Source: Candidatus Sumerlaeia bacterium (GTDB taxonomy: Bacteria; Sumerlaeota; Sumerlaeia; SLMS01; JAHLLQ01). From it: DNA of 44,553 nt. The notes beneath the pieces were generated by a model that saw only the letters and a program-made list of their open reading frames with translations, was not told the origin of the DNA and made no database searches. A program made the position numbers and the translations under genes. Positions 1-44,553 of this stretch are shown here, piece after piece (position 1 is the stretch's first letter; each line of letters begins with the position of its first letter). The stretch is taken from NCBI GenBank assembly GCA_028284075.1, contig JANQSL010000163.1, positions 1 to 44,553 on the forward strand, in the 5' to 3' direction.

Positions 1-2108
1 AGAAACGCCTGCAATGCGACATCGAACAGCGGTTCCAGGTCGTCTCCGGACACGTTCAGGTCAATCCCCCGGGCGCCCGTAATATCCGAGGAGAAGATGG
101 ACCGCCGTGTCGCAAAAGCGATCATTCCCGGCTCCTCGTTCAGTCTCCCCGTGAGGATCGGAATCACCTCGTCGAGATCGCCCGGGTCTTCCGTTTTTGT
201 GATCGCCAGGAGGAAAGACGTCGTGTTGACGAAGAAGAACTGCTCAAGAGCGGGGCAGTCGCTTTCGCCGTTTTTCCAGAGCTCCGGATCGTTGCCCACG
301 TACGGCAGAAAGTCCTGCTCGATTTCCTGACCGATGCGCGTCATTTCGTCGAAGTTATACCCCGGCGGCGGCAGCATGAATGCAAACAGGACATTCTGAT
401 TGCCGTCCGGCAGATACTCCGTTCGCGGCGTCAGGTAGACTGCGATGCCGATGCTGAGAAAGAACATGCCCACCACCAGAGCGACGCGGCGGATCACGCC
501 ACCCATCAACCAGCGCACGACACCAATGACCGCGTTTGCGAACAGCGCCGCGAGCGGGACAAAACCGAAAAGGTTCCTGAAGTTTCTTCCGAACCCCGTC
601 CGCGGCTCCTTCGTCACGTCATCCAGATAGCGCGAGGCCGCTGCGGGAATGACGGTCGTGGCGACCAGCAGGGACAGAACAATGGCTGCCGAGATGGCGA
701 TCGCGATGTCGGCAAACAACTGACCCGCCTCTTCCTGAACGAACACGATCGGCAGGAACACAAACACGGTTGTCAGCGTCGAGGCCAGCACCGCGCCCCA
801 AACTTCGCGTACGCCTTCCAGTGCCGCTGTCTTGCGGTCCTTGCCCATCATGCGATGGCGATAAATATTCTCCAGCACGACGATACTGTTGTCGATCGTC
901 ATGCCGATGGCAAATCCCACACCGGCGAGTGAAATCACATTGATCGTGCGTCCCGCAAGGATCAGCCCGAGGAATGAACCGATCGTGCAGATTGGAACAC
1001 CGAGTGAGCCGATGATCGTTGCCGGCACGGATCGCAGGAAGAGAAGCAGCACCAGCATTGCAAGGCATCCACCCAGGATCAGGTTGCCACGCACCAGTTT
1101 GATGGCTTCCCGAATGTAGATGGTGTCGTCGGAAACCTGAGTCAGATACATCCCGTTTTCCTTGAGGATGCCCTCGTTCAGCTCGTTTACCGTCTCTTTC
1201 AGGTCGTCCATGACCTGAATAATGTTTGTGCCCGGCTGACGGCGTGCATTCATGGCCATCGCCAGCTCACCGTTGTGACGTACCTGGGCGCGCAACTCCG
1301 CACGGCTCATCTCCACCGTCGCGATGTCCCGGAGGTAGACCGGTGCTCCGTCGGACTGATAGGTCACGATGGAGTTCATGATGTCATCCGTCGTCTGGAA
1401 ACGGCCGACGGTCCGAATCAGAAAACGTTGTTTGCCGACTTCATCGATGTCACCGCCGGGCAAATCGCGGTTTCGCTCGCGGATTGCGTTACGCAACGTG
1501 TTGAGGGTGATGCGTCGCTCAGCCAGTTTCTGCGGATCGACGTAAATGCGCACCTGCCGTTCGGCACCGCCAAAAATTTCCGACTGGGAAATGCCCGGAG
1601 TGCGTTCAAACTCCGTTTGAATGTTATCTTCAGCGAAGTCCTGCATCGCAACAATGTCGAGGTCGTTCGGATTTCCCTGAAGGGGTCGCACGCTGAACCA
1701 GGCAATCGGCTGGTCGGAGGCGGATGTTGTGACGATCCTCGGCTGGTCGACGTTTTCGGGGTATGAGGGCACCTGCGACAGCGCATTGTTCACTCGTACC
1801 AGGATTTCGTCCAGGTTCGAACCGATACTGAACTCCAGAACGATTTCCGACTGGCCCGTGTTGGCCGTTGCGGTCATTTCCTGCAGGCCGGGAATCGAGC
1901 GGAGATATTTTTCCTGCTCCACCACGATTTCCTTTTCAATGTCCTGAGGAGTCGCTCCAGGCCACGACGTGATGACTGAAACCGAAGTGACAGTCAGATC
2001 CGGTGTCATTTGAATCGGAACGCGGAATAGCGAAACCAATCCAAACAGGCACACCAGCAGCACGGCAACGGCAACGCCGACGCCGTTCTTGATGGCAGCT
2101 CTTAGCAC
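1..2108 (-). CDS. RND-family efflux permease (HAE-1/AcrB-like), C-terminus cut by window edge
   Basis: Inner-membrane pump that uses the proton gradient to export small molecules through a tripartite envelope complex. I read the reverse strand from a GTG at 2108-2106, three bases after the stop of the adaptor gene; the frame stays open to base 1, giving about 702 residues of a family that is usually about 1,000-1,050 long. The start fits because the sequence goes straight into the first membrane helix (LRAAIKNGVGVAVAVLLV). The TM4 proton-relay motif GMTIDNSIVVLEN has Asp at residue 406 and Asn at 407, where AcrB has Asp407-Asp408; this D-N form occurs in other RND subfamilies. TM segments around 335-475 and 520-545 and the start of the second periplasmic loop are present. 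The HAE-1-like sequence suggests organic substrates rather than metals, although the upstream genes look zinc-related. Co-transcribed with its adaptor. Confidence 0.93.
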   Translation of the reverse strand, partial: MLRAAIKNGVGVAVAVLLVCLFGLVSLFRVPIQMTPDLTVTSVSVITSWPGATPQDIEKEIVVEQEKYLRSIPGLQEMTATANTGQSEIVLEFSIGSNLDEILVRVNNALSQVPSYPENVDQPRIVTTSASDQPIAWFSVRPLQGNPNDLDIVAMQDFAEDNIQTEFERTPGISQSEIFGGAERQVRIYVDPQKLAERRITLNTLRNAIRERNRDLPGGDIDEVGKQRFLIRTVGRFQTTDDIMNSIVTYQSDGAPVYLRDIATVEMSRAELRAQVRHNGELAMAMNARRQPGTNIIQVMDDLKETVNELNEGILKENGMYLTQVSDDTIYIREAIKLVRGNLILGGCLAMLVLLLFLRSVPATIIGSLGVPICTIGSFLGLILAGRTINVISLAGVGFAIGMTIDNSIVVLENIYRHRMMGKDRKTAALEGVREVWGAVLASTLTTVFVFLPIVFVQEEAGQLFADIAIAISAAIVLSLLVATTVIPAAASRYLDDVTKEPRTGFGRNFRNLFGFVPLAALFANAVIGVVRWLMGGVIRRVALVVGMFFLSIGIAVYLTPRTEYLPDGNQNVLFAFMLPPPGYNFDEMTRIGQEIEQDFLPYVGNDPELWKNGESDCPALEQFFFVNTTSFLLAITKTEDPGDLDEVIPILTGRLNEEPGMIAFATRRSIFSSDITGARGIDLNVSGDDLEPLFDVALQAF

Positions 2109-2111
2109 GTG

Positions 2112-3389
2112 TTACGATCCTTTCCGGATGCTCACCGGTTGTGAAGGAAACAGCCGTTCGTTGCCGCGCACAACGACACGGTCCCCAGGCTGCAGCCCCT
2201 CCGACACAATTTCAACGGAACCTTTCCAGAAACGGCCCGTTTCCACCGTCTCGGGAAATGCCGCGGGCCCGTTGTCTCCGTCTCGTATCACCCAAACCGA
2301 CTGCGAGCGATCCGGAGACATGACGACGGCGTCCCGTGGTACCAGCATTGACCGCCGCTCTGCCTCCGGCCCGATCTCGAAGGTCGCCCGGGCGAACATG
2401 CCGGGGGCGATTTTCATGTCCGGATTGGGAAACTCCACACGCACCGGGAATGTCCGCGACGCTTCGTTTGCCAGAGGAATACGATGAGTGATCCTGGCTT
2501 CGATGGCGGCGTTTGGCACCGCATCAATGAAGACCCGCGCAGGTGTTCCGGGAGCCACTTCATTGAAGTGACGCTCGGGAACCTTTACTTCCACGCGCAG
2601 GATATCCAGCTCGGCAATCGTTAGAACCGACATGCCGGGATTTACCCACTGGCCCGCCTCCACCAGCTTGGCTCCCAGTACTCCGTTGAAGGGCGCTCGA
2701 ATTTCATGGCGTTCCACCATGTCGTGATATTGAGCGACCCTTGCCCGTGCGGCCTGTACCTCGCCCCGCTGCGATGCGATCTCTTCAGCCCGCGGGCCTT
2801 TCCTGGCACGTTCGAACTGGGCAAGTTCCCGTTCGTAAGCCGCCATCTTCTCCAGCATTTCCGTACGTGTCAGGTCATACTCACTGTCCGACACGACCCC
2901 CGTTTCGAACAGCTTTCGCAAACGCTTTTCCTCCAGGATCGCCAGGTCCAGTGCGGCTTTCGCCTCTTCCGACTCGGCCCGCTCGATCTCAATATCCTCC
3001 ACTCTGGAGCCGTTCAGCAATTCCTCCAGCTTTGCCTCTTCGATGACGAGTTGTCCCTGCGCCTCATCTCTTTGAAGCCGAATCGGCTCGGATCGCAGGC
3101 GTGCAAGCACCTGATCCTTTGTGACGTAATCGCCGGCATCCGCCAGGACCTCCGCCACGCGCGCACTCACTTCCGCCGAGATCTCCGATGCCCGGCGCGT
3201 CGTAATACTTCCCGTGAGCGTGATGGTATCCCGCACATCTTCGACAGTTACCGGAGCCACATCCACGTTGGCGGGAGGAGGTCCTCCCCCCTCGCCATCC
3301 TGTGCAAGTGCTGAAAACTCGGCGAAGCCAAAAACAATTAGGGTGAAGATGACACGCTTCACACCTGGTAACCTGGAACCACTATTCAT
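2112..3389 (-). CDS. RND efflux periplasmic adaptor (membrane fusion protein, HlyD/AcrA-like)
   Basis: Periplasmic adaptor that links the downstream RND permease to an outer-membrane channel. The 425-residue product starts with a signal sequence (residues 10-30, ending SALAQ). A lipoyl-like half (AEVSARVAEVLADAGDYV, about 70-90) is followed by a long charged alpha-helical hairpin (about 105-215, rich in Glu, Arg and Leu heptads) and the second lipoyl half (RAPFNGVLGAKLVEAGQWV). Beta-barrel and membrane-proximal domains fill the C-terminus (ERRSMLVPRDAVV and following). There is no lipobox, so it is probably anchored by an uncleaved N-terminus or is soluble. An AGAGG-like ribosome site lies upstream of the ATG. 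The stop is 3 bases from the permease GTG, so the two are tightly coupled. No TolC-like gene is in the window. The 143-base gap upstream (3390-3532) holds no gene that I can see. Confidence 0.93.
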   Translation of the reverse strand: MNSGSRLPGVKRVIFTLIVFGFAEFSALAQDGEGGGPPPANVDVAPVTVEDVRDTITLTGSITTRRASEISAEVSARVAEVLADAGDYVTKDQVLARLRSEPIRLQRDEAQGQLVIEEAKLEELLNGSRVEDIEIERAESEEAKAALDLAILEEKRLRKLFETGVVSDSEYDLTRTEMLEKMAAYERELAQFERARKGPRAEEIASQRGEVQAARARVAQYHDMVERHEIRAPFNGVLGAKLVEAGQWVNPGMSVLTIAELDILRVEVKVPERHFNEVAPGTPARVFIDAVPNAAIEARITHRIPLANEASRTFPVRVEFPNPDMKIAPGMFARATFEIGPEAERRSMLVPRDAVVMSPDRSQSVWVIRDGDNGPAAFPETVETGRFWKGSVEIVSEGLQPGDRVVVRGNERLFPSQPVSIRKGS

Positions 3390-3532
3390 TATGACAACCT
3401 CTTACGCCAGTTGAACATGAAGGACTTATGACAGGAAAACGCATCTGAAGCTCACCTCCGAATCCACCGGAGCAGGAGCGATTTCAATGCCACAGAAGGA
3501 ACGCAGTTGCCTGGATGGGAGTGCCTGAACTG

Positions 3533-4120
3533 TCAGCCCTCCAGGGGCTTTATTTTCGCATCATTGATGACATAGAGAAAGGACTGATGTGCGGAGTCCT
3601 CGCTCCCGTCACTCCAAAGGCTGAGTTCGCCTTCAACCTCGATGGGTGCGGAGACGAATTCCACCGGCTTGTCTGAGTCGAGGCGGATGAAAACAACCTC
3701 ACGTGGTGAGGGCGGCGCGCAGAAGTAACAGCCCGTGGCGAAAGGGAACAGCATGAACTTTCTCATGTCTTTCAAGCTGTCGTAAGGCGACATGAAGCCT
3801 CGAATCCGGACTTTTTTTCCGTCCAGCTCCGCCAGCTCCTCCTTGTATTCAGGAGGTGGCTTCATCTTGAGAACGGTGGAGCGCAAGAGGTCGAAATCGA
3901 CAACGCCCTCCCCGTGTTTCCTGTTGGCTTCCTCCAGAATCATCGTCGCGCTGGTTGCTTCATCGGTTGAGCGCAGCGCATGTGGGTCCGGTGAGGATCC
4001 CGATGATCGCTCACCGGAAGCATCAAGGTTCTCGGCGATTATAACAGGGGCGCTATAGAACAGGATGGCTCCCGCAATAGTGAGGAGATACAGACCACGG
4101 CGGAATTGTTCCAATTTCAT
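3533..4120 (-). CDS. Exported DUF3299 family protein
   Basis: A 195-residue exported protein of unknown biochemical role. Residues 1-29 look like a signal peptide with one hydrophobic segment (LYLLTIAGAILFYSAPVIIA). The conserved core VRIRGFMSPYDSLKDMRKFM and the motif GCYFCAPPSPREVVFIRL are typical of DUF3299 proteins as I recall them. The CYFC pair could bind a metal or form a disulfide. A low-complexity Ser/Asp-rich linker follows the signal peptide. It sits 19 bases after the FtsX-like permease stop, with an AGGA site before its ATG. In Vibrio, DUF3299-type genes accompany the Zrg zinc ABC transporter, and the neighbours here fit that pattern, so a role in zinc handling is my inference rather than something visible in the protein. 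Confidence 0.82.
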   Translation of the reverse strand: MKLEQFRRGLYLLTIAGAILFYSAPVIIAENLDASGERSSGSSPDPHALRSTDEATSATMILEEANRKHGEGVVDFDLLRSTVLKMKPPPEYKEELAELDGKKVRIRGFMSPYDSLKDMRKFMLFPFATGCYFCAPPSPREVVFIRLDSDKPVEFVSAPIEVEGELSLWSDGSEDSAHQSFLYVINDAKIKPLEG

Positions 4121-4139
4121 GAGTCATCCTGCCTCGCCG

Positions 4140-5465
4140 TCATGTGCCGGAGAGATCCTCCACCGGCGAACGACGGTAAGCGAGTACCGCGGGGATTACG
4201 CCCGCAACAAGCCCAATTCCGGCGACGATACCCAAAGCCGTCAATTCCCCCGGCATGATCCGCCAGGCCGACACGGTCAGTCCGGCACTCTCGCGCAGCA
4301 CCCCCGCCGCCGCGAACACGGTCGCATGCCCCAGGAGCCACCCTCCCGCCGTCCCGAGCACCGAGATCAGAAACGCTTCGAGCTGGACGATCAGGAATAC
4401 TTCGAGCGGTGTGGCTCCCAGAGACCGCATGACCGCCACGTCGCGTCGCCGCCGCTCGCCCGCCTGGTACAGGGTTGTGAGTACCGACAGCCCGGCCACC
4501 ACCACCACAAGGTATGCCACACCCAGCAGCGCTTTCTCCATCGGGCGAAGGGCGATTTGATAAAGGCGCAGCATTTCATTGATGGGAATCGCGGCCATTG
4601 AGTTTGTTTCGTTCCTGATTTCCTCCGACATCCACAGCCGCAGTCCGGGGCTGGTCAGCTGCAACAAAACCGCCGTGACTTCCTCCTCGCTTTCTTTAAT
4701 CGGTTCGGGCGCAAACACCCACCCACCGCTATCATCCGTTTCCTCTTCAGTCGCTGTTTCCTCCTGAGCCTCTTTGCCTCCATATAACCGGTCATGAAGT
4801 TCCTCTTCCTGGCGATGCACTTCCCAGACGGCTTCGATGGTTGTGAAAATCGCGCGGTCGTTCGATGTTGCGCTGGGTGCGAGCACTCCCACGACCGTGT
4901 AGGGGGTGTCCGAGTGCTCCTCAGATCCGGGTATTGCAACAACTCCGTGGGACCCGACAAAGGTTGCGCCAATTCCAAGCCCTGTTTGACGAGCAACCTC
5001 GCTTCCCAGCACTGCATGAAACGGATCGCTGAAATCCCACTGGCCACGTTTCATTTCGAAAACAGGTTCAAGATTCTCTGTTTCCGGATCACGCCGTTCC
5101 ATCGCAAAGAAATCGTTCGTGGTTCCAACAATGCGGAATCCCTCATAGTTATCCCCGAGACCTATGGGAATCGCGCGCCGCACTCTGTGATCCGACTGAA
5201 GCCGCTCAAAGTCGCTCCATGGGATGTTGCCTGTCGGTGTATCGAGATGGTAGACACTGCTGAGAACGAGTTGCAGCGGGCTTCCCTTTGCACCCACCAC
5301 CATATCCACCAGCGTTCCCTCCTCCAGGAAAACACGTTCCGTTTCGCTCCGGAGGGTCAGCACGGTGGAAATCAGCGCCGCTCCCAGGGCCACTCCCGCC
5401 AGCGTCAGCAACGTCACCAGCGGCCGGCTCCAGAGATACCGCCATGCAATATGCCAGAGGGTCAT
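4140..5465 (-). CDS. FtsX/MacB-like ABC transporter permease
   Basis: Membrane subunit of the ABC system whose ATPase lies directly upstream. It has the usual FtsX layout: TM1 at the N-terminus (residues 10-35), a large extracytoplasmic domain, then three TM helices in the last 150 residues (YLVVVVAGLSVLTTLYQAG, a helix ending TAGGWLLGHA, and LGIVAGIGLVAGVIPAVLA). The conserved RRRRDVAVMRSLGAT loop between TM2 and TM3 is the expected ATPase-coupling element. I start it at the ATG at 5465, which overlaps the ATPase stop as ATGA and has a strong AAAGGAGGGG site. The longer frame to 5498 would run further into the ATPase gene. A notable acidic insert (about 18 Asp/Glu in the stretch near residues 240-275) sits in the periplasmic domain and could bind cations. 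By context this may be a ZrgB-like zinc permease; a LolCE or MacB-like role cannot be excluded. Confidence 0.88.
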   Translation of the reverse strand: MTLWHIAWRYLWSRPLVTLLTLAGVALGAALISTVLTLRSETERVFLEEGTLVDMVVGAKGSPLQLVLSSVYHLDTPTGNIPWSDFERLQSDHRVRRAIPIGLGDNYEGFRIVGTTNDFFAMERRDPETENLEPVFEMKRGQWDFSDPFHAVLGSEVARQTGLGIGATFVGSHGVVAIPGSEEHSDTPYTVVGVLAPSATSNDRAIFTTIEAVWEVHRQEEELHDRLYGGKEAQEETATEEETDDSGGWVFAPEPIKESEEEVTAVLLQLTSPGLRLWMSEEIRNETNSMAAIPINEMLRLYQIALRPMEKALLGVAYLVVVVAGLSVLTTLYQAGERRRRDVAVMRSLGATPLEVFLIVQLEAFLISVLGTAGGWLLGHATVFAAAGVLRESAGLTVSAWRIMPGELTALGIVAGIGLVAGVIPAVLAYRRSPVEDLSGT

Positions 5466-6160
5466 TCCGCCCCTCCTTTTGCCAGCAGCGAGCGGCAATC
5501 GAACCGGCGGGGGAGGCGATTCGCGAGATCATGATCGTGCGTAACGAACAGAAGCGTTGTTTTCTCCGTCATGCAAAGTTCCACCAGCAGGTCGAAAACG
5601 CTGTCAGCCGTTTGAGGGTCCAGCGCTCCCGTCGGTTCGTCCGCCAACAGCACCGAGGGCCGCGGACCCAGCGCCCGAGCGATGGAAACCCGCTGGCGTT
5701 CGCCGACGGAGAGGCGCCCGGGTCTGGCCTGGAGGCGGTGAGAGAGCCCTACTCTGTCGAGCAACTCTTTTGCGCGGTCCCGTCGTTCATGGCCACTTCC
5801 GAATCCCGCGAAGCGCATCCCCAACAGGACATTCTCGTGTGCCGTGAAGGGCTCGAGGAGATTGAAGCTCTGAAAGACAAAACCCGTCTCCCGTCCGCGA
5901 AAGCGATCCAGTGCCAAAGGCGAGAGTGCCGTGATGTCGGTCCCGTGGACACGGACAACACCATTGTCGGGACGGACAAGTCCCGATACAATATTCAAGA
6001 GAGTCGATTTCCCGCACCCGCTTGGCCCGGTCAGAGCGACGCGCTCTCCCACTTCCACTCGAAACTCATCGAGGTGGAACTCCACAGGACGGTCCGCCGA
6101 GTGCCCCAGCACTCGGCGGCAGTTCCGGATTTCGACGGCTGGCGGGATTGTTGAACTCAC
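5462..6160 (-). CDS. ABC transporter ATP-binding protein (LolD/MacB type)
   Basis: Cytoplasmic ATPase of 232 residues that powers the FtsX-like permease encoded next. All motifs are intact: Walker A GPSGCGKST (45-53), Q-loop Gln97, signature LSVGERQ (150-156), Walker B VLLADEP (170-176) and H-loop His208 in THDHD. The family is LolD/MacB/FtsE-like, used both for lipoprotein or peptide export and, in Zrg-type loci, for zinc uptake. The start lies 11 bases downstream of the His-rich lipoprotein stop, and its stop overlaps the permease start as ATGA, so the three are one operon. Confidence 0.93.
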   Translation of the reverse strand: MSSTIPPAVEIRNCRRVLGHSADRPVEFHLDEFRVEVGERVALTGPSGCGKSTLLNIVSGLVRPDNGVVRVHGTDITALSPLALDRFRGRETGFVFQSFNLLEPFTAHENVLLGMRFAGFGSGHERRDRAKELLDRVGLSHRLQARPGRLSVGERQRVSIARALGPRPSVLLADEPTGALDPQTADSVFDLLVELCMTEKTTLLFVTHDHDLANRLPRRFDCRSLLAKGGAE

Positions 6161-6171
6161 GGAAACTCCGG

Positions 6172-6687
6172 TCAGTGATCATGGTCCGAGTGATCCTCGG
6201 CATGATCGTCGACACTGTGCAAATGCGCCATTCCCGCGGCTTCCATCAGGTTGTGCACGGGTTCCTGAAAGCCTCCCACCATCTTGCGCAGCTTCTCCTC
6301 CGGGATGGCTTTCGCGGTGGATGAGAGTCTTGCCAGGCTTTCCAGATCTCCCCGGAAGACATCCACCTGCTCCGCGTTTGCAACGTTGTCCGGCAGATCG
6401 CCGCTTACAAGCGCATCAACGGCAGCCACCCATTCTTCCGTCAGCGACAGAACTTCTTCGAGGGTTCCGGATTCCGATGTGGCCTTCAGCCGGTGCGTCA
6501 AATCGTCCACCGTCCTGAGCTCCGGCCACCGGACCACACCGTCCGAAGACGTTTCCGCGGAGCCGTGATCGTGATCGTGATCATGGTCGTGGTCGTGCGA
6601 CGACGCGTGTTCGTCAGTGGCACTGGAACAGGCCGCCAGCAGAAAGGCTGAAACAACAAATGCCAGAATTTGAACCAGACGATGCAT
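6172..6687 (-). CDS. His-rich lipoprotein, candidate periplasmic zinc-binding component
   Basis: A 171-residue lipoprotein, first gene of the metal-type operon. The ATG at 6687 has an AAGGAG site 8 bases upstream and is followed by a signal peptide ending in the lipobox LLAAC, with Cys20 as the lipid-modified residue. Immediately after comes a run of six His alternating with Asp (residues 31-41), and the C-terminus has a second His/Asp-rich tail (HLHSVDDHAEDHSDHDH). The middle is helical, with no domain I recognise. Such His-Asp strings are typical of zinc-scavenging proteins (ZnuA loop, ZrgA). It could be a DUF2796/ZrgA analogue, but I do not see enough of that fold to assign it. A longer frame to 7110 exists but runs antisense into the glycosyltransferase gene and would bury the signal peptide. 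Zur-type regulation would be expected; I see no convincing Zur box. Confidence 0.88.
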   Translation of the reverse strand: MHRLVQILAFVVSAFLLAACSSATDEHASSHDHDHDHDHDHGSAETSSDGVVRWPELRTVDDLTHRLKATSESGTLEEVLSLTEEWVAAVDALVSGDLPDNVANAEQVDVFRGDLESLARLSSTAKAIPEEKLRKMVGGFQEPVHNLMEAAGMAHLHSVDDHAEDHSDHDH

Positions 6688-6792
6688 TTGAGAATCTCCT
6701 TGCGAATTATGTCGCTGCCTCGAGTTCCAGCATAGCGTTTGCCATGCACCGGGCAGTCGGGGAACGCTCCTTCCCGGACTCCTCAGGAGGCA

Positions 6793-7968
6793 ATGCACGT
6801 TTTGGCCCTGACAAAGACTTCGCTTCGGATTGCCCTTGTGATCGGGTCCCTTGCTCGTGGTGGCGCCGAGGCCAACCTCATGATGCTCGCCCGGGGATTG
6901 CAAAGCCGGGGCCACGCGGTCGGCGTCTTTCTTTTGCGCTCCGAGGGACTTGGTCGTGCCGGGCTCCTTCGCGAAGAAGGCATCCAGGTGACCGAGTTGC
7001 GGGTGCCCGTTCTGAGACCCTGGTATACGCTCGGCGGAAAAGCCGGTGTTCCGGCCGCACTCCTTCGCACTCTGCGGGAATTTCGCCGCTTTCAACCGGA
7101 TATTCTTCACGCATGGCTGTTCGAGGCGGAAGTATGGACCTTTTTGGCGAAAGAGCTCGGTGCGTCGGGCCTCTTCCTAACCACGCGTCAGAGTCTTGGC
7201 TGTTACAAGGAAACTTCTCCCTGGAAGCAGCGTTTTCAGAACAGATACAATCGCATCACCCGGGCGGTGATTTGTAACTCACGTGCTGTTGCCCGCGATG
7301 TGATTGAACGCGAGCGAAACATTCGCCGTAAGCAAATTGCCGTCATTCACAGCGCCGTTGACTCAAACAACATCGAACGTGCCGTTCCGGCCAACTATGT
7401 GAATGAATTCAGTCTCGAATACCAACCCGATTTCATCGCCGTCTGTGTCAGTAATCTGTTCCACTACAAGGGGATTGCCGATTTGATTGACGCGTGGGGC
7501 CTGGTTGTTTCGGAGCATCCGCTGGCGCTTCTTGTTGTGGCGGGGAGGGACGGTGGGGCACGGAAAGACGCTTTGAGTCGAATTCGTCTGAATGGTCTCG
7601 AGAAGAATGTGATCCTTGCAGGACAACGTGCAGATGTTCCGGAGTTGTTGCGAGGCGCCGACCTTCTTGTGCATCCATCTCATGAAGAAGGTTTTCCAAG
7701 TGCCGTGCTTGAAGGCATGGCTGCGGGACTCCCTGTTGTTGCAACGAGAGTGGGGGGGATTCCCGAGGCCGTTTGTGATGGCCGGACCGGCATACTTGTT
7801 CCACCTCGGTCCCCTGAGGAATTTGCGCATTCTGTGCTGCGGATCATGACAGATCGCGACCGTATGAGGTCCATGGGCACCGAGGGAAAACGTCGAGCCA
7901 GGACTCGTTTCACTTCCCGACGCGTGATTGGCGCCCACGAAGCCCTTTACCGCAAACTCGGCGCTTGA
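6793..7968 (+). CDS. GT4-family glycosyltransferase
   Basis: Retaining glycosyltransferase of the GT-B fold, about 391 residues, probably adding a sugar to a lipid-linked or other surface glycan. The N-terminal domain opens with IALVIGSLARGGAEANL, the usual acceptor-side loop. The C-terminal nucleotide-sugar domain has the EX7E-type motif HEEGFPSAVLEGMAAGLP (about 297-314) followed by VGGIPE. The start is unsettled: the ATG at 6793 has a perfect AGGAGG only 2 bases upstream, while an in-frame TTG at 6802 has it at 11 bases. The frame upstream of 6793 lacks family-like sequence. It stands alone, divergent from the lipoprotein operon (105-base gap), far from the polysaccharide locus on the other strand. 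Confidence 0.9.
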   Translation: MHVLALTKTSLRIALVIGSLARGGAEANLMMLARGLQSRGHAVGVFLLRSEGLGRAGLLREEGIQVTELRVPVLRPWYTLGGKAGVPAALLRTLREFRRFQPDILHAWLFEAEVWTFLAKELGASGLFLTTRQSLGCYKETSPWKQRFQNRYNRITRAVICNSRAVARDVIERERNIRRKQIAVIHSAVDSNNIERAVPANYVNEFSLEYQPDFIAVCVSNLFHYKGIADLIDAWGLVVSEHPLALLVVAGRDGGARKDALSRIRLNGLEKNVILAGQRADVPELLRGADLLVHPSHEEGFPSAVLEGMAAGLPVVATRVGGIPEAVCDGRTGILVPPRSPEEFAHSVLRIMTDRDRMRSMGTEGKRRARTRFTSRRVIGAHEALYRKLGA

Positions 7969-8076
7969 CCGGTCCATTCGAGCGTGAAATCCATTGTGGA
8001 ATAGACACATTCTGAGGAGGCGGCAGCCTGCATCTTATTGGGCTGGGGCCAAAGATCATGCCGAAAGGAAGGAATC

Positions 8077-10623
8077 ATGAAAAAACCAGTTTCGCTCGCC
8101 GCTGTTTTTCTCACGGCAACAACAGCCTTTGCCGGGGCAACGGACCCTGCGGAGTTCAGGGCTGTCTACGTTCCCGTTTTCGATAACAACACGCAGACTG
8201 AGGCGGACGCGATTATCGCCAACGTGCTCGCGTCCAACATCAATCAGGTCTTCGTCCAGGTCCGTGGTCGAGCAGACGCCTACTACTATCCCAACCGTGA
8301 GGATTCAACCTATCCCAATAACGAGCCCCGCGGGGAGTTGTACACCATCAGCCCCTCCGATCTCGACTCTTTACAGTATTACATCGACGCCATGCACAAT
8401 GCAACACCTCCCCGCGAGGTACACGCATGGCTGACCACGTATAACACGTGGAATCGTTCGACGGGACCTGTCAGCAGTGCCCATGTTCTCAATGCACACC
8501 CGGACTGGATTACTGAAGACGAAGCAGGCTCGACATACGACTATAACAACGACGCACCTCTCGATCCGGGCATTCCGGCTGTTCAGGATTACCTCTACAA
8601 TGTTTTCATGGACGTCGTTCGCAACTACGATATCGACGGAATCCAGTTCGATTACATTCGCCTGCTGAATTCCGACTCCGGCTTCGACCCTGTTGCAAAG
8701 GCGCGGTTCCTTGCCGAAACCGGCTGGAACTACGACACCGACAACACCTCGGGCGAGCTCGATGAGGTGTTTGAAGCGTGGCGCCGGGATCAGATATCGC
8801 AACTCGTCCAGCGTGTTCACGAACGCACAATGCTCGAGAAACCCTGGGTGGAAGTCTCGGCCTTTCTGGTCAACTTCAGTGACTCCGTTGAAGTGCTCGG
8901 TCAGGGTTATAACTACTGGGTTGCCAACGGATTCATCGATGTTTTGCACCCCGGTTGTTACTCCAGCTCCATTGCGGGAACGATTTCGGACTGGGACTTT
9001 TACGTTTCGAAACTCGCACAGAATGGTGACGAAAACACACGGCCCATGACTGCCGCCATCGGGTCCTATCTTTTTACGGATGGGGGGAATCCAGGCTTCA
9101 ATGAGCAGGCCGTGACCGACCTTCGCGCCAATACGCGACCCACGGACGGATTTAACTTCTTCCAGCAGCGCCAGATTTTCAACGACACAACCTATGGCTC
9201 ACAGCTTGCCGACGACCTCTTTAACAGTCCTGGTCCGATGGATGGTGTCGCACCGCTTCCCACGATCGCCCACAAAGTCGCTCTGGGTGAGGAAACCACA
9301 GCGCCAAATGCGCCGGCTTCGCCCGCGGTGACTCTCAACTCCGGCGTCCCGGAGGTCAGCTTTGATCGTCCCGCCGCCGCCGGCGACAGCGATCTGCCGG
9401 TCCATTATCGCCTGTATCGCGACAGCGACGCTTCCGTCGATCTCATCTACGATAACATGGTCATGGAATGGTGGGACCTTGATTCGTCGCGCACCTCCTT
9501 CTCCTGGGACGATACGCTCGCAACAGGGGATGTCTGGTACACGATTGTCGCCTACGACGACTGGAATAATGCAGCTTCAGCGACTGTCGGGCCGGTTACG
9601 GCAATCGGAACGGAAGTGATTATCGAAAGCCACGACAACCTCGATGTTATCACAACACCCGGTAATGGTTACACACAAACCGGAACATGGTTCGGAGGCG
9701 GCAGTTCGGCCAAAAGTACCGTCCCTGGCCTGACAGGTGTTGGTTCTGAGTTCTCTACCAGTGCATCGCTGGACGCTTCCTACACGATGACACCCGACAT
9801 TCCAATCGCGGGCCTCTATGACATCTACATCACAACGCCATCCGCAGGCTCTGTCGATGCGGCCAATTCCCAGTACTCCATCACCCATGTGGGTGGCCCG
9901 ACAAACGGCACGATTGCCCTGACGAGTGCCAACACCGGCAACCAGTGGGCTCTGCTTGCATCCGGTATTCAGTTCGCCGCCGGTACGGGCGGTTCCGTGA
10001 CCGTGTCTGAAGCATCGCCTCAGGGAAACCGATTCTACTCAGACGCAATGCGGTTCGTTCTGCAAGGCAGTGCGCCGGTGTCAAAGGAACCGAAGCCCGC
10101 GGTGGTCGAAACCTCCAGTGCCGTCACCGAACTCATTGTGGATTCCACCCCTCAGGCCCTCGGCTACGATGACAACGGCAGTGTCTGGAGCACCTCGACT
10201 CTTGCCGGCTACTACAACGGAAACTCGCGTTTCTACAGTTCCGGCGGCACGTTTCCCGTTACTGATTATGCCGTCTGGGTGGTGGACCTGCCCCGTGCGG
10301 GCCGTTGGGCGATCGACGGCTGGGTACGCGATAACACGAGTTTTGCAGAGCAGGCTCAGTATCGTTTTGTCGACAGCAGCGACACTGTTCGGACGGTGCA
10401 GGCATCGCAACGATCGACAACTAACAGCACAACCACTGGCGACTGGCATATCAACGTGGATGGAGTGAACGACGCTTCCGCATACTTGTTCGACGAAGGT
10501 CGCGTATACGTGACCCTGTATGGCAACGCCGCCGGTGCCCAGACCATCATTGCGGATGCTCTTCGATTCCGTTACATCGACGACGGCTCGACGGATGTCG
10601 ATGACTGGCTGATCCTGGAGTAA
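8077..10623 (+). CDS. Secreted GHL10 (DUF187)-type glycoside hydrolase with two golvesin-like C-terminal domains
   Basis: An exported protein of 848 residues. The ATG at 8077 has a GGAAGG site and starts a clean signal peptide (KKPVSLAAVFLTATTAFAGA). Residues about 25-400 are a TIM-barrel of the GHL10 family: EFRAVYVPVF, QVRGRADAYYY, HAWLTTYNTW and DGIQFDYIRLL (about 185-195, the expected active-site strand) are all there. Residues about 410-510 resemble a fibronectin III-like module ending in YTIVAYDDWNN. Two beta-sandwich domains follow (about 515-670 and 685-835), each ending in DA(M/L)RF(V/R), typical of golvesin/Xly CBD-like domains found on bacterial surface proteins. The last residues are DDWLILE. 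GHL10 members are thought to act on glycans, but the substrate here is unknown. Transcription probably ends at the hairpin just downstream. Confidence 0.88.
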   Translation: MKKPVSLAAVFLTATTAFAGATDPAEFRAVYVPVFDNNTQTEADAIIANVLASNINQVFVQVRGRADAYYYPNREDSTYPNNEPRGELYTISPSDLDSLQYYIDAMHNATPPREVHAWLTTYNTWNRSTGPVSSAHVLNAHPDWITEDEAGSTYDYNNDAPLDPGIPAVQDYLYNVFMDVVRNYDIDGIQFDYIRLLNSDSGFDPVAKARFLAETGWNYDTDNTSGELDEVFEAWRRDQISQLVQRVHERTMLEKPWVEVSAFLVNFSDSVEVLGQGYNYWVANGFIDVLHPGCYSSSIAGTISDWDFYVSKLAQNGDENTRPMTAAIGSYLFTDGGNPGFNEQAVTDLRANTRPTDGFNFFQQRQIFNDTTYGSQLADDLFNSPGPMDGVAPLPTIAHKVALGEETTAPNAPASPAVTLNSGVPEVSFDRPAAAGDSDLPVHYRLYRDSDASVDLIYDNMVMEWWDLDSSRTSFSWDDTLATGDVWYTIVAYDDWNNAASATVGPVTAIGTEVIIESHDNLDVITTPGNGYTQTGTWFGGGSSAKSTVPGLTGVGSEFSTSASLDASYTMTPDIPIAGLYDIYITTPSAGSVDAANSQYSITHVGGPTNGTIALTSANTGNQWALLASGIQFAAGTGGSVTVSEASPQGNRFYSDAMRFVLQGSAPVSKEPKPAVVETSSAVTELIVDSTPQALGYDDNGSVWSTSTLAGYYNGNSRFYSSGGTFPVTDYAVWVVDLPRAGRWAIDGWVRDNTSFAEQAQYRFVDSSDTVRTVQASQRSTTNSTTTGDWHINVDGVNDASAYLFDEGRVYVTLYGNAAGAQTIIADALRFRYIDDGSTDVDDWLILE

Positions 10624-10636
10624 ATCGGAACGCGGT

Positions 10637-12343
10637 TCAGTCTCCCATCGCTTTCCAGCCGATGGGTGAGTTCTCACCGACGCGCGCCTGAAGGTTTTTC
10701 AGGCGCGCGTTGTCCTTAAGAAAATCCGTGTTCTCCGTTTGATCTCTCGCCATCAAAGCGGCCGCAACTCCTGCAGCGCTTCCGCCGGCCCATTCAATCG
10801 GATGCAGGCGATAGGCACTGTTGGCGATGTATGTTTGTGCCATGTTTTTTCCACACGCCAACAGGTTGACCACGTTCCGCGAACAAAGGGCTCGGTATGG
10901 AATATAAAATGGAGCGGGTTTGGCAATGCCGGGAACCGTTCCACGGCTGCCGGTGCGCTCATGCACATCCGCCGCGTACGCTCCGATTCCAACGCGGTCG
11001 TAAAATCGTTCGCCTGTTGAGCCATCATACTCCGGCGCTTCCGTGTTTTTCCATGTGGCTGATGTAATGCGAAAGTTCTCCGGGCCGACAATCCGCCGTG
11101 CACATCGCACGTAAGGAAACTTTGCCAGTCCGTGCTCCGTTCCCATCATGTTGAGCGGATGATCGCCTTGAAGGTACTGTGTATCCCAGTCAGCGGGGCA
11201 GTGCTCCTTAAGCCAGAAGTACCACGCCATCGCGTGCTTTTCACAGCCCGCCACTGTCAACGGATCAACACCGCCCCGCCAGTTCTCTCGAGCCTCGTCC
11301 AGTGTCTTTTCGCGATTCAAAAGCAGTGACGCATATGGGTAGTCGTTTCCCGGCTCCCAGTTTTGCATCGAAACGTCGCCACGGTGAATTGCGTCGAAGT
11401 CATCCATGGCACCCGTCGTTTTGAGGCGGCGATACGTCCAGACCCTCTCCCATGTAAACTGTTTCAATGAAAAGAGTTCTTTGGCCTGCGCCGTTTTGTA
11501 AGCATCAAAGTCGGACCATGATTTCGACAAAGCGGTTTCCGCCGCGGGTTTCGGTGCATCCGTCACACAAAACGGAAAGACGACGGGCTGTGAGCCGTCG
11601 TCGTCCATTGCGGGAAGGGAACCGTCACGATTCAGTTCCTCAGTTTCCAGTTCGCGTCCCTGTACCCATTGGCAACCGGAAAGAACCATCGCATCACCCA
11701 GTTCAGAGGCGTCGATAACGATCAATTCACGGGAATCGTTTTGTGGTTCGACCCGCAAAATCGTTTTTGTAAAGCGATCCGAGTCGAACGGATCGTACCA
11801 GTCTTCAAACTCTCGCGACAGGAATTCGCTAAACGGCCTGTAGCCGTGACGCGGTTCTCTTTCGATCAGCTTCAGTGCCTTGATGATTCTTTGGGATGCC
11901 GCATTCTTCATTCCGCCGAACGTCTCAACGGTCTTCACAACTGTTAGTTTTCGCAGTTCGAGGTTTTCGTGTTCAGCAACCATTCGCTCAAGAACAAAGG
12001 CCGCGCTGCGTGGATCGAAGCATTCCCGGGAGACCCATCCCGTTCCCTTCGGCGCCATTCCTTCACCAGGGACTCCCGGATCGTTCATCGATCGCAGGAA
12101 CTGAAGATAGTCCGCGGCGTAGTGGTCATCGGGATGGTGTTCCATTATCGTGCGGCCGGGATCGAACCACGCGTTGTCGATGGCACTGACACCCTGGCTT
12201 GTTGCCTGGCCACCAAGCCAGTCCGTTGGCTCAATCAAGAGAACCTGTGCATGCGGGTTTGTCCTGGCCGCTGCGAGAGCTGCGGCGACCGCGCTCAGCG
12301 ATCCTCCGCAAACAACAACATCCGCCCTGAGCGTCTTACTCAT
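10637..12343 (-). CDS. FAD-dependent oxidoreductase
   Basis: A 568-residue flavoprotein. The N-terminus has a Rossmann-type FAD motif of the form VVVCGGSLSAVAAALAAARTN, with an acidic strand end (LLIEPTDWLGGQ) and the family hallmark GGQATSQGVSAID; the C-terminus has ANSAYRLHPIEWAGGSAAGV. This matches the large FAD-dependent oxidoreductase family (PF12831-like) often found in carbohydrate-degradation loci; the actual substrate is not known. I start it at the ATG at 12343, which overlaps the stop of a short upstream remnant as ATGA. An in-frame ATG at 12385 would add 14 residues that do not look like the family, and neither start has a strong ribosome site. The gene ends 13 bases from the convergent GHL10 gene and its 3' codons contain the terminator-like hairpins. 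Confidence 0.85.
   Translation of the reverse strand: MSKTLRADVVVCGGSLSAVAAALAAARTNPHAQVLLIEPTDWLGGQATSQGVSAIDNAWFDPGRTIMEHHPDDHYAADYLQFLRSMNDPGVPGEGMAPKGTGWVSRECFDPRSAAFVLERMVAEHENLELRKLTVVKTVETFGGMKNAASQRIIKALKLIEREPRHGYRPFSEFLSREFEDWYDPFDSDRFTKTILRVEPQNDSRELIVIDASELGDAMVLSGCQWVQGRELETEELNRDGSLPAMDDDGSQPVVFPFCVTDAPKPAAETALSKSWSDFDAYKTAQAKELFSLKQFTWERVWTYRRLKTTGAMDDFDAIHRGDVSMQNWEPGNDYPYASLLLNREKTLDEARENWRGGVDPLTVAGCEKHAMAWYFWLKEHCPADWDTQYLQGDHPLNMMGTEHGLAKFPYVRCARRIVGPENFRITSATWKNTEAPEYDGSTGERFYDRVGIGAYAADVHERTGSRGTVPGIAKPAPFYIPYRALCSRNVVNLLACGKNMAQTYIANSAYRLHPIEWAGGSAAGVAAALMARDQTENTDFLKDNARLKNLQARVGENSPIGWKAMGD
10644..10718 (+). terminator. Array of inverted repeats, likely terminator of the GHL10 gene, inside the convergent oxidoreductase
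   Basis: Three adjacent perfect inverted repeats lie just after the GHL10 stop: CCCATCG/CGATGGG (10644-10650 with 10660-10666), GGTGAG/CTCACC (10665-10670 with 10673-10678) and a 13-base-pair stem ACGCGCGCCTGAA / TTCAGGCGCGCGT (10680-10692 with 10698-10710, loop GGTTT). The big stem is followed on the plus strand by TTGTCCTT, a weak T-tract, so it fits an intrinsic terminator for the plus-strand gene. There is no T-tract on the minus strand. All of it is coding sequence for the last 25 codons of the oxidoreductase. Confidence 0.6.
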
Positions 12344-12423
12344 TCGATGGACCACACTTCCGTCTGGCCAACAGTGGCGAACCATAATCCGCCCCTGTCA
12401 TCCACGACTCCAGGATATCCTTT
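12340..12423 (-). pseudogene. 3' remnant of a beta-propeller-like gene
   Basis: Between the RdgC C-half and the oxidoreductase, the reverse strand has an open stretch that reads VVDDRGGLWFATVGQTEVWSIE and stops in an ATGA overlap with the oxidoreductase start. The phrase DDRGGLWFAT is typical of a blade of BNR, NHL or SMP-30-type propellers. The same frame is closed by a TGA just upstream (12426-12424), preceded by AGGAGG and a six-codon minigene. A 31-codon frame in another phase (from an ATG at 12431) also has this ribosome site but makes no recognisable sequence. I read this as the tail of a deleted propeller gene. It is too short to be sure, and a chance match is possible. Confidence 0.35.
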
Positions 12424-12510
12424 TCAACCATCGAGCATCCTCCTTGCCCGCCGTCCTTCAAATTCGGCCCAACTCGGTATCGAGACGAAACCCTGCCCTG
12501 TGTGAATTCA

Positions 12511-13023
12511 TCAGCCCGGCGTCTGAACCCAAGACTCAACCTCGCTTTTCCACACAACCGGGTCCAACCGGATTGGCAGAAACGCCTCGAACAGTTCCTC
12601 GACCATTCGTGAGAGATGCTGCGTTGCCTGAACCCGCATGGCCATATACTCGTCAAGATCCGGCATCTTTGGAACCGGCAGTTTGATCGACTTCAGATCA
12701 AAGGTCTCGGCATCCAGAGTGAATTGCCACGATGCATCCTGTGCCGTGAAGACAACCTTTGACCGCAACATGCGCTTCCCCTGACGCAGTGCCGCCTGGA
12801 CTTCCGGAGCGGAAGGTGCATCGTCGCCGTTGAACGTGATCTTCGTCGCCTCTCCGGTTTGCGATCCCAGCACCACCGGACCCATGAACGATATTTGCAG
12901 CCCCGGTTCCGATGGCGGAGGCGGGACGCCCTCTCCGAGCCACCGGACACACATCCACGTCAGAAAATCCGGCCCCACGGAGCCGTATCGATCCAGGATT
13001 TCCAAAACACTCAGTTCAACCAT
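12511..13023 (-). CDS. RdgC-like protein, C-terminal half (split rdgC)
   Basis: A 170-residue protein matching, from memory, the C-terminal part of the deltaproteobacterial-type RdgC family. It has DFLTWMCVRW near the N-terminus (the family has a G-x-E-F-L-x-W-L-W type motif), then a strand-rich region and LRQGKRMLRSKVVFTAQDASW, FTLDAETFDLKSIKLPVPKM, and a final helix in HLSRMVEELFEAFLPIRLD. RdgC binds double-stranded DNA as a ring and restrains RecA. The start ATG has AAGGA at 6 bases, and the frame is closed 5 codons further up, so it is a separate gene and not a simple frameshift product of the upstream one. The gap to the N-half gene is 70 bases. It acts in the cytoplasm, presumably pairing with the N-half. 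Confidence 0.72.
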   Translation of the reverse strand: MVELSVLEILDRYGSVGPDFLTWMCVRWLGEGVPPPPSEPGLQISFMGPVVLGSQTGEATKITFNGDDAPSAPEVQAALRQGKRMLRSKVVFTAQDASWQFTLDAETFDLKSIKLPVPKMPDLDEYMAMRVQATQHLSRMVEELFEAFLPIRLDPVVWKSEVESWVQTPG

Positions 13024-13093
13024 TCGTGATCCTTGTCACACAGCGCCGCGGAGTTTCACGGGGCCCTGCAGATTGTTCCGCACCAACAGGGTT

Positions 13094-13708
13094 TTATGTT
13101 GTTTCCGCCGCGGCATTCGTCAGATCGAAGTTCTCCTCAAGCCCCTGAGCCGCCATAAACTCGTATCCCAGCAGCGCAGGGAATCGCGGAGCCAGCCGTG
13201 CATCGAAGGTCGATGCAAACAAATCCATAATGCGCTCACAAAGAGCCTTTCCCGTGGCGCCAACCAAAACCTCTCCCGTGTTCAGATCCCACACCAGTTC
13301 CGTGAATGCGCTCACCGGTGAAACTTCCTTGAGCATTTCGATCGTCAACTGCTCATCCAGCGCCAGCCGATGCTGCCGCGTGAGGCGTTCCACTCCCTTT
13401 TCCCGCTTTGCCCGCGCGTGAAATTCTTCGCGCCTCGCCTGAAAGATCACCTTGCTGAAACTCTTGCGGTCCCTTCGTACCGCCAGAAACACGAGATTCG
13501 CATCCACCAGGTCTTCCCACACCAACTCATCGCTCAACACTCGCCGCGGATTGACCCAGCCGAATGATTCTTTTTCGCCACGTTCGGCGTTGATCGACTT
13601 GTATTGGTAGCGGCGCAGAGCCATTGTCGCGGTTCGTTGAAACGACTCCGGCAGCTCCGATGAAATCATGAATCGTCGTACTGAAAGCGAACCGGAGCGA
13701 AAAGGCAT
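13094..13708 (-). CDS. RdgC-like protein, N-terminal half (split rdgC)
   Basis: A 204-residue protein that matches the N-terminal half of RdgC (PF04381-like). Visible family features are the start SGSLSVRRFMI, ESFGWVNP, a basic strand LVFLAVRRDRKSFSK, a long charged helix (REEFHARAKREKGVERLTRQ), AFTELVWDLNTGEVLVGAT and the tail ASTFDARLAPRFPALLGYEF. In E. coli RdgC the corresponding segments form the DNA-binding ring and the regulator of RecA loading. The gene ends just where the intact family continues into the FLTWLW-type segment, which is encoded by the next gene. The ribosome site (AAGGA) lies 14 bases upstream of the ATG, which is long, so the start is not certain. It lies 155 bases downstream of the helicase gene on the same strand. 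Confidence 0.75.
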   Translation of the reverse strand: MPFRSGSLSVRRFMISSELPESFQRTATMALRRYQYKSINAERGEKESFGWVNPRRVLSDELVWEDLVDANLVFLAVRRDRKSFSKVIFQARREEFHARAKREKGVERLTRQHRLALDEQLTIEMLKEVSPVSAFTELVWDLNTGEVLVGATGKALCERIMDLFASTFDARLAPRFPALLGYEFMAAQGLEENFDLTNAAAETT

Positions 13709-13863
13709 TGGCGAAACGGGAATCCTTGTAAAATCGGGTCGCCGAGCAGGCGCGATGACCCCTGCGCGGTCAAGACGAGACGCTTCCGGCTCCCTTCTTC
13801 ACGACTTCACCATGAATTGTCCGCAACTGTGAAGAGAGAAACCGTATCACTTGCCGCCAGATA

Positions 13864-16248
13864 TCACGCCGTCATGGCTGACTCATCCGGAGGAAGTCTG
13901 ACCTCCTCCGGCCTCAACAGCAGTGTGAGTCCCCACCCCTGGCTGGTACGAACCAGACATGCTTCGCCTTTGAGCGACAGCCGTTTGTGCAGCTCGCGGC
14001 GGTAATAGGGAATCTGTTGCTGCTCCACTGCCGCATCCGGCCAGACTTCCGCATGAATCGTGCGGTATGGCACCGTCTTTCCCGCTCTTCGTGCCAGACA
14101 GAGCAAAAAGCGGTATTGATTGGGAGTCAGCTCCACGCGTCTTCCCTCGAATTCAACACTGCCCGTGTCTTGCGCCGGAAACACAAGTCGCCGTTCCGCT
14201 TCTCGTGCCACCGGCGTCTTCGTTGACTCGCGAGCGCCCGTTTGAACAAGCTCAGCCAGTTCCCGCGCCAGATCGGCAAACTGGTCCGACAATGCCGTCG
14301 ACCACATTGCCGCGGCTGCATCCGCCGCTGCCGATGCCAACCAAACCGCCTGTGTTGCTATACGCGCCACCCGTCCCGATGCGATTTCATGCCGCAGTTC
14401 CAGTTCGCCGACGCCCCAGCCCTCAAGCCATTCATCCATGACAAGCGTGCGGCGAGCGGCGCGATGACACGCCACCGGCGCACCTCCTGCAGGCCGGAGG
14501 CATTCCGCAAGTCGCCGCGCCAGTTCATCCTGCGCACCAATTCGTTCCATCAAACCCGTCGGCCAGCCCCGATGCCGCCGTTCCTCTCGTGTCAGCGGAA
14601 TCGAAACATCATCCCACTCCCGTGCCGTCATGACCACCAAGAGGCAGGCCGCGCGGTTTGATGCCTCCGCGCATCCGGACAACAGCCGTGCCCACTCCTC
14701 TGCCGTGTCAGATCGCAGGTTTGTTCGCGCCACGACCTCTCCCAATGCTGACAGGCGGACGACACCCCCCAGCACCTGCCAAAGCTCTCTCCGCTCTCCC
14801 GCCTGGAGGGATTCACCAAGCCGGCGTGTCATGGCGTCACGGGACGTTCTTGCGCCGAAGGATTGCAGAAACCATTGAGTCAGCAGTGATGTCGTCGTTG
14901 CCGCCCCCGAATGCACCAGATGAGCAATGTGGGATTCCAGTGCGGTTTCCGCTATGGGTGAACGGACATCTTCCGGCGGTGGCAGGATCGATTGCCGCCA
15001 GGCACGTTCCGCTTCCGCATCATCTTCGACCAGCACCATCGTTCGGCCGACTCCGTTGCCGGAACGGCCGGCGCGTCCGCCCTGGTTCAGAAACCGGGCA
15101 CGTGATACCGGCACCATTGCATGATCACCACCAAAGCTGCCCCGGCCGATCATCATCGGTGACTGCACGACCGTCGCGGCGCTCAGATTCACACCCTGCT
15201 CCAGAGTCGGTGTCGCCACGAGAACATCGATGTCTCCCTGATCGAATGCCGACTCAACAAACGTGCGTTGTTCCGGAGGCATATCCGCCGTGTGCAGGCC
15301 GACTCTCCGCGGCAGTAACTCCTCCAGCCGCTCTCTTGAGCGATCCTCCGGCAGGTTGCGAAGCGCGTCGCGCAGAATGCAATCCTCCCACCCCTCCTTC
15401 AACTTTGCCAGATCGAACGCCAGCCGGTTCGCCGAAGCCCGCGTGGGACAGAACACGATCAACGGGCCCGCTTTTGCAGACAGTGAGACCACGGCGTCGA
15501 GGTACGACGATGCCTCCGCCACGAGACTTTCGTGTCCCGACTGCGTTCCTCCCACTTCGCGCCACCGAAACGCACCGCTCTTGAGGTTCAACACGCCTTC
15601 GCGCAACGGAACGGGCCGTTGTTCCGATCGCACCACTCGCAGTCCGAGCCATTGCGCAATCTCCTCCGGATTTCCCAGAACCGCCGACAACGCAATCAGC
15701 TGAGGACGCGGAGGAGGTGCCGCCCTCCATCGGGTCAGCAGAAAGTCGATGCATGCGCCACGTTGTGCATCACCGATGATCTGAATCTCGTCGGCAACCA
15801 TCACTCCACACTGATCCAGCAGCGACGGAGCTCTGGCGATGAGCGCCTGCGCCTTCTCGTAAACCGCCACGACAAGATGCCGCTGTCCCAGAAGGATGGC
15901 TTCGTCCTCTTCGCGCCGGTCTCCGGTCGAGCAGGCCACCCGAATGCCGCAGAACTTGTAACGCTCTCTGAACTCCCGCGCCTTTTGCTCCGCCAGCGCT
16001 CGTGTCGGCACGAGATAGAGCGCGAGTTTTCCCTCATTGATGGTCCGTAGCGCCGCCAGCTCCGCCGAAAGCGTTTTGCCCGCCGCCGTTGGCGCGGAAA
16101 CCAACACGCTTTCCTCCCGAGACAGCACCCCGGTTTCCGCCAGCACCCGTTGCTGCAGCGGCAGCAAATCCGAGCCGAAGGCCGCCTCAAGGGCGGCGAT
16201 TTGATCTCCCGTGATACCCCATGCCCCCAACTCGGCAAACCGTTCCAT
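13864..16248 (-). CDS. Ski2-like DEAD/DEAH-box helicase fused to an OmpR/PhoB-type winged helix
   Basis: A 794-residue superfamily 2 helicase. Motifs in order: I APTAAGKT (52-59), Ia PTRALAEQ (81-88), II DEIQ (153-156) in place of DExH, III LSAV (187-190), IV VFCPTRASA, a HTADMP segment, V ATPTLEQGVNL (345-355) and VI QGGRAGR (389-395). This order and the QGGRAGR form fit Hel308/Ski2-like enzymes, which unwind branched DNA or RNA. Residues about 695-780 are a winged helix of the OmpR/PhoB C-terminal type: VELTPNQYRFLLCLARRAG, then a recognition-helix region with YYRRELHKRL, then VRTSQGWGLTL. That domain normally ends response regulators, so its fusion to a helicase is unusual. I start at the ATG at 16248 (GGGAG at 7 bases) rather than the TTG at 16254. 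It leads a three-gene run with the split RdgC. Confidence 0.85.
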   Translation of the reverse strand: MERFAELGAWGITGDQIAALEAAFGSDLLPLQQRVLAETGVLSREESVLVSAPTAAGKTLSAELAALRTINEGKLALYLVPTRALAEQKAREFRERYKFCGIRVACSTGDRREEDEAILLGQRHLVVAVYEKAQALIARAPSLLDQCGVMVADEIQIIGDAQRGACIDFLLTRWRAAPPPRPQLIALSAVLGNPEEIAQWLGLRVVRSEQRPVPLREGVLNLKSGAFRWREVGGTQSGHESLVAEASSYLDAVVSLSAKAGPLIVFCPTRASANRLAFDLAKLKEGWEDCILRDALRNLPEDRSRERLEELLPRRVGLHTADMPPEQRTFVESAFDQGDIDVLVATPTLEQGVNLSAATVVQSPMMIGRGSFGGDHAMVPVSRARFLNQGGRAGRSGNGVGRTMVLVEDDAEAERAWRQSILPPPEDVRSPIAETALESHIAHLVHSGAATTTSLLTQWFLQSFGARTSRDAMTRRLGESLQAGERRELWQVLGGVVRLSALGEVVARTNLRSDTAEEWARLLSGCAEASNRAACLLVVMTAREWDDVSIPLTREERRHRGWPTGLMERIGAQDELARRLAECLRPAGGAPVACHRAARRTLVMDEWLEGWGVGELELRHEIASGRVARIATQAVWLASAAADAAAAMWSTALSDQFADLARELAELVQTGARESTKTPVAREAERRLVFPAQDTGSVEFEGRRVELTPNQYRFLLCLARRAGKTVPYRTIHAEVWPDAAVEQQQIPYYRRELHKRLSLKGEACLVRTSQGWGLTLLLRPEEVRLPPDESAMTA

Positions 16249-16308
16249 GACCAAACTCCCTCAAGAATCGATGGAGGAAGAGGGTCTCACATCACCTGTC
16301 TCCCGACA

Positions 16309-16335
16309 AGTGTATTTTCGCTTTTTATTCGTCAA
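16309..16335 (-). promoter_or_regulatory. Candidate promoter for the helicase operon
   Basis: The 253-base gap between the helicase start and the FG-GAP gene (16249-16501) is clearly richer in A+T than the surroundings. On the minus strand TTGACG (16335-16330) and TACACT (16314-16309) are 15 bases apart, short for a sigma-70 promoter but the best pair I found, about 60 bases upstream of the ATG. ACCTGT occurs twice (16294-16299, 16365-16370) and once inverted (16387-16392), which could be an operator. No small gene is visible in the gap. Confidence 0.25.
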
Positions 16336-16501
16336 TTACGGATGCTTGAAAACGCACCAGTTAGACCTGTATTGAAGACGCATCAAACAGGTAGATATTT
16401 GATTTTATTGACTTTAAATTGAAAAACAGGCCTGCGGTGAAGAGTGGGAGCGCTGATCATGAACCCGTATTCTGCTCTGAAGACCGGGGTCGCATTGGTT
16501 C

Positions 16502-18550
16502 TTATTCGATGACCCACTCGTCGCCGATTCCCGCCCGTTCTCCGACGACCGCAAATGCTCCGAGAGCATCCACCCGGCCGGTAATATGGTTCTGATTCGT
16601 ATCCAGCTGGAACTCGTTTGTGACCATGGACCACGGCCCGGCAGGGCCGTCTGCGCTGTGCCAGAGTTCGAGGGTTGTCTCGTCCAGTCCTGCCAGCTCC
16701 TTCGCGATGTATTTGAACGTGACGGACACGTCTGACCAACCCTCGCGATCCGTTTCGATCTCCCACATAACATTCGCCGTGAGTTTCTCATCGGTATCGA
16801 GGTTGGCTATCTGCGCGTTATTGCGAGTCAACGTTACCAACTGTAACGAAGATCCGCCATTTCCCGGTCCGTTCCCGGCATCGAAATCGATCCAGCATCG
16901 TGAATCCGGTGTTGAGTCGTTGCTGCCGTCACCCGTGATTCCGACAGCCAGGGGAGGAGCATCGCCGGTTCTTGCAAAGGCACGGTAGCTCGACACTGCG
17001 GGAGCTGTTTCAGTACTGAAAAAAACATACGCGGCTCCTGAGTTCCCGTTCACACCCGATGCTCCAATCACCACATCCGCCATACCGTCACCATTGACGT
17101 CACCCGCTCCACGAACAGCCGAACCGGCAAGTCCACCGGCCTCGTTTCCCTGCAGGCGGATAACACCCGAACCGGGTTCATCGGGAAGTATGTCTTCGCT
17201 TCCTGTTTTTCCGAAAGCGATGTACGCTTCTCCCGTGGAGGAGAGTTCGCCCAAATCAAAGCCTCTTGCTCCAATGACGATGTCCGCGAATCCGTCTCCG
17301 TCGACATCTCCAGCTCCACCAACGCTGTTTCCCGCGGTATCTCCGGGAGAGATGCCCATAATTCTGAATCCATAGTCAGCAGGGTTTGCAAGATCCACAG
17401 GCGTACTGTCCGTTCGCCCAAGGACTACAAAGACTTCGCCTGCATTGTCGGTTCGTTCGGAGAATGGAATGCCTATCAGAATGTCCGCCAGCCCGTCTCC
17501 GTTGACATCTCCCGCTGCTGAAACGACCGCTGCTGATGCGGTCTCTGAAACGACTCCATCGATTCGAAAGCCACCGGTTCCGAGATTGGAAAGATCAACT
17601 GCAGTTCCTTCCTCTGTTCCAAAAACAACGTAAGCCGTACCGTCACGGGATACCCCATCACCGTTATGTCCTGAAGCACCCAGAACAATATCCATGATGC
17701 CGTCACCGTTTACATCGCCGGCACCCGACACGCTTTGCCCGAGTTCGCCGTCCTCCTGCACTCCCTCCAGGAGAAAGCCGGTATTACCGAGGGACAACAG
17801 ATTAACATTGGCTCCACTTTGATCACCAAAGGCAACGAACGATCTGCCGGCGTACGAACCTGCGGCTGTATCGGCTTTGTCGGCTGATACGAGAACATCC
17901 GAAAACCCATCACCATTGACATCGCCTGCACCGGAGACAAACCGCCCTGAGTGCAGTCGGTTATCGGGCCCGTCTATCGTGAATCCTCCCGTCCCAAGGC
18001 TTGAGATACTGGCATCGACCGGATTTGGAGAGCCAAAGACTACAAATGCAGCTCCTTGGAATATTGGTCCCCTGCGACCGCTGACGATATTCCATGAACG
18101 AACAGCAATGTCTACAAAGCCATCACCGTTAGTGTCTCCCGTACCGGACACGCTGTACCCGAGACGGTCATCAGAGCGAGCACCTCGTATCCTGATGCCG
18201 CTATCGCCGATGTTCAGTGTATTCAATGGTCCGACATGAGGCTGGCCGAAGATCACGAAGCACTCACCAGCGTCAGTGTCTCCCTCAGGATTAGACCGGG
18301 GGGAACCAACGATAACATCGCCAAAGCTGTCACCGTTGAAATCGCCGGCGCCGGATATCGCTGAGCCGATTCGAAGGCCCGCCTCGCCTCCCTCGAAAAC
18401 AAAGCCCGGGTAAGTTGTACCAACGTTCGGCAGACTCACCGTGCTGTTTGCATACATGGTGCCGGCTGTCGCCAGGATCCCCGCCAGAAGTGCGTTACTT
18501 ACAGATTTGATCCGGACATGAGTCGGGTAATCTCTTTCCGAGTTCACCAT
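16502..18550 (-). CDS. Secreted FG-GAP repeat (integrin-alpha-like) beta-propeller protein
   Basis: An exported 682-residue protein. A signal peptide lies at about residues 15-36 (VSNALLAGILATAGTMYANS). Seven repeats of the form GAGDVNGDGxxDxxxGA follow, each with a calcium-binding DxNGDGxxD loop (for example GAGDFNGDSFGDVIVGSP, GAGDVNGDGFSDVLVSA and AAGDVNGDGLADILIGIP), which is the count expected for one complete seven-bladed propeller. The C-terminal 170 residues form a separate beta-rich region (about 515-670) with no name I can give. The chain ends GDEWVIE. Function is unknown; such proteins usually mediate surface adhesion or binding. A GAGG site lies before the ATG. The gene lies 97 bases after the NAGPA gene on the same strand and may be co-transcribed with it. 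Confidence 0.9.
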   Translation of the reverse strand: MVNSERDYPTHVRIKSVSNALLAGILATAGTMYANSTVSLPNVGTTYPGFVFEGGEAGLRIGSAISGAGDFNGDSFGDVIVGSPRSNPEGDTDAGECFVIFGQPHVGPLNTLNIGDSGIRIRGARSDDRLGYSVSGTGDTNGDGFVDIAVRSWNIVSGRRGPIFQGAAFVVFGSPNPVDASISSLGTGGFTIDGPDNRLHSGRFVSGAGDVNGDGFSDVLVSADKADTAAGSYAGRSFVAFGDQSGANVNLLSLGNTGFLLEGVQEDGELGQSVSGAGDVNGDGIMDIVLGASGHNGDGVSRDGTAYVVFGTEEGTAVDLSNLGTGGFRIDGVVSETASAAVVSAAGDVNGDGLADILIGIPFSERTDNAGEVFVVLGRTDSTPVDLANPADYGFRIMGISPGDTAGNSVGGAGDVDGDGFADIVIGARGFDLGELSSTGEAYIAFGKTGSEDILPDEPGSGVIRLQGNEAGGLAGSAVRGAGDVNGDGMADVVIGASGVNGNSGAAYVFFSTETAPAVSSYRAFARTGDAPPLAVGITGDGSNDSTPDSRCWIDFDAGNGPGNGGSSLQLVTLTRNNAQIANLDTDEKLTANVMWEIETDREGWSDVSVTFKYIAKELAGLDETTLELWHSADGPAGPWSMVTNEFQLDTNQNHITGRVDALGAFAVVGERAGIGDEWVIE

Positions 18551-18647
18551 CGAGGCCTCTTTTCAACACTCCGGGATGTGGAAAGCGTTTTCAGGAGAGG
18601 CAATTTGCTTCGGGGAGTCGAGCAAAAACACGCATTTTGCGAGTCGG

Positions 18648-21011
18648 TTATTCCGATGTTGGCCGTTCAACACTCGTCAGTCCATCCAGCAGAATCATAC
18701 CGCTGCTTTTTGCGGCTTCCTGTGTCTGGGCGACATAGACGCCCTTCACGGTGAAGGGCGGGACGGGGGCGTTGGCATAGCCTCCCATGGGGATGAAGTC
18801 GTTGACGGAAACGGTGATGAATTTCCATTTGTTGTTCCAGTCAATACCGCCTGAATTCGTAAAGTTCAAATAGTAGCCTTTGTTCTCGGCATCGCGCAGT
18901 TCGCCGCGCAGCCATTGCTTTTTGCCGTCGCCAAAAACCCAGAGACCGACACCGATGGCGTCGTTCGTGAGTTGAGCGTTGACCGGCAGTTCGATCTTCG
19001 TCGTACCGCCGTGAACCATACCGTAGTGAAACTGCCACGCGGTGTTGCCTTCCTTCACGTTTTCCGTTTCCAGCATGACGGTCGTTGCGTCGGGATCGTG
19101 GCGGATGCCTTTGATCCATGACGTCATATCAGCGGACACGAGTTCTTCAAAGCCGAAAGCCGTCTCGCCGCTGACGGTATCCACGGCGAGAGGCAGCGAA
19201 ATGGTTTGTCCGAGAACATTCGCTTCAATCACGCCGACACCTTTTGACTGTGCAACGATCTCGGCCGGCAACACTCCGCCACCGGCGATGGTATGAGTAT
19301 GCGGCCGTATCGCGACGAAATCGGGCACATTGATGCTCTCGACGGGAATGTGGCCAACGAAGGGTGTGCCGTCATTCGAGATCGCAGCGAGGCGAATGCG
19401 AACAGTATCATCGCTTTTCATCATGAGCGTGTCGGGGACGAAAGATATCTTCGCCGGTTTCGAGGGTAAAAAGACCTCGGAATCGGTGACGCCGTTTCCA
19501 TCGACACGAATCGTAACGGGCTCCGTGCCTTCTTCGACAACGAGATTACCGGATTCAATGCGCGCATTGCCCTGCTCGACGCGCCAGTTGAAACGCTCGC
19601 CATCGATATTCACCGGTTCACCGTTTTCGTCGAAGCCCCTGAGGACGAGTGGGACGATGGAACTCTCCGCGACGGTGGCGTTCTTTGGATAAATATCGAT
19701 TTGCGCGAGTCCTCCAGGGGATGAGCTATGGCTGACGACAAGGGCATTTGTGACGGCGCGCGGCCCTCCACCGTCCGAGGGGAAATTCGCCAGCTCATTG
19801 CGCACCATCAGCGACGTTGAGCCGCCGCCGTCGAGGTTCATCGCACTCACACAGCCCGCTTCCTTCATGATGTCGGCAAGATCGAAGAGATCGATGCCGA
19901 CGGCGCGCCCCGGCTGGCGTCCGTCGACGGTCACGATAACGAGTGTCCTGCCGTCCTCTTTGATACCGACGGCGGTGCGAGGGTGCCACGTTTCGACGAA
20001 GGATTGCGACATGCGTTCTGCCGAAGCACTTTTCAGTGTGATCTTTTTGCCATCAATGAGGAGCTGCGGTCCTCCGCCGACCGCACCGACAACCTTGCCG
20101 GGAAGACCATCGAGTGTTGCGGAAAGTGAGAGCGGGCTATTTGTTGTCGCCCATTTCGGAAACTCTTCCGTTGAGTGCAATGTCACGGTGCGTCCGGGCG
20201 GAGACATCATGCGGACAACGCTGCCGTTCATGACTTCAACAGGTGTGTTGGGCAGCCACTCGCTCGATGGAAGAATGAGCGGCAGTGTGTATGAGTCATC
20301 ACCCGCTTCGGGTTTGTCGCCGCTTTTCCATGTGTAGGCCGTAACGGGTCCGCTGCTCTGCGGAAACGTGATGCCATTGATTTCCAGAGTCTCTCCGTCC
20401 GGGCCAATCAGCTCCGCTTTGAATTCGGGAAGACCAAGGAAGTAATTGCCCTGATCGTCGAAGGCAAAAACAGGGCGGCGCTGGCCTTCGTCTCCGTACC
20501 ACGGTCCCCTCCAGATGACCCCTTCATCGACAAACAGATTAATGGGTGCGCTGTTGCCGGCCCAGAAGTCGGCGTTGGCGAGGACAACAGGCGTGCCCGA
20601 ATATACCGGAAAAACACCGCTCCGGGTCATTCCGCGAACCCCGAGCTCTTCTTCCCCGGACATGAATCTCTCATACATTGCCGGAAGTGTTTCGCGCTTG
20701 AACAGATCGTCCTGTCCACTTTCAGTCTCGATGCTGAGACCCGTTTCGCTCATGTCAATTGTGACGGTGTTGACGGTGATTGGAATGTCCGCGCGCGTTT
20801 CGAAGCGGTGTGTGACACCAGGTGCGATGACGCGCTCGACAGAGAACTCGCGGGCATCGTGGTAGCCCTCGAGGGCAAGCCATTCGGGAACGCGCTCGTT
20901 TGGGGCATAGCTGTACGCGGGATCGTTGTAGGGAATACCTTTGCCGGCGCAGGAACCCAGGAGCGCAAGGGTGGCAAGCAGCCCGGAAGCACGAAAAAGG
21001 AATGCGGACAT
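18648..21011 (-). CDS. Lipoprotein with NAGPA-type phosphodiester glycosidase domain
   Basis: A 787-residue lipoprotein starting at the ATG at 21011; the lipobox LLGSC follows a hydrophobic signal (LFRASGLLATLALLGSC). The frame is open further upstream but that sequence would lie before the signal. The central domain is of the NAGPA/DUF2233 phosphodiester glycosidase family, with RTAVGIKEDGRTLVIVTVDG and the signature NLDGGGSTSLMV at about 390-401. Earlier segments VLANADFWAGN and VNTVTIDMSETG also fit. Family members remove N-acetylglucosamine or similar caps from phosphodiester-linked glycans; the substrate here is unknown. The remaining C-terminal 300 residues contain Ig-like and a jelly-roll-like carbohydrate-binding segment. 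It is divergent from the CLCA-like gene across a 243-base gap (21012-21254). The GGAGGG site is 12 bases from the ATG, a little far. Confidence 0.87.
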   Translation of the reverse strand: MSAFLFRASGLLATLALLGSCAGKGIPYNDPAYSYAPNERVPEWLALEGYHDAREFSVERVIAPGVTHRFETRADIPITVNTVTIDMSETGLSIETESGQDDLFKRETLPAMYERFMSGEEELGVRGMTRSGVFPVYSGTPVVLANADFWAGNSAPINLFVDEGVIWRGPWYGDEGQRRPVFAFDDQGNYFLGLPEFKAELIGPDGETLEINGITFPQSSGPVTAYTWKSGDKPEAGDDSYTLPLILPSSEWLPNTPVEVMNGSVVRMMSPPGRTVTLHSTEEFPKWATTNSPLSLSATLDGLPGKVVGAVGGGPQLLIDGKKITLKSASAERMSQSFVETWHPRTAVGIKEDGRTLVIVTVDGRQPGRAVGIDLFDLADIMKEAGCVSAMNLDGGGSTSLMVRNELANFPSDGGGPRAVTNALVVSHSSSPGGLAQIDIYPKNATVAESSIVPLVLRGFDENGEPVNIDGERFNWRVEQGNARIESGNLVVEEGTEPVTIRVDGNGVTDSEVFLPSKPAKISFVPDTLMMKSDDTVRIRLAAISNDGTPFVGHIPVESINVPDFVAIRPHTHTIAGGGVLPAEIVAQSKGVGVIEANVLGQTISLPLAVDTVSGETAFGFEELVSADMTSWIKGIRHDPDATTVMLETENVKEGNTAWQFHYGMVHGGTTKIELPVNAQLTNDAIGVGLWVFGDGKKQWLRGELRDAENKGYYLNFTNSGGIDWNNKWKFITVSVNDFIPMGGYANAPVPPFTVKGVYVAQTQEAAKSSGMILLDGLTSVERPTSE

Positions 21012-21123
21012 TTTGTAACTGACCCTCCGAAAGTTGGCGCTTCCATCGGGAAGAGTGACGAGAGGGGCAAGAGAGGCATCGTACAAAGTGTGCGGGATTG
21101 TCGGCGAGAGGATCGAATTGGAG

Positions 21124-21152
21124 TTGATGACAGGAGCGGCGACGGATACTAA
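21124..21152 (+). promoter_or_regulatory. Candidate promoter of the CLCA-like gene
   Basis: In the divergent gap, TTGATG (21124-21129) and TACTAA (21147-21152) are separated by exactly 17 bases, the sigma-70 optimum, and lie about 100 bases before the ATG at 21255. The hexamers are only partly consensus (4 of 6 and 3 of 6), so this is a weak prediction. Confidence 0.28.
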
Positions 21153-21254
21153 CCAGCCAATGAAAGGCTCCCGGGGGCGGAAGACGAGATTCTCGCCATT
21201 CGCCGTCATCAACCGGGGTTTGGAGGACACATCCATTCTGATCGGGAGGGGATC

Positions 21255-24200
21255 ATGAACGGTTCCTGGAGGGGCTTTCGTCAGGTTTTGCTGGCGATGC
21301 TGATGATTGTGGCCGCAGTGGCGGAGGCGAATATGCACAAGGTCATCGACGGCACGACAGTCTTCGATTTGAAGATTTCAGTCTCCGGCAATCCGAGTAC
21401 TCAGGCCCAGCGTCTTCAGTACGAGCGTGTGATTGAATCGTTCGCCGATGGAGTCTATGAGTCGACGAACGGGGCCCACAAGATTGGAACGGTGGAGATG
21501 TTCACCCGCGGCCGCTTTCAGGAACAGGCGGACATCGTCTGGCGCCAGAAGGGACATCCCACGGCCGACCTGAATGGTTACGGGCACGAGATCGGCGGAG
21601 AGATTGTGCGTGCCGCATCAGGTCAGATTTTCATGTACGACATTTTCGAGAACGGCCGCAACATCGGCAGTGGTGCTTTCGAAGACGTCAGCCTTTTGGA
21701 CAATCCGGAAGGCGCGGGTTACCTGCTGGCCCATGAATGGGCCCACTATGCATACGGCCTGTACGAGGAGTATGAGCTTGAGAAGCGGTTTCTCAGCACT
21801 CTGGTCACTCGTTTCGAAGGTCTCGATGACCGGTCGATTCTCCAGCATCCTTTCGGGGCGGAGGGTTGGGAAGCTGACGAGAACCTGCTGCATTTCCTGA
21901 ATTTCTCCACCGACGTGCATTACACTGAACCAAAATCCGTGGGGACATGGCAGAACGAGGAACATCGGGCGAGCGGATGGGAGACGCTGGCACGGGCCAT
22001 CAACGATGATCCTCGAGACATCTTCTACCTGCTGCGACCTCAACGTATCCGCTGGGCGGATTTGCCTGGCCGTGCACCGGCGCATGGCAGCTACGCCCCG
22101 TTCGAGTTACCCGGAACCGCACGAAGCGAGTTGACGATCCTCTGGCCATCCGATGAACTGGCTGTCTTCATCGTGATCGATCGCTCAGGGTCGATGCGAG
22201 GCAGTCCATTGAACAATGCAAAGATTGCCGCACAGTTTCTTGTGGACAGTGCCGAATTGAACACAATCAGTCTGGGTGTCGCGTCTTTTAGTGATACCGT
22301 GACGGTGAACCAGTCGCTCACGCGTCTGACGAACGATACGGTGCGCGATCAGATCAAACAGGCGATCAACGATATTGAGGCGGGAGGAGAGACGGCGATC
22401 GGCGATGCGGCGAGTCGTGCGCTCTCTGAGCTGCTGACCGATACGGAGGAGGAGGATAATCGCGTCGTGTTCCTTCTGTCGGACGGCGAGAACACTTCCG
22501 GTGCTGAACCGCTTTCCATTATTCCCGCCTATCAGGATGCATCGACGCCTCTCTACACATTTGCATACGGCGATGAGGCGGATGTGGAAACGTTGCGGGA
22601 AATGGCGCTGGAAACCGGCGGACGGTTCTTTTTCTCACCGACAAGTGCGAGCGATATCACCGCTGCCTTCGCCGAGGCACTGCGTGATGTTCTCGCTCGT
22701 CTGAATCTGATCGACGGTATCGCGCCGGCAACTCCGTCCACACCCGTGGACGTGGAGTTTGCGACAGGATCGGGCCTGGTGGGGCTTGAGATTGCCATCA
22801 GCTACGCGGGTTTGCCGAACGACGCGGTGTTGCGGCTTGTTGCGCCGTCCGGATTGATGTTTGAACCGGATTCCTGTCTGTCAGCGTCCGGCGAAGAGAT
22901 CTGTGTGTTTCGTATTGGGGGTGGCGATTATGAGGAAGGGTCGTGGAAGATTCTTGTGACCTCAAACGGTCCGGATCTGGTTGTGCGCTACACGGGCTAT
23001 GGACTGCCCAGTGAGAATGCGGCATTCTATGTGACTGCCGGTTCCGCTGGAGGCGATCTGTTACAGTACCCCGAACCGCTGGTTGTTTCCGCACGGCTCC
23101 AGGACGCACTCCCCGTGACGAATATCGACACGCGGGTGGTGTTTACGACTCCGACCGGAACGCGTGTCTTTCTCCCGGTCAATGACGACGGGCAACAGCC
23201 CGACTCGATGGCAGGGGATGGCGTTTATACGGGACTGGTTCCCTACAATGCCGACGGTGTCTGGACTGTCAGTGTCGTTGCCGAGGCGGAAGCCGGTATC
23301 GCCCAATTCACCGATACGGGATTGATGGACTCTCCCGCGGTGAATGGAGGTCAGGCTCCACGAGGGGTACCTTCTCCCATTACGGAGACGGTGACGCGCT
23401 CCACCGGATTCCAGGTAACCATCATGGGTCACCGGTCCGACGATCACGGTAACGTGCCAACTCAGTCGACACCGCTGCCTTCGGACAACACCGATGTATC
23501 CGGCACGATCGACCGCCCGGGAGACGTTGATGTTTTTGCCATCGAGCTTGAAGAGGGTTCTCCGAACCCCGCTCTGCAGGTTGTTCGTGTTCACGGGCTT
23601 TCCGCGGCAATGAAACCCGACGTGCGCCTGATTGGATCGGACGGGAAAACGGTTCTCTCGCAGCAGATTATTGAAAGTCCTCAACGCGATTCCGACTATA
23701 TCGTGATTCCCTTGATCGGCGAAGCGGAACAGATGTTTTATGTCTCGGTACGTCATACGGAATCGGTGGACATCGGGAACTATTTCATCAGCACCGGCCC
23801 CATTCTTCCGGCGGAAGCGGGCCGCGTTGCACTCACGTCTGTTCTTTGTGTCGAACAATGGAGTTTGAAATTGAAACCGGGATCGCCCGGACGGGGTGCG
23901 ATGAGTATGAGTGGGTGGATCAATGACGCGAACGCAGGCTTTGACCCGACGGTGGATGGATTGTCCTTTGTTTTCAACGGATCGGCAATGGTTGATCTTG
24001 CGCCAGGGGGCTTCGCATCCAGTCGCAACGGCAGGCTCACCTACAAAACGGATGCGATTCGGGCGCAGATCGTTCTGAACGAGAAGGGAACCTCGCGAAC
24101 GTCCTTCAAGATCAGGGCCACCGGTGATTTCACCTCTCTACAGGGCAGCACATCGATGATGGTCACGATGTTGAGCGGCGAACTGGCGGACGGCGTTGTT

Positions 24201-24677
24201 TTCGCAACGCAACTTTCCGGGGCAGGTGGTGACAGGGGGGCAAAGTACCAGGGAAGAAGAACGCCCGCCACGAGTGAGGAGTTCCTCGTCAGTTCGATGC
24301 GGATGAAGCGCAGCCTGATCGCTGGCGGAAAGGATTCACTGAGGATATCGGGCAAGATCGCCGCGTCGCCGTCGCTGACGCCCCCTCGGTTGACCTTCAT
24401 TCTGAATCTGGGGTGGGACGCCGTCGTGATTCAGCCCAATCAATGGACCTTCAAGGGTGATAATCTCCAGGCGAATGGAACGTTTGGCACCGGCGGAACC
24501 TGGACCATGAAGCTGAACAGAGCGCGCGGGACGTTCACGTTACAAGGAAAAGGCATGACCATCAATAGCACGGCGGCTCAGCAGGCCGTTGGGTTGACAT
24601 TCGGATTCATGGACCGCTTTGCGATTGTGAACGGAGAGACTCGAACGAGGAAAGGGAAGTGGCAGTTTCTGTATTAG
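21255..24677 (+). CDS. Secreted CLCA-like metalloprotease/VWA protein with PPC-type domain
   Basis: An 1,140-residue exported protein; the ATG at 21255 follows GGGAGGGG and starts a signal peptide (VLLAMLMIVAAVAEA). Residues about 30-270 match the N-terminal zinc protease domain of calcium-activated chloride channel regulators (CLCA): HEWAHYAYGLYEEY starts at His160, with Glu161, His164 and Glu171 in the same spacing as the CLCA zinc ligands. A VWA domain follows with a complete MIDAS (DRSGS at about 308, the Thr in GGETAIG, Asp in LSDGEN). Then come beta-sandwich domains, a PPC-type domain (near 720-850, GDVDVFAIEL) and two C-terminal beta domains. Animal CLCAs cut themselves with this protease, so this may be a bacterial self-cleaving relative. 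Its 3' end shares TTAG with the convergent NDH-2 gene. Confidence 0.87.
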   Translation: MNGSWRGFRQVLLAMLMIVAAVAEANMHKVIDGTTVFDLKISVSGNPSTQAQRLQYERVIESFADGVYESTNGAHKIGTVEMFTRGRFQEQADIVWRQKGHPTADLNGYGHEIGGEIVRAASGQIFMYDIFENGRNIGSGAFEDVSLLDNPEGAGYLLAHEWAHYAYGLYEEYELEKRFLSTLVTRFEGLDDRSILQHPFGAEGWEADENLLHFLNFSTDVHYTEPKSVGTWQNEEHRASGWETLARAINDDPRDIFYLLRPQRIRWADLPGRAPAHGSYAPFELPGTARSELTILWPSDELAVFIVIDRSGSMRGSPLNNAKIAAQFLVDSAELNTISLGVASFSDTVTVNQSLTRLTNDTVRDQIKQAINDIEAGGETAIGDAASRALSELLTDTEEEDNRVVFLLSDGENTSGAEPLSIIPAYQDASTPLYTFAYGDEADVETLREMALETGGRFFFSPTSASDITAAFAEALRDVLARLNLIDGIAPATPSTPVDVEFATGSGLVGLEIAISYAGLPNDAVLRLVAPSGLMFEPDSCLSASGEEICVFRIGGGDYEEGSWKILVTSNGPDLVVRYTGYGLPSENAAFYVTAGSAGGDLLQYPEPLVVSARLQDALPVTNIDTRVVFTTPTGTRVFLPVNDDGQQPDSMAGDGVYTGLVPYNADGVWTVSVVAEAEAGIAQFTDTGLMDSPAVNGGQAPRGVPSPITETVTRSTGFQVTIMGHRSDDHGNVPTQSTPLPSDNTDVSGTIDRPGDVDVFAIELEEGSPNPALQVVRVHGLSAAMKPDVRLIGSDGKTVLSQQIIESPQRDSDYIVIPLIGEAEQMFYVSVRHTESVDIGNYFISTGPILPAEAGRVALTSVLCVEQWSLKLKPGSPGRGAMSMSGWINDANAGFDPTVDGLSFVFNGSAMVDLAPGGFASSRNGRLTYKTDAIRAQIVLNEKGTSRTSFKIRATGDFTSLQGSTSMMVTMLSGELADGVVFATQLSGAGGDRGAKYQGRRTPATSEEFLVSSMRMKRSLIAGGKDSLRISGKIAASPSLTPPRLTFILNLGWDAVVIQPNQWTFKGDNLQANGTFGTGGTWTMKLNRARGTFTLQGKGMTINSTAAQQAVGLTFGFMDRFAIVNGETRTRKGKWQFLY

Positions 24678-25975
24678 TCGATGTTGTGCCGGTCGCGATG
24701 CATTCCGAGCTGCGTTGTGTCACGCTTGAAAAACAGATCGAGTGACCAGTCCATCGCAACACGGACTTTGCGGCCGAGCGTTGGCATTTTCATCAAATAG
24801 ACGGTGCGCCACAGCCACCAGGCGGGAAAGCCGGAAAATCGCAGGCCAAAGACTTCGGCAACGGCCGTGCGGCATCCCAGTGGTGCAAGGGCACCGAGAT
24901 TTGTGAGATCGCAGGGAATCAGCGAGTGTCCCGACAGAGCGCGGGCGATGTTGTCAGCGACATGTTTGCCTTCCCGCGTGGCGTGCTGTGCGGTGGCAGG
25001 GTAGGGGCTGCCGTCCGGGCCGGTGTTGACCGCCGTATCGCCAATTGCCCACACGTTATTCTTTCCCCGGACCCGCAAATCGCGTTCGCACAGGACATAA
25101 CCACGGTCGTCTTTCGGGAGATCCAATCTCTTTGAAAGTGGATTTTGCGCAATACCGGCGCACCAAACCAGCGTATGCGCATCGAGTCTCTCATTTCCGT
25201 TAACGATGACATTGTCGGCGCGGACTTCGTTTACGGTCGAGTTGAGCAGGATTTGCGCGCCTCCCTCCTCCAGTTTGTCCCGGGCATACTCCGAAAGGCT
25301 GCGGCTGAGGGCCGGCAGAATTCGATCCGACAGGTCGACGAGAGTGACCTGGCAGTCCGAAGGCTTGAGATTTCGATACTGCCTTGTCGCGGACCGAAGG
25401 AACTCATTGAATTCTCCGGCAACCTCGACACCGGTAAAGCTGGCACCGACGACAACGAAGTGAAGCAGTGCCCGTCGTTTGGCGTCGTCCGTCTCGACGT
25501 TTGCCTGTTCCAGAAGTTGAATGGCGCGGTCCCGCAGACCGATGGCGTCCGGTACGCTTTTGATCTCGAAGGCATGCCCCCGCAATCCCGGAACGGGTGG
25601 CATCATCGTCGAGCTGCCGGGCGCCAGCACCAGATGATCGTACTCGGCTTTGCGGACGCGTTCGGTACCGGTGACTCTGTACGCGACGACCTGCTTTGCA
25701 AAGTCGATGTCGGTTACCCGGCCCATGCGAAACCGGACACGCCGCGAGAGATACTGTCGAATGCCAACAACCACGTGCCGCGGTTCCAGACTTCCGACAC
25801 CGGCCTCCACCAGCAGAGGATAAAAGATGAAGTGGTTCCGCGGATCGATGAGCAGAATGTCCGCGTCTGATTGCTTGAGCCGTTTCTGTAGCGCTCGTGC
25901 GCAGTAGGCGCCGGCAAAACCTCCGCCCACGATGATGATCCGCGGACGCGTTCTGGCAATCATCTCAACGGACAT
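24674..25975 (-). CDS. ndh: Type II NADH:quinone oxidoreductase (NDH-2)
   Basis: A membrane-associated flavoprotein that transfers electrons from NADH to quinone without pumping protons; 433 residues, the usual length. The FAD-binding motif VGGGFAG is at residues 16-22, the NADH-binding Rossmann motif reads VVVGASFTGVEVAGE, and the second FAD contact is VWAIGDTAVN. The C-terminus (AWWLWRTVYLMKMPTLG and following) is the amphipathic membrane-binding region typical of NDH-2. It lies 3 bases after the mqnE stop on the same strand, so the two are an operon and the quinone made is its likely acceptor. Its last bases overlap the CLCA-like gene stop. Confidence 0.9.
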   Translation of the reverse strand: MSVEMIARTRPRIIIVGGGFAGAYCARALQKRLKQSDADILLIDPRNHFIFYPLLVEAGVGSLEPRHVVVGIRQYLSRRVRFRMGRVTDIDFAKQVVAYRVTGTERVRKAEYDHLVLAPGSSTMMPPVPGLRGHAFEIKSVPDAIGLRDRAIQLLEQANVETDDAKRRALLHFVVVGASFTGVEVAGEFNEFLRSATRQYRNLKPSDCQVTLVDLSDRILPALSRSLSEYARDKLEEGGAQILLNSTVNEVRADNVIVNGNERLDAHTLVWCAGIAQNPLSKRLDLPKDDRGYVLCERDLRVRGKNNVWAIGDTAVNTGPDGSPYPATAQHATREGKHVADNIARALSGHSLIPCDLTNLGALAPLGCRTAVAEVFGLRFSGFPAWWLWRTVYLMKMPTLGRKVRVAMDWSLDLFFKRDTTQLGMHRDRHNID

Positions 25976-25978
25976 GGG

Positions 25979-27109
25979 TCAGCCTGGAACTTCTTCGGTT
26001 CTCAGTTCGTTATACACCGAATCCCGCAAGACGGGCGTTCTGCCGCAATTGCGGATGAGGCGTTCGATTTCGGTGACGGTCATTCCCTGGGGAGTCGTGG
26101 CACCGGCGTCGTGATAGATTTCCTCGTGAGTCACCGTGCCGTCGATGTCGTCGGCTCCGAAATGTTGTGCAGTCTGCGCCTGCTTGACGCCCAGCATGAT
26201 CCAGTAGGCTTTGATATGGGGAATGTTATCGAGTAGCAGACGGCTGACGGCGATGTTGCGCAGCTCTTCGAAGCCCGTTGGACCGGGAAGATGGCTGAAG
26301 GCTGTGTTTTTCGGGTGGAAGGAGAGCGGAATGAAGCACTGAAAGCCGCCGCCTTCGCCACCGGGCTTCAGATTTCCCCATTCGTCCTGATGCGCTCGGA
26401 GCCGCAGCAGATGATCCACACGATGGCGTGGTTCCTCGAGGTGTCCGATCAACATCGTACAGTTGCTGCGCATTCCGCGTCGATGGATTTCGCGGTGCGT
26501 TTCGAACCAGCCGGAGGCATCGCACTTGTGCTCGCAGATTTGTTCGCGCACCTCGGGGTCGAAGATTTCCGCACCGCCGCCGGGCATGGAATCCATACCC
26601 GCATCGTGCAATGCGCCAACGACTTCGCCAATGGTCATCTTCGACATCTTCGCGATGAAAACGACCTCGACGGGCGTCAGCGTCTTGATGTGAATGTGGG
26701 GGAAGGCGTCCTTGAGAGCGCTGATGTAGCCGCAGTAGTATTCAATCTTGAGCCGGGGATCGAGTCCTCCGACGAGGTGAATTTCCGACGCCTTTTCCGG
26801 AAGACTTTTCCGGGCTCGTTCGACGATTTCGTCCGGCGTGAGGATGTAGGACTCGGGATTGAAGGCTTTCCGGCCGAATGCGCAGAATTTACATGACATG
26901 AAGCACGTGTTGGTCGGGTTAATGTGCAGATTGATGTTATAAAACGTCTTTCGACCGTTGATTTTCTCGCGGACATGATTGGCAAGGCTGCCAATGGCGA
27001 GAAGATCGTGAGACTCGTAGAGTGCCAGGCCGTCGTCAAAGGAGAGCCTTTTGCCGGCAAGAACCTTGTCGGCGAGGGGCTCGAGACGTTTGTCGGAAAT
27101 CGTGAGCAT
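25979..27109 (-). CDS. mqnE: Aminofutalosine synthase, radical SAM enzyme of the futalosine menaquinone pathway
   Basis: A radical SAM enzyme that makes aminofutalosine from 3-(1-carboxyvinyloxy)benzoate. The Cx3Cx2C cluster-binding motif is CFMSCKFC (Cys69, 73, 76). The segment DSMPGGGAEIFDPEVREQIC and the later RSNCTMLIGHLEEPRHRVDH and GGFQCFIPLSFHP are the MqnE form. MqnC, the sister enzyme, usually has a SIPGGGAEIL-type motif and TTATMMFGH, so I favour MqnE. I start at the ATG at 27109 (MLTISDKRLE), giving 376 residues, near the family length; the longer frame to 27184 adds 25 residues unlike the family. The ribosome site is weak. None of the other mqn genes are in the window. Coupled to the NDH-2 gene by 3 bases. 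Confidence 0.87.
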   Translation of the reverse strand: MLTISDKRLEPLADKVLAGKRLSFDDGLALYESHDLLAIGSLANHVREKINGRKTFYNINLHINPTNTCFMSCKFCAFGRKAFNPESYILTPDEIVERARKSLPEKASEIHLVGGLDPRLKIEYYCGYISALKDAFPHIHIKTLTPVEVVFIAKMSKMTIGEVVGALHDAGMDSMPGGGAEIFDPEVREQICEHKCDASGWFETHREIHRRGMRSNCTMLIGHLEEPRHRVDHLLRLRAHQDEWGNLKPGGEGGGFQCFIPLSFHPKNTAFSHLPGPTGFEELRNIAVSRLLLDNIPHIKAYWIMLGVKQAQTAQHFGADDIDGTVTHEEIYHDAGATTPQGMTVTEIERLIRNCGRTPVLRDSVYNELRTEEVPG

Positions 27110-27214
27110 TGGACCACCGCGCGAAGTGAAGCGATCACGAGCCGCGCCGGTGCTCAACCCTAACGCAACGTTGAGGCCTGGCACGACCTCCGGCCTGCAA
27201 TTCTCCCGTCATTC

Positions 27215-27577
27215 TCAGCCCGAAGACTTCGAGTGAGACAGAATGTTGAGAACCCTGCCTTCGGGATCCCGGGCAAAGAAACGGCGGACGCCCCACGGTT
27301 CCTCCGTGAGTGGGTAGGTGATTTCAACGCCAAGGTCCAGGGCTCGCTGGTGAACCCGGTCGACGTCATCGACTTCGATCGAAAGATCAGGTACCGGCGC
27401 TCCTGACCCGCCTTTCCTCGCGAAACTGAGCTGAGGCGGAACCGGCCCCTCGGAGGCCACCGTCGCTATCCATCCCAGGTCCATCACGACCCTGAGGCCC
27501 AGCAGCGTTTCGTAGAAGGTGCTGAGGGACTCAATATCCTCCGTCGGCAGGTTGGGGACGATGCGTTTGACGGTCAT
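27215..27577 (-). CDS. VOC superfamily (glyoxalase/bleomycin-resistance-like) protein
   Basis: A 120-residue cytoplasmic protein with the paired beta-alpha-beta-beta-beta fold of the vicinal oxygen chelate superfamily. It opens with KRIVPNLPTEDIESLSTFYETLLGLRVV, and the last strand carries WGVRRFFARDPEGRVLNIL, the usual metal-binding/C-terminal signature. VOC proteins range from dioxygenases and glyoxalases to antibiotic-binding proteins; this one cannot be assigned. The ATG has GGGAG at 10 bases. It lies 105 bases upstream of mqnE on the same strand and 66 bases downstream of the IscU-like gene. Confidence 0.85.
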   Translation of the reverse strand: MTVKRIVPNLPTEDIESLSTFYETLLGLRVVMDLGWIATVASEGPVPPQLSFARKGGSGAPVPDLSIEVDDVDRVHQRALDLGVEITYPLTEEPWGVRRFFARDPEGRVLNILSHSKSSG

Positions 27578-27643
27578 CCGGGAGCTTCTCCCTGGAGCTG
27601 TTACAAGAGTCAGGTTATCACAGAACCGCCCCCGATCCTGCCG

Positions 27644-28108
27644 TCAGGATTTGGCCGCGGCCCGTTCACGAACGGAGAGCTTTTTTGTGCCACACCCCTT
27701 GCAGGCCCGACCGCAGGATTTGATCCGGTCTGTCAAAATCGCGATCTTGAGGCGGCCGACAAACTCGGTTCCGCCATCGGCGTCACAGGTGACGGCTTCA
27801 GCGGTGCAGAGGTCAAAAATGCTGCCACCCTCGTGGCCGAGCAGAACGGCGAGGCCGGCGCGGATAGCGAAATGGTGCTTCAGGTAAAGGTATTCCTCGG
27901 CTTCGTCATCGGTGGGATGGCGATCGAGAAACTGTTCCACATCAGCGGTCAGGAGGTCTGCTGCGGCAAGACCCGTGACTTCGTCCTCCAGCAGCGATGC
28001 CAGACCAACGGCACGGCCGCAGGTCATCTTCTTCAACTCGTAGCCTGTCAGGCGATCCCGGGCGTCGAGCCGGAGTTCGATGATTTCCGAGACGTCTTCA
28101 CAAGGCAT
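27644..28108 (-). CDS. Divergent IscU/NifU-N-like iron-sulfur scaffold protein with extra C-terminal Cys cluster
   Basis: A 154-residue protein that resembles the scaffold domain of IscU/NifU: VSEIIELRLDARDRLTGYEL, then MTCGRAVGLASLL (Cys30, like the GCG-A-ASS Cys), then LKHHFAIRAGLAVLLG in place of the LHC-S-LAE-A motif, so the third ligand Cys is replaced by Phe. The C-terminus adds CGRACKGCG (Cys132, 136, 139), a Cx3Cx2C pattern not found in ordinary IscU; two more Cys are at 101 and 108. I start at the ATG at 28108, which has GGAG at 8 bases; an in-frame ATG at 28147 has a poorer site. The 118-base gap to the divergent radical SAM gene may hold a shared promoter. It may supply clusters for that enzyme, which is inference. 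Confidence 0.62.
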   Translation of the reverse strand: MPCEDVSEIIELRLDARDRLTGYELKKMTCGRAVGLASLLEDEVTGLAAADLLTADVEQFLDRHPTDDEAEEYLYLKHHFAIRAGLAVLLGHEGGSIFDLCTAEAVTCDADGGTEFVGRLKIAILTDRIKSCGRACKGCGTKKLSVRERAAAKS

Positions 28109-28226
28109 AATGCCATCTCCGGGGCCATGTAGGAGAAGGGCGTCCATCCGCACAAGCCTATCCTCGTTGAATCCGTCCTTGCGCGGAGCCGCCCGGCGGA
28201 GACACTCGATCTCACCGAGGCGAACC

Positions 28227-29420
28227 ATGGCGCGCATCGAGCGATTCGAAGAACCCATTGAACGAATGGAACAGTCCCGGCTTCAGCGCTTCGGGGGGCG
28301 TGTCTCCCGGAAGCTTGATCTGCCGTGGCATCCCGGCTGGCCGGAAGAGGTGCAAATCGTTCCCTCGAACGCATGCAACTTCCGGTGCAAGGCCTGTCCC
28401 AAGTACGCCTACGAAACCGACAACAGAATGATCCCGAGACGCGTGTACGACCGGGTTCGAGAACAGATTCTCCCATGGGTCCGGCGGGTGAACCTTCAAG
28501 GGCTGGGAGAACCGATGCTCTCACCGCTCTTTATGCCGATGCTGCGTGACGCGCGGGATCTTGGGCACGACATTGCTTTTGTGACGAACGCGTCACTTTT
28601 CGATCAGGACAGAGTTCGGGAAATTACACAGTCTCCCTCGCGCATGGTGATCTCTGTGGATGGCGCGACTGCGAAGACGCACACTGATTCACGACCCGAA
28701 GCGGACTTCGACCAGTTGCTGTCAGCACTGGCGATGGTGCGGGACGAGGTCGATGGCGGCGAGGCGCACCCGCGCTTTGAGTTTTGCGTGAACGTGGTGG
28801 TCACATTGAGAAACCTGTCGGAACTGGAGGGTATTGTTACCATTGCTGCGGAGCATCGGGCCAAAAACGTCCAATTGATCGCTCCCGGCGTTGCCGGGCG
28901 CGAAGACGATTTCGCCAAGGATTGCATCGGATATCACTCGGAAAAGTTTCGCGAGCATTTTCCCGCCGTTCGTGATCACGCCGAGAAGCTCGGCATACCA
29001 TTGGTTACCCCTCTGTTTCTTCAGGAGCAGCCTGCAAAAGGGGAGGATGGCCATAACAAACCCAGGCAATCCGGTCGCCTCTTTCCGCAAAAATGCTTCG
29101 ATCCCTGGCGCACCGTGTTTATTGATGTGGATGGATGGGTTCGGCCCTGCTGTGTGGCGGGGTGGATCGGTATGGGGAACATTCTTGAGGAGGACTTCCG
29201 GGCCATCTGGAACAATGAGCATTATCAAAAGCTCCGCCGGTCCGTGAACAGCAATGCACCGCCCAGCTTCTGCCGTGGCTGCACCACCAACTGGGGAATC
29301 AACGGCGGCGACACGGAGCATGTTGCGAACCTCGAGAAGGCCGGCATCGAACTGCCGCCTCCTCCCTCCATTGGAGTGATGTGGGACAAGGAAGCCGGCC
29401 GCCTCGTCCCCGCGACGTAA
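28227..29420 (+). CDS. Radical SAM/SPASM domain protein
   Basis: A 397-residue radical SAM enzyme; the ATG at 28227 has GAGG at 6 bases. The SAM-cluster motif is CNFRCKAC (Cys50, 54, 57). The half-barrel is followed by a SPASM-type region: QKCFDPWRTVFIDVDGWVRP, CCVAGWIGMGNILEEDFRAIW and CRGC, with the usual spacing of cysteines that bind extra iron-sulfur clusters. SPASM enzymes often modify peptides or proteins, or sugars; the substrate is unknown. No obvious precursor peptide is next to it: the next gene, 62 bases on, is a 265-residue unknown. The C-terminus ends in a Pro-rich tail. Confidence 0.88.
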   Translation: MARIERFEEPIERMEQSRLQRFGGRVSRKLDLPWHPGWPEEVQIVPSNACNFRCKACPKYAYETDNRMIPRRVYDRVREQILPWVRRVNLQGLGEPMLSPLFMPMLRDARDLGHDIAFVTNASLFDQDRVREITQSPSRMVISVDGATAKTHTDSRPEADFDQLLSALAMVRDEVDGGEAHPRFEFCVNVVVTLRNLSELEGIVTIAAEHRAKNVQLIAPGVAGREDDFAKDCIGYHSEKFREHFPAVRDHAEKLGIPLVTPLFLQEQPAKGEDGHNKPRQSGRLFPQKCFDPWRTVFIDVDGWVRPCCVAGWIGMGNILEEDFRAIWNNEHYQKLRRSVNSNAPPSFCRGCTTNWGINGGDTEHVANLEKAGIELPPPPSIGVMWDKEAGRLVPAT

Positions 29421-29482
29421 AAACCTTCATCATCCTGAGTTGACCGTCCCCCACGTTCGTCCCACACTTTTGTCTCAGTGAA

Positions 29483-30280
29483 ATGGAACGGGATTGCAGG
29501 TTCATGAGCCGGGTATCACGACTCTTGTATTCAGCGGGACGGAGTGGCCACGAGGCCTCTGTCGAAGCGGAGACCATCGCCGAGTGCGAGGACGGCATTC
29601 CGATGGGGTGGTTGTTTTGCTTCGGAGGACGGAATTTCGGGAACCCGGACGACCAGGTTGCGGATCGGGGGGGGAAGGCGGCGGAAAGGAACCGCTTCGA
29701 GACGCCTCTCGATGTTGGCGAGGCACGGCTGGCTCAGGCACTGGATGGCCTGAGGGCGTCACCACACCTGTGGGTCTGGTTCGCGCCCGTGGAGCTTCTC
29801 CATCGCCGCATTCAGGCGCGCGGCAAGCGCGGCTTTCTCCGGCTGGACGCAACATGGGCTTTTCAGGGTGGTGCGAATCTTGAAACCATGAACAACGTTC
29901 CCGCCTTCGTGGAGAACTACATCAATCGCGTGAACTCCGGGATTGTTCATGACCTGGAATTGTTCAGCAAACCTCTTCTGGAAATCAGTCCTTTTGTCCC
30001 TGTTTGCCGACCCGATGATCGCAGGACTTTTGACAAGGCAAAAGCCTATCGCAACCGCCAGGGTGTCCACCGGATCGCTGCACTGGTGACCGGAAGTCCC
30101 GTCCTCGATCCGGAACTTTGGAACACACGCCTCGAGCAGCACATCGCGCCGGAGATGACGAAACCGGACGAGCTGCCACCTTATCCGGAGTCGCCGGTAC
30201 CGGCGGATGACGGAAAACAAAAACAGCCCGCACCGGAGCGCGGGCTGTTGGGCAAACTCAAGTCGATGATTGGTCGTTAG
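29483..30280 (+). CDS. Hypothetical protein
   Basis: A 265-residue protein that I do not recognise. It has no signal peptide or membrane segment and is rich in charged residues, so it is probably cytoplasmic. Visible features are GWLFCFGGRNFGNPDDQ, a mixed alpha/beta middle with ASPHLWVWFAPVELLHRRIQ, and a Pro/Lys-rich C-terminal tail that ends GLLGKLKSMIGR, possibly amphipathic. Two starts are possible: the ATG at 29483 (no ribosome site) and at 29504 (AGG a few bases upstream). It follows the radical SAM gene by 62 bases on the same strand, so it could be its partner or substrate; this is inference. Its last 60 bases hold the terminator of the convergent polysaccharide operon, and it shares TTAG with the wecB stop. 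Confidence 0.7.
   Translation: MERDCRFMSRVSRLLYSAGRSGHEASVEAETIAECEDGIPMGWLFCFGGRNFGNPDDQVADRGGKAAERNRFETPLDVGEARLAQALDGLRASPHLWVWFAPVELLHRRIQARGKRGFLRLDATWAFQGGANLETMNNVPAFVENYINRVNSGIVHDLELFSKPLLEISPFVPVCRPDDRRTFDKAKAYRNRQGVHRIAALVTGSPVLDPELWNTRLEQHIAPEMTKPDELPPYPESPVPADDGKQKQPAPERGLLGKLKSMIGR
30213..30249 (-). terminator. Intrinsic terminator of the polysaccharide operon
   Basis: On the minus strand, 28 bases after the wecB stop, a perfect 10-base-pair stem AACAGCCCGC/GCGGGCTGTT (30249-30240 with 30231-30222, 8-base loop) is followed by a T-rich run, TTTGTTTT (30221-30214), forming a classic rho-independent terminator. It lies inside the last codons of the convergent plus-strand gene. Confidence 0.85.
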
Positions 30281-31374
30281 TCCGTCGCTTGCAACACTTC
30301 GACAGTCTTCGATGCGATCCGTTCCGCAGCGCGTCCATCCCACAGCGGTGGTATTCGGATCTCGGACGGATCGCTTTTCATCACATCGCTGAATGCTTTG
30401 ACGATGACGTCAGGGTTGTTGCCCACCAGCCGGTTGGCTCCCGTTTCGACGGTCACGGGCCGTTCCGTGTTTTCCCGCAGCGTCAGGCAGGGTGTTTTAA
30501 GGACTGTGCACTCCTCCTGAATTCCGCCGGAGTCGCTTAGAATCATGCGGGCACAGTCGACAAGGCGCAGGAATTCGAGATATCCAACCGGTTCGATGAT
30601 GCGGATGTGCTCGCCTGGAGTGGAAAGCAGGCCTGCTGTTTCCGCGCTCTTGCGGGTTCTTGGATGCATGGGGAAGATAAGAGGGAGCCGGGTGGCAATC
30701 GTGTTGAGTGCCTCGAAGATTCCACGGAGTGCTTCCGGGTTGTCGACGTTCGACGGGCGATGAAGTGTAACGACTCCATATCCACTTTCTGTCAGCTTCA
30801 AGTCCTCCATCACCGCCGTCTCCGCGGCGCGTTCCCGGTTTCGCAGCAACGTGTCGATCATCACATTGCCAACAAGGTGGATTTTCCCGGGATCAATGCC
30901 TTCACGCTGAAGGTTCTCAATACCACTTTCCTCAGTGCAGAAGAGCAGATTGGAAATTGAATCAGTGAGGACACGGTTGATTTCCTCCGGCATGTCACGA
31001 TCGAAGCTTCGCAGACCGGCTTCCACGTGGATCAGCTTCACGCCCATTTTGACTGCCACAATGCCGCAGGCAATGGTGCTGTTGACATCTCCGACAACAA
31101 GAACCGCGTCGGCGGGATGATCCTGCAGGGTCTTTTCGAAGGCAGTCATGATACCGGCGGTTTGCCGGGCATGAGAGGCGGATCCGATTTCGAGGTTGAT
31201 GTCCGGTTCGGGAATACCAAGCTGACGAAAAAAAAGATCGCTCATCTTCTCGTCATAGTGCTGACCGGTGTGAACAAGAAGAGGCTCGACGCCGGAATGA
31301 CCGCTCCACGCGGCCATGATCGGCGCGATCTTGATAAAGTTGGGCCGTGCGCCCACAACGTTGATGATTCTCAT
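30277..31374 (-). CDS. wecB: UDP-N-acetylglucosamine 2-epimerase (non-hydrolysing)
   Basis: Converts UDP-GlcNAc to UDP-ManNAc in the cytoplasm; 365 residues, the standard length. Family signatures are VVGARPNFIKIAPIM at the N-terminus, LVHTGQHYDEKMSDLFF, HVEAGLRSFDRDMPEEINR, VTLHRPSNVDNPE and the nucleotide-binding SDSGGIQEE and RENTERPVTVETG. ManNAc sugars are used in many capsules and O-antigens, and the enzyme closes the polysaccharide operon. The 24-base leader between this gene and the fused glycosyltransferase contains a CAACAACAACAGC stretch and no Shine-Dalgarno sequence. An intrinsic terminator follows the stop. Confidence 0.93.
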   Translation of the reverse strand: MRIINVVGARPNFIKIAPIMAAWSGHSGVEPLLVHTGQHYDEKMSDLFFRQLGIPEPDINLEIGSASHARQTAGIMTAFEKTLQDHPADAVLVVGDVNSTIACGIVAVKMGVKLIHVEAGLRSFDRDMPEEINRVLTDSISNLLFCTEESGIENLQREGIDPGKIHLVGNVMIDTLLRNRERAAETAVMEDLKLTESGYGVVTLHRPSNVDNPEALRGIFEALNTIATRLPLIFPMHPRTRKSAETAGLLSTPGEHIRIIEPVGYLEFLRLVDCARMILSDSGGIQEECTVLKTPCLTLRENTERPVTVETGANRLVGNNPDVIVKAFSDVMKSDPSEIRIPPLWDGRAAERIASKTVEVLQATD

Positions 31375-31398
31375 AAAGCTGTTGTTGTTGTTTACCGG

Positions 31399-33768
31399 TT
31401 ATGAGTGGTGAACGGGCCTGATGTGTCCGGTGGACTCGGGAAGGTCCAGGTCCTCATCACCGTGGGCAAGGCTTGTGATGCCGGAGTCGCTTCCCGGCCT
31501 GTGAGAGATGAGTTCGCGCATCTCCGTGACATAGCGTTCGGCAAGAGTGGAGCGGTCGAAGTGTCGACGGACATGCTCCGCTCCGGACCGCCCCATGGAC
31601 TCGCACAGCTCAGTGTTTCCGGCGAGAGTGACAATGGCTTTTGCGAGGGCGTCCGCGTTTTCCGGCTCAAAGACAATGCCGCCTTTTGCCGCTTTCAAAA
31701 CGGTTTCCGCCTCTCCAAGAACTCCCAGGAGGACCGGTTTTCCAAGCGCCATTCCCTCAAACAGCTTGGAGGGAAGAACGGTCTTGAAAAGTTCCGTATT
31801 GCGAAGATGCACCAGAGTGGCGCCGCTGGCCGAGATCAAAGCGGGCACCTCCCGCTTTGGGACAAGACCGGTAAAGCGCACATTACGCAGATTTCTCTCC
31901 TCGGCGATATCCTGCAGCCGGTCGTGTTCGGCTCCGTCTCCCACAATGAGAAAACGGATGCGGTCATTTGTGCGAAGCTTTTCCGCCACGTCGAGAACGA
32001 CTTCGAGGGCATGGGCCATGCCGATGGTGCCAACGTATGAAACAACGAAGTGGTCCGTCATGTCCCAGCGGTTTTTGACGGCATTCAGCTCGGATGTTGT
32101 CGGCTGGTCAAACGTTTCAAAATCGATGCCGTTTGTGATGACCGAGATGTCCTCCGGCGGAGCCGCGCCAATCTCAAGCAGCTTGCTCCGATAGCCATCT
32201 CCCACCGTGACAATACGGTCGGCTCTTTTGTACATCCATTTTGCCATGTAGCCAATGATATCGAGAAGGAATTTTTTTCGGCCCGCACCCACCGCAGCGA
32301 TGGATTCCGGCCAGATGTCGCGGATTTCCAGGATGAACTGCTCTTTGCGGAACAACGTCGCCAGCGCACCCGCGAAGCCGCAGAAGAACTGAGGGCTGGT
32401 TGCCACCATAATGTCATGCTTGCGAACGAATACCAGCGCGAGCAGCGAGGAAATCATGTATGAAACATAGTTCAGCGTGCGGCGAACCCGGCGTCTGTTG
32501 GCGGCGATGAACGTCCAGATGCGAATCACGCGGATGCCGTCAACGGTCTCTTCGTGCCAGAGCGCGTTTCGGAACCCCTTGTAGGGCCATCCGTGAGGAG
32601 CGCTGGGGACCGGGCAGATAACCGTGACTGAATGGCCTCCACGCTGCCACTGACGGGCATGCTCGTAAAGCCGGGAGGCGGGGGCGTTTACTTCCGGGTG
32701 GAAGTAATGAGACAGGAAGAGGATGCGTAACGGGCGGTCGTTGGGAGAGGCATCGTCTCTCTCCGCAAGCCGCAGCAGACAGGCGATGGGAAAAATGACC
32801 AGCATGGCAAAACTGAGGAAAATCGCAACGGCTTGAGGCAGAGACTTGGACATGTATGCGACATGAATCAAAACGCCGATTTGAAGCGTAACGATCCAGT
32901 ACATCAAGACCACCCATCGTCGCTGAAAACCGAGCTTCAACAACAGACCGTGCAGATGAGCGGGATAGTCCTGCTCCTCGCCGGCCCGCAAACGGGCAAA
33001 CTTCGCATACATGCGGTCGGCGAGAGGCGCGGCACACGCAAGCAGAGGCACTGCCAGCAGAGAAACGGTGAGTCCCCATGTCCGGGAACTGAGCGTCGTG
33101 GCCGCCAGCATGACACCCACCAGGATCTGACCGACAGACCCGAGGTGAAGATGACGATCCGCTCCGAGAAGAAAGAGATGCCCGAGGCAGATGCCGCCCA
33201 CAATCAGCGGCAGCAGGATGATGTCGCTTTGAGCCCACGCCGTCATCAGACTCAGCAGTGTCATGGACACAATCAGGACAACCCCCGGAGCAAGCCCCCT
33301 TAGTGAGTCGATCAACGAAATGGTATAGAGGATACCAACGTAGAAAACGACAGTGAGGACAAGGTCCGCCCCGTGCGTCAGCAGGCCCGGCACATCAGGA
33401 TACTTCTCCACGAGGGTGAATCGAAAGCCCAGGAGATATGCGGCAATGGCGATCGTGAATCGAAACGACAGAGAGAATTGGGTGGGGAGTTTCCAGGCCT
33501 CTTCCGCAACGGCCAGCACCACCGCCAGAAGGACAAGAAACTGCAGTCCGAGAAGATTCGGAATTTCAGCCCCCACGAACTGAAGAAACGCCAGCAGCAC
33601 CATGACGGTGCCCAGGAGACTGAAGCTGCCGACATGGATGCGGTAGACATCCCCGAGCCGTTCACGAAGCGCCGGTCGGGCGAAGATGTCAAAAAAGCCG
33701 TAAAGCGCGAGCGGCAGAACCGCCGCCAGGCCGAACATGAATGCCCATGTTTGTACGTCCATGTTCAT
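31399..33768 (-). CDS. Fusion of a degenerate WecA/MraY-like membrane domain and a WbuB-like GT4 glycosyltransferase
   Basis: A 789-residue, two-part protein. Residues about 1-350 are a polytopic membrane domain of about ten helices that aligns in order with WecA/MraY-type polyprenyl-phosphate sugar-1-phosphate transferases: the family's NxxNxxDGxDGLA appears as SLIDSLRGLAPGV, and HLHHRL appears as HLHGLLLKLGF. Several catalytic residues are missing: the DD pair is AEE, the first Asn is lost and the GDxGS segment reads GADRHLH. Residues about 365-760 are a GT4 domain: LFLSHYFHPEVNAPASRL, ILEIRDIWPESI, IGMAHALEVVLDVAE and KTVLPSKLFEGMALGKPVL, as in WbuB/WcaI-like enzymes. I start at the ATG at 33768; the frame upstream to 33840 has only a TTG. 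A 192-base gap (33769-33960) precedes it, with no gene visible. Confidence 0.85.
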   Translation of the reverse strand: MNMDVQTWAFMFGLAAVLPLALYGFFDIFARPALRERLGDVYRIHVGSFSLLGTVMVLLAFLQFVGAEIPNLLGLQFLVLLAVVLAVAEEAWKLPTQFSLSFRFTIAIAAYLLGFRFTLVEKYPDVPGLLTHGADLVLTVVFYVGILYTISLIDSLRGLAPGVVLIVSMTLLSLMTAWAQSDIILLPLIVGGICLGHLFLLGADRHLHLGSVGQILVGVMLAATTLSSRTWGLTVSLLAVPLLACAAPLADRMYAKFARLRAGEEQDYPAHLHGLLLKLGFQRRWVVLMYWIVTLQIGVLIHVAYMSKSLPQAVAIFLSFAMLVIFPIACLLRLAERDDASPNDRPLRILFLSHYFHPEVNAPASRLYEHARQWQRGGHSVTVICPVPSAPHGWPYKGFRNALWHEETVDGIRVIRIWTFIAANRRRVRRTLNYVSYMISSLLALVFVRKHDIMVATSPQFFCGFAGALATLFRKEQFILEIRDIWPESIAAVGAGRKKFLLDIIGYMAKWMYKRADRIVTVGDGYRSKLLEIGAAPPEDISVITNGIDFETFDQPTTSELNAVKNRWDMTDHFVVSYVGTIGMAHALEVVLDVAEKLRTNDRIRFLIVGDGAEHDRLQDIAEERNLRNVRFTGLVPKREVPALISASGATLVHLRNTELFKTVLPSKLFEGMALGKPVLLGVLGEAETVLKAAKGGIVFEPENADALAKAIVTLAGNTELCESMGRSGAEHVRRHFDRSTLAERYVTEMRELISHRPGSDSGITSLAHGDEDLDLPESTGHIRPVHHS

Positions 33769-33960
33769 GAATAAAAGAGCCGCCCGTCCGGAAAGTTCGA
33801 GATTTGCAGACTCGTAGTGCCATCCCGCCCACTCCCGCAAGAGCTCTCCGCCCGGAACATCGCAATCAGCGCGAACCGCTTGATTGACGTTCGCCTCTCG
33901 ACTTGACCGGAGTCGTGAGGCAACCCCACGAGCCTTTCACTTGTCACGCAAAATCCCCGT

Positions 33961-35628
33961 TTACGACCACCGAAGGCGGGTTTTGAGGGGTCCGGACGCT
34001 TTGATTTCAAATAAATTTTCGATGATTAGAATTCTGGACGATATCCGGCATCCGAATTCCGGGCAGTACCACCCGCGACTGATTCGCCCTGTTCCCGATG
34101 CCCATTCGATAGTCATTTCACCCGCAGGACCAACAACGCGGGCCGACTTGCTGCCGGCTATACTGAGCCTGCATGACGGATGGATGTGAAAGAGGCGGCG
34201 CAGCTTTTGAGGCCGCCGTGAGGTGACACGGTCCACAATCAAGAGTTCTCCTCCCTCCGGGTTCCAGGAGAAGCCTCGGCCATGCACGGGTGAACCTCTC
34301 AGATGACTGTAGCCTCCGTGACAGGCGGAGAGTCGGAAGCGATTCTGGAAATGCTCCCAGCGGATTCGGCGAGGAGAAGCTCGCCGGCCGACTCGGAAAG
34401 CGCTCCACACCTCACTCTGATTCCTGCCGTCGATCTCAAGAGTGTTGTGTGCCCGTGTTGACCGGCACCAACGGCGCATCGAGCTGTTCACATAGTCGAA
34501 AGTTCCCGAATCGACGATCACCCGATGACCGCGAATCGACAGTTCGAAAGAAAACAGGTCGGCATGAGCATGACCGGGCTGATACGAAGGGCCTGCCTCA
34601 CCGGCATCAATACAAACGTAGGTGCCATCAGCGGTTCTCGCGCCATAGTATCCCGCACCCGGCAGATTCCAGACACCCGGCGCCTCGCAGCTTGCATCTC
34701 CCTCAAGAGCACCTTGTATCGGAGCAATGCCGAATGCCGCATCGTTGAACAGTGCAATTTCACCATCAGGATGCATCAACTTTTTCAGCGCGTCACGGGT
34801 ATCCTTCAAAAGAGGCCTCACCAGACTTTTCACTTTCGGCATGCCGCAGCCATTCAGCAACTGAAGCAGGTATGAAACACGAGCATGATACATGGGTGAA
34901 CGCTCGTAGTGCATTCCATCCGGAAGGAACTGTTCTTTCAGCTCTTCTCGAAGAAGGTTGGCTCCGGTTTCGAGCCAGCGAGCGGCATCGTTGCCGTTAA
35001 AGCATGATCCGGCCAGGCAAAGTGCGGTCGCGTTTTCCAGGAGATGGTTACCCAGAAGGTGGAACTCGAGGTGAGATTCCAGCCATTTTGTCTGGCGCCA
35101 GAGGGAAGCCCAGATTTTTCCCGCAAGCTCTTCATCTCCTGCGGTGCGTTTACCATGGCGGCAAAAGAACCAGCCACACCAGTTCATCACCCGCAATGAA
35201 ACGGGATAGGGTTCCCAGCCGACCGCTCCTCTTTGCGGTGGGTGTTGCTCAATCCAGTCAACTGCGGCCTTTGCGCCTTCCTTGAAGCTGCAGGACCATA
35301 CCCAGTCGAAGTAGTGCAGGTTGTATTGCCAGAGCTTTGACGCGCCGGGAGCCTTCCAGTCCGGGGGACAACCCAGATCCCGCGCATCATTGAGAAAAGA
35401 AAAACGCCCCCGCAGGAAGTCGGGGGCCGGGTTCGGTTGTCGAGGCGGTTGATACTGAGTCTCAGGTCCCCAGCGTGTATCGGGGTAATCCGGCGGATCC
35501 TCTTTTTGAAGTACAGACGGGTCTTCAAAATGCCGGCGGACGCGATTCGCGATCTGCCATCGAATCTGACGAAAACGCAGATGGCGGACAGTTCGAAGGA
35601 GTCGTCCGGGATTGCTGAATCCGATCAC
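33961..35628 (-). CDS. Heparinase II/III family protein (polysaccharide lyase-like)
   Basis: A 555-residue protein of the heparinase II/III family. The N-terminal alpha/alpha toroid has [45 protein letters not shown] and [17 protein letters not shown]; the C-terminal beta-sandwich starts at [28 protein letters not shown], the usual catalytic region. Members cleave uronic-acid-containing glycans by beta-elimination and are often found within bacterial exopolysaccharide loci, where they may edit or release the product. I see no signal peptide. The GTG start overlaps the UXS stop as GTGA. Substrate is unknown; the sugar nucleotide next door suggests a uronate- or xylose-containing glycan. Confidence 0.88.
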
Positions 35629-36578
35629 GGCGAGAGTTTTCCCTCTGTGAGCAGTTCGTCAAAGTACCTAACGGTCTTGCTCAGACCCTCCTCGAGAGGA
35701 ACGGTCGGTTCCCAGCCGAGCTTCTCTCTTGCTTTTGAGATATCCGGTCTTCGTCGAACCGGGTCGTCGGGGGGAAGGGGCTTCTCAACGATTTTGGATC
35801 CGGACCCCGTCTGTGCAATCACCAGCTCCGCGAGCTGGCGAATCGTGAATTCACCGGGATTGCCGAGGTTGACAGGGCCGATGAAGTCTCCCTCGTTGCT
35901 CATCATGCGAATCATACCCTCGACAAGGTCATCGACGAAGCAGAAGGACCGTGTTTGTGAACCGTCTCCGTATACGGTGATGGGTTCATCTCGCAGGGCC
36001 TGAACGATGAAGTTGCTGACCACCCGGCCGTCGTTGACGAGCATGCGCGGTCCATAGGTGTTGAAGATACGGATGACTCGAATATCGACATTATTCTGAC
36101 GATGATAGTCAAAGAAAAGAGTCTCGGCGACTCGCTTCCCCTCGTCGTAGCAGCTGCGAATGCCGATCGTGTTGACATTTCCCCAGTATGCCTCGGTCTG
36201 CGGATGCTCCAACGGGTTGCCGTAAACTTCGGAAGTCGACGCCTGCAGAGCTCGCGCGCCGACCCGCTTTGCAAGCCCCAGGGTGTTCAGTGCACCCATA
36301 ACGTTCGTTTTCACGGTCTTGACAGGGTTGAACTGATAGTGGACAGGGGACGCCGGGCAAGCCAGGTTCCAGATGCGATCAACCTCAAGGAAGAAAGGAT
36401 GAATCACATCCTGGCGGATCAGTTCGAAGTTCGAATTGTCCAGCAGATGGCGGATATTGTCTTTCCGGCCGGTGAAGAAGTTGTCCATGCACAGGACTTC
36501 CTCTCCCTGGCCCAGGAGGCGCTCGCAAAGATGAGAGCCGATAAATCCGGCTCCGCCGGTGACGAGATTGATGGTCAT
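35625..36578 (-). CDS. UDP-glucuronate decarboxylase (UDP-xylose synthase), extended SDR
   Basis: Converts UDP-glucuronate to UDP-xylose via an NAD-bound 4-keto intermediate; 317 residues. Extended SDR motifs: [10 protein letters not shown] (7-16), the active-site STSEVYGNP (114-122) with the catalytic pair Tyr144 and Lys148 in YDEGK, and the binding segment [11 protein letters not shown] with DGRVVSNFI. The sequence is closest to UXS-type enzymes ([12 protein letters not shown] and the [14 protein letters not shown] segment), and not to GalE or RmlB. It is 36 bases after the methyltransferase stop, with no clear ribosome site, and overlaps the heparinase gene as GTGA. Confidence 0.9.
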
Positions 36579-36614
36579 AGTGAAAGTCTCACATTTCGGG
36601 ATGATTCTGGAGAG

Positions 36615-37421
36615 TCAGAAGTGGGGGCACCACCAAAAATCGCGCTTGTCTTCGCCGGTTTTGCGAAAGGCGACGAGAGTCGCGTTTTCACGTTGGGGGT
36701 TGTAGTCTGTAACAACCGCGTCCATGAGGTTCTCGGAGACTGCCCGTGGAAGAACACGGGAGATGGAGTGGGCAATTAACCGTCCCGTGTGAGCGATCTT
36801 TCTGCGCCGGGACCAGGGTCGGCGGGGAACATGACCGATAATCTCATAGCATGGATATTTTTCAACATAGCGGATAACCTTGTTAATTGAAAGATTTGCC
36901 GCGTCGTCGAAAACGAGAATGCCACCGGTTTTCAACATCCGGTTAATATAGAAGAAATCCATGAGGGCATGGTCAAAACTGTGCCATCCATCGATCAGTG
37001 CAAAATCGAGAGTCTCTCCCTTGTGTGCAAGGCGGGGAAGACAGTGGGCCGAATCCTCCTCCAGCAGTTCAAAGTTCCGGAACCCGCAGCGGTTCACATT
37101 GGCCGCACCGATTCCCCTCCAATGTCCCGATTGTTCAATATCGATCGCCCTGTGGAACGACCCCTGGCGGTTCTGAATGGCGTCGCAAATCGTCACGGTC
37201 GACACACCGTGTGCGCAGCCCACTTCGAGAGTGTGTCGAATCGGGTTCTTTCGAATCATGCGATGAATAAAGCGGCATTCCGCTTCAGCGAGTCCCGCTT
37301 CGAGTTTTCTCGTTTCCCCATCGGAGGATTCGACTTTGCCCGTCGAAGCAGCGTTCGACAACAGATTCCGAGCCTTCCTTGAGGCGAGGAAATCCCACGG
37401 AGTTCGATTGTCAGGCGTCAT
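36615..37421 (-). CDS. Class I SAM-dependent methyltransferase (Methyltransf_24-like)
   Basis: A 268-residue methyltransferase. The SAM-binding motif I is HTLEVGCAHGVSTV, and the later acidic motif is LDFALIDGWHSFDHALMDFF, typical of glycan- or antibiotic-modifying methyltransferases of the Methyltransf_24 group; GGILVFDDA follows. Probably methylates a sugar of the exopolysaccharide. The start overlaps the stop of the two-domain dehydrogenase as ATGA. Confidence 0.87.
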   Translation of the reverse strand: MTPDNRTPWDFLASRKARNLLSNAASTGKVESSDGETRKLEAGLAEAECRFIHRMIRKNPIRHTLEVGCAHGVSTVTICDAIQNRQGSFHRAIDIEQSGHWRGIGAANVNRCGFRNFELLEEDSAHCLPRLAHKGETLDFALIDGWHSFDHALMDFFYINRMLKTGGILVFDDAANLSINKVIRYVEKYPCYEIIGHVPRRPWSRRRKIAHTGRLIAHSISRVLPRAVSENLMDAVVTDYNPQRENATLVAFRKTGEDKRDFWWCPHF

Positions 37422-39538
37422 GTCGGGTCAGCCATCCCGACGGCTTCGAATGTCGCGCGTGTAACGGACTCCAGCTGTGAAAACGGAATCAGCGGTTCAC
37501 CGCCCCGCTCGACGCGCTCGAGAAACAACCGGATTTCCGCGGCATGTCCTTTGTCCTGCCCTGGCGTGGACCAGGTCTTGAAATTCGAAAACCCATATCC
37601 CCGCAGGGTGCGGAAATTTTCAAGCCGGAGAACACGGCCGTCGGAGAAAACCTCCATCATTTCCTTTGGGAAGTTCTTCGGACCGTTTGAGAAGTAGTTG
37701 ATTGTTCCTATGGAGCCGTCGCCGAATCGTAGCGAGATGCACATTCGGTCGGAACGAACCAGGGACGTTTCGCCTGCCGATACACCACAGACATCTGTGA
37801 CCTCACGACCTGTGAGTGATACCATCAGGTCAATAAAGTGACACGCTTCCCCGACGATTCGGCCTCCGCCCCGTTCCGGATCGTGAATCCAAGAGTCCGG
37901 TGGGATCGCGCCGGCGTTGACGGTCATACTCATGCAAAGCGGTTCACTGCGGGCGGCGAGCAGTTCACGCATTCTGCGCACGTGTGGACTGAAGCGCCGG
38001 TTGAATCCCGCCATCAGTTGAAGACCCTGATGCTTCTCCACGGCAGAACGCACCTCAGCCAGTTGCGCCGGAGTGATCGCGAGCGGTTTCTCTACAAAGA
38101 CGTGCTTGCCGGCCTCCAGTGCTTCACAAACAAACCGGGCGTGCTGGTGGTGACCCGTGACAACAAAGACTGCGGCGACACCCGAATCCTCGAGGATACG
38201 ACGGTAGTCCATTACGGCTTCCTCAGCTCCAAACTTCCGGGCCGCATGGACCAGAGAAACGCCTTTCGACTTTGCCGCAACGTACCGGATACGCGCACCG
38301 GCCTTCTGCAGGTTTGGCAGTATGACAGCCTTCGCGAATCCACCGGATCCGATTACTCCAACGACGGGGCCTCTCCCTGCAGGCCTCGACCGGACCTGAG
38401 AAATACGGACCGAGTCGGCTTGCGAAACCGTTTCGGGATATTCCAGAATGACACCCAGGGCTTTCGGGTCGCTCGTGACGAGTTCGTATGCATGTAACGC
38501 ATCACCAAACCTGTGACGATGGGTGATGAGGTCATCGACGCGCAGTGCGCCACTGCTGATTGACGAAAGAACAGCCTCGAAGTTTCGCTGCTCAGTCCAG
38601 CGTACATAACCTGCCGGATAGTCGCGGCCCTGTTGTTCGTAGGATTCATCATAGCGACCGGGGCCGTAGGAGCAGGAGACCTGAAACGTCAGCTCTTTCT
38701 CGAAGAAGTCGCTGCGTCGCAGATTCAGACCCACGACACCCACAAGAATGATGCGTCCACGTTTGCGGCATGCCTGCGCGGCCTGATGCATGATGTCATC
38801 GGTCTTTGCTGACGCGGTCACAATGACACCGTCGACGCCGAGTCCGTTGGTCCACTCCATCGCAGCTCGCACGGGGTTCCCGCCCTGACCCGCATCGACG
38901 GTTTTTGCATCGAGAGACTCCGCCAGCATCAGCCTCTCTGCATTGAGGTCGACAGCCATGGTTTCGCACCCGCTGGCGCGAAGAAGCTGCACAGTCAAAA
39001 GGCCCAACAGACCTGAGCCGAACACAATAAAGCGCTCGCCGAGAGTGGGCCTGGCGAGACGCACGCCCTGGAGAGCAATGGAGCCGAGAACGGCAAACGA
39101 TGCCTGATCGTTCGTTACATTTCCGGGAATCCTCGCGCACAGGTTGCGCGGAACGCAGACGATTTCCGCATGGTTGCCGTTGCACGCGACTCGATCTCCC
39201 GGGCGTAAATCGTGAACATCAGCACCCGTTTCGAGGACCATGCCGACATTGCAGTAACCGAGAGGGAGTGGTTCGTCCAGTTTGCGAAAGACCGCCTCAA
39301 GTGTGGGGGCGATTCCGTCAGTCCTGAGTTTGTCCAGCACCTGTTTGACTTTTTCCGGCTGTTGACGGGCCTTGCTGACAAGATTCGCCTGGCTGAACTC
39401 CACCAGCATGCGTTCCGTTCCCGCGGAAATCAAAGACCGGTGTGTTTGAACCAGGACGTCACCCCTGCCCGGACGGGGGGCCGGAACTTCAGCGAGTTCC
39501 ATCTCGCCGCTTCGCAGGTGCTGAAGAATCTGCTTCAT
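37418..39538 (-). CDS. Two-domain oxidoreductase: MDR (alcohol dehydrogenase-like) fused to Gfo/Idh/MocA
   Basis: A 706-residue fusion known from polysaccharide loci. Residues 1-370 are a medium-chain dehydrogenase (HRSLISAGTERMLVEFSQAN, GDRVACNGNHAEIVCV, FGSGLLGLLTVQLLRASG); the usual structural zinc cysteines are lacking. Residues about 390-700 are a Gfo/Idh/MocA oxidoreductase (VVGVIGSGGFAKAVILPNL, AGKHVFVEKPLAITPAQLAE, and the catalytic-region NRRFSPHVRRM with EACHFIDLM). The pair presumably performs successive redox steps on one sugar substrate. Both ends overlap neighbours by 4 bases (ATGA). Confidence 0.9.
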   Translation of the reverse strand: MKQILQHLRSGEMELAEVPAPRPGRGDVLVQTHRSLISAGTERMLVEFSQANLVSKARQQPEKVKQVLDKLRTDGIAPTLEAVFRKLDEPLPLGYCNVGMVLETGADVHDLRPGDRVACNGNHAEIVCVPRNLCARIPGNVTNDQASFAVLGSIALQGVRLARPTLGERFIVFGSGLLGLLTVQLLRASGCETMAVDLNAERLMLAESLDAKTVDAGQGGNPVRAAMEWTNGLGVDGVIVTASAKTDDIMHQAAQACRKRGRIILVGVVGLNLRRSDFFEKELTFQVSCSYGPGRYDESYEQQGRDYPAGYVRWTEQRNFEAVLSSISSGALRVDDLITHRHRFGDALHAYELVTSDPKALGVILEYPETVSQADSVRISQVRSRPAGRGPVVGVIGSGGFAKAVILPNLQKAGARIRYVAAKSKGVSLVHAARKFGAEEAVMDYRRILEDSGVAAVFVVTGHHQHARFVCEALEAGKHVFVEKPLAITPAQLAEVRSAVEKHQGLQLMAGFNRRFSPHVRRMRELLAARSEPLCMSMTVNAGAIPPDSWIHDPERGGGRIVGEACHFIDLMVSLTGREVTDVCGVSAGETSLVRSDRMCISLRFGDGSIGTINYFSNGPKNFPKEMMEVFSDGRVLRLENFRTLRGYGFSNFKTWSTPGQDKGHAAEIRLFLERVERGGEPLIPFSQLESVTRATFEAVGMADPT

Positions 39539-40365
39539 CGAAAATTTGTGCGCTTTCGCTCTTCAAGTTTTGCAACGATGTGAACATCGTGTGCGAAGCG
39601 AAGAAGGCAGAAAATCAATCCCTGGTAGCCATCCAGAAAACCGCGTCGCCAGAAATACGTGTAGCAGAAGCGGGTCAACGGCTTCATGGGCGCTTTGGCC
39701 GCGAGGCGCTTGAGCGCACGGCGCCGAACAATGGGATCGCGCGACAACAGTTCCACCGGGCACAGCGGCTCCTGTCGGAGACGCAGGATGAGTTCGACCT
39801 CATCAGTCGAGTACTGATTGTGTCTCGCAATCCACTGATGAATCCCCTTGCCAAACCCCTCATGGCGCCACGCGCAGCGGAAGTAATGCAGCTGGCCGTT
39901 CGTCACCTCGCGTTGCCCATGACCCTCCTTGCGATAACGCACCTCCCCCTTTTTCAACAAACGAAGCTGGTATGAAGGAAAGAACGTGCAGTGTTTCATC
40001 CAGCGGCCGAGAAAGTGGTTCTTGCCCGAGATGAATCCGCCAACCTCAACCGGGTCGTTCTCAACGAAGTCGGCAATCTCACGGGCAAGTGCCGGCGTCA
40101 TGAACTCATCCGCGTCAAGAAACAGAATCCAGTTATGGCGGGGTTGTGTATGATCAAGTGCCCAGTTGCGTTGCTGCCCGAAATCCTCAAACGTCTTCTC
40201 GAAGACCCGTGCATCGGATCGAATCGCGCGAACGCGAGGAATTGTGTCATCGGTGCTGTGGGAATCGACAACGATCACGTCATCGGTCCAGGGAAGTCTT
40301 GCAATACAACGCTCGATGTTGATCGATTCGTTATATGTGAGAATAATGACTGAAACCGGGATCAC
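39535..40365 (-). CDS. GT2 glycosyltransferase (WaaE/KdtX-like)
   Basis: An inverting GT-A fold transferase of 276 residues. The N-terminus is VSVIILTYNESINIERCIARL, with the first Asp motif VIVVDSHSTDDT and the metal-binding DAD-like ILFLDADEFMT. The central QLRLLKKGEVRYRKEGHGQ and the positively charged C-terminal helix fit the WaaE/KdtX-type family. It probably adds a sugar to the glycan repeat or a core. The start is GTG, overlapping the previous gene as GTGA. Confidence 0.9.
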   Translation of the reverse strand: MIPVSVIILTYNESINIERCIARLPWTDDVIVVDSHSTDDTIPRVRAIRSDARVFEKTFEDFGQQRNWALDHTQPRHNWILFLDADEFMTPALAREIADFVENDPVEVGGFISGKNHFLGRWMKHCTFFPSYQLRLLKKGEVRYRKEGHGQREVTNGQLHYFRCAWRHEGFGKGIHQWIARHNQYSTDEVELILRLRQEPLCPVELLSRDPIVRRRALKRLAAKAPMKPLTRFCYTYFWRRGFLDGYQGLIFCLLRFAHDVHIVAKLEERKRTNFR

Positions 40366-41507
40366 GCCGGTGAACCTCCCAGAATTCGATCATACAGGGC
40401 AAGCGTGCGACTTGCGATCTTCCGCCATGTAAACCGGCGTGCAACGAGTTCCCGTGCCGCATAACCCATTTGCCCGCTCTGACCGTTGCTTCGCAACACG
40501 TCTAACACCGCCTCGGAAAGACTCTGTGCGGTCGTGTCGACAACGAATCCCGCACCGGCGTTTTTCACTTCCGGAATGTTACAGCACTTTGTGATGACGA
40601 CCGGAAGGCTCGACGCCATGGCTTCCAGAACAGCGACGGGAAGTCCCTCCGTCCACGAAGGCAGAATAAAAGCGTCGGCCGCGGCAAATGCATCGAGCTT
40701 TCCGGTCTCACGGACTTCTCCAATGAATTTCACTCGAGGAAGCTGCGAGAACAGACTTTCCGCCTCTTCCCGGTAGCCGGTTCCACCATCGTCTCCGGCA
40801 ATGATGAGATCCACGTCCGGCAACTCCGCCTTGATCCGGCCCCAGGTATCCGCCAACAGGTCGAGACCCTTTTTGGGATGAACACGGCTCAGAAACAGGA
40901 GAATGCGTCGGTCTGTGGGGATCCCGTGCTTTCGCTTGAAGGCGTCTCCGTCTCCCTGACCAAAGTCTTCGAGGCGAACGCCATTGGGTATGACGGCAAT
41001 TGGTGCTCCGGCCCCAAACCGGCGCATTTGTCGTGCCTCCATGGGCGTAAGCGCCTGAAGTGCCGATGCCCGCTTCAGCCATGGTCCCTCCACACAACGC
41101 GTATAGATTGCTTTGCGGCTTCGGTGAATGGACAACGCACGGCTCTCCATCGAGCCCTGCGGCGCCACCACATAGGGAACTCCGCGGCGCCAGGCCGCTC
41201 GCATCGTCATCCATGTCGGAAAATTCCATACGGCATGGATATGGACAAGGTCGTAGTCTTCCACACGTTCGTGAATATCGAGTGCGTAGGGAAACGATAT
41301 TCCGGGATTGTTAAACGGCAGAGTCATGGGGTATTCGCGCGAGTGTACGAGCGAATTGTCCGGCAGCACCGGGTTTCCACGGGGCTTTGCCACATGAAAA
41401 ACGTCCGTTTCCACTCCCAGCCGGGCCAGCTCTTCGGTGAGGTTTTTAACGATATGAGTGGTGCCGGAGGAATTTGCCATCCCGCGACAGACATGAAGAA
41501 CTTTCAT
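40362..41507 (-). CDS. GT4 glycosyltransferase
   Basis: A 381-residue GT-B retaining transferase. The N-terminus is KVLHVCRGMANSSGTTHIVKNL; the donor-side motif is PSWTEGLPVAVLEAMASSLPVV, followed by CCNIPEVKNAGAGFVVD. The linker IAVIPNGVRLEDF and LFLSRVHPKKGLDLLADTW are typical. The substrate is not predictable. ATGA and GTGA overlaps link it on both sides. Confidence 0.92.
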   Translation of the reverse strand: MKVLHVCRGMANSSGTTHIVKNLTEELARLGVETDVFHVAKPRGNPVLPDNSLVHSREYPMTLPFNNPGISFPYALDIHERVEDYDLVHIHAVWNFPTWMTMRAAWRRGVPYVVAPQGSMESRALSIHRSRKAIYTRCVEGPWLKRASALQALTPMEARQMRRFGAGAPIAVIPNGVRLEDFGQGDGDAFKRKHGIPTDRRILLFLSRVHPKKGLDLLADTWGRIKAELPDVDLIIAGDDGGTGYREEAESLFSQLPRVKFIGEVRETGKLDAFAAADAFILPSWTEGLPVAVLEAMASSLPVVITKCCNIPEVKNAGAGFVVDTTAQSLSEAVLDVLRSNGQSGQMGYAARELVARRFTWRKIASRTLALYDRILGGSPA

Positions 41508-42685
41508 CCGGACGCCACCGGTATGCGGGTTTTCTCAGCGCACTCCAGGGCGCTGGCGAGACCCTCGGCAAATCGGGCAGGCGACCAGTCCGCCACGATT
41601 CGGCGGGACGCCGCTCCAAGATCCAAGCGCTCCTTGTCGCTGAGTGAGGCGATATCCGTCATTGCTCGTGCCATGGACTGATTGCTTTCCGGATCGAACA
41701 GGAAACCGTTCTCGCCGTGGCGGAGGAGTTCATGGGCCGCGCCGACGTTCACAGAGGAGAGAATGGGGAGCCCTGATGCCGCGGCCTCGTTGAGTACAAG
41801 TCCCCATGCCTCCGCTTTTGCCGGATGAATAAAGGCACTCGCGAGTCCGTAGCAGGCCGGCAGCTGTTCATACTGTAGGAACCCGGTCCAGACAACACCG
41901 TCGAGCTTGAGCGAATGCTCCAGTGCCCGAAGCTCTTTCGCCGTCTCGCCGCTGCCGGAAATCACAAGTCCCCATGGCTCACCGTCCGTGTTGCGGCGAT
42001 AGACGTCGTAGGCACGAAGCAGTCCATCGATGTTCTTGCGAGGGAGAAAGCGCGTGTTACAGTAAAAGTAGCGCTCCGGCAAAGAAAGATCATGCCGCGT
42101 TTTTGTGCTGTGCTCACGCGCTGACCGGGCACCGTTGCTGAAGTGGTCATTATCGACCGCATCGTAGCCGAAGAAGATTCGCTCTGCGGGAAGACCAAGG
42201 CTCCGAACATATTCTTTGTGAGGAGTGCCGCCCACAAGGGCGGCATCGTATTTTTTTACCACGAACGACTTTGCCATTTCCTTCAGAGGATTCCTCTGGC
42301 GGCTCGATCGCAGCGTTTCTGACATGAGAATCGCGATCACATTGTTTCGGCGGCACCATTTGAGGGCGGCTTGTGCCTCCGGCACACCCCAGCCATTGAT
42401 GGCGACCGCCCGTGGAGAAAGGTCTGAAAGAATTTGTCGGACGCCCTCCGCAATTCGCTTCGCGGAAAGACTCGCGTAGTCTTCGTTTGTAAAAATCGTA
42501 TGCCGATGAAATCCGTCCGCACCCTCGGTCACATCCCACGCGTAGTCGGAATCGGTACGAGCGATCTCAATTCCGTGTACGGACAAGTCACTCTCGGTAA
42601 ATCGGTGTCCCGCGGCGCGAAGACGGGCAAGATGATACGGACCGAACCGCATCCAGATCACGGCAATGGCGGGGGAGGACATCAT
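41504..42685 (-). CDS. GT4 glycosyltransferase
   Basis: A 393-residue GT-B transferase of a different subgroup from its neighbour. Family elements are MRFGPYHLARLRAAGH at the start, FYCNTRFLPRKNIDGLLRAY, GLVISGSGETAKEL and the donor-binding HPAKAEAWGLVLNEAAASGLP with its EX7E-like spacing. The start is one of two adjacent ATGs (42685 or 42682), and the first overlaps the methyltransferase stop as ATGA. Confidence 0.9.
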   Translation of the reverse strand: MMSSPAIAVIWMRFGPYHLARLRAAGHRFTESDLSVHGIEIARTDSDYAWDVTEGADGFHRHTIFTNEDYASLSAKRIAEGVRQILSDLSPRAVAINGWGVPEAQAALKWCRRNNVIAILMSETLRSSRQRNPLKEMAKSFVVKKYDAALVGGTPHKEYVRSLGLPAERIFFGYDAVDNDHFSNGARSAREHSTKTRHDLSLPERYFYCNTRFLPRKNIDGLLRAYDVYRRNTDGEPWGLVISGSGETAKELRALEHSLKLDGVVWTGFLQYEQLPACYGLASAFIHPAKAEAWGLVLNEAAASGLPILSSVNVGAAHELLRHGENGFLFDPESNQSMARAMTDIASLSDKERLDLGAASRRIVADWSPARFAEGLASALECAEKTRIPVASG

Positions 42686-43428
42686 TTGGTATCGAGGGGT
42701 TTTACCACCATAACATAAAGAGAAAACGGCGTCTTTGGATTCTTGGGATCGAAGGGAAGAAACGGCAGCGAAAGAAAAAAGAGAGGCAGACCGGCAACAG
42801 CCCCGAACCTCTCCTGCATTGACTTGATCCGCGAGTTGAAAGCCTGGCGTATCGGTCCACCCAGACCCTCCGACTTTTCGACACGAAACCCAATCGGTTC
42901 GAAGAGCTGCCGGTACGTCTCCATTGTATAGCCCGGCCGTACGTGCCCTCCCTTTTCATCGTGATCCAGAGGAAACGCAATGTTGTAGGGATGCTCGGCA
43001 TTGGGAGAGGTGATGTGCAAACGCCCACCCGGTTTGAGCAGTTTCCAGAACGTTTCGCATACGCTTCGGTCATCGCGAATATGTTCAAGAACCTCCGTGC
43101 AGATAATTTCGTCGAAGTGTCCGAACTCATCGATGAGCGGTTGAGAGTCGTACAGATTGTGATTCCGAAACGAGAGTCGCTTCTCCGGAATTCCATGATA
43201 GTCATTAAAAAGATGTCTGCAGCCGTTCACTTCCTTGTCTTTCAGTGTAATGCCGACGACTCTGCTTCCGGCTTTGAAGGCTTTCCAGGAAAGCATGCCG
43301 TTTCCACAGCCCGCATCCAGGACCGTTCCTTCTGACCGGCTTTGGAAGTGCCGGGGTATTCTTGCGTAGCGGATGCGCGCATGCAGGTTTATTCCCGGAT
43401 AGATCAGCCAGCGAATTTTGTCTTTCAT
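42682..43428 (-). CDS. Class I SAM-dependent methyltransferase (UbiE/COQ5-like fold)
   Basis: A 248-residue methyltransferase with motif I VLDAGCGNGMLSW, the acidic residue after strand 2 (GITLKDKEV), and motif IV IICTEVLEHIRDD, then LLKPGGRLHITSPNAEHP. Presumably methylates a sugar or lipid intermediate. I start at the ATG at 43428 (AAGGTG at 5 bases), which overlaps the upstream GT4 stop as ATGA; the longer frame to 43539 would overlap that gene by 115 bases. A hydrophobic segment near the C-terminus (GLPLFFLSLPFLPF) suggests membrane contact. Confidence 0.9.
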   Translation of the reverse strand: MKDKIRWLIYPGINLHARIRYARIPRHFQSRSEGTVLDAGCGNGMLSWKAFKAGSRVVGITLKDKEVNGCRHLFNDYHGIPEKRLSFRNHNLYDSQPLIDEFGHFDEIICTEVLEHIRDDRSVCETFWKLLKPGGRLHITSPNAEHPYNIAFPLDHDEKGGHVRPGYTMETYRQLFEPIGFRVEKSEGLGGPIRQAFNSRIKSMQERFGAVAGLPLFFLSLPFLPFDPKNPKTPFSLYVMVVKPLDTK

Positions 43429-44553
43429 CTCTTCACCTTGGACGGCAACGCGCTGAGCGCGTCCATGAGCGTGGATTGATAGCGGGAAAAGGAAAACTCG
43501 CGGCTTCGGCGGCGGGCGCCAACGGAGAGTTGATTCCACAGCGCCGGATCGGACCGCAATCGATCAAGGCGGTCTGCGATTGCCTGGGAATTGCGGACGG
43601 GAACGACAAAACCGCTTTGCCCATCTTCCACCACGGATCCCGCATTGGGGGTTGTAATCACCGGAACGCCACGGGCGAGAGCTTCGTGGCACACATTCGC
43701 GGAACCCTCCGACAATGTTGGGAGCAGAAGGACATCTGCCCACGCGTACTGTTCCTCCATTTCCTCACGTGGAACCATGCCTCGAATTTCAGTTACCGAA
43801 GCAAGTTGCTCAGCAGCCTCGTTTGCAAGCCAGGACGAACCGGCAAGGCGAAATTCAATTCCGGGAGTTTTCAGTTTCCTGCACGCCTCCACGATATACT
43901 GCACGCCTTTTCTCAATTGAAGTGTTCCCGCCATCAAAACATGAAGGGATTCATGGCCGTTGTGTTTTTTTTCGACAGACTCCTGAGAAGCTTCTCCGTG
44001 ACCATACGGAACGACACGGCACTTCGGCCGGTGCTTTTCCGGCAGAGTGGAAACCACATACTCCGAGCCACAGACAATAACATCCGCAAGAGACCACTCT
44101 TCCTCCTCGCGTTCCGCCATTTCATGAGCGCCGGCCGTTGGGTAGGCGTTTTCGTTCTCCCACCCCGGCCAGCGTTCAAACTCCTCGGTCAGCAGCTTGA
44201 TGTCATGGCGCAGAGAGGCGGAGGTCTGATCGAGGATGCGTGTGAGCCCTGCTTTCTCTGCCGCATTCAGAATTTCCAGCCCCGCTCCGTTAAAGGTATA
44301 GACCGCGTCGGCGTCTTCGAAACCCTCGGTAACAACCGCGTTTCCAAAATCCCGATTCTGCATCACCCAGGCCGCGAACCGATCGTCTCCGTGCGTTCTC
44401 TTCCTTCGAGCCACGCTGACGACTCCGCTTGTGCACCTTACGCGATTCGGAGGCAGGCCCGGATTTCGGCCAAGTAGAGACCGGACTTTTTGAAATTTGG
44501 AGAACACACCTGCAACACGGCGGACGGAATTGGAAACAAGCGCCACATCAGTA
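43425..44553 (-). CDS. GT4 glycosyltransferase, N-terminus cut by window edge
   Basis: GT-B transferase of at least 375 residues. The frame is open to the right edge and reads TDVALVSNSVRRVAGVF at that end, so the real start is probably just outside; the GTG at 44546 is possible but loses part of the first strand. Recognisable segments: VLMAGTLQLRKGVQYIVEAC, AWADVLLLPTLSEGSANVCH and EALARGVPVITTPNAGSVVED. The motif has SEGSANVCHEALA in place of the usual ExFGxxxxE. It is coupled to the next gene by ATGA. Confidence 0.9.
   Translation of the reverse strand, partial: TDVALVSNSVRRVAGVFSKFQKVRSLLGRNPGLPPNRVRCTSGVVSVARRKRTHGDDRFAAWVMQNRDFGNAVVTEGFEDADAVYTFNGAGLEILNAAEKAGLTRILDQTSASLRHDIKLLTEEFERWPGWENENAYPTAGAHEMAEREEEEWSLADVIVCGSEYVVSTLPEKHRPKCRVVPYGHGEASQESVEKKHNGHESLHVLMAGTLQLRKGVQYIVEACRKLKTPGIEFRLAGSSWLANEAAEQLASVTEIRGMVPREEMEEQYAWADVLLLPTLSEGSANVCHEALARGVPVITTPNAGSVVEDGQSGFVVPVRNSQAIADRLDRLRSDPALWNQLSVGARRRSREFSFSRYQSTLMDALSALPSKVKR

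Follow-up and report, generated by a model that had tools for sequence, protein, structure and literature searches.

RdgC is encoded by two adjacent genes in the genome of a Candidatus Sumerlaeia bacterium (GenBank assembly GCA_028284075.1), and these two small genes probably specify a two-subunit RdgC, most likely an A2B2 ring that would bind DNA and act on RecA. The split of the gene is real and old: it is shared by this genome, by nearly all carriers in the phylum Sumerlaeota and by several unrelated bacteria. No description of a split RdgC was found in the open-licence papers searched, and its newness is provisional. In Proteobacteria, RdgC is a ring that restrains RecA. The existence of a stable two-gene form across a phylum and in scattered other bacteria suggests that separate subunits can serve as the base and as the DNA-gripping arms of the protein; if this is true, ring assembly and ring opening could be tested piecewise. 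In addition, the second gene, which is labeled 'hypothetical protein' by annotation pipelines (e.g., on a Nitratidesulfovibrio plasmid), can now be given a name.

Organization of the locus

The window, i.e., the whole stretch of DNA analyzed here (44,553 nucleotides), is contig JANQSL010000163.1 (C263 in our numbering) of a 4.9 Mb genome assembled in 275 contigs (G000). The features of interest are as follows.

12511..13023, minus strand: RdgC-C, a separate protein of 170 aa that corresponds to the base (dimerisation) domain of RdgC and to which Pfam and NCBIfam are blind
13024..13093, minus strand: gap of 70 bases between RdgC-N and RdgC-C, with an in-frame stop 5 codons ahead of the C gene; the frames of the two genes differ
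13094..13708, minus strand: RdgC-N, a separate protein of 204 aa that corresponds to the centre and tip part of RdgC
13709..13782, minus strand: sequence ahead of RdgC-N that is conserved in the sister species (G001), in which no helicase lies upstream
13864..16248, minus strand: Hel308-like helicase with a C-terminal winged helix, a neighbour outside the RdgC unit
13930-14145: Trans_reg_C winged helix of the helicase

The three open reading frames reported in an earlier note on this DNA are all present at the coordinates given there, with 155 bases between the helicase and RdgC-N and 70 bases between RdgC-N and RdgC-C. The helicase starts at the ATG at 16248, within a longest open reading frame that begins at a TTG at 16254. 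The RdgC pair is flanked upstream by the helicase and a gene for an FG-GAP protein and downstream by a gene for an FAD oxidoreductase. The stretch 13709..13782 is possibly the control region of RdgC itself; no promoter consensus was found in it. Elsewhere in the window, at 32001-35000, the AT skew rises to 0.16-0.19 across genes for a glycosyltransferase and a heparinase II/III.

Identity of the two RdgC halves

RdgC-N is recognized by sequence as well as by fold. In a Pfam scan it matched PF04381 (RdgC) above the cut-off with an E-value of 1.3e-6, and the profile of its family aligned to residues 20-197 of E. coli RdgC (2owl_A, 4.4e-7). Its AlphaFold2 model, predicted like that of RdgC-C as a single chain (pLDDT 90), retrieved the RdgC structures 2owl and 2owy in Foldseek with E-values of 4e-11 to 5e-10. 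RdgC-C yielded no Pfam match even at an E-value of 10 and no NCBIfam match at an E-value of 1, and against E. coli RdgC the sequence profile of the C half reached a score of only 2.7 bits. Fused RdgC proteins that had been found with the N profile were nevertheless matched in their C-terminal halves by a profile built from RdgC-C, and RdgC-C is about 35% identical to a fused RdgC copy on contig C17 of its own genome. The AlphaFold2 model of RdgC-C (pLDDT 89) consists of strands plus helices and had E. coli RdgC (2owl_A) as its best Foldseek match (E-value 2.6e-4), 2owl being the sole PDB entry below 1e-3; the likeness of fold is moderate (TM 0.50, rmsd 4.3). The base domain of RdgC has been described as a five-stranded sheet plus helices (PMC11077077), and the predicted strands and helices of RdgC-C fit this description.

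Because the N half aligns to residues 20-197 of the E. coli protein and the C half matches the fold of 2owl, the cut falls between the centre and tip part and the base domain. Both parts expected of a member of the RdgC family were thus recovered, the N-terminal centre and tip part directly and the C-terminal base domain via the second gene, which bears out the earlier claim that the two genes together equal one RdgC (N by sequence and fold, C by fold and fused homologues). The single polypeptide of about 300 aa that is also expected of the family was not found, as there are two open reading frames in differing frames with a stop between them, and for this reason we speak of a two-gene variant rather than of an ordinary RdgC.

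Distribution of the split gene

Among 40 genomes of Sumerlaeota, 29 contain both halves and eight contain neither, while two have the N half only and one the C half only. The three genomes with a single half are fragmented assemblies, in two of which the gene is close to the end of a contig. The halves are adjacent in 18 of the 29 carriers, in which they often overlap by 4 bases or stand less than 20 bases apart, and unlinked in the other 11; in a genome consisting of a single contig (G015) one lies at 54 kb and the other at 1,839 kb, i.e., 1.8 Mb apart in coordinates. That the halves co-occur even where they are unlinked favours a joint function over mere gene order, and since roughly one carrier in three has unlinked halves, co-translation is dispensable. 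Recurrent neighbours were observed in one family with unlinked halves (loci L158, L160-L162, L043, L053 and L058), in which the C gene stands ahead of methyltransferase-like and glycosyltransferase-like genes and the N gene behind a gene for a substrate-binding-protein-like product.

Outside Sumerlaeota, 346 genomes were searched with both the N and the C profile. The N profile matched 14 of them, all of which also yielded a match to the C profile; one further genome (G254) matched the C profile and, on a different contig, had a weak match to the N profile. In ten of the 14 carriers the halves are split and adjacent, in one (G383) they are split and unlinked, and in three (G080, G226, G346) they are fused. 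The named plasmids found to carry RdgC, from Nitratidesulfovibrio and Geoalkalibacter, both belong to Thermodesulfobacteriota. On plasmid pDsulf-L2-2 of Nitratidesulfovibrio vulgaris, rdgC (WP_271371490.1, 204 aa) is followed by WP_271371489.1 (178 aa), which corresponds to the C half and is annotated as 'hypothetical protein'. This plasmid is mobilisable, and its split RdgC (L168, 2501-3682) is flanked by a DNA cytosine methyltransferase gene on one side and by SAVED-domain and Mov34-family genes on the other, a possible defence surrounding. No consistent neighbourhood of defence genes or mobile elements was seen.

Fused forms and trees

Natural fusions of the N and C parts were found at loci L060, L164, L062, L145 and L151 and on the Geoalkalibacter plasmid (396 aa). 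The first of these is a second RdgC of the window genome itself (contig C17, 8266-9453, minus strand; 395 aa), the N part of which is about 60% identical to RdgC-N of the window; contig C17 is phage-like, with genes for terminase subunits and an O-like replication initiator near the fused RdgC. The fused copy of another genome of the phylum (L164 in G008, 7788-8798, plus strand) adjoins a gene for a phage portal protein and has an unusual-looking C end with a repeated SIP motif. Phage genomes and viral contigs searched with the fused copy yielded no matches. A phage family of 181 positions and unknown function (phrog_13439) matches the N part of RdgC only, and some phages may, judging from this likeness, carry the N half alone.

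The N and C trees agree in their main groups, and nearly all Sumerlaeota are set off from the other sequences; the trees were built by a quick method and contain long branches, and only their broad pattern is used here. Within Sumerlaeota the N and C distances are correlated at 0.93, which partly reflects a shared species history. The split or fused state switches several times on the tree, with about five changes for the fused state, so that function could differ between branches. The two fused copies of Sumerlaeota (on C17 and in G008) nest within split host families, which suggests that fusion came after splitting there.

Taken further, the two-subunit form could be the older one and the usual one outside Proteobacteria, with the single chains of Proteobacteria and phages as secondary fusions; the ring would then be opened or loaded on DNA through the regulated attachment of N arms to a C base dimer, and the supply of subunits would be a point of control. 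The position of the two Sumerlaeota copies, beside phage genes and nested in split families, fits the part of this scenario in which fusion follows splitting, but as a whole we regard it as conceivable and rather doubtful.

A probable two-subunit ring

A monomer of RdgC consists of a dimerising base domain, a centre domain and a tip, and two monomers form a ring, the pore of which has been proposed to hold DNA; RdgC of E. coli lowers strand exchange and ATPase activity of RecA as well as LexA cleavage (PMC11077077). In the two-gene variant, the N subunit would supply the centre and tip part and the C subunit the base domain, which is the dimerisation part in E. coli RdgC. The likeliest assembly would be a dimer of C subunits bearing two N subunits (A2B2), which could close round duplex DNA via contacts of the tips in the manner of the single-chain ring and, like E. 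coli RdgC, might restrain RecA loading and strand exchange. Evidence for this reading comes from the homology of both halves, a cut that coincides with a domain boundary, the co-occurrence of N and C, trees that broadly agree, purifying selection, and an adjacency in which stop and start codons often overlap. The presence of both halves without linkage, together with their repeated fusion, is best explained if both proteins form one ring, each as a subunit of its own kind.

Two open reading frames would also be seen if rdgC were broken or mis-assembled, if sequencing had introduced a frameshift, or if read-through restored the fusion. Beyond this appearance nothing speaks for such an explanation, and it is scarcely credible given that the same split recurs in 29 Sumerlaeota assemblies and in 11 genomes from outside the phylum, and that the halves are far apart in the single-contig genome. 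Judged by their substitution patterns, moreover, both halves are under purifying selection, with a low dN/dS of about 0.05-0.11 for each half in two close species pairs (the dS between the window genome and G001 being saturated for both halves, two other close pairs were used). A read-through fusion is excluded by the in-frame stop five codons before the start of the C gene and by the frame of that gene, which is unlike that of the N gene; pseudogene and frameshift were rejected along with it on the basis of dN/dS, the differing frames and the intervening stop. It is unlikely, though less so, that the halves have diverged into independent proteins, the C half acting, for instance, on its own as a dimeric nucleoid protein and the N half working with another partner. 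Such independence would agree with the 11 of 29 Sumerlaeota carriers in which the halves are unlinked and with the family in which each half has a recurrent neighbourhood of its own; it is opposed by the near-perfect co-presence and co-absence of the halves in and outside Sumerlaeota and by the repeated fusions of N and C. A two-subunit RdgC is the preferred reading.

The neighbouring helicase

The earlier note had described the upstream gene as a Ski2/Hel308-like helicase with a fused OmpR-type winged helix, and the domain matches agree: DEAD (1.5e-28), Helicase_C (3.8e-9) and Trans_reg_C (27.1 bits, cut-off 26.2). The best NCBIfam models were of the Hel308 type (PRK02362/PRK00254), far under their cut-offs; the scores were 194 bits against 1200 for NF040935 and 267 bits against 887 for NF002654, so that the protein does not reach the score set for the Hel308 family. 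Nine relatives scanned in a valid frame carry Trans_reg_C at the C end, some of them below the curated cut-off. Helicases of the Hel308-like type that end in an OmpR-type winged helix were seen across Sumerlaeota and in some other bacteria; the whole-length model also matches four genomes outside the phylum (G178, G315, G319, G182).

The same note had proposed that helicase, RdgC-N and RdgC-C form one self-contained, co-transcribed module for repair, recombination or action against mobile elements. The three genes do lie on the same strand with gaps of 155 and 70 bases and no terminator-like site between them, and a genome of another genus (G004) has the same order with a gap of about 90 bases. 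Within the family, however, the helicase stands beside RdgC in only two of five genomes (the window genome and G004). In the sister species of the same genus (G001) the helicase, 77% identical, is on another contig and is followed by a phosphoglycerate-mutase-like gene; in G002, of another genus, 95 kb separate it from RdgC within one contig; and in G003, also of another genus, both flanks of the helicase could be read and hold other genes. The order is likewise absent from the genomes of a second family in which the upstream flank of RdgC is readable, and a search with the helicase model found no helicase beside the N-C pair at loci outside Sumerlaeota, where the genomes with a full-length helicase differ from the carriers of RdgC. 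Across the 40 Sumerlaeota genomes the presence of helicase and RdgC is uncorrelated (counts 24/5/8/3, Fisher p 0.66), with the helicase scored as present at E <= 1e-20, so that diverged or fragmented copies may count as absent. In a blastn comparison, window positions 13095-13782 were homologous to locus L032; between the window genome and G001, homology upstream of RdgC-N stops 74 bases before its start and that of the helicase stops at 13904, which places the join of helicase and RdgC between 13783 and 13904.

With close relatives that carry the helicase without RdgC beside it (an observation that the note had named in advance as refuting its proposal), a gene order limited to two of five genomes in the family and unseen outside the phylum, and uncorrelated presence, the operon or module was rejected and is very unlikely to be correct. 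The helicase is Hel308-like, of a kind common in the class, and quite likely just happens to lie upstream of RdgC in the window genome and in G004. Since two chance juxtapositions are themselves unlikely, the order may be ancestral to the family; the adjacency was perhaps inherited from its ancestor and later broken. A known anti-phage defence system was also considered and rejected, as PADLOC gave generic helicase matches alone (HamB and others) and none for RdgC-N or RdgC-C.

Comparison with known systems

The neighbouring helicase resembles Hel308/Ski2-like helicases in its best NCBIfam models and in a weak domain-4 match; it differs from Hel308 in its low scores (194-267 bits against cut-offs of 887-1200) and in the extra C-terminal OmpR-type winged helix. 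With RdgC of E. coli and Pseudomonas aeruginosa (PF04381; 2owl, 2owy) the two-gene variant shares the fold of both halves and the sequence of the N half, whereas those proteins are one polypeptide, the identity is 12-20% and the C half escapes the family model. In the 'RdgC histone' operon of Bacillus and Halobacteria, a histone gene comes first, followed by an RdgC-like gene and then by one for a membrane protein with a winged helix, and the RdgC-like protein is one chain with two extra small domains (PMC11390915). That operon likewise provides a divergent protein of RdgC fold outside Proteobacteria; its order of histone, RdgC-like protein and membrane protein was not found at the window locus, which has neither a histone nor a winged-helix membrane protein as neighbour. 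RexA of phage lambda has RdgC-like centre and base domains (PMC11077077), but is a single chain and phage-borne. The yeast Iml3-Chl4 heterodimer (cited in PMC11077077) illustrates that a hetero-assembly of the RdgC fold can clamp DNA; each of its subunits keeps both domains, whereas in the two-gene RdgC the domains sit on different chains.
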